A DNA stretch of 58,286 bases, from the NCBI GenBank assembly GCA_039679385.1, contig JBDKVB010000100.1, forward strand, positions 1 to 58,286, written 5' to 3'. The stretch is from Armatimonadia bacterium (GTDB lineage Bacteria; Armatimonadota; Zipacnadia; Zipacnadales; JABUFB01). The notes under the pieces were generated by a model that saw nothing but the letters and a program-made list of their open reading frames with translations, made no database searches and was not told the DNA's origin. This document shows positions 1 to 58,286 of the stretch, piece after piece (position 1 is the first letter of the stretch; each line of letters begins with the position of its first letter). The translations under genes were made by a program, and so were the position numbers.

Positions 1-1
1 T

Positions 2-127
2 TTGGCTCGCAAGGGCGATGGCGAACCGGGAGCCAAGACGCTGTGGCGCGGGCTGAACCGCCTGCATGACATCGTCCTGGGCGCCCTCCTCTTCGCCCCC
101 CATCTCCTAGATGTGGGTAATGTATAG
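2..127 (+). CDS. IS4-family transposase, C-terminal fragment (cut by window edge)
   Basis: The frame open from the window edge ends at a TAG and reads LARKGDGEPGAKTLWRG, then NRLHDIVLG. The order 'RKGDGEPG...LWRG...L' is the usual C-terminal signature of IS4/Tn5-type DDE transposases, where it follows the catalytic core. Only about 41 residues are visible, so it cannot be judged whether the element is intact. No terminal inverted repeat is obvious between the stop and rsmE. The family call rests on this short motif alone. Confidence 0.6.
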   Translation: MARKGDGEPGAKTLWRGLNRLHDIVLGALLFAPHLLDVGNV

Positions 128-219
128 ACGCGTGGAGAGGGGGCTTGGGGGGTGAGGTGCCGGGGCGGCCTTCGGGCGACGAGAGTGGGTAAGTGCCAGG
201 GCAGACAGGTAGGTATCTC

Positions 220-966
220 ATGACACGGGTGTTCATCGACCAGGAGCTGGCGCTGGACGGGTCTGTTATCATTACCGGCGAGGACGCGCACTACCTGCTG
301 AGAGTGGTGCGTGTGCAGCCGGGCGAAGCCCTGACGGTCGTCGACGCGGTGGGTCGCGCCTATGAGGTGGTGGTGGCGGCGTGTACGCCGCAGCAGGTCG
401 AGACGCGGGTCGTGGCTGCGCTGGAGACCAGCGCCGATCCGGCCCTGCAACTCAGCCTGTACGCCGCGATTCTGAAGGGCAAGCACTTCGACTGGGTCCT
501 GCAGAAGGGCACTGAGCTTGGGGTGTCGCGGTTCGTGCCGATAGTAACGGAGCGGACCATCGCGCGGCCGCCGAAGGATCGGATCGAGGATCGGCTCGAG
601 CGCTGGCGGAGGATCGTGTCCGAGGCCTGTCGGCAGTGCGGTCGCAGCCAACCGCCGGAGGTGACGGCTCCGCTCGACTGGTCTGCGGCAATCGCGGACT
701 GGCGGGGTCGTGGTGAACCCGGTCTGCTGCCCTATGAAGCGCTGGCCGGGGAGGCGACCGCGGACCTGAAGCCGCTGCTTCGCGGTCTGAGCCATCCCGG
801 CCGGGTCTCGGTGTTCGTTGGCCCAGAAGGAGGCTTTTCGCTGCGCGAAGTGGAAACTGCCCGCGTCGAAGGCCTGATCTGTGTGTCTTTGGGCCCGCGG
901 ATTCTGCGTGCCGAGACCGCTTCGATGTACACTGCTGCGGTTGTAATGTATGAGCTGACCAGATGA
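220..966 (+). CDS. rsmE: 16S rRNA (uracil-1498-N3)-methyltransferase RsmE
   Basis: SPOUT-class methyltransferase that methylates U1498 of 16S rRNA in the 30S subunit. The 248-residue product has the family length. It shows an N-terminal PUA-like segment (HYLLRVVRVQPGE), the substrate region LKGKHFDWVLQKGTELGV, and the C-terminal SAM-binding trefoil knot with FVGPEGGFS and SLGPRILRAETA, both hallmark motifs. A GTG at 193 would add nine residues, but the ATG at 220 is preferred because MTRVFID is where the family usually begins and GGTAGG lies just upstream. It stands alone, with no obvious operon partner. Confidence 0.93.
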   Translation: MTRVFIDQELALDGSVIITGEDAHYLLRVVRVQPGEALTVVDAVGRAYEVVVAACTPQQVETRVVAALETSADPALQLSLYAAILKGKHFDWVLQKGTELGVSRFVPIVTERTIARPPKDRIEDRLERWRRIVSEACRQCGRSQPPEVTAPLDWSAAIADWRGRGEPGLLPYEALAGEATADLKPLLRGLSHPGRVSVFVGPEGGFSLREVETARVEGLICVSLGPRILRAETASMYTAAVVMYELTR

Positions 967-1036
967 GCCCGGGAGGGCGAGGCGTCAGGGCCTCGCCCCG
1001 GGGAAGCTACTGAGGCCTTCGTTAAGGAGAGCAGAG

Positions 1037-2383
1037 ATGCGAAAGCTGTCGTTGCCGGCCGTCCTTGCCGCTCTGGTTCTGGTGATCACCGGTTGCGTGG
1101 AGCGCGTTCCCTCCACACCTTCAGGCACGCCGCCAGGCGGTGCAGTGAATACCCCGACTCCTGGGAGCGTCGGGGGCAAGACCGAGCTGACCCTCTTCAC
1201 CTGGACCGAAGTCGATGAGCTGAAGGTCAACCAGGAGCTCATCAAGGAGTTCGAGAAAGAGCATCCCGACATCACGGTCAAGATCGACAACATCTCCGGC
1301 AGCAAAGACGCCATGCAGAAGCTGGAGACGATGTTCGCCACCAAGACGGGACCGGATGTCATGTCGCTCCACGGTGCCTACTATATTGGCTTCGCCGATG
1401 CCGGCGCCCTGGCCGACCTGAACCAGTTCATCAAGGACGACCCGGACTTCCACCTGGAGGACATCCACCCGCGACTGGTGGAGCTGTGCAAGTACAAGGA
1501 CGGGTTGTACTCGCTGCCCCGCTACACCTCGGTGTACTCGATCTTCTACAACAAGGGTCTCTTCGACGCCGAGGGTATCCCCTACCCGAAGGCCTCCTGG
1601 ACCTGGGATGACTACCACCAGATCGCCAAGAAGCTGACCAAGGACCGCGATGGCGACGGCAAGCCCGACCAGTGGGGCTGCATCATCGACTTCTGGGGCG
1701 CACGCCTGTATCCGTGGCTGTGGTCGAACAACGCGGACCTGATGGATAAGGACCGCCAGAAGTGCGTGATCGACAGCGCCAACGCCAAGGAAGCACTGGG
1801 CTTTATGGCCAACCTGCGGATCAAAGAGAAGCTGGCGCCGGCGACCACCTCCACGGAGCGCAACGAGGCGCTGAACCAGTTTGCGCGGGGCAACGTGGGC
1901 ATGTACATGACTGGGCCGTGGGACATCCAGACCCTGAACCGCGTGCCGAACCTGAAGTGGGATGTGGCTCCCTTCCCGAAGAAGAGGACACAGTCCACGA
2001 TGCTGGGGACCGAGAACTACGCGGTGTATGCCCACAGCAAGCACCCCAAGGAGGCCTGGGAGCTGTTCAAGTTCCTCCTCAGCCCCAAGGCTCAGGCAAT
2101 CATGGCCGAGAAGCTCGACAAGATGCCTTCGCGGCTGTCTGTGCTGAAGGGCGCCTATGCCAAGGGGAAGGCCTCGTACAACCGCCAGGTGTATGTGGAT
2201 GCCGTGGAGTATGGCCTGCAACCGCCGAACTTCCCGGAGTACAGCCAGGTCGAGGGTATCCTGCAGGCCGAACTCGACCGGATCTGGATCGGGCAGGTCT
2301 CGGTTGATGAGGGCCTGACGTCAGTCGCCAAGAAGGTCAACAAGAAGCTGGAGGAGATCCGCGGCCACAAGGGCAGCGGGTAG
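1037..2383 (+). CDS. ABC transporter sugar-binding lipoprotein (extracellular solute-binding protein family 1)
   Basis: Membrane-anchored solute-binding protein, probably for an oligosaccharide or glycerol-phosphate-type ligand. Residues 1-20 form a lipoprotein signal ending in the lipobox VITGC. A Thr/Pro/Gly linker follows, then the UgpB/MalE-like fold (LTLFTWTEVDELKVNQELI, later GNVGMYMTGPWDI and AWELFKFLLSPKAQ). The length (448 aa) is usual for the family. A strong AAGGAGAG precedes the ATG. No permease or ATPase gene lies next to it, and a terminator follows directly, so it is an orphan binding protein in this window. The exact ligand cannot be read from the sequence. Confidence 0.88.
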   Translation: MRKLSLPAVLAALVLVITGCVERVPSTPSGTPPGGAVNTPTPGSVGGKTELTLFTWTEVDELKVNQELIKEFEKEHPDITVKIDNISGSKDAMQKLETMFATKTGPDVMSLHGAYYIGFADAGALADLNQFIKDDPDFHLEDIHPRLVELCKYKDGLYSLPRYTSVYSIFYNKGLFDAEGIPYPKASWTWDDYHQIAKKLTKDRDGDGKPDQWGCIIDFWGARLYPWLWSNNADLMDKDRQKCVIDSANAKEALGFMANLRIKEKLAPATTSTERNEALNQFARGNVGMYMTGPWDIQTLNRVPNLKWDVAPFPKKRTQSTMLGTENYAVYAHSKHPKEAWELFKFLLSPKAQAIMAEKLDKMPSRLSVLKGAYAKGKASYNRQVYVDAVEYGLQPPNFPEYSQVEGILQAELDRIWIGQVSVDEGLTSVAKKVNKKLEEIRGHKGSG

Positions 2384-2412
2384 CCGCCCAGATGACGCGA
2401 GCCGGAATCAGT

Positions 2413-2438
2413 AGGGCCCTCCCCTTCGGGAGGGCCCT
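2413..2438 (+). terminator. Intrinsic terminator-like hairpin after the binding-protein gene
   Basis: AGGGCCCTCCC and GGGAGGGCCCT form a perfect 11-bp stem around a CTTC loop, 30 bases after the stop codon at 2383. The T-tract is weak (TCATTCGT). It separates the plus-strand gene from converging dnaJ and may serve both. Confidence 0.7.
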
Positions 2439-2486
2439 CATTCGTATCCGCATATTGCCGAGACCAGGGCGCGCCCGACGGTGGGG

Positions 2487-3623
2487 CTACTGGCGTCCTG
2501 TGAAGGCGTCGCGCAGACGCTCGAAGAGGCCTTTGTCCTCGTCGGGCTGGAGGTCTTCACCGCGCTCGGCCGCAAACTGCATGAGTAGCTCGCGCTGCCG
2601 GTCCGTCAGGTCGGTCGGTGTGGTGACCCGGACATAGACGTGCAGATCGCCACGGTGAGTGGAGCCGCGTCGCGGCAGGCCACGGCCGGGAAGGGTGACC
2701 TGGGAACCTGTCTGGAGGCCGGCCCGGAGGTTGATCTCCACCGGCCCGTCGAGGCCGTCGATGGTCCTGGTATCCCCAAGGGCTGCCTGGGTGAAGGTGA
2801 TGGGCAGCTCCATCTGCAGGTCATCACCGTGTCGAGCGAACCGCTTGTGCTGGCGGACGCGGACTCTGACATAGAGGTCGCCGACTCTGCCGCCACCAGG
2901 GGGAGCCTCGCCGAACCCCCGCAGGACGAGTTCCTCTCCGTCCTGGATGCCGGCCGGGACAGTAACCGTGAGGGTCTCCTGCCGTTGGACAACAGCCCGC
3001 CCCTTGCACTCTTCACAAGGGTGCTCGATGATCTCGCCCGTGCCGTGGCAGTCGGGGCAGTCGTGGATCGAGGAGATGGTGCCCAGGAAGGTGTTGTGGG
3101 CGGAGCGGACACGCCCTACGCCGCCACAGGTTGCGCAGCGAGTAGTTGAGGTTCCTGGTGCGGCACCGGTGCCGTCACAGGCTTCGCAAGTGGCCAGACG
3201 GGGATAGGTGATCTCCCGCTCTACACCCTTCAGAACGTCTTCGAGAGTGATCTGCAGGTCGTAGCGCAGGCTGCGGCCGACTTCGACGGTACGCCCGGCG
3301 CTCCGCCCGAACCCGAAGGGATCGCCGCCGAAGGCGCTGGCGAAGATGTCGAAGATGTCCATTGGGCTTCCGCCGAAGCCCATGTCGCCCTGACCCTCCG
3401 GGCCAAAGCGATCGTACTTCGCCCGCCGTTCAGGATCGGACAGCACCGCATAGGCTTCGCTGATCTGCTTGAAGATCTCCTCGGCCTCGGGATTGTCGCG
3501 GTTGACGTCCGGATGGTACTCGCGAGCCATCTTGCGGTAAGCGCGCTTGATGTCCGCATCGGAGGCGTCGCGCTCGACGCCCAGCAACTCATAGTAGTCT
3601 TGCTTCACGCCGCCATTGGTCAT
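2487..3623 (-). CDS. dnaJ: Chaperone DnaJ (Hsp40)
   Basis: Co-chaperone that delivers substrates to DnaK and stimulates its ATPase in the cytoplasm. The 378-residue product has the full type-I layout: a J domain with the HPD motif (YHPDVNRDN), a short Gly/Phe linker, four CxxCxGxG zinc-finger repeats (CEACDGTG, CATCGGVG, CPDCHGTG, CEECKGRA), and the C-terminal substrate domain. The open frame extends 27 codons further upstream, but the ATG at 3623 begins the conserved MTNGGVKQDYYELLGV and has a GAAGG ribosome binding site. dnaK and grpE are not in the window; rpoZ lies upstream on the same strand. No CIRCE element is visible before it. Confidence 0.96.
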   Translation of the reverse strand: MTNGGVKQDYYELLGVERDASDADIKRAYRKMAREYHPDVNRDNPEAEEIFKQISEAYAVLSDPERRAKYDRFGPEGQGDMGFGGSPMDIFDIFASAFGGDPFGFGRSAGRTVEVGRSLRYDLQITLEDVLKGVEREITYPRLATCEACDGTGAAPGTSTTRCATCGGVGRVRSAHNTFLGTISSIHDCPDCHGTGEIIEHPCEECKGRAVVQRQETLTVTVPAGIQDGEELVLRGFGEAPPGGGRVGDLYVRVRVRQHKRFARHGDDLQMELPITFTQAALGDTRTIDGLDGPVEINLRAGLQTGSQVTLPGRGLPRRGSTHRGDLHVYVRVTTPTDLTDRQRELLMQFAAERGEDLQPDEDKGLFERLRDAFTGRQ

Positions 3624-3826
3624 AGTGTGGAGCCTTCGGTACCCCTTCTCAGGCCGGGGCACCCCTCCGGATAGGAGCCTGAGGAGCGCCCGGCAACAAC
3701 GCATCTACTAGCGACAGCCATGCCGACGAGATGCCACCGCCTGCAAGCAACGGTCCGGTTTGACACAGAGGACATCTGCAGAGGACACCGTCTGCGCTGC
3801 TTGCCCGGGTTCGGCTGGTATGCAGC

Positions 3827-3857
3827 GGGTGCCGAGGTACACCGGCCTTCGGCACCC
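3827..3857 (-). terminator. Hairpin downstream of rpoZ
   Basis: GGGTGCCGA and TCGGCACCC form a perfect 9-bp stem with a 13-base loop, 21 bases after the rpoZ stop. There is no clear T-tract, so it may be a weak terminator or a processing/stability hairpin between rpoZ and dnaJ. Confidence 0.4.
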
Positions 3858-3878
3858 AGCGATCAGACAGGGACTCGG

Positions 3879-4265
3879 TTACTCGTCTTCGTCGCCGTCT
3901 TCGTCCTCTTCGTCGCTTTCTTCCTCTTCCTCGACGTCGACGGCCTCGCCGGCAAGTACTGAGGCACGGGTCTGACGGGCCTCACGCGGGAAGAGGATCG
4001 GCTCCTCGGGTTCGCCGTCGCGGCCTGCGTAGTACTGGTCGCTGGTGGTGATCCCAAGCTCCTCGGGCCGGTCGACGGAGGCATGGATGACGACCTTGCC
4101 CTCGGCGATCTCGGCGAGGGCGATGGTCAGCGGGTTACGGGAGTTGACGGTGACCAGAGGTGGCGACCCGTCTTTGATCTGTTTGGCGCGCTGGGCGGCC
4201 GCGACGACAACAGCGAAGCGGCTGCCGACGCTGGAAACCAGTCTCTCGAGTGGGAATTCGTCCAC
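3879..4265 (-). CDS. rpoZ: DNA-directed RNA polymerase subunit omega
   Basis: Small RNA polymerase subunit that helps fold and assemble beta'. The product begins VDEFPLERLVSSVGSRFAVVVAAAQRA and contains KPLTIAL-like NPLTIALAEIAEGKV, the conserved omega core. The GTG at 4265 is chosen because AGGAGG lies 7 bases upstream; the frame continues further but without homology. The protein is 128 residues against the usual 70-90. The extra length is a C-terminal extension ending in a run of about 18 almost purely acidic residues. A divergent promoter pair upstream (4439-4467 minus, 4501-4529 plus) separates it from the tRNA cluster. Confidence 0.85.
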   Translation of the reverse strand: MDEFPLERLVSSVGSRFAVVVAAAQRAKQIKDGSPPLVTVNSRNPLTIALAEIAEGKVVIHASVDRPEELGITTSDQYYAGRDGEPEEPILFPREARQTRASVLAGEAVDVEEEEESDEEDEDGDEDE

Positions 4266-4438
4266 GTATCTGCCTCCTAGGTGCGGCGGAGCTGAGGGCG
4301 CGAGCGTCAAGGCCGGCCACTGCGAACGGATTGGAGACCGGCAGTCGGGCAGGCAACGTTACACGTCCTCTTGCTGCCAAAGGCGTACGCGGGGCTTTGC
4401 CAGCAACAGGACGCGGAATCACCCACCGTGAGACTTAT

Positions 4439-4467
4439 AGTATATTCATACCCGCCGGCGACGTCAA
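4439..4467 (-). promoter_or_regulatory. Putative sigma70 promoter for rpoZ
   Basis: On the minus strand a -35 TTGACG (4467-4462) is followed after exactly 17 bases by -10 TATACT (4444-4439). It faces rpoZ with a leader of about 165 bases and stands back to back with the tRNA promoter. Confidence 0.6.
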
Positions 4468-4500
4468 CTGGAGGTCACGCGAGGAGAGCCAAAAGTGCGG

Positions 4501-4529
4501 TTGACAGGCCCAAGCAAGTTGTGTATAGT
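4501..4529 (+). promoter_or_regulatory. Strong sigma70 promoter for the tRNA cluster
   Basis: TTGACA (4501-4506), a 17-base spacer, then TATAGT (4524-4529). It lies about 90 bases before the first tRNA, as expected for a highly expressed stable-RNA operon. No protein-coding gene is credible between 4266 and 4619. Confidence 0.8.
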
Positions 4530-4619
4530 CATAATCCGTCCTGCGAGGGTGGCACGGCGGAGTATGCTGTGAGAGCCAGGTTGGGGTGGTCAGATGCCCT
4601 CGGGTCCTGCGGCACGCTC

Positions 4620-4695
4620 GAGCCGTTAGCTCAGTCGGTAGAGCATCGGACTTTTAATCCGAGGGTCGAAGGTTCGAGTCCTTCACGGCTCACCA
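4620..4695 (+). tRNA. tRNA-Lys (anticodon TTT)
   Basis: Acceptor arms GAGCCGT and ACGGCTC pair fully. The anticodon stem TCGGA/TCCGA encloses the loop CTTTTAA with anticodon TTT. TTAGCTCAG D-arm and GGTTCGAGTCC T-arm are present and CCA is encoded at the 3' end. First gene of a five-tRNA cluster. Confidence 0.96.
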
Positions 4696-4707
4696 AAAAA
4701 AACCAGG

Positions 4708-4782
4708 GGCCCCTTGGTCTAACGGTTAGGACACCGCTCTTTCAAGGCGGCGGCAGGGGTTCGACTCCCCTAGGGGCTACCA
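4708..4782 (+). tRNA. tRNA-Glu (anticodon TTC)
   Basis: Acceptor GGCCCCT pairs with AGGGGCT (a G-U pair at the end, common in tRNA-Glu). The anticodon loop is CTTTCAA with TTC. The T-arm contains GGTTCGACTCC, and CCA is encoded. It follows tRNA-Lys by 12 bases. Confidence 0.95.
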
Positions 4783-4803
4783 CACTTCTTGACAGGTTAC
4801 CTT

Positions 4804-4880
4804 GGGCGGGTAGCTCAGCTGGTCAGAGCGCGTGCCTTACAAGCACGAGGTCGCAGGTTCAAGCCCTGCTCCGCCCACCA
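4804..4880 (+). tRNA. tRNA-Val (anticodon TAC)
   Basis: Acceptor GGGCGGG pairs with TCCGCCC. The anticodon stem CGTGC/GCACG encloses the loop CTTACAA with anticodon TAC. D-arm TAGCTCAGCTGG and T-arm GGTTCAAGCC are typical. CCA is encoded. Confidence 0.95.
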
Positions 4881-4937
4881 GGTCTAGCATACAGGGGCAT
4901 CTCTTCGGCCGGTCATAGCAATCCGGCGCCTACACGT

Positions 4938-5013
<76 letters not shown>

Positions 5014-5028
5014 AAGTCTTCTACTGGG

Positions 5029-5053
5029 CAGCCGCCGATCTTCTCGGCGGCTG
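5029..5053 (+). other. Hairpin between tRNA-Phe and tRNA-Thr
   Basis: CAGCCGCCGA and TCGGCGGCTG form a perfect 10-bp stem with a TCTTC loop. The following bases (TCTCAGG) are a poor T-tract, so this is either a leaky terminator or a processing hairpin inside the tRNA transcript. Confidence 0.5.
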
Positions 5054-5091
5054 TCTCAGGAAAACCCGTCGTGGAATAGGGCGGGAGTGGG

Positions 5092-5167
5092 GCCAGCGTA
5101 GCTCAATTGGCAGAGCAGCGGAATCGTAATCCGCAGGTTATCAGTTCGACTCTGATCGCTGGCTCCA
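5092..5167 (+). tRNA. tRNA-Thr (anticodon CGT)
   Basis: Acceptor GCCAGCG pairs with CGCTGGC. The anticodon stem GCGGA/TCCGC encloses ATCGTAA, anticodon CGT (reads ACG, Thr). D-arm TAGCTCAATTGG and T-arm AGTTCGACTCT are present. CCA is encoded. Last tRNA of the cluster; the 246 bases to galU show no gene. Confidence 0.93.
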
Positions 5168-5413
5168 GACAAACAGGTACGTGGCGGCTCAGGAAGGCAC
5201 TCAGGCCCTGCAAGGCGGGGATTGGGTCACACAGGGGTCGCCGTCTAGCGCACGCAGACGCCTGGTCGGACACCGGCGGCCCTCCTGGGCCGTGCAAGTG
5301 AGGGGCCGGGCGATTTCGTTATGGGGGTCAGCCGTTAAGGCTCCCTTCCCCCGGTCCGTGTAGTCGTCATACCCCGTGCCGTGAGGGAGTCAATCCCGAG
5401 GGAGTGAATCCCT

Positions 5414-6298
5414 GTGACCATCACCAAGGCCGTCATTCCTGCCGCGGGCCTGGGCACGCGACTGTACCCTGCGACGAAGTCCCAGCCCAAAGAGATGCTG
5501 CCACTCGGGACGCGCCCGACGATCCAGTTTGTCGCAGAGGAACTGGTCGGGGCGGGTCTGCACCAGCTTCTCATCGTCACCGGGCGTCAGAAGCGCGCGA
5601 TCGAGGACCACTTTGACCCCGCCGATGGCCTGCACCCCGAGAACAAGTGCGAGCGCTGCGCTGAGATCTTCGACACCTCCAGGGTCCACTTCTTCTACAT
5701 CCGCCAGTCGTCCCCACGTGGTCTGGGCGATGCCGTAGCCCACGCCGAGGATTTCACCTCCACGGATCACTTCGTGGTGGCGCTGGGCGACTGCGTCATC
5801 ACCAGCCCCGGTCGCTCCGACCTGCTCAAGCGCATGGTCCAGACGCACTGTGAGATGGGAGCCGCAGCGACGATCGCCGTGCAGCGCGTCTCCCCGGAAG
5901 CGACCAAGAAGTACGGGATCGTGGCTCCGGTCGGACCTGTGGACGGGCCTTACGTGAAGCTGCAGGACCTCGTCGAGAAGCCCGGGCCGGACAAGGCCCC
6001 GAGCAACCTGGCGGTCTGCGCCCGGTACGTGTTCTCGCCGGCGGTGTTCGAGTACCTGCGGCAGACTGCGCCGGGACATGGTGGCGAGGTGCAGCTCACG
6101 GACGCGATTCGGGGGATGGTGGCTGCAGGTCTTCCGGTGTATGCAGTGCCGCTGGCGAAGGAAGAGGCGCGGCTCGACGTAGGCGATTTCCCGTCCTACG
6201 CGCGGGCCTTCATGGAGGTCATGCTCAGGCACCCGGAGTTCGGTCCGGGCCTGCGTGAGTTTGCCCACAAGCTTCTCGGGACACTTGAGACGAGCTGA
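5414..6298 (+). CDS. galU: UTP--glucose-1-phosphate uridylyltransferase
   Basis: Makes UDP-glucose from UTP and glucose-1-phosphate for envelope and exopolysaccharide synthesis. The 294-residue product begins TITKAVIPAAGLGTRL, followed by PATKSQPKEMLPL. This is the nucleotidyltransferase motif GxGTRxxPxTKxxPKEMLP in the GalU form. FYIRQSSPRGLGDAV and VALGDCVI in the middle and VEKPGPDKAPSNLA further on are also GalU-like. Translation starts at a GTG, with GGGAG about 10 bases upstream. The next gene follows after 86 bases on the same strand but is not obviously related in function. Confidence 0.93.
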   Translation: MTITKAVIPAAGLGTRLYPATKSQPKEMLPLGTRPTIQFVAEELVGAGLHQLLIVTGRQKRAIEDHFDPADGLHPENKCERCAEIFDTSRVHFFYIRQSSPRGLGDAVAHAEDFTSTDHFVVALGDCVITSPGRSDLLKRMVQTHCEMGAAATIAVQRVSPEATKKYGIVAPVGPVDGPYVKLQDLVEKPGPDKAPSNLAVCARYVFSPAVFEYLRQTAPGHGGEVQLTDAIRGMVAAGLPVYAVPLAKEEARLDVGDFPSYARAFMEVMLRHPEFGPGLREFAHKLLGTLETS

Positions 6299-6384
6299 GA
6301 TTGCCGGCAGGTATGAGTGGTGGATGCGGAGAAAGGCAGGGGTGGTGGAGATTCTCGCGGTGAGACGAGGAAAGGACGAAGCCC

Positions 6385-7482
6385 ATGCGTGACGTCGCCT
6401 CCATCATTGGACTGCGTGTGATCTCGTCGCAAGAGGGCCGAGACCTCGGCCCGGTCAGCCAGGTTGTGGTCGATCTGGCCGCAGGCGTCGTTGAAGGCCT
6501 GATCATCGGCAAAGGCGCGTCGGAGAAGGGTGTCGAGGCGCGCGACATCGACATTGTTGGCGTGGATGCAGTGATGGTGACCACCCACCGGGTGGCCAAG
6601 CCGCTGTCGGAGCTTCCCGTGCTGCTGCAGAAGCGCCGTGACCCCGAGGCGCCACCTCGTGAGGTCATCACGGACAGCGGGAAACGCGTCGGAGTGGTCG
6701 GCGCGGTCTTCATTGACGCCACGGGACGCAGGGTGACCCGCTACGAGATCTCCAGTGGCGCCTGGCGGGACCTGATCGAGGGAGTGCAGACGGTCTCCCC
6801 CATCCCCGGAACGGTGGATGGCAACGACAGCGTGGTCATCCCGGCCGCTGCCCTGGGCGAGACCGAGCTTGGTGGCGGGCTCAAGTCGCAGATCGCCAAG
6901 CTGGGCGGCATCGCCAGGACACAGGCACAGCAGGCGGCCCACAGCCTTGAAGAGGGCGCCGAAGCGGCCAAGCGCGGGGTTGCCAGCGTCGGCGAGAAGG
7001 CCTCGGGAGCTGCGACGAAGGTGAAAGAGACCATCGCCGAGCGCACCCACGCCCACGAGGAACAGAAGGCCGAAGCCCAACCTGCTGCGGAGGGTGAGGC
7101 TGCCCCGGAGGCCGAGAAGCACGGCGAAGGGATTGCCGAGGCCATGCGGAAGCGGCTGCAGCTTGGTGTGGCGGCGGTGAGCGAGAAAGCCTCAGAGGCC
7201 GCGGCTAAGGTGAAGGAAGTCAGAATCGGCAAGAAGGAAGCTGCGCCCGAGCAGGAGGCGGAGACCTCCGAGAAGGCCGAGGAGCCCGCTGCCGAGGCCA
7301 AGGAGGAGCAGGCTCCCGAAGCGGTACCTGCCCAGGAGAGCTGCTGCGCCGAGGCCAAGGAACAGCCCTGCGAAGAGCAGCCCTGTGGGGAGAAGCCGGC
7401 GGAAGAACTGCCCTGCGCTGAAGGTGCCGGCGAGGAAGACAAGCCCTGTTGCGAGTCGGAGGCCCAAGGCGACGCTCAGTGA
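6385..7482 (+). CDS. PRC-barrel domain protein with Ala/Glu-rich tail and cysteine-rich C terminus
   Basis: The first 160 residues look like two consecutive PRC-barrel domains (SIIGLRVISSQEGRDLGPVSQ; then REVITDSGKRVGVVGAVFID). This small beta-barrel fold occurs in RimM, in photosynthetic reaction-centre subunit H and in many uncharacterised proteins. From about residue 175 it becomes a long Ala/Glu/Lys helix-prone region. A segment of the form VGEKASGAATKVKE recurs about 75 residues later as VSEKASEAAAKVKE, recalling LEA/apolipoprotein-type proteins. The last 45 residues carry seven cysteines, several in CC or PC pairs, within an acidic background. No signal peptide or membrane segment is visible, so it is probably cytoplasmic. 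The function is unknown. Confidence 0.8.
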   Translation: MRDVASIIGLRVISSQEGRDLGPVSQVVVDLAAGVVEGLIIGKGASEKGVEARDIDIVGVDAVMVTTHRVAKPLSELPVLLQKRRDPEAPPREVITDSGKRVGVVGAVFIDATGRRVTRYEISSGAWRDLIEGVQTVSPIPGTVDGNDSVVIPAAALGETELGGGLKSQIAKLGGIARTQAQQAAHSLEEGAEAAKRGVASVGEKASGAATKVKETIAERTHAHEEQKAEAQPAAEGEAAPEAEKHGEGIAEAMRKRLQLGVAAVSEKASEAAAKVKEVRIGKKEAAPEQEAETSEKAEEPAAEAKEEQAPEAVPAQESCCAEAKEQPCEEQPCGEKPAEELPCAEGAGEEDKPCCESEAQGDAQ

Positions 7483-7602
7483 GTGGGCGTACGAGGGCAC
7501 ACAGTGTGTACCACCAGTACCAGGAGAGCCAGTCTCCGAGCGTGCTCGCAGGCGGCCGTGCCGGATGCGTCTGCGGGTAGTGCTCGTGTCACGCCTATAC
7601 AT

Positions 7603-8514
7603 ATGGATCTGATTGACGGACTAAAGCAGGTAGCCGACCTGGACGTCGATACACACGTCCCGATGTCGGAGCATACATCCTTCCGCATTGGTGGGCCGGC
7701 CGACGTTCTGGTGGTCCCCCACACTAGGGAAGCACTGGCGTCTGCGGTGCGGCTTCTCAAGGAGGCCGGGCAGAAGCCGATCGTGATCGGGAACGGCACC
7801 AATCTGTTGGTGTTGGATGGCGGCATCCGTGGGGTGGTCGTGAAGATCGCCAACGGCATGTCGCGGGTCACGGTCGAGGACGACCTGATCATCGCCGAGA
7901 GCGGCGTGCGCATGGCCTCGCTGTGCAGCACCTGTGCCCACCACGGGCTCGGCGGCCTGGAATGGGCTGCCGGGATTCCGGGGACCCTCGGCGGCGCACT
8001 GATGATGAATGCCGGCGCTCATGGCGGCGAGATCGGGCCCCTTACGGAGTGGGTCAAGACGGTCCTTCCCAGCGGAGAGTTCCGCACGCTCCAGCGCCAG
8101 GAGCTCACCTTCGGGTACCGCATGAGCTGCTTCCAGGGCTCGCCGGAGATCATCGTCCAGGCGGCCCTGAGGCTGGTGAAGGACGACCCGGCGGTCGTTC
8201 ACGCGAAGCTGTGCGACATCATCGAGACGCGCTGCGAGAAGCAGCCGGTGGCCATGCCGAGCGCGGGATGCGTGTTCAAGCGCAGTCCGGGTGAGGGCGC
8301 CGGGCGGCTCGTGGACTGGGCCGGCTGCAAGGGGATGCGCGTCGGCGGAGCAGTCGTCTCGGAGAAGCATGCCAACTTCATCGTCAATGAAGGTTCGGCC
8401 ACGGCCGCGGAGGTCCTGAAGCTCATCGAGGTCGTGCGGGCGAAGGTCAAGGAGAGGTTCGACGTGGACCTCAAGACCGAGATCTGCATCCTCGGCGAAC
8501 CGGCGGAGGAGTAG
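7603..8514 (+). CDS. murB: UDP-N-acetylenolpyruvoylglucosamine reductase
   Basis: FAD enzyme of peptidoglycan synthesis that reduces UDP-GlcNAc-enolpyruvate to UDP-MurNAc with NADPH. The product (303 aa from the ATG at 7603) has the FAD-binding HTSFRIGGPADVLVVP and IGNGTNLLV, the region GIPGTLGGALMMNAGAHGGE, GYRMSCF (the YRxS form) and a final LKTEICILG with the conserved Glu. At the position of the usual catalytic Ser (SAGSxFKNP) it reads SAGCVFKRSPG, so Cys replaces Ser. The frame is open 40 codons further upstream without homology; the ATG at 7603 has no strong Shine-Dalgarno. The rest of the mur cluster is not in the window. Confidence 0.9.
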   Translation: MDLIDGLKQVADLDVDTHVPMSEHTSFRIGGPADVLVVPHTREALASAVRLLKEAGQKPIVIGNGTNLLVLDGGIRGVVVKIANGMSRVTVEDDLIIAESGVRMASLCSTCAHHGLGGLEWAAGIPGTLGGALMMNAGAHGGEIGPLTEWVKTVLPSGEFRTLQRQELTFGYRMSCFQGSPEIIVQAALRLVKDDPAVVHAKLCDIIETRCEKQPVAMPSAGCVFKRSPGEGAGRLVDWAGCKGMRVGGAVVSEKHANFIVNEGSATAAEVLKLIEVVRAKVKERFDVDLKTEICILGEPAEE

Positions 8515-8561
8515 CCCGTCAGGGCAGGATCGGCGACAGTAGACAGTTCCCTCAAGCAAAG

Positions 8562-8593
8562 CGGGCGGCCAGAGATGGCCGCCCGTATCGTTT
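8562..8593 (+). terminator. Intrinsic terminator after murB
   Basis: CGGGCGGCC and GGCCGCCCG form a perfect 9-bp stem with loop AGAGAT, followed by TATCGTTTT. It lies 48 bases after the murB stop and ahead of the convergent GNAT gene. Confidence 0.75.
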
Positions 8594-8614
8594 TCCCAGG
8601 TTGCTGTCCAGCCT

Positions 8615-9598
8615 CTACCCCACCTTGCCAAACACCAGAACGTCCGTGGGCACGTGGTTCTCGTCCTCAATCTGCCCGCGGAAGCACCCTTCCTGCTCGA
8701 AACCCAGCGTTTGCAGGGCTGCGATCTTCGCCGTCGCCTGCGCGTCGCAGAAGGCCTGGACCTTGGCACCCGCCGGGATCGCCAGGCTGCCGGCCAACTC
8801 GGCGGCACGTTCGTGGAAGTTGGCATGGACCATGACGTCAAGGACGAGCGGCCGTCCGCGCCATGCGGGCTGCTTCGCCAGGAGTGCGTGCCCCAGGATC
8901 GCGCCATCGGGCCTCGACAGGACCCGGGTGCCAAGGATGCTGCCCTTCGCCAGCCCCTGACGCAGACCGAGGTACTCGCCCTCATAGGCAGCGTGGCCGA
9001 ACTGCTGGAAGTAGAAGCTCTTGAGTTGCCATTGGCCGGTGACGGCGTAGAGTGCTTCGAGGAGCGGCCAGTCCTCCCAGCGAGTATCCCTGACGCTGGC
9101 CGGTCCGGGGGCGAAGTGGGTCTCGAGGAAGCCCGCGTCTGGCAGCCAGGTCATCTTGCCGCTGTTTCCCCGCCCGACGAAGCCGAAGCTCTCGTAGATG
9201 TGGTACGGCGGCGTGTCGTAGCCGGTGCTCAGATACATCGCGCGGCCGCTGCGGGCGGCAAAATCGTCGCACAGGCCGCGGAGGAGCGCGCTGGCGATCC
9301 CCTTGCGCCGGTGCTCGGGCGGCGTGAAGACGTGCTGCAGCACGCCGACCCCGAGGTGCTCAACGGTGGTGATGTTGCCGACGATCTCGCCGCTGTCGAG
9401 GACGCCGAGGAAGTCGTTCATCGTCAGGGCATCGAGGCCCTCGGAGTAGGCCTGGCGCATGGGCTCCAGCCAGGAGTCGCCCTTGTGGGACAGGAAGGGC
9501 AGGATGCGGTCGATCCAGTCCGGCTCAGGAGCCGTGGTCTTCACGACGGCCATCGACTCGCCCGACTTGAGGGTCACCTTCGCAAGGGTGGTCACCAT
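8615..9598 (-). CDS. GNAT-family N-acetyltransferase, tandem GNAT-like domains
   Basis: Residues about 60-150 form a clear GNAT domain with the acetyl-CoA loop HRRKGIASALLRGL (motif RxxGxA) and IYESFGFVGRG at its end. The remaining half (WEDWPLLEALYAVTG ... LQTLGFEQEG) looks like a second, degenerate GNAT domain, giving 327 residues in all. GGAGG sits 8 bases before the ATG. The acceptor substrate cannot be inferred. It lies just downstream of a large membrane protein gene on the same strand (37-base gap), so the two are probably co-transcribed. Confidence 0.82.
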   Translation of the reverse strand: MVTTLAKVTLKSGESMAVVKTTAPEPDWIDRILPFLSHKGDSWLEPMRQAYSEGLDALTMNDFLGVLDSGEIVGNITTVEHLGVGVLQHVFTPPEHRRKGIASALLRGLCDDFAARSGRAMYLSTGYDTPPYHIYESFGFVGRGNSGKMTWLPDAGFLETHFAPGPASVRDTRWEDWPLLEALYAVTGQWQLKSFYFQQFGHAAYEGEYLGLRQGLAKGSILGTRVLSRPDGAILGHALLAKQPAWRGRPLVLDVMVHANFHERAAELAGSLAIPAGAKVQAFCDAQATAKIAALQTLGFEQEGCFRGQIEDENHVPTDVLVFGKVG

Positions 9599-9634
9599 GG
9601 TCGCTACCTCCGGGGGTCCAGTGGTCCAGGGAGC

Positions 9635-11545
9635 TTACTGTTTCGGGGTGCGCAGGCGGTACACCTTCACGTCTCCCGCGTCGATGAACAGGTAGCGAGC
9701 GAGCTTGCGTTCCTGCCCGGGGCCGGCGAGAGCCCGCTCGTAGGGACCCCACCAGAGGAGGTCGACGCGGTACTTGTCGGAGGGCTTTGCCGGGCTCGAC
9801 TTGCGCAGCGCATGGCTCGCGGCAAGGGCTATACTCTCGGCCTCGCCGGGCATGCCGCCCTCAGCGAGGGTTTGATGGAAGAGCCAGTTCGGCAGGCCGC
9901 AGTCAGCGGCGGTGTCGCCGGTCTTGTCGGAAGGACCGCTCAACAAGCGCGAGATCGAGCGATCGGAGAGACCGTAGGCGGCGAAGGTGGCGGCAGTGCG
10001 GTCGAGGAGTTCGGCTGCCGTTGCCGGGGTGACGATGCAGTAAGGCAGGAATACGTTGCAGGCGGTGTAGACCGGCGCCAGCGCAAGGGCATCCGGATCG
10101 AGCGCCATGAGGACGCTATCCACCGGGGCACGCAGGGACAGCTCATGGAGCGCCGTCTGAGTGCACGCGGGAAGCGTATGTGCCGGGGCCATCCGCGCGG
10201 CATAGAGACGATGGTCCTGGGCCGTGTAGGCGAGGGTCAGAAGCGACAGGAGCCCGAAGGCCACGCAGGTCACCTGGTGCCCGCGACGTGCCATGACCAG
10301 CGGATCCTCCGCGCGCCACAAGCGACGGGTCACAGGCAGTACCCAGGCGCCGAGGAGCAGAACCGCTGCAACGGCGCTCCAGGGCTGCCAGCAGCGCCCC
10401 AGCCAGTGCCACTCCTGGGTGTTCATGCCCGCAACACGGGCTCCGAGGATGCAGGCAAAGGGCGCGAGCAGGAAAGCCAGGAGGGGGAGGAATTCGCGCC
10501 GGCGCTTCGGATACAGGGCCACCAGGAGGACCAGCAGGGCCAGGTCGTACTTCTGGTAGGCCCAGCGCACATGCCTTCCGCCCCAGCTCTGTCGAGCCAT
10601 CATCTCTGCCTTGCCCGAGAACCCGTGAGGAGCGACGCTCTGGTACAGGACAGGCAGACCGATCACCAGGCCAAGGCCCAGGGCGGCCAAGAGAAAGGGA
10701 GCGCTGCGGCGGGAGTCCCGACGCAGGGCTGTGACGCCAACCAGCAGCAGCCCGCCGACCAGGGCGAAAGTCCAGTAGAAGGCGTAGCAGTAGATCGTGG
10801 CAGCGAAGACGACGCCGGTCCAGGCTGCGGTGCGCCAGCGAGGATGCTCGTAGAGAGTGAACAGCCCCAGAAGGGTGGCCGCCAGGGGGATGAAGGCCAA
10901 CTGCGGGACGGTGAGTCGTGTGAACTCAACGGGGCGATCGCTGGAGAGCAGGTGCAGACGGTCGGCGAGAGTGGATAGTGAAGGGTGTGCGACCAGGGCA
11001 AAGGGCAGCGTTACCTGGTCATGCGCCAGCACGCAGACCAGGGCGGCGGCGATAGCGACCGCCTCATGTGCCCCGAGACGGCGGCAGACGGCATAGAGGA
11101 GCAAGACCGACAGAGGCGGCAAGAGGAAGTCGCACAGGATGAAGACGTTCGCCACACTGCGCTTGACCAGGAACCCCAGGAGACCGGCGATCAGGCTGTC
11201 CAGCCAGGCCTGCCCGAGGAAGGGCGTCCCGTTCTTGTGCTCCAGGCCGTCCGGATCGGCGCTGAAGAGGTGACCGTCGAGGACTTCACGCACGCGCGGT
11301 GCGTAGTAAGTGGTCTCGTCGAAGGTGAGGGCTGTCACGCCCCTGACGACCTGCGGGACGTAAGTCTTGCCCTGAGAGGCCAGCCGGGAGGCCATGAGCC
11401 AATGCGGCATCCCGCACACCAGTCCCGTCAGCAGGCAGGCAGCGGTGATGGGCAGCCAGTGCCACCGGCCGGGCCTGAGCACGGGAATCGACGCAGTATC
11501 CTCCCCCACTGCGGGGGCAAGGGTGGAAGGGCTGGCCTCTGACAT
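9635..11545 (-). CDS. Large polytopic membrane protein, GT-C glycosyltransferase-like
   Basis: 636 residues with about 11-13 hydrophobic segments in the first 430 positions (for example ITAACLLTGLVCGMPHWL and FALVGGLLLVGVTAL). A soluble C-terminal part of about 180 residues ends KYRVDLLWWGPYERALAG. An early periplasmic loop has FDETTYYAPRVREVLDGH, in the position and style of the acidic first loop of GT-C glycosyltransferases (DE pair). A role in transferring sugars from a lipid carrier is therefore plausible but not shown. No good Shine-Dalgarno precedes the ATG at 11545, so the start is uncertain. Confidence 0.7.
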   Translation of the reverse strand: MSEASPSTLAPAVGEDTASIPVLRPGRWHWLPITAACLLTGLVCGMPHWLMASRLASQGKTYVPQVVRGVTALTFDETTYYAPRVREVLDGHLFSADPDGLEHKNGTPFLGQAWLDSLIAGLLGFLVKRSVANVFILCDFLLPPLSVLLLYAVCRRLGAHEAVAIAAALVCVLAHDQVTLPFALVAHPSLSTLADRLHLLSSDRPVEFTRLTVPQLAFIPLAATLLGLFTLYEHPRWRTAAWTGVVFAATIYCYAFYWTFALVGGLLLVGVTALRRDSRRSAPFLLAALGLGLVIGLPVLYQSVAPHGFSGKAEMMARQSWGGRHVRWAYQKYDLALLVLLVALYPKRRREFLPLLAFLLAPFACILGARVAGMNTQEWHWLGRCWQPWSAVAAVLLLGAWVLPVTRRLWRAEDPLVMARRGHQVTCVAFGLLSLLTLAYTAQDHRLYAARMAPAHTLPACTQTALHELSLRAPVDSVLMALDPDALALAPVYTACNVFLPYCIVTPATAAELLDRTAATFAAYGLSDRSISRLLSGPSDKTGDTAADCGLPNWLFHQTLAEGGMPGEAESIALAASHALRKSSPAKPSDKYRVDLLWWGPYERALAGPGQERKLARYLFIDAGDVKVYRLRTPKQ

Positions 11546-11578
11546 GGTGGGTGGCTGTCACGCCCCTGGGAAGGAGGA

Positions 11579-11623
11579 GCCGGCCTGCGGTCCAGCTAAG
11601 TCCAGAGGAACGCGCAGGCCGGC
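11579..11623 (-). terminator. Long hairpin after the heparinase-like gene
   Basis: GCCGGCCTGCG and CGCAGGCCGGC form a perfect 11-bp stem with a 23-base loop, directly after the stop of the minus-strand lyase gene (11640). There is no T-tract. It is probably a terminator or an mRNA 3'-end stabiliser. Confidence 0.5.
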
Positions 11624-11639
11624 CTCGGTTGCCTGAGTG

Positions 11640-14195
11640 TTAGGGCTCGACCTTCAGCACCGCAGAGACGGCGCCATCGGCGGCATAGCGCGTGACCTGC
11701 CAGTCGGCCCCCAGGTCCATGACGTCGCGGCGGCCATCGGCGAACTGGATCTCGGCCTTGAGGCCGTCACCCGGCAGGAGGTGGAACTGGCGCACGGGGC
11801 ACTCCTGGCCCGGTCGCGTCGGATAGAGCAGATAGACGGTCTGCGTGACGCCGGTCGCCTTCCAGGTGAAGCGGGCAACGGGCATCGGGTGCTTGTTGCC
11901 GACGCCGTGGGTACCGATCCAACCCAGATAGTAGGGAGTCTCCTGGCCCTTGACGATGTCGGCCACAGCCGGCTGGCGTCCTGCGGTGAGGATATGCAAG
12001 TTCGCGCTGTCGCCGAGAGTCGAGGCCGTGGCGCCGGAGGCCTGAGCATCTGCGGTGCCCAGGTGGAAGTGCGACGCATACTGGTGCTCGGCGGCATCCG
12101 GTGGTGTGAGGGTGTCGACGACGACCCAGTACTCGGGCTTAACGAAGAGCACCTGACGGCGCTGCACGACCTTCAGCTCGTTCTTGGGGCCGAAGCCGTC
12201 ATCGTACACGCCCTCGCAGTAGTCGAAGGCGGCGGTGGTGTGGAAGGGATTGGTCTGCGGCTCCGTGTTGACGTTGCTGGAGCGCACGTTCCGCCGGGCC
12301 TGCGTCAGACCGTCGACGGCAACGATGTTGTGAGCCCAGGGGCCGACGACATAGCTGCGCATGGCCGATCGCTCGTAGGCGTAGCTGCCCACGTCGACCA
12401 GCAGGTACTTGCCGTACGCCGAGAGGACCATTGCGAGCTTGTCCTCATGCTGGTGACCGAGTCCGAAGGGGCCGACGTCGAAGAGCATGTAGTTGTCATC
12501 ACGGCCCCAGCCGGTGCGCATGACCGACCAACCTGCCCAGGGGAAGAAGTGGGACAGATGATCGGGCTGCCGGCCCTCTTTGCCGTCCGTGGCGATCCAG
12601 CGGAAGTCCTCGCGCTGCGGGAAGTACTCAAGCGCCTGGCGTAGCGTCCCCGGCACATTGACGTTCCAGGCATCGTTGAGATAGGGCAAGGTGCGGTCCG
12701 GCATCATGGCCCACATTCCATAGGCCCACATGCGCTCGAGCTTGGAGACGTAGTTCTCGGGGAGCGCGATGTCGTTGAACATGCAAATCCGGGCCAGATC
12801 GAGGAAGTTGCCCAGAGCAACGTAGTGGTAGCCGGTGGTTAGTTCCTTCTGTGCGCCATCGGGATAGACCTGGTTATCAAGCTCTGTGTAAAGCCGCTTG
12901 ACGGCCTCCTCGCGCCAGGTCTGGGCCTGCTTGAACTCGGGGAAGAGCACCCCGACATGGCACATCCCGTTGGCTTCCATGGTTAGCCAGTTGCCGCCGG
13001 TCGGGTAGTTGTACAGGTACTGGGCCTGCTCGGCCATTGACTTGACCATCATCACAACGTCGTCGTCGGTGAAGGTCGGGGAGGACAGGAAGTAGTAGAA
13101 GGCCTGCGGCCAACTGCCCTGGAGGCGGATGCCGCACTCAATGGTGCGCCAACGGGAGCCGACGCTGTTGTTCACGCGCTCTGGCAGGAAGTTATCGTGG
13201 ATCCAACTGCGCAGCTCCCAGACCCACTCCTGGGCGTACTTCTCATCGCCGGTGTTCCAGTAGGCTCGGCCGAGACCCGACCACCAACTGTGGCGTCCGA
13301 ACTGCCAGGTCCACTCGGGGTTGAAGGGATTCGTCGGGTTGGCTTCCCAGTCGATTTTGTCCTCGAACTGCAGCGGGACGTCGCACACGTAGTAGAGGTG
13401 CTTCAGAGCCTGGTCGGCGCCCCGGGTATCGGGGTTGGCCGGACGCTTGTCGGGCTCGGGCTTGTCGCGCCAGTTGACATAGTAGCGGGGCGTCTCACGG
13501 ACCTTGAGGTACTTGACGTAGGCAGCCTTGGCTCCCGCCAGGTCGCCGGCCTGGACGAGGGCCTTGGTGCGCTCGAGGCCGGGATAGTCGAGATTCAGGG
13601 ATGCGAAGAACTCTGCATCGGTGGTCTTGGGTCCCACGGGCGGTGCCTCCCAGGAGAGCTTGAAATCGTCAAAGGTGACGCAAGTGTTGGGATCGGGAGT
13701 GTTGTCCCAGCCGGAGGCGGTGAAGTTCATCCCATCGATCTGGTCCCAGCCACGGGGCTCACGGGCGGCGTCGAAGTCACGCGGGATCGCGTAGCTGAAC
13801 TGCTTCCAGCCGGTGAAGTCGACCACGATATCATGCATGTAGTAGTCGGAGCCCTCGGTCTTGGGGTTCTCTGAGGGGACGATCATCATGAACCGCGCCT
13901 TGGTGGCCTTTGGAGAGTACATCCAAAAGCTGAGGCGGTTGTAGGCCTTCCAGTCGGGCGTGATCCCGTTGAGGTTCAGGTAGACGCTCTTGCTGTGGTC
14001 CCAGCGAAGGGCGGCCTTGCCCTCCTTCACGTTCTGGGTGTCCAACTCGCCGCCGGAGCACTGGGAGAGTTCGTCACAGGAGCAGAGGCTGAGGGCAGGC
14101 GGCTGGGCCACGGCCGGGGTATTCCCCGTCAGACCTGCCCCGAGGAACAGGGCGAGACCGAACAGCCACCAACCTGAGGATAGAGAAGCGCGCAT
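11640..14195 (-). CDS. Secreted heparinase II/III-family polysaccharide lyase with N-terminal carbohydrate-binding-like domain
   Basis: 851-residue exported protein with a signal peptide of about 30 residues ending at AVAQ. An N-terminal beta-sandwich region (YLNLNGITPDWKAYNRLSFWMYSP) resembles a carbohydrate-binding module. An alpha/alpha-toroid follows, with PETPRYYVNW-like RETPRYYVNWRDKPEP, NMTEANGMCH-like TMEANGMCHVGVLFPEF and the region TGYHYVALGNF. The C-terminal beta-domain carries GPFGLGHQHEDKLAMVLSAYG, the conserved His-rich metal/substrate motif of heparinase II/III proteins. It should cleave uronic-acid polysaccharides (alginate, heparin-like or plant types); the exact substrate is not readable. 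GGAGG precedes the ATG. An HAD phosphatase gene ends 12 bases upstream on the same strand. Confidence 0.88.
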   Translation of the reverse strand: MRASLSSGWWLFGLALFLGAGLTGNTPAVAQPPALSLCSCDELSQCSGGELDTQNVKEGKAALRWDHSKSVYLNLNGITPDWKAYNRLSFWMYSPKATKARFMMIVPSENPKTEGSDYYMHDIVVDFTGWKQFSYAIPRDFDAAREPRGWDQIDGMNFTASGWDNTPDPNTCVTFDDFKLSWEAPPVGPKTTDAEFFASLNLDYPGLERTKALVQAGDLAGAKAAYVKYLKVRETPRYYVNWRDKPEPDKRPANPDTRGADQALKHLYYVCDVPLQFEDKIDWEANPTNPFNPEWTWQFGRHSWWSGLGRAYWNTGDEKYAQEWVWELRSWIHDNFLPERVNNSVGSRWRTIECGIRLQGSWPQAFYYFLSSPTFTDDDVVMMVKSMAEQAQYLYNYPTGGNWLTMEANGMCHVGVLFPEFKQAQTWREEAVKRLYTELDNQVYPDGAQKELTTGYHYVALGNFLDLARICMFNDIALPENYVSKLERMWAYGMWAMMPDRTLPYLNDAWNVNVPGTLRQALEYFPQREDFRWIATDGKEGRQPDHLSHFFPWAGWSVMRTGWGRDDNYMLFDVGPFGLGHQHEDKLAMVLSAYGKYLLVDVGSYAYERSAMRSYVVGPWAHNIVAVDGLTQARRNVRSSNVNTEPQTNPFHTTAAFDYCEGVYDDGFGPKNELKVVQRRQVLFVKPEYWVVVDTLTPPDAAEHQYASHFHLGTADAQASGATASTLGDSANLHILTAGRQPAVADIVKGQETPYYLGWIGTHGVGNKHPMPVARFTWKATGVTQTVYLLYPTRPGQECPVRQFHLLPGDGLKAEIQFADGRRDVMDLGADWQVTRYAADGAVSAVLKVEP

Positions 14196-14207
14196 GGGCT
14201 GGTCCTC

Positions 14208-14921
14208 CTATCTGAGCACTTGCATGATGTCGCCAAAACTCTCGAAGGGAAAGAAGGGCATGCCCCTGCGGGCCGCATCCTCGGCGAGATGACTGCGGGC
14301 GAAGAGGACGTCGGCATACTTGGCCGGACACATGTCGGAGTGGCCATCTCCCACGTAGAGGACGCGGGAGAAGTGCGGGCGCAGCTCGAAGAGGTGATGC
14401 AGCTTGCAGTTGCCGCACTGAGCACAGACCGGTGTGCGGTGCGGAAAGCTGACGGTGACGCCGCGCTCGTCGATCGTACCATGGTTAACGAAGCGCGGGA
14501 TGCAGTCGTACTGACGGTCGAGGACCCGCTCACCGTCGCAGGCGGTCAGACCCAACCGCGTCAACATGCGGTCGAGGTACAGATCGAGGCCGTCGCTAAC
14601 CACGACGATATGGGCCCGGCGCTCCTTGAGGAAGGGGACGAAGTCGCGGAAGTCCTCGTGCAGGGGGAAGCTGTCCAGAAGGGCGTAGAGCTCCTCGGGC
14701 GGCAAGTCCACCATGGCCCACTGCCCGGCGAGGCACTGCATGGAGTCGATCTCGCCGCGCCGCCACACATGCTCCAGGTCCCAGGCCTTCTCCAGGTTGA
14801 GGGCATCGATCACGGCGATGCCGGTGTCGATGACGCTGATGGTACCGTCGAAATCGCAGAACACTAGATCGTTCTCGCCGAGGGGGCGTACTGCCTGGGG
14901 CCTCATACCGTCGGTCTCCAT
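14208..14921 (-). CDS. HAD-IB phosphatase, MtnX-like
   Basis: 237-residue HAD-superfamily hydrolase. Motif I is FCDFDGTIS with nucleophile Asp23 and acid/base Asp25; motif II is VVVSDGLD; motif IV is VLYVGDGHSDMCPA. The CAQCGNCK segment near residue 165 is typical of the MtnX / 2-hydroxy-3-keto-5-methylthiopentenyl-1-phosphate phosphatase subgroup, which acts in methionine salvage. No other methionine-salvage gene is in the window. The neighbour is a polysaccharide lyase 12 bases downstream, so the true substrate may be a different small phosphate ester. Confidence 0.83.
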   Translation of the reverse strand: METDGMRPQAVRPLGENDLVFCDFDGTISVIDTGIAVIDALNLEKAWDLEHVWRRGEIDSMQCLAGQWAMVDLPPEELYALLDSFPLHEDFRDFVPFLKERRAHIVVVSDGLDLYLDRMLTRLGLTACDGERVLDRQYDCIPRFVNHGTIDERGVTVSFPHRTPVCAQCGNCKLHHLFELRPHFSRVLYVGDGHSDMCPAKYADVLFARSHLAEDAARRGMPFFPFESFGDIMQVLR

Positions 14922-14959
14922 GGTTCCAAGACGAGCTACGGCGGGTGCCGTCGGAGCGC

Positions 14960-15000
14960 ATTATAACCCATTTGACGAGGTCGTACAGAAGGGATACGGT
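14960..15000. promoter_or_regulatory. Divergent promoter pair between the HAD/lyase operon and the Eis-like gene
   Basis: On the plus strand TTGACG (14972-14977) is followed after 17 bases by TACGGT (14995-15000), pointing to the gene at 15120. On the minus strand a perfect -10 TATAAT (14965-14960) points to the HAD gene starting at 14921, but its -35 is poor. The two overlap, so mutual interference is possible. Confidence 0.5.
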
Positions 15001-15119
15001 CCGGCGAAGCGAAGTAGACCGCATCAGGGAGTACCGCTCCCGGCAGATTGGGGTGCTCAGGAGGATCCGGAACCGGGAGGTTAGTGCCTGGCATCTGAGA
15101 CCTGACCTACGGAGGCATC

Positions 15120-16310
15120 ATGGAAGGTCTGCGAGTAGTTGAGTACCAGCCCGAGCTGGCCGAAGACGCGCTCAAGATTCGCAACGCCATCTTCCCGCCC
15201 CTGACCCTGGAGCAGTGGCTCGAGACCACTACGATGACGGGGTCTCTGGCATACCTGGGAGACGAGGTCGTGGGCTGCATTCCCATGGACCAGCGGGACT
15301 TCCTCGCCGCGCCGGGCAAGCCAATCCGCGTCATCTTCGAGAACGCCGTCGGCACGAGAGAGGACATGCGCTCACGAGGCGTCGGCTCCGCCATGATCGA
15401 AGCGGCCCGTGAGTTCCTCAGCGACCGCATCGACGTGATGATGGTTTACCGCGGTGCAGAGCGGTCCGATGGGTACCGCTTCTATGTAAAAAGCGGCCAT
15501 TATGATATGATTTACCTTCGTCGAGGAATGTGGGAGAGCCCCAGCGGAACCCGAGAGGGAGTTGCCCTCGGCAGCCTGGCGGAGATCGCCGCGGACGCAG
15601 CGGGAATCCACGAGGCCTTCGTCGGGAGCTTCGGGAACATCGCGGGATTTCCCCCTCGTTACCCCGGATATCAATACAAGAAGCTCGGGGGGCACATCTA
15701 CCAGGTGCTGCCGCAGGAGACGCTGTACTGGCGAACTCCTGTCTCCGGTCCCCTGGAGGCTTACTGTATCGGTGGTGTGCGCACAGGTACGGCGCACTCC
15801 GACGGCACGATCACGATCCAGGAGATGGCCAGTCGGAGCGGCGGGGAGGCCATGCAGCGGGTTCTCTCGGCGGTCGGGGCGGAAGCTGCAGCACGCCAGG
15901 GTTCGGTGGCTCGAGTAACCAGCCAGGACGACCCCTTCCGGTCGTTGATGCGGAAGATGGGGTTCGTGGAGCCTGTGCGGCACACCATGATCATGGCGCA
16001 GGTGATCCGGCCGCAGGCGCTGTTTGAGAAGGTCTGCACCGACCTGAGCCTGGTGGCCGATCTGAAGATCAAGGTGTGGACGCCGACCCGGGACTATGTG
16101 CTGTACGAGGGTCCCGAGGCGCAGACAGAGATCACCGTCGAGGGCAAGGATGCCGAGATCTACCGGATGCTGGGCCGACGCCTCGACGTGCAGTCGGCGA
16201 TTGAGCATGACGTGATCAGCGTCCAGAACGGTAGTGTGGACATCGCCCAGCGGCTGGGTTCTGCCCTGAGCTTCGCGCCCTGGGTCTACCACCATCTGGA
16301 CTATATCTAG
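15120..16310 (+). CDS. Eis-like GNAT acetyltransferase with C-terminal sterol-carrier-like domain
   Basis: 396 residues with the tripartite layout of the Eis family. There is an N-terminal GNAT domain with an acetyl-CoA loop (VGTREDMRSRGVGSAMIEAA, motif RxxGxG) and FYVKSGHYDMIYLRRG. A second GNAT-like half follows (FRSLMRKMGFVEPVRH). The C-terminal SCP2-like domain runs from about residue 295 (ALFEKVCTDLSLVADLKIKVWTP). Eis proteins acetylate amines, including aminoglycosides and polyamines; the substrate here is unknown. GGAGG is 4-5 bases before the ATG. The SIS gene follows after 75 bases and may be co-transcribed. Confidence 0.8.
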   Translation: MEGLRVVEYQPELAEDALKIRNAIFPPLTLEQWLETTTMTGSLAYLGDEVVGCIPMDQRDFLAAPGKPIRVIFENAVGTREDMRSRGVGSAMIEAAREFLSDRIDVMMVYRGAERSDGYRFYVKSGHYDMIYLRRGMWESPSGTREGVALGSLAEIAADAAGIHEAFVGSFGNIAGFPPRYPGYQYKKLGGHIYQVLPQETLYWRTPVSGPLEAYCIGGVRTGTAHSDGTITIQEMASRSGGEAMQRVLSAVGAEAAARQGSVARVTSQDDPFRSLMRKMGFVEPVRHTMIMAQVIRPQALFEKVCTDLSLVADLKIKVWTPTRDYVLYEGPEAQTEITVEGKDAEIYRMLGRRLDVQSAIEHDVISVQNGSVDIAQRLGSALSFAPWVYHHLDYI

Positions 16311-16385
16311 GGGTTGGGACCCTGCAGCAGCAAAGAGCAGCAACTACACGCAAGGCAATCCCTGAATCGCAAGGGGGACCGCAAG

Positions 16386-17438
16386 ATGCCAAGAACGAGC
16401 TTCGGCCATCGAATGCGCCGAGAGATCATTGAGCAGCCGGCGGCCGTCACTGCCACTCTCGCCGCGGAGACCGACAACATCCGCGAATTTGCCGCGCGAC
16501 TGCGGAAGGATAACGTCCAGCAGGTTCTCCTCGTAGCACGAGGAACCTCAGACAATGCGGCGATGTACGCACGGTACGCCTTTCCGATCATCGCCAACAA
16601 GCTTACGTCGGTGCTCGCAGCGTCCTTGCTGACGGTCTACGACGCGCAACTGGACATGAAGAACTGTCTGGTGATGGGGATCTCGCAGTCCGGCCAGTCG
16701 GTTGGGGTTGTGGAGTTCCTGGAGCATGCCCGGCACCATGGCGCGATCACCTGCGCACTCACGAACACCGCAGACTCACCGCTGGGTAAGGCTGCCGACG
16801 TGGTGCTGGCCACCCATGCCCGGGAAGAGAAGAGCGTCCCGGCCACCAAGACGTACACGACGGCGCTGGCAGTGATTCACCAGCTTGCCTCTCTGTGGGC
16901 CGGTGATGTAGAACGGGCCAAGCGCATCTATGACGTGCCCGGATGCATCGAGCAAGTCCTCAAGATGGAGGGGCAGATCCAGCAGCGGGCTGAGAGATAC
17001 CGGTACATGCCGGGCTGTGCGGTAGTGGGCCGGGGCTTCAGCCTCTGCACCGCCCTCGAGGCGGCGCTCAAGATCGCCCAGTGCGCCTATGTGGTCCCTG
17101 CAGCGTATAGCGGGATCGACTTCCTCCACGGTCCGATCGCCAGTATAGAGCCCGGCTATCCGTGCATGGTCTTTGCTCCGGAGGGTAAGGCCCTCCAGTC
17201 GGTGAGCGAGCTTCTCGACGCTCTCGACGAACGTCAGGCGGAGACGATCGTGGTCTCGAACTCGGCCCCCCTCCTCGACCGGGGGACTGTCAGTTTCCGT
17301 GTGCCTGCCATCGACGAGGAGTTCGCGCCTCTGGTCTCGGTTGTCGTCGGACAGCTCTTCGCCCTGCATCTGGCCCTTCACAAGGGCATCAACCCAGACG
17401 AGCCGCGAGGCGTCGCCAAGATCACCTGGACCCTGTAG
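16386..17438 (+). CDS. SIS-domain sugar isomerase/deaminase (GlmS isomerase-like, NagB-II type)
   Basis: 350-residue protein consisting only of the two SIS domains of glucosamine-6-phosphate synthase, without the glutaminase domain. SIS1 has VARGTSDNAA, MGISQSGQSVGVVEFLEHA and LTNTADSPLGKAADVVL with ATKTYT. SIS2 has GRGFSLCTALEAALKIAQ, and the C-terminal tail ends INPDEPRGVAKITWTL, as in GlmS. Such stand-alone proteins act as glucosamine-6-phosphate deaminases (NagB-II) or as amino-sugar/deglycase isomerases. The ATG at 16386 is preferred over an earlier one at 16314, since GGGGG lies close upstream and the conserved part begins there. Confidence 0.85.
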   Translation: MPRTSFGHRMRREIIEQPAAVTATLAAETDNIREFAARLRKDNVQQVLLVARGTSDNAAMYARYAFPIIANKLTSVLAASLLTVYDAQLDMKNCLVMGISQSGQSVGVVEFLEHARHHGAITCALTNTADSPLGKAADVVLATHAREEKSVPATKTYTTALAVIHQLASLWAGDVERAKRIYDVPGCIEQVLKMEGQIQQRAERYRYMPGCAVVGRGFSLCTALEAALKIAQCAYVVPAAYSGIDFLHGPIASIEPGYPCMVFAPEGKALQSVSELLDALDERQAETIVVSNSAPLLDRGTVSFRVPAIDEEFAPLVSVVVGQLFALHLALHKGINPDEPRGVAKITWTL

Positions 17439-17580
17439 CTACCGACCGGCCGTCTGAGCCCCATCCTGACAGACCTGACCGGGGCGCATATGAGGGCAGA
17501 CCCCTTGTGTGCTTCCGTGAGGGCTAGAGGGGCAGGCCGAGCAGTTCCACAGCGAATAAGCCGCAGGAGGCACAGATCCC

Positions 17581-19053
17581 ATGGAACCGAAGCGCATTCT
17601 GATCGGTGGCGAGTGGGTGGAGGCCAAGTCGGGTGCTACCTACGAGAACCTCAATCCGGCCACGGGAGAGGTCATCTGCCACGTGGCCTCGGCGGGTGCT
17701 GAGGAGGTCGACCTTGCGGTAGCCACGGCACGTCGAGCCTTCGAGAAGCACTGGGCGCCCATGGACCCGACGGCTCGGGCGGCTCTGATGTACAAGCTGG
17801 CCGACCGCATCGACGAGCGTGCAGAGGAACTCGGCCGCATGGAGACCTGCGATATGGGCAAGCCCTACTCGCAGGCGGCCGGCGGCGATGTTCCCGGGGC
17901 AGCGGCCTTCTTCCGCTACTTCGCCGGACTGGCCGACAAGCTGGAAGGCGAGACGCTGATTACCCCGCCGAACACCTTCGGCTACACCCTTCGCGAACCC
18001 CAGGGAGTTGTGGCGGCGATCATGCCGTGGAACTTCCCGATCTGCATGTGCGGTATCAAGGGCGGCCCGGCCCTGGCGGCCGGCAACTGCATTATCTTCA
18101 AGCCCGCACCGGCCTCTCCGACGACGGCGCTGGAAGTCGGGAAGATGGCCCTGGAGGTCGGCTTCCCGCCGGGCGTTATCCAGGTGCTTCCAGACGGTGA
18201 TGGCGCTGCCGGGGCAGCGCTCTCGAGGCATCCCGGAGTGGACAAGGTGAGCTTCACCGGCAGCACGAAGACGGGTCGCAAGGTGCTCGAGTCCTCTGCG
18301 CACAACCTGGCCAAGGTGACGCTGGAACTGGGCGGCAAGACAGCCAATATCGTCATGCCCGATGCGGACATGGACATGGCGCTTGCAGCGGCTGTGCGCA
18401 CCATCTTTCTCAACTCCGGCCAGATCTGCACGGCAGGCAGCCGGCTCCTGCTGCACGAGAGCATCAAGGACGAGTTCCTGGAGAAGATGCTGGGCGTCGT
18501 TCGGTCGCTGAAGGTGGGCGATCCCTTTGCGCCGGATACCAAGCTGGGGCCGATCGTCTCGGCCCAGCAGTATGAGCGCGTCATGTCCTACATCGAGGCC
18601 GGCAAGTCCTGTGGGGCTTGCGTGCTGACCGGTGGCGGCCGACCCACAGAGGCCGCACTGGCTGCGGGCACCTATGTGATGCCGACGATCTTTGACAAGG
18701 TCACGATGGACATGCCCATCGCGCAAGAGGAGATCTTCGGCCCGGTGCTGGCGGTCCTGTCCTTCAAGGACGACGACGAGGCTGTGGCGATCGCCAATGC
18801 CACGGACTATGGACTGGCTGCGGCTCTGTGGACACGGGACGGGAGTCGTGCCCACAACCTCGCGCGGAGACTGCAGGCCGGGATCATCTGGATCAACTGC
18901 ACGAACATTTTCGGGCCCTGGATGCCCTATGGAGGGTACAAGGTCAGCGGCCTTGGCTTCGAGTGCGGGATCGAGGGGCTCAAGGAGTTCACGCGGATCA
19001 AGACGGTGCTCATGGACACAAGCAACCGGCCCGAACGCTGGGCGCTGGACTAG
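17581..19053 (+). CDS. NAD(P)-dependent aldehyde dehydrogenase
   Basis: 490-residue ALDH-superfamily enzyme that oxidises an aldehyde to the acid. MPWNFPICM (nucleotide binding), FTGSTKTGRKV, VTLELGGKTANIV with the general-base Glu, and NSGQICTAGSRLLLH with the catalytic Cys at residue 283 are all present. The C-terminal INCTNIFGPWMPYGGYKVSGLGFE is as in betaine/aminobutyraldehyde-type ALDHs. CAGGAGG is well placed before the ATG. The acting substrate is not determined. A small membrane-protein gene follows 43 bases later. Confidence 0.92.
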   Translation: MEPKRILIGGEWVEAKSGATYENLNPATGEVICHVASAGAEEVDLAVATARRAFEKHWAPMDPTARAALMYKLADRIDERAEELGRMETCDMGKPYSQAAGGDVPGAAAFFRYFAGLADKLEGETLITPPNTFGYTLREPQGVVAAIMPWNFPICMCGIKGGPALAAGNCIIFKPAPASPTTALEVGKMALEVGFPPGVIQVLPDGDGAAGAALSRHPGVDKVSFTGSTKTGRKVLESSAHNLAKVTLELGGKTANIVMPDADMDMALAAAVRTIFLNSGQICTAGSRLLLHESIKDEFLEKMLGVVRSLKVGDPFAPDTKLGPIVSAQQYERVMSYIEAGKSCGACVLTGGGRPTEAALAAGTYVMPTIFDKVTMDMPIAQEEIFGPVLAVLSFKDDDEAVAIANATDYGLAAALWTRDGSRAHNLARRLQAGIIWINCTNIFGPWMPYGGYKVSGLGFECGIEGLKEFTRIKTVLMDTSNRPERWALD

Positions 19054-19096
19054 GAGAGGCGGCACGCTTACGAACCAGGAGCACGACACGCAAGAC

Positions 19097-19678
19097 GTGA
19101 GCGGGTCACCGGCGGCCACCGAGACGATCTCAGGTCCCTCGAAGTGGAGGGAGTTGTCGGTGGGGCTGCTGCTCATCGTGTTCGCTCACGCCTGCGACAT
19201 CCTCAGCACCTACCTGCGCACGCCCGACCTGTCGAGGGAAGTCGGGCCGGGCTACCTGCTCCTGGTGTCCAGGGGTCTCGGCGGCTGGGGAGCGCTGCTG
19301 GGCATCAAGCTCTTCGGCGTGCTGCTCTCCGTGTCCCTGTTCATCTACTACATGAGGAACCGGCGGTACTTCTATCCGCCTGACGAGGGCATGATCTTCC
19401 ACGATTTCCTGCACTACACGCATGGCAAGGAGGCACTACGGGGCCGAGACGGTCGATGGCTGGCTCCGTCGCCGAAGCTGCTGGCTGTGTGGATGGCCTT
19501 CACTGTGGCCATTGGCACTGCTGCCTATGCCTACTTCCTGGCGTGGCACAATATCATGGCGACACCACTTCTGGCCCGTATGGCCGACAGCCTGGCGCCT
19601 GCGGCGATCTTCATGGTGTCGGCGGTGGTGTTCTGGCAGACGCTCTATCACGACTACCGGCGCGGAGGGGTCCGCTGA
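19097..19678 (+). CDS. Four-helix integral membrane protein of unknown function
   Basis: The likely start is a GTG at 19097, giving 193 residues; AGGAG is 15 bases upstream, which is far, so the start is uncertain. Four hydrophobic segments are visible: near residues 20-40 (LSVGLLLIVFAHACDIL), 50-80, 135-160 (LLAVWMAFTVAIGTAAYAYF) and 165-185. The third and fourth flank WHNIMATPLL. No family was recognised. Its TGA overlaps the ATG of the following metallophosphoesterase (ATGA), indicating translational coupling and a likely shared role at the membrane. Confidence 0.7.
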   Translation: MSGSPAATETISGPSKWRELSVGLLLIVFAHACDILSTYLRTPDLSREVGPGYLLLVSRGLGGWGALLGIKLFGVLLSVSLFIYYMRNRRYFYPPDEGMIFHDFLHYTHGKEALRGRDGRWLAPSPKLLAVWMAFTVAIGTAAYAYFLAWHNIMATPLLARMADSLAPAAIFMVSAVVFWQTLYHDYRRGGVR

Positions 19679-20622
19679 TGCACAGGCGACGCTTCCTGGC
19701 GCTGCTTGGCGGCGGAGTGGCCAGCCTTGCCGCCGCTGGAGTGTGCTGTGGCGAAGGGCAGGATACCTGGGACCTGCGCCTGACCTGTTGGCGGGTGCCG
19801 GTACCGCGTCTCCCCCACTCCCTTGATGGGGTGCGTGTCGCACACCTGTCGGATTTCCATGTCGGGGACGACGTGCCGGCGAGCTTCGTGATCCAGGCTC
19901 TGGAGATGGCTCAGGCGGCTAAGCCGGACCTGATCGCTCTGACCGGCGACTTCGTCTCGTACAACTGGAAGAACCTGGAGCATGTGCAACCGGCTCTGTC
20001 GCGACTCCATGCCCCTCTGGGCGTCTATGCGTGCCTGGGCAACCACGACGATTTCTGCGATCGTGCCAAGTACATCACCGATGGCCTGGAGGACTGCGGC
20101 ATCGAGGTACTGACCAACACCTCCAGGCGGCTGGCGGGGCACAAGGACGCCTGGGTGGTCGGCGTCGATGACCCGTGCACGGAGCGCCATGATTTCGACC
20201 GGGCGCTGAAGGGCGTGCCGCACGAGGATTTCCGGCTGCTACTGGCTCACTCGCCGGAGATTGCCGACGCAGCGGCACAGTTGTCGATCGACCTGGTGCT
20301 CGCAGGCCATACTCACGGCGGCCAGGTGAATCTGCCGCTGGTGGGCCCACCGGTCGTGCCGACCAAGTACGGTCCGCGCTATGCCTGGGGCCTCTTCGAC
20401 TGTCACGGCACGCGGATGGTGGTGAGCCGTGGCGTCGGCGTGGTCGAGCCCGTGATTCGGTTCCGCTGTCCCCCTGAGGTCGGGCTGTTGACGCTCTGCC
20501 GCGGCGACTGGGCGCTCCCCGCAGGCCAGTGGGGAGTGGACGGTCGGGCTCTGGGTCGGAAGTTGCGTGGGTCGCTCACGGGCCTGCGCAGTCTTCTGAG
20601 CGGCGTTCATTCGGGGATCTAG
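19678..20622 (+). CDS. Exported calcineurin-like metallophosphoesterase (YkuE/LpxG type)
   Basis: 314 residues beginning MHRRRFLALLGGGVASLAAAG, a Tat-like signal (RRxFL followed by a hydrophobic stretch). The metallophosphoesterase motifs are in order: HLSDFHVGDD (DxH), LTGDFVSY (GDxx), CLGNHDDF (GNHD), LLLAHSPE (HSP) and LAGHTHGGQVNLP (GHTHGGQ). This spacing fits the YkuE/LpxG-like subgroup, which acts on lipid-linked pyrophosphates such as UDP-diacylglucosamine. It is translationally coupled to the upstream 4-TM protein by an ATGA overlap. Confidence 0.88.
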   Translation: MHRRRFLALLGGGVASLAAAGVCCGEGQDTWDLRLTCWRVPVPRLPHSLDGVRVAHLSDFHVGDDVPASFVIQALEMAQAAKPDLIALTGDFVSYNWKNLEHVQPALSRLHAPLGVYACLGNHDDFCDRAKYITDGLEDCGIEVLTNTSRRLAGHKDAWVVGVDDPCTERHDFDRALKGVPHEDFRLLLAHSPEIADAAAQLSIDLVLAGHTHGGQVNLPLVGPPVVPTKYGPRYAWGLFDCHGTRMVVSRGVGVVEPVIRFRCPPEVGLLTLCRGDWALPAGQWGVDGRALGRKLRGSLTGLRSLLSGVHSGI

Positions 20623-20698
20623 GGGCCTGGCCCAGGCCCTGGTCTCGCTAGACGGTGACGCGGTGCGTATATGGTGTTGGAAGGGAGCGCTGACTGCC

Positions 20699-21655
20699 AT
20701 GGCTCGCTCGGTTCAGTCGCAAGAGGAAGGCCGGACCGACATGGCACTGGTCGTTCCGGCGGTCATCGGGGCAGTCACCCTACTGGTTACGGTCCGATAC
20801 CTCACGGCGCTGGCCGGCCCCTACGTTCTGCCGGCCGCCAGGCTGACGCGTTTTGCGACGGGCATCTGGGCGAGTCATGCACTGGTCTTCCTGACCATGG
20901 GGTACGTGGGTGGTTCCTTCGGCCGTTGGCGTGGTGGCCTGGCGGCGGCCGTGGTGACCTTGGTCTTCGGGCTCGCCGCCGGGTTGTTCTACACCCAGGC
21001 GCACCTGCTTCCGATGGGCGGCGCAACGCTGGGCGGCATGGCAGCGCTGGCCCTGGTGGCCGGACTCGCAGGCGTCGGTCTGGGTACGCTGCTGCCGGGC
21101 ACGGGTTTCCATGCGACCGGTGTCCTGCTGCTTGCAGGAGCCGGGATGTGTGTCGGCGCCTTTCTGAACACCGGCGTGGTCTCGGGGAAGGCGACGCGGA
21201 CCATCAGCCAGATCACGGCGGGGATGATGACCGGGCAGAAGGAAGTCCCGGTGCCGGGGATCCCGGTGCTGCTGTGCGCCGCGGACGGCAAGACCCGACT
21301 CTACGAGAGCAAGACCGACGAGAACGGCACCTACGTTTTCAACGGGCCGCGTCCGGGTACGTATGTTCTGTTTGCCAAGGACACGGAGCCAGACCGCGGC
21401 AGTGGGCAGTGGGTCCGTCAGCAAGTGACCGCACATTCGCACATGAGCGGCCAGGGCATCGGAGTTGCGAACATCGCACTGCCGGGCTTCCGGGAGACCA
21501 CGGTGAGCCCCTTCCTTGAGGCCCCGGCGCCGAGCGGCTCAGGCGCAGCACCGACCCCGAGTACACCGTCGCCCTCGCAGGGCGCAGGCTCAACCGGTGG
21601 CGGAACCCAGGGTCAGATGGAGCGGCTGCTCAAGGATGCGACCGGCGGCCGATAG
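20699..21655 (+). CDS. Membrane protein with carboxypeptidase-regulatory-like (Cna-B-type) domain
   Basis: 318 residues from the ATG at 20699 (GGAAGGGAG about 11 bases upstream); the ATG at 20741 is nearly as good. Five or so hydrophobic segments fill residues 15-175. A soluble domain follows with PGIPVLLCAADGKTRLYESK, then DENGTYVFNGPRPGTYVLFA. This is the classical pattern of a carboxypeptidase-regulatory/CnaB-like beta-sandwich (TDxxGxYxFxxxxPGxYxL). The tail is a low-complexity Ser/Thr/Pro/Gly linker ending in a short charged helix. It is probably an envelope protein; the function is unknown. A PEGA-repeat gene follows closely. Confidence 0.75.
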   Translation: MARSVQSQEEGRTDMALVVPAVIGAVTLLVTVRYLTALAGPYVLPAARLTRFATGIWASHALVFLTMGYVGGSFGRWRGGLAAAVVTLVFGLAAGLFYTQAHLLPMGGATLGGMAALALVAGLAGVGLGTLLPGTGFHATGVLLLAGAGMCVGAFLNTGVVSGKATRTISQITAGMMTGQKEVPVPGIPVLLCAADGKTRLYESKTDENGTYVFNGPRPGTYVLFAKDTEPDRGSGQWVRQQVTAHSHMSGQGIGVANIALPGFRETTVSPFLEAPAPSGSGAAPTPSTPSPSQGAGSTGGGTQGQMERLLKDATGGR

Positions 21656-21719
21656 CGGGTCTGCGAGTAGAAGGGACGGACCGCCGACCGGCGCCGCTGA
21701 GACATGGAGGGAGCGGCGG

Positions 21720-23705
21720 TTGACGGGAAGGTATGCTAGGAAAGCGGTGAAGGTGTTGGCTCTATCAGGAATCGGCAATCCAGGAAGGTGCGGGCTGGTG
21801 GGCCTGCTCCTGCTAGCGGTCCTGGTCTCGGCGTCGGCTCAGGAGGCCCCACGACCAGGCCTGGATGCGCCACAGTTGCGCGTTGCCGTGGCCCCCTTCC
21901 GGGCGATCGGTGCAGATGCGGCCCTGGCACAGCAGATCACGAACAGCCTCCGGGCAGCCCTCGCCGGTCATGCGCAACTCCAGATTGTGAGCGGCGCGGA
22001 AGTGGACCGGGCAGTGGCGGCTGCTGAGGCCGACTTGCTGGCGCTGAAGCCGGGAGTGGCGCGGGCCCTTGGTGACAAGCTCGGCGTCGACGCAGTGGTC
22101 TATGGTCGGCTTGTGGGCGACGTCGGCAGCCTCGTGGACGACCCCTTGCCCACGAGCGGGATCTTTGCACAGCTTCACGTGGTAGAGACTCTCACCCTTG
22201 AGGGCCAGGTGCTCCCCGGTGGGGCCCTGCCTCTGGCCGCCGGTACAGACCCGACTGCGGACCTCTTCACGGCGACGCTGGAGCTTCTGCCGGCGCTTGG
22301 ACGCGTGCTGTCGGTGATTGAGAGCCCCGAGGGATCAACGATTCAGCTCTTCCCGCTTGGCGGGAGAGTACTGGCGCCGAACACCGAGTATGGTGTATAT
22401 GATGCGGTGATCTACCATGCCGGTGGCGATGCGACCGCTCGCAGCCAGGCACTGGCTCGACAAGACCTCCGACCGGGGCCGCTGAAGGGTCGGCTTCGCA
22501 CGGCAGCGGCGTCGGATGACCACGCGATCGCCGCAACCGTCGTTACGCCGGGGCTGCGAGTGAACGCCGGGCAGCTTGTCGGACTTCCCCCACTCCCCGG
22601 CTCAAAGCAGCAGGGGCTGAGTCTGCCGGGCATGATCGTGGACTGCGAGTCGGGCGAGGCAGTGGTGCTCGTGGCGGGCAAGGTGGCAGGGCTGACTCCG
22701 GTGTCGCTGACGCTTGCGCCGGGCGTGAAGAGCACCGTGCAGGTGCTGCGGAAGGACTGCCAGCCGGCCGGCGTCGAGGTGACGGCGGCTGCGACAGACG
22801 CAATCGCGGTAAGCCTGGCAGTGAAGGAGCTTGCGCCCTCTGGGTCTCTGCAGGTGGCGACAGCACCGGCCGGTGCAAGCGCAACGCTAGACGGGAACCC
22901 GATCGGCACCACCCCGCTTAAGCTAGAGGAGATCACGGCCGGCGATCACCGCCTCATACTGAGCCTCGAGGGCTACAAGCCTCTGCAGCAGGCGGTGACG
23001 GTGCGTCGCCAGAAGCCGACCGCGCTCAACCTGAGCTTCCAGAAGGACCTCAAGCGCGTGCTGATCGCCTCCGATCCAGCAGGTGCCAGGGTGTCTGTCG
23101 ACGGACAGGAAGTCGGGGTGAGCCCGGTGGAGCTTCAGGAGGTTCAAGCGGGTGTCCACGAGCTGCAACTGCTGCTTTCCGGCTACTCGGTGGAGAAGCA
23201 GGAGCTGCGCGTGACCCCAGAGCAGGACGCACAGACCTTCCGGTTCAGGTTGCGTCAGTTGGCAGGGAACCTGCGCGTCGAGACCACTCCGCCGGGGGCA
23301 GTGGTGACACTGGATGGGGTCGAAAAGGGCAAGAGTCCGCTGGCCCTGACCGGACTTGGGATCGGTCAGCATCAGCTCAACCTCGCCCTGGATGGGTTCC
23401 TGCCTGTTGCCAAGACGGTGGAAGTGTCCGACCAGCAGACCACTGCGGTTCAGGAGGCGCTGAGCCGGGCTGAAGGCAAGATCGTGTGCTTGAGCGTGCC
23501 GGCCGGAGCGAGGGTTCTGCTGGATGGTCGCGACGTCGGGGTAACGCCCTTGACCCTCGAGGACGTGCCGGTGGGTAAGCGCTTGATCTCCCTGACGCTG
23601 GAGGGGTACCTGCCGTGGTCGGCTCGGGTGCCGGTAATCCACGGCCAGGCCACCAAAGTCGAAGTGGGCCTGCTGCGGGGCACGCAGGCGGGTCCGAACC
23701 AGTAG
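21720..23705 (+). CDS. Exported PEGA-repeat protein with CsgG-like N-terminal domain
   Basis: A TTG at 21720 is chosen because GGAGGGAG lies six bases upstream, giving 661 residues with an N-terminal signal (GLVGLLLLAVLVSASAQ). After it comes an alpha/beta region (LRVAVAPFRAIGADAALAQQ ... LGVDAVVYGRLVGD) resembling the CsgG/FlgO/TolB-N type. The C-terminal 300 residues hold four clear PEGA repeats, each of the form V-x2-PAGAxVxLDGxxxGxTPLxLxxxxxGxHxLxLxLxGY. They begin near residues 377, 445, 517 and 583, and one degenerate copy precedes them. PEGA domains are extracytoplasmic beta-sandwiches of uncertain ligand. It is likely co-transcribed with the upstream CnaB-like membrane protein (64-base gap). 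Confidence 0.82.
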   Translation: MTGRYARKAVKVLALSGIGNPGRCGLVGLLLLAVLVSASAQEAPRPGLDAPQLRVAVAPFRAIGADAALAQQITNSLRAALAGHAQLQIVSGAEVDRAVAAAEADLLALKPGVARALGDKLGVDAVVYGRLVGDVGSLVDDPLPTSGIFAQLHVVETLTLEGQVLPGGALPLAAGTDPTADLFTATLELLPALGRVLSVIESPEGSTIQLFPLGGRVLAPNTEYGVYDAVIYHAGGDATARSQALARQDLRPGPLKGRLRTAAASDDHAIAATVVTPGLRVNAGQLVGLPPLPGSKQQGLSLPGMIVDCESGEAVVLVAGKVAGLTPVSLTLAPGVKSTVQVLRKDCQPAGVEVTAAATDAIAVSLAVKELAPSGSLQVATAPAGASATLDGNPIGTTPLKLEEITAGDHRLILSLEGYKPLQQAVTVRRQKPTALNLSFQKDLKRVLIASDPAGARVSVDGQEVGVSPVELQEVQAGVHELQLLLSGYSVEKQELRVTPEQDAQTFRFRLRQLAGNLRVETTPPGAVVTLDGVEKGKSPLALTGLGIGQHQLNLALDGFLPVAKTVEVSDQQTTAVQEALSRAEGKIVCLSVPAGARVLLDGRDVGVTPLTLEDVPVGKRLISLTLEGYLPWSARVPVIHGQATKVEVGLLRGTQAGPNQ

Positions 23706-23717
23706 CCAGGATCGTGA

Positions 23718-23733
23718 CCGGGCTTGAGCCCGG
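23718..23733. other. Short GC hairpin after the PEGA gene
   Basis: CCGGGCT and AGCCCGG pair across two bases (effectively a TTGA loop). There is no T-tract. A similar hairpin (CCCGGGC AA GCCCGGG) sits at 55182-55197, so this may be a small dispersed element or coincidence in GC-rich DNA. Confidence 0.35.
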
Positions 23734-23842
23734 CAAAGAACCGCGCCGCTTCGCGAGTGTCGCGCAATACGCGTGAGCGAGATTGGCCCTGGGTGCGGTG
23801 CCCAGGAGTTCAGGGCCTGGGACAGATCGCACTTAAGCAGGG

Positions 23843-23871
23843 TTGCGGGAGGCGTTCGTGCGTGGTAGAAT
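23843..23871 (+). promoter_or_regulatory. Putative sigma70 promoter for the 23913 gene
   Basis: TTGCGG (23843-23848), a 17-base spacer, then TAGAAT (23866-23871). The predicted start near 23878 leaves a leader of about 35 bases that contains GGAGG before the TTG at 23913. Confidence 0.55.
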
Positions 23872-23912
23872 CGATTTCGTCTACCGATATGCCGACTTTG
23901 GAGGACGGTTCC

Positions 23913-24434
23913 TTGCCGGAGCAGTCCGAGTACGGAATTGAGTGGCTCCAGAAGGAGCTCGACAAGATCCTCTCCACATACCAATCGCCGCTCGAGCGGC
24001 GCAAAGGGTATGGGAACCTTCGCCATGAGTACTCCACATGGAAGCGCGAAGGCGACGAAACCACCAACATCGCGATCATCTATGAGACGCCGGGCGGCTC
24101 GACGACCCAGCTGAACATCTCCTACAACAACAAGGATGGGATCTTCACCTACCTGGACTCGTCCCTCGGCGGCAGCGTCGAGACCCGCGACGGACGCGAG
24201 GCCCTCAAAGTCATCCACGACCACGTCTTGCAGATCCCCGAGAAACGCCAAGAAGCACTTAACCACCAGGTCGACACCTGGATGGGAGAGGGCAAGTCCA
24301 ACACCGAGGTCTTCGCGGCACTCAACAAGCTGCTGCAGAACGAGTTCCTCGGCGGCCAAGTCACGGCCATCGAGCTGAAGATGGCCGTGCAGCACGCGAT
24401 CAAGTGCAAGACACGTCCGGCGCCTCAAGGGTAA
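23913..24434 (+). CDS. Hypothetical soluble protein
   Basis: 173 residues if translation starts at the TTG at 23913, which has GGAGGA eight bases upstream. An ATG at 23889 would add eight residues but lacks a ribosome binding site. I do not recognise the family. The sequence is hydrophilic and without signal or membrane segments. An N-terminal helix (IEWLQKELDKILSTYQSPLERR) is followed by a beta-rich middle (TNIAIIYETPGGSTTQLNISYNN) and a helical C-terminal half rich in Gln/Lys. Codon use and its own promoter argue that it is a real gene. It stands alone between the PEGA gene and the amidase. Confidence 0.75.
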   Translation: MPEQSEYGIEWLQKELDKILSTYQSPLERRKGYGNLRHEYSTWKREGDETTNIAIIYETPGGSTTQLNISYNNKDGIFTYLDSSLGGSVETRDGREALKVIHDHVLQIPEKRQEALNHQVDTWMGEGKSNTEVFAALNKLLQNEFLGGQVTAIELKMAVQHAIKCKTRPAPQG

Positions 24435-24607
24435 CTTCGCCTCCCCTTCCCCAGCCTAGGCAGGAATCGGAGACCTCTGCGCGGAAGTGCGTGTGCCGAA
24501 GTGTGCAGGTTCCCAGGGAACTGCGTCGGCATGCAGCCTATCCTCGTGTCCGGAAGGGTCGGGGCCGGTCAGGGCCAGACCGCCTTCCACGCTGAGAGGT
24601 GCTCTCG

Positions 24608-25540
24608 ATGGCGAAGTTGATTCGTGTCTCGACGATTGCGTGGTCCGGTGGCTCGGCGGGCCTCAAGTCGCTTGAGGAGGTCCACGCCCGGCTGAGTGAG
24701 CTGCTGGAGGAAGCCGCTCGCGCCAAGCCGGACCTGGTCGCACTCACCGAGTTCTGCAACGTGTACAACGGCACAGACTCCTCTGAGCAGGCGCAGCCGG
24801 TCCCCGGTCCCACCACTGAGCTCTGTGGCGAGATCGCGCGCAAGCACAACATGTACATCGTCTGCAACCTCCCCGCGCTGATCGACGGCAAGATGCGCAA
24901 TGCTTCCGTGTTCCTGGGGCGTGACGGGCAGGTCGTCGGTCAGTACTACAAGTACCAGCCAACCATCGGGGAAATGGACAAGGGGACCGTGCCGGGCGAG
25001 GACGCGTACGTCTTTGACCTGGACTTCGGCCCCACCGGTGCGGCCATCTGCTTCGACCTGAAGTTCATCGAGGTCGGCCAGAGCTTGGCCGCCAAGCGGT
25101 GCCGCCTCTGTGTGTTCTCCTCCATGTTCATCGGCGGCGACCGGCTGTCGCACTGGGCACGGGACTTCGGGATGTACATGGTCTCGTCGGTCCCCGCGCG
25201 CAGCTACATCGTCGACATGGGTGGTCGTGTGCTGGCAGAGACCGGGTACGAGATCAACCAGGTGCGGGCCGGGTTCCTCCCCCCCATCGCAACGGCCCAG
25301 ATCAACATGGACCGGATGCTCTTCCACCTCGACACCAACCAGAACAAGTTCGCCGACATGATCAGAAAGTACGGGCCGGGCGTGGAGATCGAGGTCCACT
25401 ACCCGGAGGCACACTTCACGCTGGCCAGCAAGATGGAGGGCGTTACCGTTGAGGACCTGATCCAGGAGTTCGAGCTGGAGCCGTGGCTCGACTACCTCGA
25501 CCGGGCACGAGGCGTGCGTCGCAGCAGGCTTGCAGGCTAG
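24608..25540 (+). CDS. Carbon-nitrogen hydrolase (nitrilase/amidase superfamily)
   Basis: 310-residue amidase-like enzyme with the complete Glu-Lys-Cys triad: Glu48 in LVALTEFCN, Lys115 in YYKYQPTIGEMD, and Cys148 in GAAICFDLKF. FGPTGAAICFD is the usual motif around the nucleophile. The family hydrolyses amides, carbamoyl groups or nitriles; the substrate is not readable here. The ATG at 24608 is preferred over a GTG at 24599 because GAGAGG is correctly spaced. An inverted repeat at 25591-25637 follows the stop and faces a convergent gene. Confidence 0.88.
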   Translation: MAKLIRVSTIAWSGGSAGLKSLEEVHARLSELLEEAARAKPDLVALTEFCNVYNGTDSSEQAQPVPGPTTELCGEIARKHNMYIVCNLPALIDGKMRNASVFLGRDGQVVGQYYKYQPTIGEMDKGTVPGEDAYVFDLDFGPTGAAICFDLKFIEVGQSLAAKRCRLCVFSSMFIGGDRLSHWARDFGMYMVSSVPARSYIVDMGGRVLAETGYEINQVRAGFLPPIATAQINMDRMLFHLDTNQNKFADMIRKYGPGVEIEVHYPEAHFTLASKMEGVTVEDLIQEFELEPWLDYLDRARGVRRSRLAG

Positions 25541-25590
25541 CCCGAGCAGGACGTCTCGGGTCTGCGGAGCCAACTGACGGGTATCATTCC

Positions 25591-25637
25591 ACAGGGCCGT
25601 GGCAGGCGCCTCAGGGCGAGCTTATCCACGGCCCTGT
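25591..25637. terminator. Inverted repeat between convergent genes
   Basis: ACAGGGCCGTGG (25591-25602) and CCACGGCCCTGT (25626-25637) are perfect 12-base arms with a 23-base loop, placed between the stops of two converging genes. There is no T-tract, but the position suggests a bidirectional terminator. Confidence 0.55.
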
Positions 25638-25675
25638 CTGGTACAAGCACCGGCTATCGGGTGCGCAGTGGCCGA

Positions 25676-26206
25676 CTAGCTCTCAGCCAGCTTCTCACCG
25701 CACTCCGGGCAGAAACGCGCCTTGGCGGCCACCTGTGCGCCGCACTCGGGGCACAGGACCTTCTCGGGCTCCGCAGGTGGTGCAGCGACGGGCGGCTGAT
25801 GGACCGGGATTGCCGTCGGAGTGGTCGGTGGCGCGCCCTCGGGTGCGGGAGCCTGGGACGGAGACGCCGTCACAACCTGCGGCGGCGTGACCGTAGCAGC
25901 GCTCTCCGGAGCCGGAGCGGCTGTCTCCACCGGCTTGCCCTGTTGCACGTCCTGTACCTGCTGGCGTAGCCCCTCCATCTCCTTCTCCAGCTCGTCAACC
26001 CGCTCCATGATGACCAGGAGTTGGCTGTCGGCAACCTGTCGCGCCCGGTGCATCTCGCGGACACGCTTGCCTGCCTCAGCGTACTGTCTCTCGATGTCCT
26101 CCTGAACGTGCCCCAGTTTGCTCTGGAGCTGGAGGACCTGGCCCTGTCGTGAGGCGGAGTCAACAACCTGCTCTGCGGCGTGCTTGAAGCGATCGAAAAG
26201 AGTCAT
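25676..26206 (-). CDS. Coiled-coil protein with C-terminal double-CxxC zinc ribbon
   Basis: 176 residues in three parts. Residues 1-90 form a helical, coiled-coil-like region (LQLQSKLGHVQEDIERQYAE ... ERVDELEKEMEGLRQQVQDV). Residues 91-145 are a Pro/Ala/Thr linker. A C-terminal zinc ribbon (LCPECGAQVAAKARFCPECGEKL) has two CPxCG knuckles. This layout is common in uncharacterised bacterial proteins that associate with membranes or other complexes through the ribbon. No signal peptide is present. The role is unknown. Confidence 0.8.
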   Translation of the reverse strand: MTLFDRFKHAAEQVVDSASRQGQVLQLQSKLGHVQEDIERQYAEAGKRVREMHRARQVADSQLLVIMERVDELEKEMEGLRQQVQDVQQGKPVETAAPAPESAATVTPPQVVTASPSQAPAPEGAPPTTPTAIPVHQPPVAAPPAEPEKVLCPECGAQVAAKARFCPECGEKLAES

Positions 26207-26277
26207 GCCGTCACCTCGGGAAAGCAGTATACCTCTGAAGTTCGCGCTGCACTAAGGGCGGACCTGCCGCCAGAACC

Positions 26278-26312
26278 GACGAGCCGCAGGCCTTGTGGAC
26301 CTGCGGCTCGTC
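26278..26312. terminator. Strong hairpin in the 26207-26451 intergenic region
   Basis: GACGAGCCGCAGG and CCTGCGGCTCGTC form a perfect 13-bp stem with a nine-base loop. It lies between two minus-strand genes, about 140 bases after the stop at 26452, so it could end the upstream transcript. The T content after it is low. Nothing else is seen in this gap. Confidence 0.5.
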
Positions 26313-26451
26313 TTCACCGGTTGTTCCGGCGGCGGCATCCGCTCTGCTGGAGGGCAGCAGTCTTTCAGTTGTGTTGTGTCCTGGTCAGTCGGGCTTGAGC
26401 GCAGTCTTGCCGGTGCGCAAGGGGTGCATGGAGCACCGGCTGAGGGTTCGG

Positions 26452-26991
26452 TTAGCGTCGTCCGCGGTGAGAGCCCTGGATGTAGCCATCGTAATGGCCG
26501 TCATCGTAGCCGTCTCCGTATCCGACGCGGTAACCGTTCTTGGTACCGCGCTGGTAGCCGTAGTTCTCCCCGTCACGCCACCCCATCTTGTAGCCCTTGT
26601 TAACGCCGTTCTGAGTTCCGTCCTGGAAACCGTCCTGGTATCCTTCCTTGTACCAGTAGTTTGCTCCGGAGCCCCGGTAGGGCGCAGGCGGGTTGTAGTT
26701 CTGGTATGGAGCTGGGCGGCCAGGTGGTGGTCCATAGGCAGGTGGTGGTGGTCCATAGGCAGGTGGCGGCGGTCCATAGGCAGGTGGTGGCGGCCCATAG
26801 CGCGGACCGTTGTCCCGGATATCCCCCAAACGGTCGAGGACCTCGTAGGCGACATACCCGGCTGCGATGGCTCCCAGGATCTTGCCGGCGTCACCTGCAT
26901 GGGCTCGAGGGGCTGCCATTGTGAGGGCAAGCACCGCGATCAGAGGTGCGACGACAACACTGCGTGGGATTGCGACTGTCATCATGTCCAC
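26452..26991 (-). CDS. Secreted Gly-repeat protein (PPPPA-type repeat plus every-fourth-residue glycine tract)
   Basis: 179 residues with a signal peptide ending near AHA (residue 32). A short glycine-zipper-like hydrophobic segment follows (AGKILGAIAAGYVAYEVL). Next comes a seven-residue tandem repeat YGPPPPA (three full copies and a partial one, residues 65-90). The C-terminal tract, residues 117-173, has Gly at every fourth position without exception (15 glycines, 14 GX3 units), mostly GYxD or GxxN. AAAGGAG is well placed before the ATG. The GX3 periodicity recalls the deca-GX3 motif of eukaryotic Yae1, but no homology is claimed. The function is unknown, possibly surface-associated or metal-binding through the many Asp residues. 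Confidence 0.75.
   Translation of the reverse strand: MDMMTVAIPRSVVVAPLIAVLALTMAAPRAHAGDAGKILGAIAAGYVAYEVLDRLGDIRDNGPRYGPPPPAYGPPPPAYGPPPPAYGPPPGRPAPYQNYNPPAPYRGSGANYWYKEGYQDGFQDGTQNGVNKGYKMGWRDGENYGYQRGTKNGYRVGYGDGYDDGHYDGYIQGSHRGRR
26722..26798 (-). repeat. Tandem 21-base repeat coding YGPPPPA
   Basis: A 21-base unit containing CCATAGGCAGGTGG (plus-strand reading) recurs at a constant 21-base period, with three near-identical copies and a diverged one. It keeps frame inside the secreted protein gene. Confidence 0.8.
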
Positions 26992-27067
26992 TCCTTTCGT
27001 TGCTGAGCGGTGATCCTGATATCAAGAGCCGGGCGAACCCGACTGGTTGCCTGAGGCTACCCAACAT

Positions 27068-27084
27068 TACTACGATATGTAGTA
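27068..27084. promoter_or_regulatory. Operator-like dyad upstream of the Gly-repeat protein
   Basis: TACTA, seven bases, TAGTA. The dyad extends outward to a 21-base region with arms ATTACTAC / GTAGTAAT around GATAT. It is 77 bases upstream of the ATG at 26991. A second TACTA-N7-TAGTA lies at 27742-27758. The half-site resembles BlaI/CopY-type repressor operators, by general recollection only. Confidence 0.55.
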
Positions 27085-27101
27085 ATTGCATCCCAAAGAG
27101 A

Positions 27102-27119
27102 GGGCCGCCGAGGCGGCCC
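27102..27119 (-). terminator. Intrinsic terminator after the 27197-27694 gene
   Basis: On the minus strand GGGCCGCC and GGCGGCCC form an eight-base-pair stem with a two-base loop, followed by TCTCTTT. It lies 78 bases after the stop at 27197. Confidence 0.6.
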
Positions 27120-27196
27120 AAACAGCGCTGCAGGTGCTTTGCGCCGTTGCTTCGATTGTCAAGGTTGGCCGGTGACGTGCACAGTGACAGCGGCTT

Positions 27197-27694
27197 CTAC
27201 CAGGTCCACGGCCTCGTCCTTGGAGGGCCCATCTGGATCGTCCCCGTGGGCTCTGTCCGCTGGTTGTACTTCATATACGGCCACCCAAGGTTGATGGGCG
27301 AGCGGAAGGTGTAGTGGTTCTGCTTCTCGTAGAAGTACTGGCCCGGCAACTGGCGCCCAAGGGGCCGATAGACGAGGTCAAGGTCCAGGTGCGTCCCGCG
27401 TCCCGTGCAGACCTTCCCTAGCCGCGGAACGAAGGCGCCCTGTGGATGGAACTCCCCGCAGACGTTGCAGGGCAACGGATAGGAATACTGCTCTTCGTGG
27501 AGGGGGTACGCAGTTGGGCGCGAAGGCCGGTAGTAGTATCCCGGGTTCGGGCCACCGTAGCGGATCGTTACGGAGCCATCGAAGTAACCGCGGTACCACA
27601 GGGTTGTGTCCTGAGCGAAGACCGGGCCCAAGGAGACGAGGGCTGTGAGGGCCGTCAGGACAACGCCTTTCGCGGAGCGCGTCAGCTTCACCAC
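27197..27694 (-). CDS. Small secreted aromatic-rich protein, unknown function
   Basis: 165 residues starting at a GTG (27694) with AAGGAGG six bases upstream. A signal peptide of about 27 residues ends PVFA. The mature part is rich in Tyr, Pro, Arg and Trp and contains PCNVCGEFHP (a CxxC followed by His) and a later lone Cys. It has no membrane segment and no family I recognise. It is transcribed from a perfect-consensus promoter (27725-27753) overlapped by an operator-like dyad, and lies next to another small secreted protein with a matching dyad, so the pair is probably co-regulated. Confidence 0.72.
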   Translation of the reverse strand: MVKLTRSAKGVVLTALTALVSLGPVFAQDTTLWYRGYFDGSVTIRYGGPNPGYYYRPSRPTAYPLHEEQYSYPLPCNVCGEFHPQGAFVPRLGKVCTGRGTHLDLDLVYRPLGRQLPGQYFYEKQNHYTFRSPINLGWPYMKYNQRTEPTGTIQMGPPRTRPWTW

Positions 27695-27724
27695 GGTGCA
27701 CCTCCTTCCCTGCCGAACAGTCGG

Positions 27725-27758
27725 ATTATAGCGGGGTCGACTACTATTGTCAATAGTA
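27725..27758 (-). promoter_or_regulatory. Perfect-consensus sigma70 promoter with overlapping dyad
   Basis: On the minus strand TTGACA (27753-27748), exactly 17 bases, TATAAT (27730-27725). The dyad TACTA-N7-TAGTA (27742-27758), which is a 17-base palindrome with eight-base arms, lies across the -35 hexamer. A repressor bound there would block polymerase. The promoter is 31 bases upstream of the GTG at 27694. Confidence 0.8.
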
Positions 27759-27894
27759 CTACCCAGATAGACGGCCCTTCACTCCAAAGGTTCTGGGAAT
27801 CTGAAACGGGATTCAGGGACGGAGTTCGGTTGTTGGTTTGGGGAGCCATGCACCCCGGGCAGGAGCACATGCCCCAGAGAAGACCCGTGAGCGG

Positions 27895-27923
27895 TTGACA
27901 AGGTCCCGTGTTTTCGGCAAAAT
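27895..27923 (+). promoter_or_regulatory. Putative promoter for the DUF6785-like gene
   Basis: TTGACA (27895-27900), a 17-base spacer, then CAAAAT (27918-27923). The -35 is perfect and the -10 is weak. It is 42 bases before the ATG at 27965. Confidence 0.5.
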
Positions 27924-27964
27924 AGTGTGTTCGTCCCCACTACCCCGGAAAGCCGCGCGGCCCA

Positions 27965-29926
27965 ATGCAGCAGATTGCAGTAGACAAACACGAGTATCAG
28001 GACTACCGTCGTCGCGGCGTAACGCTGCGGATTCTCCTTATCTCTCTGGTCGTGGCGCCGGTCAACGCCTACTTCATGGCCGACCTGCACCGACGGGGGA
28101 TCGAGGACCCGACGGTCGTCTCTCTGTTCTGGAACTGCCTGTTCCTCCTGGTGATGTTCCGTCTCATCAACGGCGTGCTGCACAAGTGGGCCCCACGCTA
28201 CGCCTTCTCCCCGGCCGAGCTCCTTTGCTTCTTCATCCTGATCTCGGTCTCGACCTGTGCCAGCGGCCTTGACACGCTGAAGACCAGCTGGGGCACCATG
28301 CAGGGCTACGCCTACTTCGCCACTCCCGAGAACAAGTGGGAGGACCTGTTCGGCAAGTACATGCCGCTGAGCATGACCGTGAACGACATGCCCGCCCTGG
28401 AGCGGCTGTGGCGCGGCGACAGCTCCATCTTTGACGCGCGTAACTACCGCGTCTGGGGACCCGTGATCCTGCGCTGGTGGCTGCTGTTCACCTTCATGTG
28501 GGGCGCGCCGGCCGGGCTGGCTGTGTTGTTCCGCAAGCGATGGGTCGAACGGGAGCGCATGAGCTTCCCGATCGTGCAGCTTCCCTTCGAGCTTAGCCGC
28601 ACATCCCCTTCGGGGCTGCGGACCCCGGTGTTCTGGATTGCTTTCGGCGCCGCAGCTCTCATCAACATCATCAACGGGCTCAACGTCTTCTTCCCGTCGA
28701 TCCCGGTGATTCCGGTGAAGATCGGGCAGAGCGAGATGCTCAACCTGTCCAAGTTCTTCGTCGGTCGCCCGTGGGATGCCGTCGGACGTTTCCACGCTTG
28801 CTTCTATCCCTTCATCACCGGGCTGGGGCTGCTGCTGCCCCAGGAGCTGAGCCTGTCGCTGTGGCTCTTCTACCTCCTCTGGAAGGGCGAAGCGATCTTC
28901 GCGGCCTGGACGGGCGTCAGCGGAGTTCGCGAGTATCCGTTCATGAAGGAGCAATCCTTCGGCGGCTACCTGGCCTTGATCGGGTTTGCGCTCTGGGCGG
29001 CTCGCGGGCACTTCAAGGAGGTTTGGCAGTGCATCACCTCACGGACGCCTTCCTCCTATGACGAGAAGGAGCCCCTGCGCTACCGGGCGGCCTTCCTGAT
29101 CTTCCTGGCCGGGCTTGTGTACTGCATCGCGGCCGGGATCTCGATCAAGATGGCCTGGTGGGTGTCAGCCGCGTTCTTCGTGCAGTACTACCTGATGACC
29201 ATGATGGTGGGACGCGTCCGGGCGGAGATGGGCCTTCCGACCCACGAGATCGAACGTCTCGGGCCGACGGTGATGCAGGGCAACATCCTGGGTGTGAAGA
29301 TCCTCGGGATGCAGAACATCACCTCGCTGTCGGTGTTCTTCGGCTTCACCCGGGGCATGCGCAACATCCCTTACCCGCACATGTTCGAGGGGCTGTATCT
29401 GACCGAGCGGCTTGGCGCCGATAGCAAGAAGCTGCTGCTGGCGTGCATGGCCTTCGTTCCGATCGGCACCTTCTTTGCCTACTTCTGGAACCTGCACCTG
29501 GGGTACCAGTGCGGTCTCGGTGCCGACTGGGCCAAGTGGATGCCGTGGTCCTCGCAGGAGGCCTGGAACCAGCTCTCGGGATGGGCACGCCAGCCGGAGG
29601 GCTTCAATTGGTGGCGCACCGGTGCGACGCTGGTTGGTTTCGTGTTCTACTTTGGGCTGATGGTAGTCCGGACCACCTGGGTATGGTGGCCGATCCATCC
29701 GGCCGGGTACGCAATCTCAACCACCTGGTACATGGCGCACATGTGGATGCCGATGCTGTTGGCCTGGACCGTCAAGTCCCTCGTCAGCCGCTACGGTGGG
29801 ATCAAGGGCGTGCGGTCCCTGGCTCCGGCGGCCTTCGGTCTGATCCTCGGCGACGTCATGACGGGAGCGCTGTGGACGATCTACTCGATGTTCACCCGCG
29901 TGAACACCTATGCCTTCTGGCCCTAG
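27965..29926 (+). CDS. Large polytopic membrane protein, DUF6785/DUF6784-like
   Basis: 653 residues with about 13-14 hydrophobic segments. It begins with a short cytoplasmic stretch and then VTLRILLISLVVAPVNAYFM. Features that recur in this family, as I recall it, include FSPAELLCFFILISVSTCASGLDTL near residue 85, the charged loop FRKRWVERERMSFPIVQLPFEL near 195, and GMQNITSLSVFFGFTRGMRN in the second half. The family is frequent in Armatimonadota, Lentisphaerae-like and related genomes next to carbohydrate genes. A transporter-like role is often assumed (its layout recalls oligopeptide transporters), but no function is established. It has its own promoter and a strong terminator. Confidence 0.75.
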   Translation: MQQIAVDKHEYQDYRRRGVTLRILLISLVVAPVNAYFMADLHRRGIEDPTVVSLFWNCLFLLVMFRLINGVLHKWAPRYAFSPAELLCFFILISVSTCASGLDTLKTSWGTMQGYAYFATPENKWEDLFGKYMPLSMTVNDMPALERLWRGDSSIFDARNYRVWGPVILRWWLLFTFMWGAPAGLAVLFRKRWVERERMSFPIVQLPFELSRTSPSGLRTPVFWIAFGAAALINIINGLNVFFPSIPVIPVKIGQSEMLNLSKFFVGRPWDAVGRFHACFYPFITGLGLLLPQELSLSLWLFYLLWKGEAIFAAWTGVSGVREYPFMKEQSFGGYLALIGFALWAARGHFKEVWQCITSRTPSSYDEKEPLRYRAAFLIFLAGLVYCIAAGISIKMAWWVSAAFFVQYYLMTMMVGRVRAEMGLPTHEIERLGPTVMQGNILGVKILGMQNITSLSVFFGFTRGMRNIPYPHMFEGLYLTERLGADSKKLLLACMAFVPIGTFFAYFWNLHLGYQCGLGADWAKWMPWSSQEAWNQLSGWARQPEGFNWWRTGATLVGFVFYFGLMVVRTTWVWWPIHPAGYAISTTWYMAHMWMPMLLAWTVKSLVSRYGGIKGVRSLAPAAFGLILGDVMTGALWTIYSMFTRVNTYAFWP

Positions 29927-29959
29927 GCCAGAGCGGCGTTGCCAGCCAAACTGCAAGCA

Positions 29960-29989
29960 AAAGCCCGGCGGAGACTTCCGCCGGGCTTT
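29960..29989 (+). terminator. Intrinsic terminator after the DUF6785-like gene
   Basis: AAAGCCCGGCGGA and TCCGCCGGGCTTT make a perfect 13-bp stem with loop GACT. The A-tract on one side and T-tract on the other make it suitable for both directions, and the next gene converges. Confidence 0.9.
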
Positions 29990-30028
29990 CCGTGACTCGA
30001 GATATGCGATCCGCGAAGGCTCCCGCCC

Positions 30029-31153
30029 TCATGTGCGGATACGTGGCAGGTTGCGCTCAACGGCCTCCGCCGTCAGTCCACGGATACTGTGCTCGCTTTC
30101 CACTACAGTCAGGGCGCAGGCCTGGCTCAGTCTCACCGCAGTGACCAGGCCCTCGGGTGTCGTGCCGTAGAGCATCAGACCCAGAAGCAGACCTCCGTGA
30201 GCGGCATCGCCGGCGCAGATGGTGTGGACGACCTCGGCATCGGGAGCCGTCAGCACGTCGGGCCGGCGCTGCAGCGAGACCTCCGAAGTCTCTCCCCGCA
30301 GAATCCAGCATCCCTGACGGTCATGGACCACAGCGACACCTGTGAAGCGCTGCCGCCAGTCCTGCGGGATGGCGCGGTACTCGTCGGCGTTCACGCAGAC
30401 CACATCGGGTCTTGCCTCGGGACCTGCTTCGAGGCACGCCTGAAGGGGAGCGCCGCCGACGTCCAGCGAAACCAGGAGCTGCGGGTTTACGGCCCGAGCT
30501 GCCGAGATGATTGAGGCGTAGAGCGACGGATCGGGCTGAGACTGCACGAGCGGGAGACTGCCCGCAAGTCCGAGGACCTTGCCCAGGGACGCCGTAGCCA
30601 GGTAGTGCAGGACCGCCTCGACGCAGGAGGGCTCCCAGTACAGATACGGGCTGAAGTTGATCATCTCGCCGCCCTGAGAGCCGCGGAGGTTGGCGCAGCG
30701 ACGGTCAACCTGGGTCTCACCTGTCGGCGGCAGTCCGGCAAAGTGCAGGTCGACGGCGTGCAGGTCACGGGCCTGCAGGCAAGCCATGTAAGCGCCGCCG
30801 GGCGTGAACTGTGACAGTACCGGGCCTGGGACCTCGGGGCGACGGTAGCCGTCCGACTGCTGCGGCAGGAAGGTGACCAGATCGGCTGCAAGGGCCTTCT
30901 GAGCCTGACGTGACAGCGGCGTCGTTGCCTGAGGTCGAAGGAAGGCGTCGAAGACGCGCGCGATGTTGGTCGCCTTGCCGCTGGCGTAGGCTGCCGTGAC
31001 CCGGGGTCGCAGCTTGGCCCCGCTCGCGACATCCGGAAAGACGACAGCTCCGTCTTTGTGCCACAGGTAGCCCTTCTGCGGGTCCTGGTCCATCTCCCAC
31101 AACTCATCGGCGGCGGGTGCGAGCTCAAGCACGGTCAAACGCTGTAGGTCCAT
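30029..31153 (-). CDS. PfkB-family carbohydrate kinase-like protein
   Basis: 374 residues with a PfkB fold signature. Near the N terminus is ASGKATNIARVFDAF, comparable to the GKGxNxA motif of LacC/FruK-type sugar-phosphate kinases. In the middle is GLAGSLPLV, and near the C terminus VHTICAGDAAHGGLLLGLML. The latter is the ATP-binding/catalytic motif with the catalytic Asp, but it reads CAGDA instead of GAGDA. It should phosphorylate a sugar or sugar phosphate. The substitution and an insertion of about 70 residues (residues 70-140) make it an unusual member. It ends convergently with the DUF6785-like gene. Confidence 0.72.
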   Translation of the reverse strand: MDLQRLTVLELAPAADELWEMDQDPQKGYLWHKDGAVVFPDVASGAKLRPRVTAAYASGKATNIARVFDAFLRPQATTPLSRQAQKALAADLVTFLPQQSDGYRRPEVPGPVLSQFTPGGAYMACLQARDLHAVDLHFAGLPPTGETQVDRRCANLRGSQGGEMINFSPYLYWEPSCVEAVLHYLATASLGKVLGLAGSLPLVQSQPDPSLYASIISAARAVNPQLLVSLDVGGAPLQACLEAGPEARPDVVCVNADEYRAIPQDWRQRFTGVAVVHDRQGCWILRGETSEVSLQRRPDVLTAPDAEVVHTICAGDAAHGGLLLGLMLYGTTPEGLVTAVRLSQACALTVVESEHSIRGLTAEAVERNLPRIRT

Positions 31154-31203
31154 CGGGCAAGCACACCTCGGAGGAGCGAACGCGGGGGTTCGGAGTCAGC
31201 AGA

Positions 31204-31234
31204 TGACCCCTGCCAGGATGCCGCGCAGGGGTCA
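31204..31234 (-). terminator. Hairpin after the 31280-31996 gene
   Basis: TGACCCCTGC and GCAGGGGTCA form a perfect 10-bp stem with an 11-base loop, 46 bases after the stop codon at 31280. No T-tract follows. Confidence 0.5.
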
Positions 31235-31279
31235 CGGTGCGAGTCCCAATCAGGACGTCCGCTTGTCTATCAGTTCGAG

Positions 31280-31996
31280 CTAGAACATCTTGAAGATGCG
31301 CCACTGGAGCTTGTAAGGCATGCTGGGCACCGCTGGATAGCCCGACCAGGTCGGCCCCAGGAGAGCGCCATTCACCACGAAGGGATCGGCGAAGCCCTCG
31401 CCGCCGTTCTGGGTGCTTTCCTTCGTCCACTGGTTGAGGGCGCTCCAGTTGTAGGTGACGGTATTGTTCCCGGTCGGCCCGTAGTAGATGGTCGTCTGGT
31501 CATTGCGGACATAGGCCGGCAGGGCCGTACCGTTCGGGGCGATCAGGGGACTGCTCTCCCCGGAGATGGCGACCGTATTCCACTGGTACATGGCCCCAGT
31601 CATGGGCGGAGTGCTCTTGGTGACTGTCCCGGTGCCCAGTGAGTGCTCGACGTTGTCCGGGGTGATGACGCTGACTTCCCAGCTCACGCTCTGAAGGCCG
31701 CCGGCAAGGGTGATCTTGGCGGTGCCGTCTTTGTAGGTCTCGTTGGAGCCCCTGACGGGTGTTCCTGTCCCACTGGAGTTCGGCGCCGACCACTTCCAGC
31801 CGTCAAACTTATAGTGGGGATCGGAAACGCGCACGCGGGACAGGGAGATGGAGCCAATCAGGAAGTTGGGCTGATTCGAGGGGGCAAAGGTGCCCACAGA
31901 GATGGTCTGGACGGCGGAGTAGTTTGTGCCCGTCCCCAGGGACACCATCACCGCCAAAATCTGCGTCACCAGAACTGACATGGTCTGGATCATCAT
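31280..31996 (-). CDS. Signal-anchored secreted protein of unknown function
   Basis: 238 residues from the ATG at 31996, which has GAGGTG upstream; the frame continues 80 codons further without a better start. The N terminus MMIQTMSVLVTQILAVMVSLG is an uncleaved anchor or pilin-like hydrophobic helix. The rest is a Thr/Ser/Gly-rich beta-type domain (TISVGTFAPSNQPNFLIGSI ... DGTAKITLAGGLQSVSWEVSV ... NTVTYNWSALNQW). It has no Cys in the exported part and no recognised family. The start layout and beta-rich tail suggest a surface or pseudopilin-like protein, but the pilin prepilin-peptidase motif is absent. Confidence 0.68.
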   Translation of the reverse strand: MMIQTMSVLVTQILAVMVSLGTGTNYSAVQTISVGTFAPSNQPNFLIGSISLSRVRVSDPHYKFDGWKWSAPNSSGTGTPVRGSNETYKDGTAKITLAGGLQSVSWEVSVITPDNVEHSLGTGTVTKSTPPMTGAMYQWNTVAISGESSPLIAPNGTALPAYVRNDQTTIYYGPTGNNTVTYNWSALNQWTKESTQNGGEGFADPFVVNGALLGPTWSGYPAVPSMPYKLQWRIFKMF

Positions 31997-32195
31997 CGTG
32001 AGCACCTCGGGCAGCAATGCTGTGGACAACGTAATGCACAGCCGACACACCCACTGCACGTGGGCTGCAGAGACATTATACCTGAATCGGGGGTTGCGAA
32101 ACCACTCCTGCCGTAACGAGATAGCTGGATTGCTGTCACAGGGGCTCCTGAACGGCTTCGCTGCCTCGCGGGGTGACGTGTTCTGACGGAAGTGC

Positions 32196-32223
32196 TTGAC
32201 AGAGGTCTCGAAGTGATTAGAAT
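32196..32223 (+). promoter_or_regulatory. Putative sigma70 promoter for the helicase gene
   Basis: TTGACA (32196-32201), a 16-base spacer, then TAGAAT (32218-32223), 35 bases before the ATG at 32259. A GGGGGGATC ribosome binding site follows. Confidence 0.7.
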
Positions 32224-32258
32224 ATCTGTTCGACAAACAACTAAACGGGGGGATCCGA

Positions 32259-34826
32259 ATGAGAATGGCTTCTTTGGAGGCCTACGGGGCACATCCGGAT
32301 CTCCTGGCGGTTTGGACGCAGCACTACAACGAAGACCTCTTACCGATCCAGGAGAAGGCAGTACTCGATGGGCAAGTACTCACGGGCAAAAGCGTGGTGG
32401 GCAGTGGTCCGACGGGCTGCGGCAAGACGCTCATCGCGGAGATGGCGGCGACTCATGCCGCCAGTCAGGGCAGGCGGGCGTTCTACCTGTGTCCGACGCG
32501 TGCACTGGCGGAGGCAGTGCACCGGCAGTTCAGTCGGCTCTACGCACCCCTGGGGATGCGGGTGCTGATCTCGACGCAGGAGCGGCGGCAGTCCGACCGG
32601 CAGATCCTGCGGGGCGAGTTCGACATCGCCGTCACGGTTCCGGAGAAGCTCTGGGCGATGCTGATGGCCTCTTCCTCGCTACTGCAGACGGTGGGGGCGC
32701 TGGTGGTTGATGAGCTGCAGATGCTTGGCGACGAGGATCGTGGACCGTGTCTGGAGCTGCTGCTGGCGCGCTTCGCAGCAGTCGGCCGTGCCCAGATCGT
32801 GGGGCTGTCGGCAGTGCTGGGCAATCCGAGGGAGCTGGCAGACTGGCTCGGGGCGCGTCTCGTTGAGGAGAACCGCCGTCCGGTGCCGATGCGCAAGGGG
32901 GTATGGCGCGATGGCGCCTTCAGCTACCTGGAGCATAACTCGCAGTCCCGCGGCGAAGAGCCGATTGAGGTGCAATTGCCGGAGGACGCCTCGGAGCTCG
33001 AGGCTACTGTCCGCCTTGCAGCCGAGCTAGCGCTCCGCGATGAGCCGACACTGGTGTTCCTGCGCGACAGGGCGAGCACCGTCCGAGCAGCCCGCATGGC
33101 TGCTGAGCAGATGGAGAGAGCAGAGGCGCCAGACCTCGATCGACCCACCGGGCAGTCGCTGGAGGCGGCCAGGGACCTTCCGCCGACCCAGGCAGCACGG
33201 GCCCTGACGGAGCTCATGGCCAGCGGCGTCGGCTTCCACAATGCGGACCTGCATCTGTCCGAGCGGCACCTGGTTGAGGCGGCCTTCGCCTCGGGCGACT
33301 TGCGCTGCCTGTTCGCGACCAGCACGCTGGCCGTCGGCTTGAACCTCCCCGCCCGGAACGTGATCGTTGAACCCCTGAAGTGGCGCAGCCTCCCCGGTGG
33401 TCAGCCCTCACTCGGGCCCCTGACACAGGCGGAGTTTGAGAACATGGCAGGACGCGCCGGGCGGCTGGGCTTCGGCGACGAGTATGGCCGTGCGCTCCTG
33501 GTGGGCGAAGCCGGGTTCACCGAAGACGGGCTGTTTCGCCGCTACGTTGAGGCGCCGCCGGAACCGGTCAGCGGTCAGTTCCAGCGCCTGCCGGCGGTGC
33601 AGCGCCTACTCCTGCGCACGGCGGCTGAGGGGCTCGACGGCGAGCCGCTCCACCTGCTCACTCCCACTCCTTCGGCGGCTGGTGACACGGCCGAGGAAGC
33701 CCAGGCCCTTGAGCGTGCTGAGAAGGCCGGGTTGATCCTGCGCTCGCCCTTCGGCGACCGCGTTGCGCTCACCGGCGCCGGTCAGTTGGCGGCCACCTGT
33801 GGTCTGTCGCTCGCGACCGTGGCCTCCATGACCGCCGCGCTGGAGAGCCTCCACGATGCTCCCAGCGACCTCGAGGCGGTGGTCATGGCTGCGCTGTCGG
33901 CGGAGGCCCGTGCGATACCTCTCCCCCGCGATCGCAGCGAGGGGCACTGGATGCGGCTGCTCGAGGCTCGGGGGCACTCGGACTGTGGCTGGTCCGAACG
34001 AACCCGCGCGCTGCTGTGGAGTGGGCCGTTGAGGGCGGCCGAACGCGAGACGGCGGCTCGCATCACACTTACCGCCCTGGATTGGTCGCGCGAGGAGACC
34101 ACGGCCGATCTCGAGCTGCGCACCGGCCTGCACTCCGGGCGAGCGGCGATTGTCGGCGAGACTATCGGCTGGCTGGTGCAGTGCCTGGCGCGAATGGTTG
34201 AGGAACGGGGTGGCGACCCCGACGACGTGGACCGACTGCAGGAACTCGGCGAGTCGCTGACGGCAACACTGCCGCCGGTCTGTCTTCCGCTGCACAGGCT
34301 CCATATCCCGTCGCTGCAGCGGGACCACGTGCTGGGCCTTGCCGGGGCGGGGATTACCACCCGAGACGATCTTGCAGCCGCGACACCCGGTGCCCTGGAG
34401 GCGTTGCTTCCGCCGGCGACACTGGCTGAACTGGCCCAGATACTACCGCTGCGGGTCGAGGTCGCGGCGCCCAGTGCGGAGGAGGTCACGCAAGAGGCCG
34501 CGGTGGATGCGCCACTTCTGGTGATCGACGCGGGGCGACCGAACGAGGTGTCCTTCCGGGGGCAAGTCGTAGCCCTACGCCCGATGGAGTTCGAGCTGCT
34601 CTCCCTGCTTGCGCACCAACCGCAACGCTGCGTGCCCTTCGACAAGCTGTATAACGAGCTATGGGGCGCGAACAACCCGGTCGAGCCCGCGCAGATCTAC
34701 TATCATCGGCACAATCTGGCGCGCAAGCTCATGAGCGCGATGCCTGAGGGGTCCGAGCCCATCGTGAAGACCATCAGCCGGCGGGGGCTGATGCTGGATC
34801 TCCCGGCCGAGGCAGTGGCCGCCTAA
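32259..34826 (+). CDS. Ski2/Hel308-like superfamily 2 helicase fused to an OmpR/PhoB-type winged helix
   Basis: 855 residues. The helicase core has the Q motif (LLPIQ, Gln31), Walker A GPTGCGKT (50-57), Ia CPTRALA, motif II DELQ (151-154, instead of DEAH/DECH), motif III GLSAVLGNP, then FHNADLHLSERHLVEAAF, ATSTLAVGLNLPARNV and motif VI ENMAGRAGRLG. These are in the form typical of Ski2/Hel308 proteins. A helix-hairpin-helix-like stretch (HVLGLAGAGITTRDDLAAAT) near residue 690 is also as in Hel308. From about residue 753 comes a separate domain with LRPMEFELLSLLAHQP ... FDKLYNELWG ... IYYHRHNLARKL ... ISRRGLML. This matches the Trans_reg_C DNA-binding winged helix of response regulators, without a receiver domain. 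It probably unwinds or remodels nucleic acid, with the extra domain guiding DNA binding. Confidence 0.85.
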   Translation: MRMASLEAYGAHPDLLAVWTQHYNEDLLPIQEKAVLDGQVLTGKSVVGSGPTGCGKTLIAEMAATHAASQGRRAFYLCPTRALAEAVHRQFSRLYAPLGMRVLISTQERRQSDRQILRGEFDIAVTVPEKLWAMLMASSSLLQTVGALVVDELQMLGDEDRGPCLELLLARFAAVGRAQIVGLSAVLGNPRELADWLGARLVEENRRPVPMRKGVWRDGAFSYLEHNSQSRGEEPIEVQLPEDASELEATVRLAAELALRDEPTLVFLRDRASTVRAARMAAEQMERAEAPDLDRPTGQSLEAARDLPPTQAARALTELMASGVGFHNADLHLSERHLVEAAFASGDLRCLFATSTLAVGLNLPARNVIVEPLKWRSLPGGQPSLGPLTQAEFENMAGRAGRLGFGDEYGRALLVGEAGFTEDGLFRRYVEAPPEPVSGQFQRLPAVQRLLLRTAAEGLDGEPLHLLTPTPSAAGDTAEEAQALERAEKAGLILRSPFGDRVALTGAGQLAATCGLSLATVASMTAALESLHDAPSDLEAVVMAALSAEARAIPLPRDRSEGHWMRLLEARGHSDCGWSERTRALLWSGPLRAAERETAARITLTALDWSREETTADLELRTGLHSGRAAIVGETIGWLVQCLARMVEERGGDPDDVDRLQELGESLTATLPPVCLPLHRLHIPSLQRDHVLGLAGAGITTRDDLAAATPGALEALLPPATLAELAQILPLRVEVAAPSAEEVTQEAAVDAPLLVIDAGRPNEVSFRGQVVALRPMEFELLSLLAHQPQRCVPFDKLYNELWGANNPVEPAQIYYHRHNLARKLMSAMPEGSEPIVKTISRRGLMLDLPAEAVAA

Positions 34827-34835
34827 CGGGGATCA

Positions 34836-34881
34836 GTGGACGCGACGCCGGCGGCTTGGGCCGTCGGAGCGCCGCGTCCAC
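34836..34881. terminator. Bidirectional terminator-like hairpin between helicase gene and trpE
   Basis: GTGGACGCG (34836-34844) and CGCGTCCAC (34873-34881) pair perfectly, with a further imperfect GC stem inside the 28-base loop. It lies between convergent stops. Confidence 0.55.
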
Positions 34882-34895
34882 TTGCTCGCGAAGGT

Positions 34896-36404
34896 TCAGA
34901 TCAGACCGGACTCGGCCATGCGCACCGCGTCCAGCAGCGCACCGGCCTTCATGAGGGTTTCCTGGTACTCAGTCTCCGGCACCGAATCGGCGACGATGCC
35001 GCCGCCCGCCTGCATGTAGCAGGTGTTGCCCTTCATTACGATGGTGCGGAGCATGATGCAGGTGTCCATGCTGCCCGAGAAGCCGAAGTAGCCGACGGCC
35101 CCTCCATAGGGGCCACGTCGGACGGGCTCCAGTTCTTCGATGATCTGCATCGCCCGGATCTTCGGGGCGCCGGAGAGGGTGCCCGCCGGGAAGGTCGCAC
35201 GGAGCAGGTCGAACTGGTCATGGTCGTCGTCCAGCTCACCGAGGACGTTGCTGACGATGTGCATGACGTGGCTGTATCGCTCCACAACCATCAACTCGTC
35301 GACCTTCACCGTGCCGGGCTTGCACACTCGCCCGATGTCGTTGCGGTGCAGGTCGACCAGCATGATGTGCTCGGCGCGTTCTTTCTCGTCGGCCAGCAAT
35401 TCCTTTTCGAGCGCTTTGTCTTCCTCGGCTGTCTTGCCGCGACGTCGAGTTCCGGCGATGGGTCGAGTGCTGACCTTGCCAGCGTCCTCGGTGACCAGGA
35501 TCTCAGGAGACGAACCGATGATCTTGAGGTCGCCGAACTGCAGGTAGTACATGTAGGGAGAGGGGTTGATGGCCCGCAGGGCCCGGTACAGGTCGAAGGG
35601 GTCAACACTAACCTCGGCCTGCATCCGGTGACTGAGCACCACCTGGATGATGTCGCCCGCGGAGATGTACTCCTTGGCCTTGAGGACCGCAGCCCGGTGC
35701 TGGGCTCGCGTCATGGTCGAGGGCAGTGCTGAGGGATCCTCCGGAATGCGTGCCCTGGCCGGTGCGGTCGGCGTTCTCTCAGGGAGTGGATGCTGCAGCG
35801 CCGCCACGACCTTCTCGATGCGCTCGATGGCATCCCAGTAGGCCTGCTGCGGGTCGTCGCCGATGTGGGCATTCGCCAGGATGCGCACCCGGTGCAGAAC
35901 ATGATCGAAGATGACGAGGGTGTCGGCAAGCATGAACTGGCAGTCGGGCAGGTCCAGGTCGTCGGGGTTCTCTTCCGGCAGCTCCTCGAAGAACCGGACC
36001 ATATCATAGCCGAGATAGCCGACCGCACCGCCGGGGAAACGCTCCCAACCTGGCAGAGGGACGAACTGGTACTCCTTGAGGAGTTGGGACAAGACATGCA
36101 GGGCGTCCTGGCCGGCCGGCAGTTCGGACCGGTGCTCCCCTTTGGCGTCGCGGAGGGTGACTTCCCGGCCCTTGCTGGAGAGGACGCGCGAGGGGTTCGT
36201 GGCCAGGTAGGAGTAGCGGGCAAGATTCTCGCCTCCAGCGACGCTCTCGAGCAGAAAGGCGTTCTCGTCGCCCATGGCTCTGAGCTTGAGGAAGGCGGAG
36301 ACGGGGGTCTCGAGGTCCGCGATGATCTCGCGGTAGACGGGCACGAGGTTGCCCTGCTCGGCCCGAGCCGTAAACTCGTCAAGTGAGGGGGTGTAGGTGG
36401 GCAT
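34896..36404 (-). CDS. trpE: Anthranilate synthase component I
   Basis: Makes anthranilate from chorismate, the first step of tryptophan synthesis, with a glutamine amidotransferase partner (TrpG) that is not in the window. The 502-residue product has LLESVAGGENLARYSYLA near residue 50, where LLES is the tryptophan-feedback element. The C-terminal chorismate-binding core has the motifs IIGSSPEILV, RPIAGTRRRG, EHIMLVDLHRNDIGRV, PAGTLSGAPKIRAMQIIEELE and GGAVGYFGFSGSMD. The ATG at 36404 is preferred (AGGAAGG upstream) over an earlier in-frame start that lacks homology. Feedback inhibition by Trp is therefore likely. The related PabB is less likely because of the LLES motif. Confidence 0.93.
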   Translation of the reverse strand: MPTYTPSLDEFTARAEQGNLVPVYREIIADLETPVSAFLKLRAMGDENAFLLESVAGGENLARYSYLATNPSRVLSSKGREVTLRDAKGEHRSELPAGQDALHVLSQLLKEYQFVPLPGWERFPGGAVGYLGYDMVRFFEELPEENPDDLDLPDCQFMLADTLVIFDHVLHRVRILANAHIGDDPQQAYWDAIERIEKVVAALQHPLPERTPTAPARARIPEDPSALPSTMTRAQHRAAVLKAKEYISAGDIIQVVLSHRMQAEVSVDPFDLYRALRAINPSPYMYYLQFGDLKIIGSSPEILVTEDAGKVSTRPIAGTRRRGKTAEEDKALEKELLADEKERAEHIMLVDLHRNDIGRVCKPGTVKVDELMVVERYSHVMHIVSNVLGELDDDHDQFDLLRATFPAGTLSGAPKIRAMQIIEELEPVRRGPYGGAVGYFGFSGSMDTCIMLRTIVMKGNTCYMQAGGGIVADSVPETEYQETLMKAGALLDAVRMAESGLI

Positions 36405-36472
36405 CGCACACCCTTCCTGCGGCGCACCAGGGGAGGCAGGGGCTATCCCCGGGCTAACCGACATCAGGCTTT

Positions 36473-36558
36473 CAGGCGTCAGCGGGGAGTACCAGCCTGA
36501 GGCCAGGGCTTTCGGCGAGCGGCAGGAGCGGTACAAGTGGGTATGGCTCTGACGCCTG
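36473..36558 (-). other. Inverted repeat in the trpE leader
   Basis: CAGGCGTCAG (36473-36482) and CTGACGCCTG (36549-36558) are perfect 10-base arms 66 bases apart, between the upstream membrane-protein stop and trpE. I found no Trp-rich leader peptide and no T-tract here, so a regulatory role is uncertain. Confidence 0.35.
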
Positions 36559-36581
36559 TCCCCTGCCGTCTTGGGCCGGCC

Positions 36582-37250
36582 TCACTTTTTCTGCGGCATC
36601 CCCATGTATGCGTCTCGGACGTGTAGGAAGGCGACGGTTCGCGAGCTTCGTCCCGCAGCGATCCCGGAGGTTCCGGCGATGGTCCCAGTGATGGTCACCG
36701 GGTAGGTCGTGCAACTCATGAACTTCTGGTAGCCGGTAGGATTGCGCAGGTCCAGCACGACCTCGCCGATCTTCTGCCCGGTCGCGGTGGAGACCAGGGC
36801 CGGCCTCATCTTCCCCGCCTCTTCGCGGGTCATGACCACGTACTTGGTGGCCGGGTCGCCGGTCACCACCGCCTGGAACTGCGCACCATAGAAGGCAGCA
36901 CCAGGCGATAAGGTGAGCACATTGAGTGGCACTATCGGTGTCGTCCGGACCACCACCGATGCGAGCAGGACGAGGCCCACGATCACTGCCCAGGCGATCT
37001 GCACGACCTCCTGGGTGGTCAACCACCAGCCCGCGATCACCAGGAGTCCGATGCAAAGGACGTCGACCAGGAGCTCGGATCCCATCTGGAAGCGGAGGTT
37101 CGTGCCCGTGGTCTGGAGACCGTAGTCGGAAGCCTTCTCGCCGATGTGGCTGGCGGCGGCGTACTTGGGGCTGAAGCTGATGATCGTGACCACGGCATAG
37201 ATGACGGCAAAGACGATAAGCACCCAGCCGGAAAGCTTGGTGACATTCAT
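36582..37250 (-). CDS. Membrane protein with three N-terminal helices and a C-terminal soluble domain
   Basis: 222 residues from the ATG at 37250, which has GGAGGAC directly upstream; the open frame extends 23 codons further without support. Hydrophobic segments lie at about 8-27 (VLIVFAVIYAVVTIISF), 62-78 (LLVDVLCIGLLVIAGWW) and 85-102 (IAWAVIVGLVLLASVVV). A soluble C-terminal domain of about 120 residues follows (FYGAQFQAVVTGDPATKYVVMTR ... TVAFLHVRDAYMGMPQKK). I do not recognise the family. trpE lies 178 bases downstream on the same strand. Confidence 0.7.
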   Translation of the reverse strand: MNVTKLSGWVLIVFAVIYAVVTIISFSPKYAAASHIGEKASDYGLQTTGTNLRFQMGSELLVDVLCIGLLVIAGWWLTTQEVVQIAWAVIVGLVLLASVVVRTTPIVPLNVLTLSPGAAFYGAQFQAVVTGDPATKYVVMTREEAGKMRPALVSTATGQKIGEVVLDLRNPTGYQKFMSCTTYPVTITGTIAGTSGIAAGRSSRTVAFLHVRDAYMGMPQKK

Positions 37251-37825
37251 GGCGTCCTCCGGGGGATGCGGGGTGTGCCCGCACTGGAACTGCTGCGTCC
37301 ATTCTACCGCAGAGGTCAATTCCCCTGCATCCTAGCGTGGCGGGGTTGCGGATAGGACGGGAGGCCGGATCCCGCTACCGGGCCCAGCTCGCAGTGGCAG
37401 CTCCGGAGAACCGTGGGCGAGCCGGGCGCCAACAGCACGGCGCCATCGCAGCTCCGGGGTGCGGCCGGTGTGCTATGGAAGCCATGCGGGTCATCTCCTT
37501 TGCTGGGCCGGTAGGCAGGCGTCCCCACCCAACCAGCCAGGATCGAACAAAACTAAGGCCACGCGCGCGGCGGCTGCGTACGAGTCCGATGCCGGTCACC
37601 TGATCGCGGCGTTGGAGAGCAGGTGAGCACGCTGTCGCGTGCCTCTTTCGGGCGTCTGCAGTACGCCCAACCTGGCCGCCCCGAAAAGGTGGCAGGCTCT
37701 GCGTCGGAGCGCAGCCGGGGCAAGACGGGAAAGACGTCTCGAACCATCTTGTCCCGGCTGCGGGGGTGCGCGCCCTGTGGTGCAAACGGCGGCACACACC
37801 CCGGTTGCCAAGATGCCTGTTGCGT
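37251..37825. other. 575-base intergenic region without a convincing gene
   Basis: Six-frame reading shows only short, Arg-rich, low-quality frames typical of GC-rich noncoding DNA. The one structured element is an inverted repeat: GCAGCCGGGGCAAGA (37711-37725) against TCTTGTCCCGGCTGC (37747-37761), 14 of 15 positions paired, with a 21-base loop. It lies 65 bases after the trpS stop (minus strand), so it may stop or stabilise the trpS transcript. The rest may be decayed sequence. Confidence 0.5.
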
Positions 37826-38788
37826 CTAGAACCCCGTGGCCTTCCGGCAGCGCTCGAGCACTTCGCAGGCGGTCTCCCTGGCCTTCGCGCCACCCTCACG
37901 AAGCACGTCCTCCACGTAGCCAGGATCGTTCACCAACTCCTGCTTGCGCTTGCGGGCGTCGGCGAAGTAGTCCAGAACCAGGGGCACCAGTTCCTTCTTG
38001 GCGGTCCCATAGCCCAGGCCGCCCTTGCGGTACCTCTCGGCCATGTCCGCTGTCTGCTCCGGTGTGGCGAAGAGCTTGTACAGGGCAAAAACGTTGCACT
38101 TGTCCGGATCCTTCGGGTCCTCCACCGGAGTGGAGTCGGTGACGATGCTCATGATCTTCTTCTTGATGCTGGACTCGGTGTCGAAGACCGCAATCTGGTT
38201 CCCGTAGCTCTTGGACATCTTGCGACCGTCGACGCCGGGGACCACGGCGACGTTGGGCATGATGTAGGGCTCCGGCACCTTCAGCGTCTCACCAAAGGTC
38301 TCGTTGAACTTGAGGGCGAGGTCACGGGAGACCTCCACGTGCTGCTTCTGGTCCTTGCCGACTGGGACCACGTCGGAGTCGTAGATCAGAATGTCGGCGG
38401 CCATGAGCACCGGGTAGGCGAAAAGCCCGTGGTCGGAGGGGATCCCCTGCGCCACCTTGTCCTTGTAGGCGTGGCAGCGCTCGAGCAGGCCCATGGGCGT
38501 CACGCAGGAGAGCATCCAGGTGAGCTCGCAGACCTGGGGCACATCCGACTGCCGGAAGAGGACGCTGCGCTTCGGGTCGATCCCGAAGGCCAGGAAGTTC
38601 ATCGCGACATCCTGGGTCAGGCGGCGCAGCTCCTTCGCGTCGTGGATGGTGGTCAGCGCGTGGAAGTTGGCGATGAAGTAGTAGCCCTCATTGGCCTTGT
38701 TCTGCAGGTCGACATACTGCTTCATGGCGCCAAAGTAGTTGCCGACATGGAACTCGCCGGAGGGTTGGATACCAGATAGGGCTCGCAT
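37826..38788 (-). CDS. trpS: Tryptophanyl-tRNA synthetase
   Basis: Class Ic synthetase that charges tRNA-Trp. The 320-residue product has the HIGH-type motif in SGIQPSGEFHVGNYFGAM and KMSKS in GRKMSKSYGN. DSDVVPVGKDQKQHVEVSRDLA, the conserved amino-acid/adenylate site region of bacterial TrpRS, and IMSIVTDSTPVEDPKDPDKC are also present. AGGAGT is well placed before the ATG. Upstream is a complete attenuator: promoter, Trp-containing leader peptide, 1:2 hairpin and two terminators (38851-39088). Its expression is thus predicted to rise when charged tRNA-Trp is low. Confidence 0.96.
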   Translation of the reverse strand: MRALSGIQPSGEFHVGNYFGAMKQYVDLQNKANEGYYFIANFHALTTIHDAKELRRLTQDVAMNFLAFGIDPKRSVLFRQSDVPQVCELTWMLSCVTPMGLLERCHAYKDKVAQGIPSDHGLFAYPVLMAADILIYDSDVVPVGKDQKQHVEVSRDLALKFNETFGETLKVPEPYIMPNVAVVPGVDGRKMSKSYGNQIAVFDTESSIKKKIMSIVTDSTPVEDPKDPDKCNVFALYKLFATPEQTADMAERYRKGGLGYGTAKKELVPLVLDYFADARKRKQELVNDPGYVEDVLREGGAKARETACEVLERCRKATGF

Positions 38789-38850
38789 GGTGTACTCCTG
38801 TCACATCCTCTGCAGTCATTCGCCGGGCGATCTACGTCCGGGTACGGAAA

Positions 38851-38938
38851 AGACCGTGAGCGATACGCTGCCCACGGCCTGGTGACGACGATCCAGATAC
38901 GGAAAAGGCCGTGGGCGTTTGCGAGTGCCCACGGCCTT
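38851..38938 (-). terminator. Tandem intrinsic terminators (attenuators) of trpS
   Basis: Reading the minus strand, terminator 1 is AAGGCCGTGGGC (38938-38927), a 10-base loop, GCCCACGGCCTT and TTCC. It has a perfect 12-bp stem ending in four T. Terminator 2 is AGGCCGTGGGC (38880-38870), an eight-base loop, GCTCACGGTCT and TTTCC. It is fully paired only if two G-U pairs are allowed on the minus-strand RNA; on the plus strand these would be A-C mismatches, so the functional strand is the one of trpS. The two copies share about 48 bases and look like a tandem duplication. Confidence 0.85.
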
Positions 38939-38963
38939 GGTGTCTAGTATAGACAGGCAGGAT

Positions 38964-38995
38964 GGCGGGTCGCTCGCGTTATCGCGTGCGACGCC
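38964..38995 (-). promoter_or_regulatory. 1:2 hairpin of the trpS attenuator
   Basis: On the minus strand GTCGC (38992-38988) pairs with GCGAC (38973-38969) and CGCG (38986-38983) with CGCG (38978-38975), with one A-A mismatch. GGC at 38995-38993 pairs with GCC at 38966-38964 across a two-base bulge. The four-base loop is ATAA and holds the leader's stop codon. The 3' arm GCGAG/CCC (38977-38967) can instead pair with GGG/CTCGC (38930-38921) inside terminator 1, which would act as antiterminator. Confidence 0.65.
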
Positions 38996-39032
38996 AAGAC
39001 CAGGTTCGATGGCTTCTCTTGGCACAGTCCAT
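38979..39032 (-). CDS. trpS leader peptide (Trp-codon attenuator peptide)
   Basis: An 18-codon frame (with stop) encoding MDCAKRSHRTWSWRRTR, with AAGGAG (39048-39043) ten bases before the ATG. Two Trp codons (39002-39000 and 38996-38994) lie in the Trp-Ser-Trp stretch at the 5' edge of the 1:2 hairpin, and the TAA falls in its loop. Trp is rare in short random frames, and the position relative to hairpin and terminators is exactly that of trp-type leader peptides. When charged tRNA-Trp is scarce, a ribosome stalled on these codons should free the hairpin's 3' arm to form the antiterminator and let trpS be transcribed. Confidence 0.8.
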   Translation of the reverse strand: MDCAKRSHRTWSWRRTR

Positions 39033-39059
39033 AGAATGGTCGCTCCTTACCTTGACATC

Positions 39060-39088
39060 AATGTACCGGAACCGCGACGAGAAGTCAA
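39060..39088 (-). promoter_or_regulatory. Promoter of the trpS leader
   Basis: On the minus strand TTGACT (39088-39083), exactly 17 bases, then TACATT (39065-39060). A predicted start near 39053 gives a leader-peptide 5' UTR of about 20 bases. A pgi-terminal hairpin with stem CCCTGC...GCAGGG lies just upstream at 39091-39124, separating the two genes. Confidence 0.7.
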
Positions 39089-39146
39089 GGGCCCTGCGCC
39101 AGTGACTTCGCGGCATGCAGGGGCGCCTTTGATGCCCGTGCGCTCC

Positions 39147-40556
39147 TCAGAGGTTCTTCAGGCAGTCGCGCATGGCGTGCTTGTATCCCTCGACGCCTGC
39201 CTGCAGATAGGTGAGCTCGCCCGGGAAGTTGATCTGTCCGTCGGCCGCGAGATGGAGCTGCTGCAGCCGCCCCTTCACAGCCACCATGTCCATCAGAAGG
39301 CGCAGGAGCAGGAACAGGTGGTAGGTGTCGCGAGCCGGCACTGTCAGCACCATGGCCGGAACGCCGTTGCGAGCAAGGTCGCTTACCGTGCCCTGCAAAG
39401 AGGCCTCCTGCAGCGCTGCCATACTCCGGCCCATGAAGATATCCACGCCGCCGCCGAGGGAGGTGTCGGTGGGCACGTCCAGGTCCTCGCCCAGGTCTCC
39501 CCAGCGCAGGAACAGGATCGCTTTGTCGCGAGGGCCGCTGATGATCCCGTTGAGCAGGGAGTGGTTGCTCGTTGGCCCACGGGAGGCGATGACATTCAGG
39601 CCGCCGCCGCGTTCCTGGATGGACTCGGTGTAGAGCTGGACCAGCCAGTCACCCAGCATCCGACAACCGGAGTAGTCGTACAGCACCAGTGAGCCGACGC
39701 CCAGTTGCTCCTCAGCCAGGTGAAGCCAGCGTGCCAGGCGGAAGGCGAGATTCTGCGGGTCCTCGGGATCGAGGAGGCCCAACTCATGGGCCCGGGCGTA
39801 GCCGGCCATCGCCTGCTCGACCCGCTCCTGCGGGGTCTGGAGATTGCTGTCGGTCGCCACGGCCAGGGGCAGCAGGCCCACCGGCGAAGGCTCCGAGAAC
39901 CTCCCGCCAACGCCCTCAGGAACCGGCAGGATTCCCAGGAACTCCTCGCGCTTGTCGGCGGCGAGGTCGAAAAGGATGCTGTCGCCGGGGCGCTCGCCGG
40001 TGGTGAACACGACCTGCTTCGTCCAGTTCTCGCCCAGTCGGTCCTTGATCGCGAGAAGGGTGCAGACCGTTTCGGGCGTCTTGCCGGACTTGCTGACGAT
40101 GTTGAAGGCGGTTCGGCCCAGCGCGCCCTGGGCCTCCAACATTCCAAGAAGCTCCCGCAAGGGCCGCGGGTCGAAGGTGTCGCCGGTGAAGTAGAGGCGC
40201 GGTGCGCCGCGCCTCTCGGCCGAGAGCTCGTTGTACAGCGTGTGATCGAGGACCTCATGGCAGACGCGAGGGCCGAGGTCTGAGCCGCCGATGCCGACGT
40301 GCACGAAGACCTCGAAGCCCGCGCGGACCCTCTCTGCGACCTGCAAGGACCGCTCGGTCAGGTCATTGCGGGTATGGAGGGTCGTCCAGGCCCGGAGGTT
40401 CTGCTCCAGCACGGACAGGCCGGCTGCGTTCTCGCTGACAAACTGATCGCGGATTGTGGCAAGGGCGGTGCTGATCTCGCCGAGGCGGACCTGCGCAACC
40501 CGGGGCGACACCAGGCGACTGAAGCCCTGGTCATCAAGACTCAAGGGGACGGACAT
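39147..40556 (-). CDS. pgi: Glucose-6-phosphate isomerase
   Basis: Interconverts glucose-6-phosphate and fructose-6-phosphate in glycolysis/gluconeogenesis. The 469-residue product is a compact PGI. It has the SIS motif FVHVGIGGSDLGPRV, YFTGDTFDPRPL, FNIVSKSGKTPET (family SKTFxTxET region), RFSEPSPVGLLPLA, and GPTSNHSLLNGIISGPRDK with the ring-opening His. The start at 40556 has no competing upstream frame. It is followed on the same strand by trpS, but a separate promoter lies between them, so they are not one operon. Confidence 0.92.
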   Translation of the reverse strand: MSVPLSLDDQGFSRLVSPRVAQVRLGEISTALATIRDQFVSENAAGLSVLEQNLRAWTTLHTRNDLTERSLQVAERVRAGFEVFVHVGIGGSDLGPRVCHEVLDHTLYNELSAERRGAPRLYFTGDTFDPRPLRELLGMLEAQGALGRTAFNIVSKSGKTPETVCTLLAIKDRLGENWTKQVVFTTGERPGDSILFDLAADKREEFLGILPVPEGVGGRFSEPSPVGLLPLAVATDSNLQTPQERVEQAMAGYARAHELGLLDPEDPQNLAFRLARWLHLAEEQLGVGSLVLYDYSGCRMLGDWLVQLYTESIQERGGGLNVIASRGPTSNHSLLNGIISGPRDKAILFLRWGDLGEDLDVPTDTSLGGGVDIFMGRSMAALQEASLQGTVSDLARNGVPAMVLTVPARDTYHLFLLLRLLMDMVAVKGRLQQLHLAADGQINFPGELTYLQAGVEGYKHAMRDCLKNL

Positions 40557-40720
40557 AGGCCAAGCACACTCCTGTCATGGCAAGGTGAATGCACCAATGA
40601 TAGCGCAAAGCGAGGGTCGATGAGAAGTGGAGCGGGCCGCAACGCATCGGCTTGCAGGGCGAGGAGCCCTTCACGAGGAACCACCCGGTGCCTGGAGACT
40701 TCACAGCAGGGGGTCTTACT

Positions 40721-41500
40721 ATGCGTATCTACATCCACACCGATCTTGAGGGCATCAGCGGAATCGACCGCGGCGAGATGGTGCCGCGTGACAGCGAGGA
40801 TTACCGGCGAAGCTGCGAGTTGCTCATGGGGGATCTGAACGCGGCGGTTGACGGCGCCTTCGCGGGAGGAGCTACGGAGGTCATCGTTCTCGACAGCCAC
40901 GGCGGCGGGAACAACTTCATCGTCGAGATGCTCGACCCGCGGGCCCAGCATGACCTTAAGCCGAACAAGAAGTGGTGGGGCATTCTCGATGAGCGCTGCG
41001 ATGCGACCTACTTCATCGGAGCCCACGCGATGGCCGGGACGATGAACGCGTTCCTCGACCACACGCAGTCTTCGCTGGCCTGGTACAACTACTCGATCAA
41101 CGGGCGCAAGATGGGCGAGCTGGCACAGTGGGCGCTGGTTGCCGGGCACTTCGGCGTGCCGCTGGTGATGATGAGCGGGGACGAGGCCGCCTGCAAGGAG
41201 GCGCACGACTTCTTCCGGCCCTGCAAGACGGCGGCAGTGAAGCGTGGAGTGGGCCGCCAGCGGGCCGAGGCCTTGCCGGTGGAGGAAGCTCACGCACGGA
41301 TCCGGCAGGCCGCTCACGATGCCATCGCGATCGTGCACGAGGCCAAGCCTTTCCAGCCGCAGAAGCCCTATGAGATCAGAGTCGAGTTCACGCGGGCAGA
41401 CTACGCCGACAGCGCCGAGGCCACAGGACGCGTGGACCGCATCGACGCTCGCACGGTGCGTAAGTACACGGACTGCGCGCTGGAGCTGTTTCCCAGGTAA
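40721..41500 (+). CDS. M55-family D-aminopeptidase (DppA-like), copy 1
   Basis: Zinc aminopeptidase of the DppA family, which cleaves D-amino-acid peptides such as D-Ala-D-Ala. All metal and active-site positions are visible: Asp8 and Glu10 (TDLEGISG), His60 (DSHGGG), His102 (GAHAMAG) and Glu133 (KMGELAQ), at nearly the same numbering as Bacillus DppA. Length is 259 residues. The ATG at 40721 has AGGGGG upstream; an earlier start at 40652 lacks homology. It is transcribed divergently from pgi. A second, diverged M55 gene lies at 43136-43942 on the other strand. Confidence 0.9.
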   Translation: MRIYIHTDLEGISGIDRGEMVPRDSEDYRRSCELLMGDLNAAVDGAFAGGATEVIVLDSHGGGNNFIVEMLDPRAQHDLKPNKKWWGILDERCDATYFIGAHAMAGTMNAFLDHTQSSLAWYNYSINGRKMGELAQWALVAGHFGVPLVMMSGDEAACKEAHDFFRPCKTAAVKRGVGRQRAEALPVEEAHARIRQAAHDAIAIVHEAKPFQPQKPYEIRVEFTRADYADSAEATGRVDRIDARTVRKYTDCALELFPR

Positions 41501-41537
41501 GGCGAGCTCCGCAAGCGAAACTGCGCAGGCATGACAA

Positions 41538-41564
41538 GGGGGACAGACGTGTAGCCTGTCCCCC
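41538..41564. terminator. Terminator-like hairpin between convergent genes
   Basis: GGGGGACAG and CTGTCCCCC form a perfect nine-base-pair stem with a nine-base loop, 38 bases after the M55 stop and before the stop of the converging small membrane-protein gene. T-tracts are short on both sides. Confidence 0.5.
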
Positions 41565-41646
41565 AAACCGTGTCTGGTACCCTTGCGCTATGCCCTCTGC
41601 CCTGCTGCGGACGAGCCCCGAAAGACGAGGGCGCGACCGCAAGGGG

Positions 41647-41877
41647 TCAGAGGACCTGGTTGATGGCCGGCTCCAGTGTCTGCTGCCCTTCTGCTTCCCC
41701 GGTGGCATTCATGGTAGCTTCCGGTGCAGCGCTGCCACTGCCGACCTCGATCTGGGCGTTGTCCTGTGGACCGGGCATATGCTTGGCCCAGGTGAGCTGG
41801 TAGATGACGAACAGGACTACCAGCAGGACAATGATGGCGGTGACGATGGCCAGCGGGCTGGCTTGCTGACTAGCCAT
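41647..41877 (-). CDS. Small single-pass membrane protein
   Basis: 76 residues: a short polar N terminus (ASQQASPL), one hydrophobic helix (AIVTAIIVLLVVLFVIYQLTW, residues about 10-30) and a soluble acidic/polar tail of about 45 residues without Cys. GGGAGG is 9-10 bases before the ATG, supporting a real gene. No family was recognised. A GFO/IDH/MocA oxidoreductase gene begins upstream on the same strand, with 155 bases between them. It could be a membrane adaptor or a short regulatory peptide. Confidence 0.6.
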   Translation of the reverse strand: MASQQASPLAIVTAIIVLLVVLFVIYQLTWAKHMPGPQDNAQIEVGSGSAAPEATMNATGEAEGQQTLEPAINQVL

Positions 41878-42032
41878 GCTAGCTGATCCTCCCTGGTTGG
41901 ACCCTCGCCTTACCGCTGCACGAGGGCAGCCTGAGGGGCTCGGAGTTAACTGTCTCAGAACTCATTCCCCTCCCGCGCCCCCAATTCCTTCTTCCCCGAG
42001 GGACGCGGACCTGTCTTCTGGGGTTGGCACCT

Positions 42033-42995
42033 CTAGAGACGCTCGTGGTAGATCCTGTCCACCAACTCCATGGTCTTCACTGCATCGCTCAAGCAGGTCT
42101 CGGGCTGCTGGCCGGTCTTCACTGCGTCGATGAAGGCGCGGTTCTCGCCCTCGAAGCCGTAGAAGACACGGAACTCATCGCTGCCGGCGGCCTTCTGCGT
42201 GGTGATGCGCTTCGGCTTCTCGGCGCCCTCCACGTAGATGTGGGCATCGGCGTTCGGGTTGACATAGGCCGAGATACCCTCGGCGTGCATCTCAAACTGG
42301 TGGATGCGGCCGCCGACACGCCAGTTGGCCATGAGGATTCCGGCGGCACCGTTCTCGAACTCCATCAGGGCGTTGAAGCGGGTGTCGAAGGACATGCCCT
42401 GGGAGCTGACCTCTCCGACGACCTTCCTCACGTCGCCGCCCAGGAAGCGGATGGTGTCGACCGCATGCACGGCGTCACAGGAGAGGATGTCGATCGCGCC
42501 GTTGTAGTAGGGACCGCCGGTGTGCCACTTGAAGAAGCATGAGAGAACCTGGAGCATGGGGCCGCCACGGTCGAGGACCATGTCGCGGACCTGGCGCAGC
42601 AAGGGGATGTAGCGTCGGTTGAAGCCCACGAGGGTGATACACCCGTTGCGCTCAGCGCAGCGTGCCATCTGCCGCGTCTGCTCCGCCGTGACACCGGGGG
42701 GCTTCTCCATGAACAGGTTGATCTTGTTGGTGAGCGCGTGGATGGCGATGTCGAAGAGATGATGAGGCGGCATGAGGACGTACAAGGCGTCCGGCGCGGT
42801 ATCCTCGATCATCTTCTTGTAGTCCGAGAAGGTCTTCTTGATGCCGTACTTCTCGGCCGTGGCCTTCAGCTTGTCGGGCATGAGATCGCACAGGCCGACA
42901 AGCTCGACATCGTCAAAGGTCGCCAGGGACGGGTAGTGGACGCTGTTGGCCATCCCGCCGGCGCCGATCAGGGCAACTTTCACTTTGCTGGCCAT
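42033..42995 (-). CDS. GFO/IDH/MocA-family NAD(P)-dependent oxidoreductase
   Basis: 320 residues with the N-terminal Rossmann motif VALIGAGGMANSVH (GxGGxA) and the conserved EKPPGV (here FMEKPPGVTAEQTRQM), where the Lys is catalytic. The C-terminal alpha/beta domain follows. The family oxidises or reduces sugars, inositols and similar compounds. AGGAGG lies before the ATG at 42995. It stands between two M55 peptidases (41500 and 43136), which suggests a catabolic neighbourhood, but the sugar substrate is not readable. Confidence 0.87.
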   Translation of the reverse strand: MASKVKVALIGAGGMANSVHYPSLATFDDVELVGLCDLMPDKLKATAEKYGIKKTFSDYKKMIEDTAPDALYVLMPPHHLFDIAIHALTNKINLFMEKPPGVTAEQTRQMARCAERNGCITLVGFNRRYIPLLRQVRDMVLDRGGPMLQVLSCFFKWHTGGPYYNGAIDILSCDAVHAVDTIRFLGGDVRKVVGEVSSQGMSFDTRFNALMEFENGAAGILMANWRVGGRIHQFEMHAEGISAYVNPNADAHIYVEGAEKPKRITTQKAAGSDEFRVFYGFEGENRAFIDAVKTGQQPETCLSDAVKTMELVDRIYHERL

Positions 42996-43135
42996 AACTG
43001 AACTCCTCCTGGCTTGCTGGGCACAGCCACTGGGTGCATGAGCCCTCGGCAATTCGGCACTCGCAGCGGCTGCACCTTCTCCGTCACCTCGTCTTCGAGA
43101 GACGCAGGGACGCTGCCGACCCGGGGCCCCACCAT

Positions 43136-43942
43136 CTAGCGCGGGTAGCCATACTTGAGGTAGAACAACTCGATGATGTCGGGGGCCTTGATCTCCAGGG
43201 TGTGGGCATCGATGACCGTGCCGACGGCAGGCGGGTTCTCCGGGTCGAAGGAGGGTGCGTAGCGCTCGTCACGGAATACCAGCGGCCCGGGGATGCTGTA
43301 GGGCTCGACTTGGCCGATCGTGCCCATGGCCCTCTTCGCCTGGGCCTGGATCAGTCGGCAGGCAGCCGGTGGCGCCATCGAAGCGGCAGAGAGTCGTGAG
43401 AGGCCCTGCTTGACGGCGGCTGTCGTGATGCCCGGGATGAAGCCCTCGACCTCACGACAAGCGTAGGCGTCGCCGGACAGGAAGATCATGGGGACACCAT
43501 AGTGACCGGCGATCATTGCCTGCATCCCGATCTCACCGTGCGAGATGCCGTTGAAGGTGTAGTTGCGGACCGTCAGGTTCATGGAGTGGCATAGGTTGGC
43601 CTGGGGAGTTGCGGCCTTGGCATGAGCACCCACGAGGGCTGTGGCATCGCAGGTGGCGTCCAGAAGAGGAAGCCAGAAAGGGCGCTCCTTGCCATGGACG
43701 ACCGTCACGCGCTCGTCCAGCAACTCAACGTCGATGGTGTAGCCTGCGCCATGGCCGTCATTGACGATCACCTCCGTCGCGCCGCCCTCAAAGAACCCGG
43801 CAACCGCGGCATTGACTTCACGCGTCAGCAAGCGACGAGCACGCATTCGGTACTCGAAGTTCTCGGCGGAGACGTCGTCACGCTCCTCGAACTTCCAGAC
43901 ACCGGCGACCCCTTCCAGGTCAGTCATCAGGTAGACCCTCAT
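43136..43942 (-). CDS. M55-family D-aminopeptidase (DppA-like), copy 2
   Basis: 268 residues. The family residues are present: Asp8/Glu10 (TDLEGVAG), His64 (NDGHGAG), His108 (GAHAKAA) and Glu137 (ISHGEIGMQ). It is a diverged paralogue of the gene at 40721, with an extra C-terminal stretch. The ATG at 43942 has GGGAG at the right distance, whereas an in-frame GTG at 43951 overlaps that site, so the ATG is preferred. The stop is 94 bases or more from the oxidoreductase gene on the same strand, probably one transcription unit. Confidence 0.85.
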   Translation of the reverse strand: MRVYLMTDLEGVAGVWKFEERDDVSAENFEYRMRARRLLTREVNAAVAGFFEGGATEVIVNDGHGAGYTIDVELLDERVTVVHGKERPFWLPLLDATCDATALVGAHAKAATPQANLCHSMNLTVRNYTFNGISHGEIGMQAMIAGHYGVPMIFLSGDAYACREVEGFIPGITTAAVKQGLSRLSAASMAPPAACRLIQAQAKRAMGTIGQVEPYSIPGPLVFRDERYAPSFDPENPPAVGTVIDAHTLEIKAPDIIELFYLKYGYPR

Positions 43943-44212
43943 CAGCTTCACTCCCGTTGTGCATGGCAGTTGCGGTGGTGCCCGCCCGGTTCACTCGAGG
44001 GGCTCACGGATCAGCCCCGGGCGAAGTCACTCACCCCGTCTGTAGTGCGGATTTCCCCTCGTGCTCGACCCGCACCTTGTGCGGGCATCGTGACCGTTCC
44101 GTGTTAGGTCAGATGCTCTACTCCAACTATGGATAGTGCGTGTCGTGGCGCAACGAGCAGTTAAGCGCACCTAAAGTTTACCTGTGGAAATGTGTAACAG
44201 GGTTCCAGACCG

Positions 44213-44241
44213 TTGACACAAGCCCCGGCTCCTCGTAACAT
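44213..44241 (+). promoter_or_regulatory. Sigma70 promoter before the GH2 gene
   Basis: TTGACA (44213-44218), exactly 17 bases, TAACAT (44236-44241). The predicted start is near 44248. It is followed after about 35 bases by a complete intrinsic terminator and only then, about 265 bases further on, by the GH2 gene. The rest of 43943-44212 shows no gene. Confidence 0.7.
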
Positions 44242-44282
44242 TCAGTTGTCCCGCGAGAATCCTCCGATTCGAGCGGCGATGG

Positions 44283-44325
44283 GCCAGCGGGCGGCCACCC
44301 CCCGGGACGCGCGCTGGCTTTTTTT
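44283..44325 (+). terminator. Seven-T intrinsic terminator in the GH2 leader
   Basis: GCCAGCG-G-GCG (44283-44293) pairs with CGC-G-CGCTGGC (44308-44318), one G-G mismatch in ten pairs, loop of 14 bases. It is immediately followed by seven T (44319-44325). Together with the promoter at 44213 it bounds a transcript of about 78 bases. Confidence 0.8.
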
Positions 44326-44372
44326 CTGCCTCGATTCTTCCCTTCCCCACAACGTGGCCAGGTCGAAGGAAT

Positions 44373-44513
44373 ATGCGCGTCACGGCGCGAAGTGCAGTCT
44401 GTGCCGGAATCCTCAGTGACCCCGACAGGTGTATGCCGGGCACGCTCTGCGCAGGCCTGTTCCGTGTCTCGACGACCGACCAGGCGCTGGTGATGCTGCA
44501 GCGGAAGTGGTAG
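44373..44513 (+). CDS. Possible small ORF in the GH2 leader
   Basis: A 46-codon frame beginning MRVTARSAVCAGIL with GAAGGA close before the ATG, after the terminator and before the GH2 gene. It has no recognised homology and an ordinary composition, and the ribosome binding site is only 2-3 bases from the start. It may be chance; listed because the region is otherwise unexplained. Confidence 0.2.
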   Translation: MRVTARSAVCAGILSDPDRCMPGTLCAGLFRVSTTDQALVMLQRKW

Positions 44514-44590
44514 GCACCGAGGCAACCACCGGCGCGCGACCGTTGACGACGGACGACAAAACGACCCTTCGCTGACAGGAGGAGTGTCCC

Positions 44591-47500
44591 GTGGGACGCT
44601 GCGCTCGTGCCGTGATGGTTCTGTCGGTCCTGGCGATGACGGTAGCTGTGGCGGCTCAACCTGCCTACGTGTGGCGCGAAGCCGAGACTGCCGACGAGGC
44701 GAACTTCGACCTGAAGACTTCCGGAGGTCCGCCGGAGGTCGTGAGTGAGGGCAAGCTTCTCGTCGGCTCGCTCACCGATCAGGAAGTGGCAGAGGGCAAG
44801 ATCGGCGCGGGGCGACAACTGGTCTATAACCTCAAAGTGGCCCAGGCCGGATCCTATCATCTGTGGATCCGCCTGGGCCTTGAGTTTGTGCGGGCACCGC
44901 TCAACTGGCGCATCGACCAGGGCGAGTGGAAGACGATCAGCCCGCAGGACCTCACGACGAATCTGACCGCTCTCGGCACGTGGTATGAGATCGGGTGGTA
45001 TGACTGCGGAGCCCTGAACCTGACGGCCGGAACCCATGTGCTGGAGCTTCTCGCCGACAAGCCCAACGGGAAGCGGTTCATCCTCGCGCTCGATGTGATT
45101 GCGCTCGCGCAAGGCAACTGGCAGCCCGACGGTCCGCTGAAGCCCGATCAGGAGCCGGACAGCGACCTTGACCGGCAGGCAGCGCAGCAGGTCTTCGAGT
45201 TGCCTGCGGCCGAGGGCACGGGCCGTCAGACGTTGTCGCTGAAGGGCGTCTGGCAGATCGCGCGGTTCGATGACCCCGACATGGATCAGGGCACTTACGA
45301 GCCGGTGCGCGAAGTCCCTGCAGCTCCGCACTGGCGCGGCATCCAGGTGCCTTCCGATCTCAAGGCCAGTCCCCTGCACCACCTGGCGCATCGTGTCTGG
45401 TACCGCACCCGTGTAGAAGTCCCGGCCTCGCTGGCGGGTCGAAGCTTCTCCCTGCACTTCGGCGGCACCAACTGGATCGCCTCGGTGCTGGTGAACGGGC
45501 AGTTCGTGGGCTGGCACAAGAGCACACGAATCCCCTGGGCCTGCGATATCACCTCCGCCCTCAAGCCGGGCCAAACCAACGAGATCTGGATCGGCATCAA
45601 GGACGGCTGGTACGCGATCGACGCGCAGTACCACAAGGTCACCCTCGACGAGCGACGCAACCTGCCGATGGCCGACACGAGCTTCCTCAAGTGGACGCGC
45701 TTCGTCGCGCCGCTGTACCCCTCGACCAAGGGCGACACCGACGGAACCGTCTTCGGGATCACGGACCCGATCAGCCTGGTCTCGACAGGGCGGGTCTACG
45801 TCGAGAACGTCTTCGTCCAGACCGCCGTCGCGAGCAAGCAGATCACGGCCCAGGTGAGACTGCGCAATGCCACGGATCGCGCTGTGGAGGCTGCGGTTAA
45901 GGCGGAGGCAGTCTTTGATCGCTCCGGCCAGGTGGAGAGGACTCTTCCTGCCGGAACCGTCCAGGTACCTGCCGGCGGAACGGCAACGGTCACACTCTCC
46001 TCGCCCTGGCCGGAGGCGAAGCTATGGTGGCCCTGGCAGGACCCCGCGAGCATGTACCGACTGCACACCTCCGTCTCCGTCGCAGGGACGCCGACGGACA
46101 CCCACGACCAGCGCTTCGGATTCCGCGAGGTCACCCTCGACGGAATCTACGTGCGGATCAACGGAGTGCGGTGCAACTTCTGGAACCTGCTCGGCGGGCT
46201 GGATGGGGACACGCCCGAACTCGCACTGGCGCACTTCCGCAAGGGCAACAACCGCTTCGAGAGGTTCAGCGCCGACCTGGGTCTCGGGAAGCTCCTCGGA
46301 CCGCGCAGCGCTCAACTCGACTGGACTGACACGCACGGGATCCCCGGGCGGCTTTCCACGATGGTCGACGGGATGTTCATCAACTACGACCTGCGCAACC
46401 CGGTGACGTGGGAGAACTTCGCCGAGCACACCGCGCAGGTGGTGGAGGCCTACCGCAACCACCCCTCCATCGTCGTGTACAGTCTGGAGAACGAGCTGCT
46501 GCTGATCAACGGGCGCCTGGGCTACGCGGGGATCATGGACCAGGTAGAGGCCAACGCTCGCAAGTACCTCGTCGATGTGGCGCATGGTCTTGATCCGACG
46601 CGCCCTTGCATGCTGGACGGCGGCGGAGCGCTGGCCGACAACTCGCTGGAGATCAACTGCCTGCATTACGCTGAGGCCGAGCACCAGTATTACCCCGAGA
46701 ACGCCTACACGCTCGAACGCTATGACACCGGAACGACCCGCAACGGCGCCTGGTGGTGGGATCGCAAACGACCTCTCGTCATGGGCGAGATGTCCTACTT
46801 CAGCGGCACCAATGCAAGCTGGGCGTGGGTCGGCGGCGATAGCGTGTTCATGGGTCGCGACGAGGCTCGCAAGGGGTTCGCCCGCTACCTGCGCTCTCTG
46901 ATGGAGGGCTACCGCTGGAACGACGTTGCCATGTTCTTCCCCTGGGGCGGCATGGACGGCTTTGAGGACTGCTGGATCAGCATGGCCCCGGTGGCGGCCT
47001 TCGTGCGGGAGCAGAACGGCTCCTTCTCTGGAGGCACAGAGCTGACGCGGACGTTGAAGGTCTTCAACGACACCCTCTCACCCGCGCCCGTCAAGTTCAC
47101 CTGGTCGCTGGAGATGAACGGGCGAAGAGTCCTCGGCGGGACGCAGGCCCTCACGATCGAGCCCGGCTTCGCGCAGCAGATCAGTCTGTCCGGCAACCTT
47201 CCCCAGGTGACGCAGCGCACGCCGGCCCAGCTTGTACTGGAGGCAAGTCAGGAGGGTGCACCGGCCTTCCGCGACGTGAAACAACTCGCGTTCTTCCCGC
47301 AGGGGCTCTCGCTGTCGCTCAAGCGACCGCTGTTTGTGCTGGAGGCTGAGCCGAAGCTGACCGACTGGCTGAAGGGGCAGGGCGTCGCGGCGACGCAGGT
47401 CACCAACCTCACTGCCGTGACCACACCGGACGGCCTTGTCGTTGTGGGTGCCGACTTCCTGCAGTCCGGGCAGTCGGTCGCAGACTTCGTGCGCTATGCC

Positions 47501-49078
47501 CAGGGCGGCGGACGCGTGATCTTCCTCGAGCAGGAGAACCCCATCGACGGCTCCGAGCTTCCGACGCCCCTCAAGGTGCTGCGGGAGCGACGGAACAACC
47601 GCGAGGTCCCCGGTTCGGGTGTGGGCGCTGGATATGCCTTCGCACAGGGCCTCGGTACTCCGATGCTCGCGGGTCTGGGCGCCCAGGACTTCAGCAATTG
47701 GGCGGGTGACCCGCCGACGGTCAAGAAGATGTGGGTGAAGCCGACCGGTGGCGGTCGCTCCTGGGTTGAGTGCGGTGACAACCTCGACTGCACGGCGCTG
47801 GTGGAGATGCCCTGCGGCAAGGGCCAACTTCTCGCCACTCAACTCCGCCTTGGAGCGAAGCTGGACGTGGAGCCTGCGGCGCGAGTTCTCCTCGCCAACA
47901 TGCTGCGCTACGCGGACGGCTATGAGCCGCCCTCGCGGTCGGTGGTGGTCTGGGCACCCGATCGACCGGACATCGCCAGGATGGTTGCGGACCTGCACTG
48001 CCGCCAGAGTCAGGTGGCGAGGCTGCAGGAGGCCCTCGACCCGGTCGCTCACCCGGTGCTGGTCCTGAGCGCATCACGCAGGAACCTGGAGGCCCTGCTC
48101 GCTCTGCGTCCTCAACTGGACCGCTACACCGAGGGCGGAGGCTGGGTGATGCTGTGGGGCCTTGAGCCGGACGGACTCGAGGCGTACAACAGCCTCCTCG
48201 GGACCCGCCACCTGATGCGCCCCTTCCGGATGGAGCGGGTCACGGTGGTGCCGGACCAACTGATGGCAGGACTGGGCAACCGCGACGTCGTCCAGTACTC
48301 CGCCGACACCCTCGCGGCGTGGACCGGAGACAAGTGGATCTCGCGCGATGTCTTCACCTACTGTGTGGACGGCGCGGACCTGGCCCCCTTCTGTCGCGTG
48401 CCGGGGCAGAAGAACGAACCCTACAAGCCGACCTTCGATGACAAGGACCCCTTCAACTGGGTCAACGGGATGACCGGTGACGAGTCCTGGCGCTACATCG
48501 TCCAGATCTGGCATGGCGACTGGCCGGCGAGCCGCTCGCCACCCTTTGAGTTCACGCTGCCGCTTCCGAGCAAGATCGAGAGCGTGCGGGTCTGGAACAA
48601 CGCCAACTACAACACAATCCGCGACCTCGAAGTGCAGCTCGACGGCAAGCGCGCTGCGACGATGGTGCTGCCGGATGCGACGGCCCTGTCCTCCGAGGTG
48701 CAATTGCAGGGAGCGACCGCTGAGCGCAGTGTCGGTCTGGTGGTGCGCAGCATCCGGACCCACCGGGAGATGCCGCTGGTCGGCATCGACAACGTGCAGA
48801 TTCTGCGCGAGCTGCCCGACTGGTACCGGGACCGTGTGTTCCCGCTGGTCAATGTCGGCGGGCTCGTGCGCTATCCGCGGGGCAAGGGCGGCTTCGTGCT
48901 GAATCAGGTCAAGGTGCCTGCGACGATGGCACCGGCTGAGTCGGCACCACAGCAGCCGGATGCGCAGGGCATCACCCGTCTTGCCGAGGCCGAGACGCCG
49001 CAGAACCTTGCCAAGAAGCAGCGCATCGTCTCGATCCTGCTCCAGAACCTGGGAGTGGCCTTCGAGGCGACGCCCTGA
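44591..49078 (+). CDS. Secreted GH2-family beta-galactosidase-like glycoside hydrolase (multidomain)
   Basis: 1495 residues. A signal peptide (residues 1-22) is followed by a carbohydrate-binding-like beta-sandwich (to about 200), then the GH2 sugar-binding domain (LKGVWQIARFDDPDMDQGTY ... WYRTRVEVPASLAGRSFSLH), the immunoglobulin-like domain and the TIM barrel. The acid/base Glu is in YSLENELLL (Glu635) and the nucleophile Glu in VMGEMSYF (Glu733). The C-terminal 700 residues contain a GATase/beta-galactosidase trimerisation-like alpha/beta region (LVVVGADFLQSGQS) and further beta domains. It should release terminal sugars such as beta-galactosides or glucuronides. GGAGGAG precedes the GTG start. 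Confidence 0.87.
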   Translation: MGRCARAVMVLSVLAMTVAVAAQPAYVWREAETADEANFDLKTSGGPPEVVSEGKLLVGSLTDQEVAEGKIGAGRQLVYNLKVAQAGSYHLWIRLGLEFVRAPLNWRIDQGEWKTISPQDLTTNLTALGTWYEIGWYDCGALNLTAGTHVLELLADKPNGKRFILALDVIALAQGNWQPDGPLKPDQEPDSDLDRQAAQQVFELPAAEGTGRQTLSLKGVWQIARFDDPDMDQGTYEPVREVPAAPHWRGIQVPSDLKASPLHHLAHRVWYRTRVEVPASLAGRSFSLHFGGTNWIASVLVNGQFVGWHKSTRIPWACDITSALKPGQTNEIWIGIKDGWYAIDAQYHKVTLDERRNLPMADTSFLKWTRFVAPLYPSTKGDTDGTVFGITDPISLVSTGRVYVENVFVQTAVASKQITAQVRLRNATDRAVEAAVKAEAVFDRSGQVERTLPAGTVQVPAGGTATVTLSSPWPEAKLWWPWQDPASMYRLHTSVSVAGTPTDTHDQRFGFREVTLDGIYVRINGVRCNFWNLLGGLDGDTPELALAHFRKGNNRFERFSADLGLGKLLGPRSAQLDWTDTHGIPGRLSTMVDGMFINYDLRNPVTWENFAEHTAQVVEAYRNHPSIVVYSLENELLLINGRLGYAGIMDQVEANARKYLVDVAHGLDPTRPCMLDGGGALADNSLEINCLHYAEAEHQYYPENAYTLERYDTGTTRNGAWWWDRKRPLVMGEMSYFSGTNASWAWVGGDSVFMGRDEARKGFARYLRSLMEGYRWNDVAMFFPWGGMDGFEDCWISMAPVAAFVREQNGSFSGGTELTRTLKVFNDTLSPAPVKFTWSLEMNGRRVLGGTQALTIEPGFAQQISLSGNLPQVTQRTPAQLVLEASQEGAPAFRDVKQLAFFPQGLSLSLKRPLFVLEAEPKLTDWLKGQGVAATQVTNLTAVTTPDGLVVVGADFLQSGQSVADFVRYAQGGGRVIFLEQENPIDGSELPTPLKVLRERRNNREVPGSGVGAGYAFAQGLGTPMLAGLGAQDFSNWAGDPPTVKKMWVKPTGGGRSWVECGDNLDCTALVEMPCGKGQLLATQLRLGAKLDVEPAARVLLANMLRYADGYEPPSRSVVVWAPDRPDIARMVADLHCRQSQVARLQEALDPVAHPVLVLSASRRNLEALLALRPQLDRYTEGGGWVMLWGLEPDGLEAYNSLLGTRHLMRPFRMERVTVVPDQLMAGLGNRDVVQYSADTLAAWTGDKWISRDVFTYCVDGADLAPFCRVPGQKNEPYKPTFDDKDPFNWVNGMTGDESWRYIVQIWHGDWPASRSPPFEFTLPLPSKIESVRVWNNANYNTIRDLEVQLDGKRAATMVLPDATALSSEVQLQGATAERSVGLVVRSIRTHREMPLVGIDNVQILRELPDWYRDRVFPLVNVGGLVRYPRGKGGFVLNQVKVPATMAPAESAPQQPDAQGITRLAEAETPQNLAKKQRIVSILLQNLGVAFEATP

Positions 49079-49103
49079 GGAAGGCTCCAAGAGGAGTGAG
49101 AGT

Positions 49104-51947
49104 ATGAGCCGCGCAGGGCTCGCGGTATGCCTGATCCTGGCAACGATCAGTCTCGCCGTGGCAGCGCAGGCACAGGTGACGCTGGAGACCGCCCGGATGC
49201 TGCTGGTGATCGGCGAGGATGGCGCCTGGCGCTCTGTGCTTGACCGCACGAGTAACCGCGGGTGCATGGCCGAAGGTGCGGCTCTGCCTGTGGCGAGGGT
49301 GACGACAGGTGCCAGCACCTTCGCGGCCTCGGGGGCGAGCTATGACGGTAAGCGGCTGTCGCTGCGCTTCGCCGGGACCGACACGGTGCTAACTTACGAG
49401 GTGAGCACGGCAGCCGACTGCCCTGTGCTGCGGCTGGTGGAGATCAAGGGCACTCGCCCGCAGACGGTGACGCTGCTGCAGCTCCCCTGTTGCATCACCG
49501 ACCAGATCGGCACCCGGCTCGATTGCGCCTGGGATGATCGAACGGCGGTGGCGCTGTTGTCGGCCTCGCAGCAAACGGACTGCGGCGCGAGCGGTGGCAA
49601 GTTCGCGCTCCTGCGAGCCTTCAGCCAGGACGCACCCGGGCCGAAGCTGGAAGGCGCCGCAGTGGCTGTGGTGGTCTGCCCCACCTCCGACTTCAAGCGG
49701 GTAGCTCGCGATCTGTCCCATGCCTGCGGGCTGCTCACCAACGAAGACGCCGACGGCACGCCGGTCAAAGACCTTGCCATGAGCCGTGGCTCCTACTGGT
49801 TCCTCACCTTCGGGGAGTCCGAGGTCGACCAGGTCGTCGACTATTGCGAGCGCAGCGGCATCAAGCAGGTGATGATCGCCTCGGGCTCCTGGTGCCGCAG
49901 TGTCGGCCACTACCTGTTCAACGAGGGGCGCTACCCCCACGGCAAGGACGGGCTGAAGGCGGTCGTGGACAAGCTCCATGCCCACGGCATCCTGGTCGGG
50001 ATGCACTGCTTCGTCTCGAAGGTCTCCAAGATCGACCCCTACGTGACTCCGGTGCCCGATCGACGCTTCTGGAAGGACCGCCAGACGGCTCTCGCCGCCG
50101 ACGTGACCGCCGACCAGACCACGATCGCGGTGAAGGACGACCTCAGCCAGTGGCCCGGGAGTCCCGTGTCGAAGCAGAAGACCTGGGAAGGCGGGGTCAC
50201 CAAGCACCAGGAGGTCATCCTCGGCGACGAGATCGTGCAGTACGAGAGCATCGACCCGTCGGGCAGCCGCTTCCTGGGCTGCAAGCGCGGAGCCTGGGGA
50301 ACGAAGGCCTCGGCCCACAAGACTGGCGAAGCGGCGGTCCACTACGGCGTGGATGGCTGCATCAACGGCTACATCATCGACCAGGAGACCACTCTCATGG
50401 CCGAGGTGGCCGACCGCATCGCCGGCATCTTCAACGACTGCGGCTTCGACATGGTGTACTTCGACGGCGGCGAGGACGTGAACACGCTGCGGTTCAACTA
50501 CTTCAGCGCGAACTTCCAGGAACAGACGATGCGCCGGTTCACGCGCCGGCCAATCATCCACATGGGCACGGTACGGCCGCACACGCTATGGCACTCCTAC
50601 GCACGAGCGGCGACCGTCGACACCTACCTCAACACGATTCATGGCAACATCCTCGCCGGCGTCCCGCTCGATAAGTGGCCGACGGTCCGCGACCACATCG
50701 ACAAGTCCGTGCGGCAGGTCGAGGCCTGGTGCAAGGATATGATGCCGGGTGAACTGGGCTGGTTCGGCATCTGGCCGCGCGAAGCCAACACCGACGGGCT
50801 GCAACTGGATGAAGTCGAGTACCTGCTGGGCAAGTCCCTGGCGCTGGATGCACCGATCTCGCTGGAGACCGGTTTCTCGCAGATGGAGTCGCACCCGCTG
50901 ACGCCGGAGATTCTCAAGCTCGTCCGCGAGTATGAGCGTCTGCGGCTGGCGGGGTCGGTGCCGCAGGAGACCCGCCGGAAGCTGGGCGAGATCGGCAGAG
51001 ACTTCGCACTCATCGAGGAACCGGGAAAGGTGAGCTTCGCATCGGTGACGCCGCTGAAGCTGACGGGAGCTCTGCAGGAGCTACGGGCCTGTGTCGGGAG
51101 TCTCGGCACCGGCAGCGTCGCGACAGTCTGGCACCCCTTGCGCGAGGGGCAACTGCTGATCCCGCTTGAGGCGTCGCAGGTCACGGCGACGAACCTTGTG
51201 GGAGAGCGGCTGGGAGTGACGGCGCAGAAGGGAAGCATCTCGGTCCCAATAGGCTGTTTCCGGACCACGCTCCTGTGCACCGGCCTGTCGCCGGACCGAC
51301 TCCGGCAGGCGCTGGAGAGCTCACAGCTCCAGATCAAGCCGCCGGCCCTGATCTTTGTGCAGGCCGAGGACTACAAGAGACTCGAAGGACACATGGCCCT
51401 GGGGTCGAAGGTTGGTGTCAGGGAGGCGGAGGCCTTTGGTGACGTGATCGTGTGCACCGGCCGGCAGAGCCGGGAGACACCACAGCCCTGGTATGCGGAG
51501 TACACGGTGCAAATCCCGCACGAAGGGCGCTGGACCCTCTGGGCACGGGTGCGCTACCCGAGCGGGACCGACGACTCCTTCGGGATCGTGACACCGCAAG
51601 AAGAGGTAACGCTCGGTGCTGAGCCGACCCTGGGGAACTGCGGCGCAAACGAGAAGAAGTGGCATTGGACGGGCCGCGGCGCAGGCACCACGACAGCGCC
51701 TCCCGGCCAGCCGATCACCTTCCGACTGCCCCAAGGTCCCTTCACCTTCCGCCTCTACGCGCGAGAAGGCCCGGGGACCGCAGTTTCAAATCCGCGACTC
51801 GATATGCTATGCTTAACGGACGACCCCGGTGTCGTGCCCACAGAGGAGGCTGCTCGGAAGTGGCTCGTGACTTCGGGCAAGCCCCGAAGCAGTGAGCACC
51901 CACTCGAGAGCAGGTGGTTAGCCCCGGCCGGGCTTCCCGCCCCCTAG
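49104..51947 (+). CDS. Large secreted glycosidase-like protein with TIM-barrel core
   Basis: 947 residues from the ATG at 49104 (GAGGAG upstream). A signal peptide (about 23 residues) is followed by a beta-rich domain, then a TIM-barrel region of the alpha-galactosidase type. That region has GIKQVMIASGSWCRSVGHYLF, KLHAHGILVGMHCFVSKV and DCGFDMVYFDGGEDV, whose Asp is in the place of a catalytic nucleophile. A beta insertion of about 70 residues (AADVTADQTTIAVKDDLSQW ... RFLGCKRGAWG) interrupts the barrel. The C terminus is a carbohydrate-binding-like beta-sandwich. The family is not firmly recognised. The gene lies 25 bases after the GH2 gene, so both probably act on the same glycan. Confidence 0.78.
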   Translation: MSRAGLAVCLILATISLAVAAQAQVTLETARMLLVIGEDGAWRSVLDRTSNRGCMAEGAALPVARVTTGASTFAASGASYDGKRLSLRFAGTDTVLTYEVSTAADCPVLRLVEIKGTRPQTVTLLQLPCCITDQIGTRLDCAWDDRTAVALLSASQQTDCGASGGKFALLRAFSQDAPGPKLEGAAVAVVVCPTSDFKRVARDLSHACGLLTNEDADGTPVKDLAMSRGSYWFLTFGESEVDQVVDYCERSGIKQVMIASGSWCRSVGHYLFNEGRYPHGKDGLKAVVDKLHAHGILVGMHCFVSKVSKIDPYVTPVPDRRFWKDRQTALAADVTADQTTIAVKDDLSQWPGSPVSKQKTWEGGVTKHQEVILGDEIVQYESIDPSGSRFLGCKRGAWGTKASAHKTGEAAVHYGVDGCINGYIIDQETTLMAEVADRIAGIFNDCGFDMVYFDGGEDVNTLRFNYFSANFQEQTMRRFTRRPIIHMGTVRPHTLWHSYARAATVDTYLNTIHGNILAGVPLDKWPTVRDHIDKSVRQVEAWCKDMMPGELGWFGIWPREANTDGLQLDEVEYLLGKSLALDAPISLETGFSQMESHPLTPEILKLVREYERLRLAGSVPQETRRKLGEIGRDFALIEEPGKVSFASVTPLKLTGALQELRACVGSLGTGSVATVWHPLREGQLLIPLEASQVTATNLVGERLGVTAQKGSISVPIGCFRTTLLCTGLSPDRLRQALESSQLQIKPPALIFVQAEDYKRLEGHMALGSKVGVREAEAFGDVIVCTGRQSRETPQPWYAEYTVQIPHEGRWTLWARVRYPSGTDDSFGIVTPQEEVTLGAEPTLGNCGANEKKWHWTGRGAGTTTAPPGQPITFRLPQGPFTFRLYAREGPGTAVSNPRLDMLCLTDDPGVVPTEEAARKWLVTSGKPRSSEHPLESRWLAPAGLPAP

Positions 51948-51963
51948 AACGGTGGAACTGGAA

Positions 51964-53259
51964 ATGGCCCTGATGAAGACCCTTGACGCACGCTCGCGAG
52001 ACCTGTCGGCTCTGGAGGCCCTGAGGCACCGGACCTTCGAGGAAGTGCCGACCGAGGTCGAGGACAGCGTGCGGCAGATTATGGAGGATGTGCGAGACCG
52101 CGGAGACGTAGCCGTGGTCGAGCACACCCGGAAACTCGACTGCCCGACCTTCACGGCGGAGCACCTGCCGATCACCGAGGAGGAGATCCAGGCGGCCTAT
52201 GCCGAAGTCGACGCGGCCTGGATCGGCGCCTTCCGGCGTGCTCGCGAGAATGTGCAGCGGTTCCAGGAGCGGGCGAAGCACCACTCGTGGCTGGAGACCT
52301 TCGACGGGCTCGTAATGGGCCACCAGGTGACCCCGGTCCGCTCAGCCGGAATCTACACTCCAGCCAAGCACGCGCCTTTGCCCTCTTCCCTACTGATGAG
52401 CGCGATCCCGGCGCGGGTAGCCGGTGTCGAGCGAATCGTCCTGGCGACCCCGCCTCGCACCGATGGCTCAGTGGACCCGACGATGCTGGTGGCGGCTGCG
52501 GAGTGCGGCGTCGATGAGGCCTATCGTATCGGTGGCGCACAGGCAATCGCGGCCCTGGCCTACGGGACCGAAACCATTGAGGCGGTCGTGAAGATCGTGG
52601 GCCCTGGTTCGCCCTGGGTCGCGGTGGCGAAGAAGCATGTGTTCGGAGTGGTCGGCATCGAGTCCCTCGCCGGGCCGAGCGAGTCACTGATCATCGCGGA
52701 CCGGCACGCGCAGCCTGATCTAGTCGCGGCCGACCTGCTCACCCAGGCCGAGCATACCGGCGATAACACGGTCATCCTTCTGACCGACAGCCCTGACCTG
52801 GCGGCGGCCGTGCAGACTGAGGTGGAAGCTCAGCTCTCCGAGTTGGGCCGCTCGGAGCTCACCCGGCGCTCGCTGGAGGAGTGCAGCCTGGTCGTGGTGA
52901 CGGAGACGCTGCGTCAGGCTGTGGCGATTGCCAACGACATCGCCCCGGAGCACCTGCAGATCCTGGTGCAGGACCCCTTTGACCTGCTGGAGGGGATCGA
53001 AAACGCAGGCTGCATCTTCCTCGGAGAGAAGGCGCCGGTGCCGCTGGGAGACTACGCAGCCGGGCCAAGTCACGTGCTGCCGACCTACGGAACGGCACGC
53101 TTCTCGTCGCCGTTGTCAGTCAATGACTTCCTGGTGACCTCGTCGGTCATCTACGCGAACTCCGACGGTCTCGATCGACTCGCTGGAGACGTGATTGAGC
53201 TGGCCGAGGGCGAGGGCCTGACCGCCCATGCTGAGGCCGTGCGTCGCCGGCAGCGATAG
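51964..53259 (+). CDS. hisD: Histidinol dehydrogenase
   Basis: Last step of histidine synthesis: oxidises histidinol to histidine in two NAD-linked steps, with zinc. The 431-residue product has YTPAKHAPLPSSLLMSAIPA, the signature IGGAQAIAALAYGTETI and VVGIESLAGPSESLIIAD. It also has AEHTGDNTVILLTDS with the conserved His, DIAPEHLQILV and SVNDFLVTSSVI. The ATG at 51964 (GGTGGA seven bases upstream) is preferred over an overlapping GTG at 51952. It follows the secreted glycosidase by 16 bases, so its transcription may partly come from that operon. hisB follows after 43 bases. Confidence 0.95.
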   Translation: MALMKTLDARSRDLSALEALRHRTFEEVPTEVEDSVRQIMEDVRDRGDVAVVEHTRKLDCPTFTAEHLPITEEEIQAAYAEVDAAWIGAFRRARENVQRFQERAKHHSWLETFDGLVMGHQVTPVRSAGIYTPAKHAPLPSSLLMSAIPARVAGVERIVLATPPRTDGSVDPTMLVAAAECGVDEAYRIGGAQAIAALAYGTETIEAVVKIVGPGSPWVAVAKKHVFGVVGIESLAGPSESLIIADRHAQPDLVAADLLTQAEHTGDNTVILLTDSPDLAAAVQTEVEAQLSELGRSELTRRSLEECSLVVVTETLRQAVAIANDIAPEHLQILVQDPFDLLEGIENAGCIFLGEKAPVPLGDYAAGPSHVLPTYGTARFSSPLSVNDFLVTSSVIYANSDGLDRLAGDVIELAEGEGLTAHAEAVRRRQR

Positions 53260-53302
53260 CAGACCTACTGAGCACCACCGACACCGCAAGCTGGAGGAAC
53301 TG

Positions 53303-53887
53303 ATGCGGACCGCAACCCTCAACCGCGAGACGAAGGAAACCCAGATCACGCTCACCCTGAACCTGGACGGCACCGGCGAGTTCGACATCGACACCGGCGT
53401 CGGGTTTTTCGACCACATGCTCTCCCACGTGGCCAAGCACGGGCTCTTTGACCTCACCCTCAAGGCCACCGGCGACCTGCACATCGATGCGCACCACACC
53501 GTGGAGGACGTGGGCATCGTCTTCGGCCAAGCCCTGGCGAAGGCAGTGGGCGACAAGAAGGGTCTCGTCCGCTTCGGGACCGGCATGGCGCCGCTCGACG
53601 AAGCGCTGGTGACCGTGGTCGTCGACTTCGGCGGGCGCTCACATCTGGAGTACGGCCTGATCCTGCCCACAGAGAAGGTGGGCGATTTCGACTCGGAACT
53701 CGCGCGTGAGTTCTTCATCGCCCTGGCTGCGAACGCCGGGATGGCGATTCATGTCATACAGCAGTCCGGCCGGAACACGCACCACATCCTGGAGTCGGCC
53801 TTCAAGTCCCTCGGACGAGCCCTGGATGAGGCGACCCAGATCGATCCGCGCAAGACTGGCGTGCCATCGACCAAGGGGGTCCTGTAG
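53303..53887 (+). CDS. hisB: Imidazoleglycerol-phosphate dehydratase
   Basis: Dehydrates imidazole-glycerol phosphate to imidazole-acetol phosphate in histidine synthesis. 194 residues, stand-alone (no fused phosphatase). Conserved motifs are GVGFFDHML, HIDAHHTVEDVGIVFG (metal ligands HHxxED), GRSHLEYGLIL and QQSGRNTHHILESAFKSLGRAL, ending in STKGVL. GGAGG is six bases before the ATG. It forms a hisDB operon with the preceding gene and is closed by the terminator at 54003. Confidence 0.95.
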   Translation: MRTATLNRETKETQITLTLNLDGTGEFDIDTGVGFFDHMLSHVAKHGLFDLTLKATGDLHIDAHHTVEDVGIVFGQALAKAVGDKKGLVRFGTGMAPLDEALVTVVVDFGGRSHLEYGLILPTEKVGDFDSELAREFFIALAANAGMAIHVIQQSGRNTHHILESAFKSLGRALDEATQIDPRKTGVPSTKGVL

Positions 53888-54002
53888 CCGAGACGAAGGC
53901 GCTCCTGCACCGAACCCCACTGCGGCGAGCAGGTCCGGCCCCCTGAGTTAGGGGTCTGACCGTGGCCTATCCCGACTCTCACTTCTGTCCTGGCAGAATC
54001 CC

Positions 54003-54050
54003 GGCGGAGGCGTGCGGCGTCTTGAGGACGCTCTTGCCTCCGCCTTTTTT
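54003..54050 (+). terminator. Intrinsic terminator after hisB
   Basis: GGCGGAGGC and GCCTCCGCC form a nine-base-pair stem. A second hairpin (GCGTC/GACGC) lies in the 24-base loop, and six T follow. It is 116 bases after the hisB stop and just before the perR promoter. Confidence 0.88.
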
Positions 54051-54060
54051 GCGGACGGGG

Positions 54061-54089
54061 TTGACATGCATAACCAGGCTATCTATAAT
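54061..54089 (+). promoter_or_regulatory. Perfect-consensus sigma70 promoter of perR, with AT-rich Fur/PerR-like site
   Basis: TTGACA (54061-54066), 17 bases, TATAAT (54084-54089). The bases after it (54084-54111) are markedly AT-rich in a GC-rich genome and include TAGGAATGTATCAC then ATTATC, an imperfect dyad of the Fur/PerR kind. This suggests autoregulation by the PerR-like protein; the box is not a perfect match. Confidence 0.75.
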
Positions 54090-54122
54090 TAGGAATGTAT
54101 CACATTATCAAAAGAGAGAGCC

Positions 54123-54563
54123 ATGACACAGCAGAGGCTGAGCGAGGCGACCAAGGGGACGGGGCGGAGCGTAACACGGCAGCGAGAGGCGATCCTCGAG
54201 TTCCTGCAGGGCACCACTTCGCACCCGACAGCGATGCAGATCTTCGACCAGGTCCGGGACGAGTTGCCCCATATCACCCTCGCGACAGTGTACCGAAACC
54301 TGGCGGTTCTGCAGGAACTGGGGCTGGTGCAGGAGCTGGAGGCGGGAACTGCGTCGGCCCATTTCGACGCTGTGGTGAGGGAGCATTGCCACGTTCGGTG
54401 CCTGGGCTGCGGGCGGGTCGACGACGTCGAGATTCCCGACCCGGAGAACCTGGACGAGAGCGCACACGTCGCAAGTGGATACACGATCACCGGGCATCAC
54501 CTTGTGTTTGAGGGGTACTGCCAGACTTGTCGCGAAGCAACACAACCCGATCAGACCAACTAG
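54123..54563 (+). CDS. Fur-family transcriptional regulator, PerR-like
   Basis: 146-residue metal-dependent repressor. The winged helix lies in the N-terminal half (HPTAMQIFDQVRDELPHITL with ATVYRNLAVLQELGL). A dimerisation domain follows with the structural zinc Cys pairs CLGC (93, 96) and CQTC (133, 136), and HCHVRC with His88 and His90. PerR proteins sense peroxide by oxidation of iron-bound His. Its position at the head of a rubrerythrin/superoxide reductase island supports the PerR assignment over Fur or Zur. GAGAG precedes the ATG, and the rubrerythrin gene follows after 12 bases. Confidence 0.85.
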   Translation: MTQQRLSEATKGTGRSVTRQREAILEFLQGTTSHPTAMQIFDQVRDELPHITLATVYRNLAVLQELGLVQELEAGTASAHFDAVVREHCHVRCLGCGRVDDVEIPDPENLDESAHVASGYTITGHHLVFEGYCQTCREATQPDQTN

Positions 54564-54575
54564 GAGGGACAGACA

Positions 54576-55148
54576 ATGGCTTTGAAGGGCTCGCAGACCG
54601 AGAAGAACATCCTCACAGCTTTTGCAGGAGAGTCGCAGGCCAGGAACCGCTACACCTACGCGGCCAGCAAGGCCAAGGCCGAAGGCTACGAGCAGATCTG
54701 CGCGATCTTCACCGAGACCGCGGACCAGGAGAAGGAGCACGCCAAGCGGCTGTTCAAGCTGCTCGAGGGCGGCGACGTGGAGATCAGCGGCGCCTTCCCG
54801 GCGGGGATCATCGACACGACCGCAGGCAACCTCAAGGCCTCTGCTGCCGGCGAGAACCATGAGTGGTCGTCCATGTATCCGGGCTTCGCCGAGGTCGCCG
54901 AGCAAGAGGGCTTCAAGGACATCGCGCGGATCTTCCGCTCGATCGCGGTTGCCGAGAAGCAGCATGAGAAGCGCTACCTGGCCCTGCTGGCCAATATCGA
55001 GGCCGGCAAGGTCTTCGAGAAGGACGCACCGGTCGTATGGCGCTGCCGCAACTGCGGATACCTTCACGAGGGTCCGAAGGCGCCGAAGGTATGCCCGGCC
55101 TGCGACCATCCCCAGGCACACTTTGAGCTCCTGGGCGAGAACTACTAG
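54576..55148 (+). CDS. Rubrerythrin
   Basis: Diiron peroxidase that reduces hydrogen peroxide to water with electrons from rubredoxin, typical of anaerobes. 190 residues. The diiron ligands lie at Glu19, Glu52/His55, Glu93, Glu96 and Glu127/His130, in the motifs [22 protein letters not shown] and AEKQHEKR. The C-terminal rubredoxin-like domain holds CRNCGY and CPACDHPQ (Cys157, 160, 173, 176). AGGAGGG is upstream. It is the first structural gene after the PerR-like regulator and presumably under its control. Confidence 0.95.
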
Positions 55149-55181
55149 ACGGGTGCAGAGCGCCCCGGCAAGAGCAACAGT

Positions 55182-55197
55182 CCCGGGCAAGCCCGGG
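55182..55197. other. Short GC hairpin before the superoxide reductase gene
   Basis: CCCGGGC and GCCCGGG around AA. It lies in the leader between rubrerythrin and the superoxide reductase gene and resembles the element at 23718-23733. It may set relative expression in the operon. Confidence 0.35.
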
Positions 55198-55226
55198 TAA
55201 TCTGACAGCGACGGAGGGAGACGCGG

Positions 55227-55619
55227 ATGGCTGACAAACTGGAAATGTACAAGTGTGCCGACTGCGGGGCGATTGTCGAGGTCATCGTGCCCTGCGACTG
55301 CGAGTCCTGTGATATCGACTGCTGCGGCGGTGGCATGGAGCTGCTGGAAGCCAACACTGTGGATGCGGCGACAGAGAAGCATGTACCGGTCATCGAGAAG
55401 ACGGCGTCGGGCTACAAGGTCAAGGTCGGCAGTGTGGCCCACCCGATGCTGGACGAGCACTACATCCAGTTCATCGAGCTGATCGCCGACGGCCGCTCCT
55501 ACAAGGCCTTCCTCAACCCGGGCGACGCACCGGAGGCCGAGTTCTGCCTTGAGGCAAGCGCCGTGACGGCTCGGGAGCACTGCAATCTGCATGGGCTCTG
55601 GGAGGCGAGCGCCGAATGA
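55227..55619 (+). CDS. dfx: Superoxide reductase, desulfoferrodoxin type
   Basis: Reduces superoxide to peroxide without making oxygen. 130 residues. The C-terminal catalytic centre has the expected ligands His52, His72, His78, Cys119 and His122 in [18 protein letters not shown] and CNLHGLW. The N-terminal desulforedoxin domain holds Cys10, Cys13, Cys32 and Cys33 but has an insertion of about three residues with three further cysteines (Cys23, 25, 28), which the usual domain lacks. GGAGGGAG lies before the ATG. The TGA overlaps the start of the ferritin gene (ATGA), so the two are translationally coupled. Confidence 0.9.
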
Positions 55620-56143
55620 TCAGCGCCAAGATGCAGGACGCCTTCAACGAGCAGATCAACAAGGAGCTGTACTCGGAGTACCTGTACCTGGCGATGGCGG
55701 GGTACTTCGACTCACTGGGACTGAAGGGGTTTGCGAACTGGATGCGCGTGCAGGTGAAGGAAGAGCGGACGCACGCGATGATGATGTACACCTACCTCAA
55801 CGAGGTCGGCGGCCGAGCCCACATGCTGCCGATTGAGGGCCCGCCGAACGAGTGGGAATCGCCGCTCGCCGCCTTCAAGCACGTGCTGGAGCATGAGCAG
55901 TTCGTGACCTCGCGAATCCACAACCTGGTGAACATGGCGACCGAAGAGAAGGACCACGCGAGTGTCGCCTTCCTGCAGTGGTTCGTGACCGAGCAGGTTG
56001 AGGAGGAGGCCAGTGCGACCGAGATCGGCCTCGAGCTGAAGCTCATCGGCGACAATGGACAGGGGCTGCTGATGAAGGACCGGGAACTGGCGACGCGCAT
56101 CTTCACTTTGCCGGCCGAGGCTGTCGGCGCCGGCGTGATCTAG
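55616..56143 (+). CDS. Ferritin (FtnA-like, non-heme)
   Basis: Iron storage protein that oxidises and stores Fe(II), removing Fenton-reactive iron. 175 residues. Ferroxidase ligands fall at Glu17, Glu50 and His53, with further conserved positions at Glu94 and Gln127, numbering that agrees with E. coli FtnA. The motif [16 protein letters not shown] is typical. Its ATG overlaps the superoxide reductase stop. It is the fourth gene of the stress island, and the coupling to superoxide reductase makes functional sense. Confidence 0.93.
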
Positions 56144-56170
56144 TCCAGGCAACTACCGGAAGCAGCACAC

Positions 56171-56228
56171 GGGGGGACGACGCTCCGGGCCGAACCGGGG
56201 CAGCCTCAGGAGTCGGCGTCGTCTCCCC
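56171..56228 (+). other. Long hairpin after ferritin
   Basis: GGGGGGACGACGC (56171-56183) pairs with GCGTCGTCTCCCC (56216-56228), 13 positions with one G-T pair, around a 32-base loop. No T-tract follows. It separates the ferritin gene from the next small gene and could be a partial terminator. Confidence 0.45.
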
Positions 56229-56283
56229 TGTGCATCTGATGGCTCCGGACCCTTGCATGTCCAAGAGCCCCGGGGTGAGCTGA

Positions 56284-56400
56284 ATGTGTCTGAAGGGCAA
56301 GAAGAAGGACGAGGACAAGCCGGGGAACTACAAGTGCAAGAAGTGCGGCGCGATCTCGAAGAAGAAGGGTGACCTGTGCGAGCCGAAGAAGATAAAGTAG
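56284..56400 (+). CDS. Small CxxC zinc-ribbon-like protein (38 residues)
   Basis: ATG at 56284 to TAG at 56398-56400 encodes MCLKGKKKDEDKPGNYKCKK and then CGAISKKKGDLCEPKKIK. It is very Lys-rich (14 of 38), with the pattern CKKCG-x8-C that resembles half of a zinc ribbon, plus an N-terminal Cys. A GGGGTGAG ribosome binding site lies 3-4 bases before the start. It sits between ferritin and the flavodiiron gene in the same orientation. Small basic rubredoxin/desulforedoxin-like or ribbon proteins occur in such operons, but this family is not one I can name. Confidence 0.65.
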   Translation: MCLKGKKKDEDKPGNYKCKKCGAISKKKGDLCEPKKIK

Positions 56401-56518
56401 GTCAGGCAAGGGCACGCACAAGAGCAGCACGTCCGGCGTGGTTGGAGGCTGGTGAGAAGGGGACTCGGGCGTCGAGATCGTCGGGACGCGCCGGAAGGCT
56501 GCAGGAAGGGATACTCCT

Positions 56519-57724
56519 ATGACGAGATCGCTGTTCCCCAACATCGACTGGGTCGGCTACGTGGATTGGACGGTCCGGGACTTTCACGGCTACCAGACGC
56601 GCCGCGGCTCAAGCTACAACTCCTATCTGATTCGCGACACCAAGAACGCTCTGGTCGACACGGTGAAGGCGCCCTACGCCTGTCATCTGCTGAAGAGCGT
56701 GACTGAGCTGCTGCCGCTCGCAAAGCTGGACTACCTGGTCGTGAACCATGCCGAGCCGGACCATGGCGGGTCGGTGGGAGCCGTCGTCAAGGCCTGTCCG
56801 CAGGTAACCGTGGTCACCAACAAGAAGTGCCAGGCGATCCTCAGTGGCTACCACGACACCTCGAACTGGAACTGGCAACTCGTCGGCACGGGTGACACGC
56901 TGGAACTGGGCAATCGGACGCTAACCTTCCTTGAGACGCCGATGGTCCACTGGCCGGACTCGATGATGACCTACGTCTCTCAGGACGGCCTGCTCTTCTC
57001 GATGGACGGCTTCGGTCAGCACTACGCCTCGTGCCACCGGTTTGATGACGAAGAGCCGATAGAGACCGTGTTAGCGGAAGCCAAGACCTACTACGCCAAC
57101 ATCATCATGTGGGCGGGCAAGCCCATTCAGCGGGCGCTTGAGGCGGCCTCGAAGCTGGACATCAAGATGATCGCGCCTTCGCATGGAACCATCTGGCGCA
57201 GTCACATGGATCGGATTCTGGCGGCCTACCAGGACTGGGTCGTCTGCAAACCGTCGCCCAAGGTCCTCGTGGTGTACGACACGATGTGGGAGAGCACGGC
57301 GATGATGGCGCGGGCGATCCTGGAAGGCGCCTCGCAGCCCGGCATCACGGCGAAGCTGCTGTACATCCGCGCTGGCGACTACACCGAGCTTGCCACCGAG
57401 ACCCTGGATGCAGCAACGATTGCCGTCGGCTCACCCACCCTCAACGGAGGGATGATGCCGGTGATCGGCGGCGGCCTGACTTACCTTAAGGGCCTGCGAC
57501 CGATCTGCAAGGCGGGCTTCAGCTTCGGCTCCTACGGCTGGTCGAAGGGTGGCGCAGCGGCTGTTCAGCGCGAATTGGAGGAGACCAAGTTCGAGATCCT
57601 CCGTGATCCGCTGGAGTGCCAGTACCGACCTACGCCGGAAGTGCTGCAGGAGTGCCGTGAGGCCGGCAAGATGCTCGCGGACAAGGCCCTCGCGCTGACC
57701 TGCGCGGTGGAGTCGAAGTCCTAG
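56519..57724 (+). CDS. Flavodiiron protein (rubredoxin:oxygen/NO oxidoreductase)
   Basis: Reduces oxygen to water, or NO to N2O, with electrons from rubredoxin. 401 residues: a metallo-beta-lactamase-like domain with the diiron ligands in NHAEPDHGGS (His77, Glu79, Asp81, His82), MVHWPDS and SHGTIWR. A flavodoxin-like domain starts at about residue 250 (VLVVYDTMWEST for FMN binding, then FGSYGWSKGGA). AGGAAGGG is upstream of the ATG. The rubredoxin gene follows 90 bases downstream, giving the natural redox partner. Confidence 0.93.
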   Translation: MTRSLFPNIDWVGYVDWTVRDFHGYQTRRGSSYNSYLIRDTKNALVDTVKAPYACHLLKSVTELLPLAKLDYLVVNHAEPDHGGSVGAVVKACPQVTVVTNKKCQAILSGYHDTSNWNWQLVGTGDTLELGNRTLTFLETPMVHWPDSMMTYVSQDGLLFSMDGFGQHYASCHRFDDEEPIETVLAEAKTYYANIIMWAGKPIQRALEAASKLDIKMIAPSHGTIWRSHMDRILAAYQDWVVCKPSPKVLVVYDTMWESTAMMARAILEGASQPGITAKLLYIRAGDYTELATETLDAATIAVGSPTLNGGMMPVIGGGLTYLKGLRPICKAGFSFGSYGWSKGGAAAVQRELEETKFEILRDPLECQYRPTPEVLQECREAGKMLADKALALTCAVESKS

Positions 57725-57814
57725 AGGAGTGGGCAGGCTCTTGTCGAGTCCCTTCAGGCGTAGTCTGACACGATAGCGTTGACGCCCCATGAACTCCTAG
57801 GAGAGACGCCAACT

Positions 57815-57979
57815 ATGAAGAAGTACGAATGCAACGTGTGCGGCTACATCTACGATCCGGAGCAGGGCGATCCCGACAACGGTGTGGAGCCGGGTACCGC
57901 CTTCGAGGACCTTCCCGACGACTGGGTCTGCCCGGAGTGCTTCGTCGGCAAGGACGAGTTCACGCCGGTCGAGGAGTAG
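57815..57979 (+). CDS. Rubredoxin
   Basis: 54-residue iron-sulfur electron carrier with the Fe(Cys)4 ligands CNVCGY (Cys6, Cys9) and CPECF (Cys39, Cys42), plus the conserved DWVCPEC and PDNGVEPGT. The ATG at 57815 has GGAGAG upstream; an earlier ATG at 57779 would add residues that the family lacks. It should feed electrons to the neighbouring flavodiiron protein and to rubrerythrin. Confidence 0.95.
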
Positions 57980-58009
57980 CGGCGCAGCTTTGCCAGCACA
58001 GTAGCAAAG

Positions 58010-58043
58010 GGGCCCGCATCGAGACAGCTTCCGGTGCGGGCCC
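58010..58043. terminator. Terminator-like hairpin after rubredoxin
   Basis: GGGCCCGCA and TGCGGGCCC form a perfect nine-base-pair stem with a 16-base loop, between rubredoxin (plus) and the convergent epimerase gene. On the minus strand it is followed by CCCCTTTGC, so it may serve that gene better. Confidence 0.6.
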
Positions 58044-58064
58044 TGTCGTGACCAGCGGCGTGTG

Positions 58065-58286
58065 TCAGTCCTCGCCCAGAACCCGCAAGGCCTCCTCGCA
58101 CATTCCAACAACGTGGTAGTCCATCTTCCAGACGCTGCCCTTCGCCGAGTTCCGAGGAGCAAGGCCGCCCTCGGCCGGTGTGAAGTACCAGCCTCCATAC
58201 TCGGGGTCGACAAACTGCGCACGCACGAAGTCGAGGTGTCGCTGGAGCTTCGGCCACAGGTCATCGCGGCCGCGCCAGGCGGCGAA
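58065..58286 (-). CDS. N-acylglucosamine 2-epimerase (AGE)/cellobiose epimerase-family protein, C-terminal part
   Basis: The frame runs off the window end and shows 73 C-terminal residues ending VVGMCEEALRVLGED. It contains FVDPEYGGWYF, then KGSVWKMDYHVVGM, the conserved C-terminal pattern of AGE-fold epimerases, in which the His of KxxxHxxRA-type motifs is catalytic. The complete protein should epimerise a free or acylated sugar. Confidence is limited by the truncation. Confidence 0.8.
   Translation of the reverse strand, partial: FAAWRGRDDLWPKLQRHLDFVRAQFVDPEYGGWYFTPAEGGLAPRNSAKGSVWKMDYHVVGMCEEALRVLGED

Follow-up and report, generated by a model that had tools for sequence, protein, structure and literature searches.

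A Hel308-like helicase fused to an OmpR-type winged helix is a probable DNA-damage-induced repair protein of Zipacnadia and other bacterial phyla

What would a helicase do with the DNA-binding domain of a response regulator? The question is raised by one gene of the window (the whole stretch of DNA analysed, 58,286 nucleotides from a 5.6 Mb genome of the class Zipacnadia, Armatimonadota), an ORF on the + strand (32259 to 34826) that starts with ATG and encodes 855 amino acids (aa). An earlier note on this DNA had read the ORF as a Ski2/Hel308-like helicase with an HhH-like segment and a terminal OmpR-type winged helix, and had suggested that it might act in repair or in phage defence. The features assigned to the gene and its promoter are as follows.

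32196 to 32223, + strand: sigma-70-type promoter, -35 TTGACA (32196-32201), 16 nt spacer, -10 TAGAAT (32218-32223); from a promoter scan, with a layout shared by relatives.
32220 to 32231, + strand: predicted LexA-type operator GAAT-ATCT-GTTC, overlapping the -10; from a matrix built on lexA promoters of the class.
32259 to 34826, + strand: coding sequence, Hel308-like helicase with a C-terminal winged helix; from the ORF, Pfam, relatives and an AlphaFold2 model.
32259 to 32873, + strand: RecA-like domain 1, aa 1-205, Walker A GPTGCGKT, motif II DELQ; from Pfam DEAD and a structure match to Hjm, with boundaries from model and alignment.
32874 to 33563, + strand: RecA-like domain 2, aa 206-435, motif IVa FHNADL in place of FHHAGL; from Helicase_C and a motif survey.
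33564 to 33893, + strand: internal winged-helix region (equivalent of Hel308 domain 3), aa 436-545; from the structure match over 1-731, boundaries approximate.
33894 to 34298, + strand: ratchet-type helical domain (equivalent of Hel308 domain 4), aa 546-680, with a near-invariant Trp 638; from structure and alignment, and Pfam Helicase_dom4_arc in relatives.
34299 to 34454, + strand: HhH-like domain (equivalent of Hel308 domain 5), aa 681-732; the structure match extends to residue 731.
34455 to 34514, + strand: disordered, poorly conserved linker, aa 733-752; pLDDT below 50 at 735-749, 17% mean pairwise identity.
34515 to 34805, + strand: OmpR/PhoB-type winged helix-turn-helix, aa 753-849, recognition helix 810-826, wing 836-846; from Pfam Trans_reg_C, PDB matches, the model and 47% mean pairwise identity.

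The Pfam models DEAD (residues 29-188, 101 bits) and Helicase_C (323-404, 32 bits) matched above their gathering cut-offs, and motif II reads VVDELQ. The AlphaFold2 model, computed from a 56-sequence alignment, had a mean pLDDT of 91.8, with residues 735-749 of the linker below 50. It was superimposed on the archaeal helicase Hjm (2zj8/2zj5) over 661 residues spanning about 1-731 (VIA Z 32.3, 26% identity), and contains over this length the five domains of the Hel308 fold in their order, RecA1-RecA2-WH-ratchet-HhH. The proposed core, including its HhH-like segment, is thus borne out; the absence of a receiver domain was also confirmed, as Pfam found none and residues 1-732 are helicase. By sequence, the closest solved structures were Hjm/Hel308 and ASCC3. 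The best NCBIfam models were Hel308 equivalogs, all scoring far under their cut-offs (PRK02362, 280 vs 887 bits; PRK00254, 209 vs 1216; helicase_Hel308, 186 vs 1200). Two motifs differ from those of archaeal Hel308: motif II is DELQ in this family and DE[IL]H in archaea, and the Hel308 motif IVa F/YHHAGL is not matched by the window helicase, which has FHNADL where archaeal Hel308 has FHHAGL. In a motif survey the second His of motif IVa was N, S or T in most of the helicase family and HH in archaea. In archaeal Hel308, motif IVa reportedly modulates unwinding and annealing (PMC10484726).

The terminal domain was recognized by Trans_reg_C at residues 768-843 (36.9 bits, gathering cut-off 26.2). 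Used alone, the tail gave sequence matches in the PDB to BaeR, MtrA, CpxR, PhoB and ArlR, and its profile matched the DNA-binding domains of ArlR, MtrA and PhoB at 1e-8 to 1e-9. In the AlphaFold2 model this domain mostly has a pLDDT above 90, with strands and helices in the order found in OmpR. Domain search and structure prediction therefore agree with the OmpR-type assignment made in the earlier note. Two trivial explanations of the fusion were discarded: an assembly or frameshift artefact, because the full-length fusion occurs in a single unbroken frame in many independent genomes, and a recently acquired foreign domain, because GC and GC3 of the tail are similar to those of the rest of the gene.

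Mean pairwise identity within the class was 55% for RecA1, 47% for RecA2, 29% for the internal winged helix, 33% for the ratchet, 31% for the HhH domain, 17% for the linker and 47% for the terminal winged helix; the latter is as conserved as RecA2, and hence is under constraint as judged from these alignments. Residues Gln812, His/Gln816, Arg/Lys817, Leu820 and Lys/Arg823 of the recognition helix, and Thr838, Lys/Arg841, Arg/His842 and Gly843 of the wing, were kept across relatives. DNA-contact positions of PhoB-type domains are partly lost, the position of the wing Arg being occupied by Pro or Ser (840). Since not all PhoB contacts are kept, the tail might bind a protein rather than DNA. It would then be a module docking on RNA polymerase or on a repair protein, and would direct the helicase to transcription-coupled or partner-directed repair. 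OmpR-family transactivation loops contact RNA polymerase, and conservation of the entire terminal domain, beyond its recognition helix, would also suit docking. However, the recognition helix and wing have kept their basic residues from one phylum to another, which is what contact with DNA would predict, and no partner gene is linked to the helicase gene. We consider docking unlikely, and binding of DNA by the tail is our working assumption for the reading that we favour, in which the tail holds duplex DNA.

A helicase match was found in 38 of the 61 genomes searched first. In an alignment of 22 members the tail was present throughout; one sequence (L026) is cut off within the tail at a contig end, and two (L025, L029) have diverged tails. 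HMM scans of relatives recovered the same fusion in Hydrogenedentota, Sumerlaeota, Atribacterota, Coatesbacteria and one deltaproteobacterial metagenome-assembled genome (MAG). The fusion is not a singleton; it is a widespread family in several phyla, conserved through Zipacnadia. The fusion had been unfamiliar to the author of the earlier note. In the open-licence literature searched, no paper was found on a tailed Hel308 of this kind from bacteria or on a LexA-regulated Hel308, so that no described role came to light, but the architecture itself turned out to be common to many genomes. The helicase gene is usually present as one chromosomal copy. It is absent from several genomes of the order, which means either that cells can do without the helicase or that the assemblies have gaps.

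Other relatives differ at the C terminus. Those of Binatota (about 760 aa) end after the HhH domain. In those of Planctomycetota, Zixibacteria, UBP4 and Myxococcota, which are 900-950 aa long, the tail scores under the Pfam threshold; this diverged tail aligned with the window-type tail (hhalign, E 6e-7, 92% probability) and gave a confident fold prediction with an OmpR-like order of elements. Foldseek ranked the DNA-binding domains of BaeR, GlnR and ArlR on top in the PDB for this tail, with weak E-values (best 0.03). In a tree of helicase cores the supported groups were the window class (with Sumerlaeota) and Hydrogenedentota; deep forks were weakly settled and the label 'fused' changed several times. 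A single origin of the fusion followed by losses is possible on this tree. The helicase on one contig labelled Klebsiella pneumoniae (L068) clusters with those of Binatota, and this record is probably misnamed.

The earlier note had credited the gene with its own promoter but had missed the LexA-type operator that overlaps it. The predicted promoter, TTGACA-16-TAGAAT, indeed has 11 of the 12 consensus bases, where 0.2 such sites were expected in shuffled sequences. An ORF on the opposite strand (31280-32236, no Pfam or NCBIfam match) covers the helicase promoter if its first start codon is used. Helicase promoters of the class share a common arrangement, TTGACA, a palindrome GAAC-N4-GTTC and a -10. 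This palindrome matches the LexA site of Bacillus subtilis, CGAAC(n)4GTTCG (PMC4551915). We therefore trained a LexA matrix solely on lexA promoters fetched from the same class genomes, most of which, that of the window genome included, carry CGAAC-N4-GTTTG or a close variant, and then ran it on the helicase promoters. A LexA-type box (CGAAC-N4-GTTYG) was found in 28 of 29 class helicase promoters (p < 0.05 vs shuffles; for 26 the p value was the lowest that the test allows). Scores of at least 15 were obtained for 27 of the 357 regions upstream of ORFs in these loci, and all 27 were at the helicase promoter.

In the window, the predicted operator scored 15.1 bits (1/301 in shuffles); its longer form is GAATATCTGTTCGACAA (32220-32236). 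The left half-site in the window's own family is GAAT, not GAAC, which places the box of this family among the weakest of the set. The pattern RAAYNNNNGTTCGAYA occurred three times in the whole window genome, once before the helicase gene and once before lexA, and was not found in the reversed control; no recognizable repair gene lay behind the pattern matches L161 and L163 of this genome. LexA-type boxes were also present before dinB in two other genomes. No LexA-type box was found in the recA promoters of the class (loci L182-L211), so recA seems to lie outside the LexA regulon in this class, which suggests a small SOS regulon that does not include recA. Genome G026 has a LexA-type palindrome in front of a DarT toxin-like ORF (L216, 952-1500; 121.8 bits, under the cut-off).

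In other phyla the Zipacnadia box gave weak or no matches. In Hydrogenedentota, the box was CTGA-N8-TCAG or a close variant in 13 of 15 lexA hits and in all 13 helicase promoters. It resembles the LexA box of Escherichia coli, CTGT-N8-ACAG (PMC8565304). The operator thus differs between the two phyla and LexA-type control of the helicase appears to be retained, which is strong evidence that this predicted SOS gene is a real one. As the boxes are shared with each phylum's own lexA, the helicase gene is very probably repressed by LexA and SOS-induced. The suggestion that the protein acts in repair is strongly favoured by these boxes in the class and in Hydrogenedentota.

The same comparison bears on a second reading of the tail, as a sequence-specific reader that would bring the helicase to chromosomal sites (origin, repeats) or repress its own promoter. 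In its favour, OmpR/PhoB domains usually read direct repeats, and the class shows good conservation of the recognition helix. However, there is a single such domain per chain, and on inspection the promoters showed no further conserved repeat. Moreover, LexA accounts for the conserved promoter element: from one phylum to the other this element follows the lexA box, with no corresponding change in the tail. We regard sequence-specific reading as quite unlikely.

We thus favour, as somewhat better than an even chance, a damage-induced 3'-5' helicase of forks and recombination intermediates with a tethered duplex-binding tail. Hel308 translocates 3' to 5' with a ratchet helix and prefers forks, and the activity, polarity and substrate of the window protein are presumed to be similar. 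LexA bound to the operator that overlaps the promoter would keep the helicase gene off, and DNA damage would turn it on through RecA-triggered cleavage of LexA. The helicase would load on single-stranded DNA at stalled forks or recombination intermediates, as do Hel308 and HELQ, then move 3' to 5' by means of its two RecA domains and ratchet helix and unwind the strand. The OmpR-type winged helix, flexibly tethered behind domain 5, would act as a second, duplex-binding hand; by anchoring on a neighbouring duplex arm it may improve loading, processivity or the choice of branched substrates.

A damage-induced RNA helicase of the Ski2/Mtr4 kind, processing RNA or R-loops, would share the SOS control, and the AlphaFold2 model does have a fold in common with Mtr4 and Brr2 (Z 24-26). 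However, the nearest structures are those of DNA helicases, Hjm/Hel308 and the helicase domain of DNA polymerase theta (VIA Z 30), the nearest sequence models are those of Hel308, and the tail is a double-stranded DNA-binding fold; there is little probability, about as little as for the sequence-specific reader, that RNA is the substrate. An anti-phage helicase like HamB, BrxHI or caspase-helicases is very improbable: related cores exist in the HamB and BrxH models and in caspase-helicase fusions, but the window gene is chromosomal, conserved through the class, under SOS-type control and free of defence neighbours, none of the 50,697 phage and 72,556 plasmid records searched matched over 80% of the protein, and PADLOC matches (HamB and BrxH models) were confined to the helicase core, with neither the whole-length match nor the defence neighbours of the HamB/BrxHI type. 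The phage defence suggestion is accordingly not supported, and the statement that defence genes are absent from the neighbourhood extends to relatives, as no operon or defence partner was conserved across 19 loci.

Close to the helicase gene, and in variable orientation to it, one family of the order keeps a block (L117 8519-12321; also L113, L116 and L118-L121) that encodes an enolase-superfamily protein, a MerR/HTH_17 protein, a Trans_reg_C regulator and a TPR protein. The caspase-helicases, proteins of about 1000 aa from many phyla (L083, L091, L095, L103, L231), have a related core but carry an N-terminal Peptidase_C14 domain and no match to the terminal winged helix; relatives of their core were found on plasmids, and they are a candidate defence family.

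Compared with known systems, the damage-induced fork helicase that we propose shares with archaeal Hel308/Hjm and metazoan HELQ the order of domains 1-5, the fold, the ratchet Trp and a presumed role at forks and in recombination. It differs from them by being bacterial, by its extra terminal OmpR-type winged helix and by its LexA-type control. The helicase domain of DNA polymerase theta has the same fold, but the window helicase lacks a polymerase and has the extra winged helix. With OmpR/PhoB response regulators it shares the terminal DNA-binding domain; however, it has no receiver, is joined to a helicase, and has an altered recognition helix and wing. In RecQ, the RQC winged helix lies beside a 3'-5' SF2 helicase core, a similar association, but the SF2 group and the winged-helix family are different. 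RecQ was found over the family cut-off in 9 of 46 class genomes, and not in the window genome. Of 35 genomes that have the helicase, 6 had RecQ over the cut-off, as did 3 of 11 genomes that lack it, a difference too weak to claim that the helicase replaces RecQ.

In conclusion, the window protein is probably a well-conserved, DNA-damage-induced repair helicase, as far as sequence comparison can tell. Hel308/HELQ is regarded chiefly as a repair helicase of archaea and animals. We suggest only tentatively, as a possibility that we would not bet on, that in several bacterial phyla a helicase of this type is a core SOS effector in a RecQ-like role, directed by an OmpR-type tail to targets (a sequence, a duplex arm or RNA polymerase) unlike those of any Hel308, HELQ or RecQ. 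The fusion family occurs in several uncultivated bacterial phyla, and predicted SOS-type control extends to at least two. The shared box is a candidate LexA operator for Zipacnadia and for Hydrogenedentota, and the window helicase would be a tractable bacterial protein with which to learn what a Hel308 motor gains from a second winged helix. A response-regulator DNA-binding domain fixed as a sixth domain, together with LexA control apparently maintained through a change of operator, speaks for an SOS repair activity not described so far.
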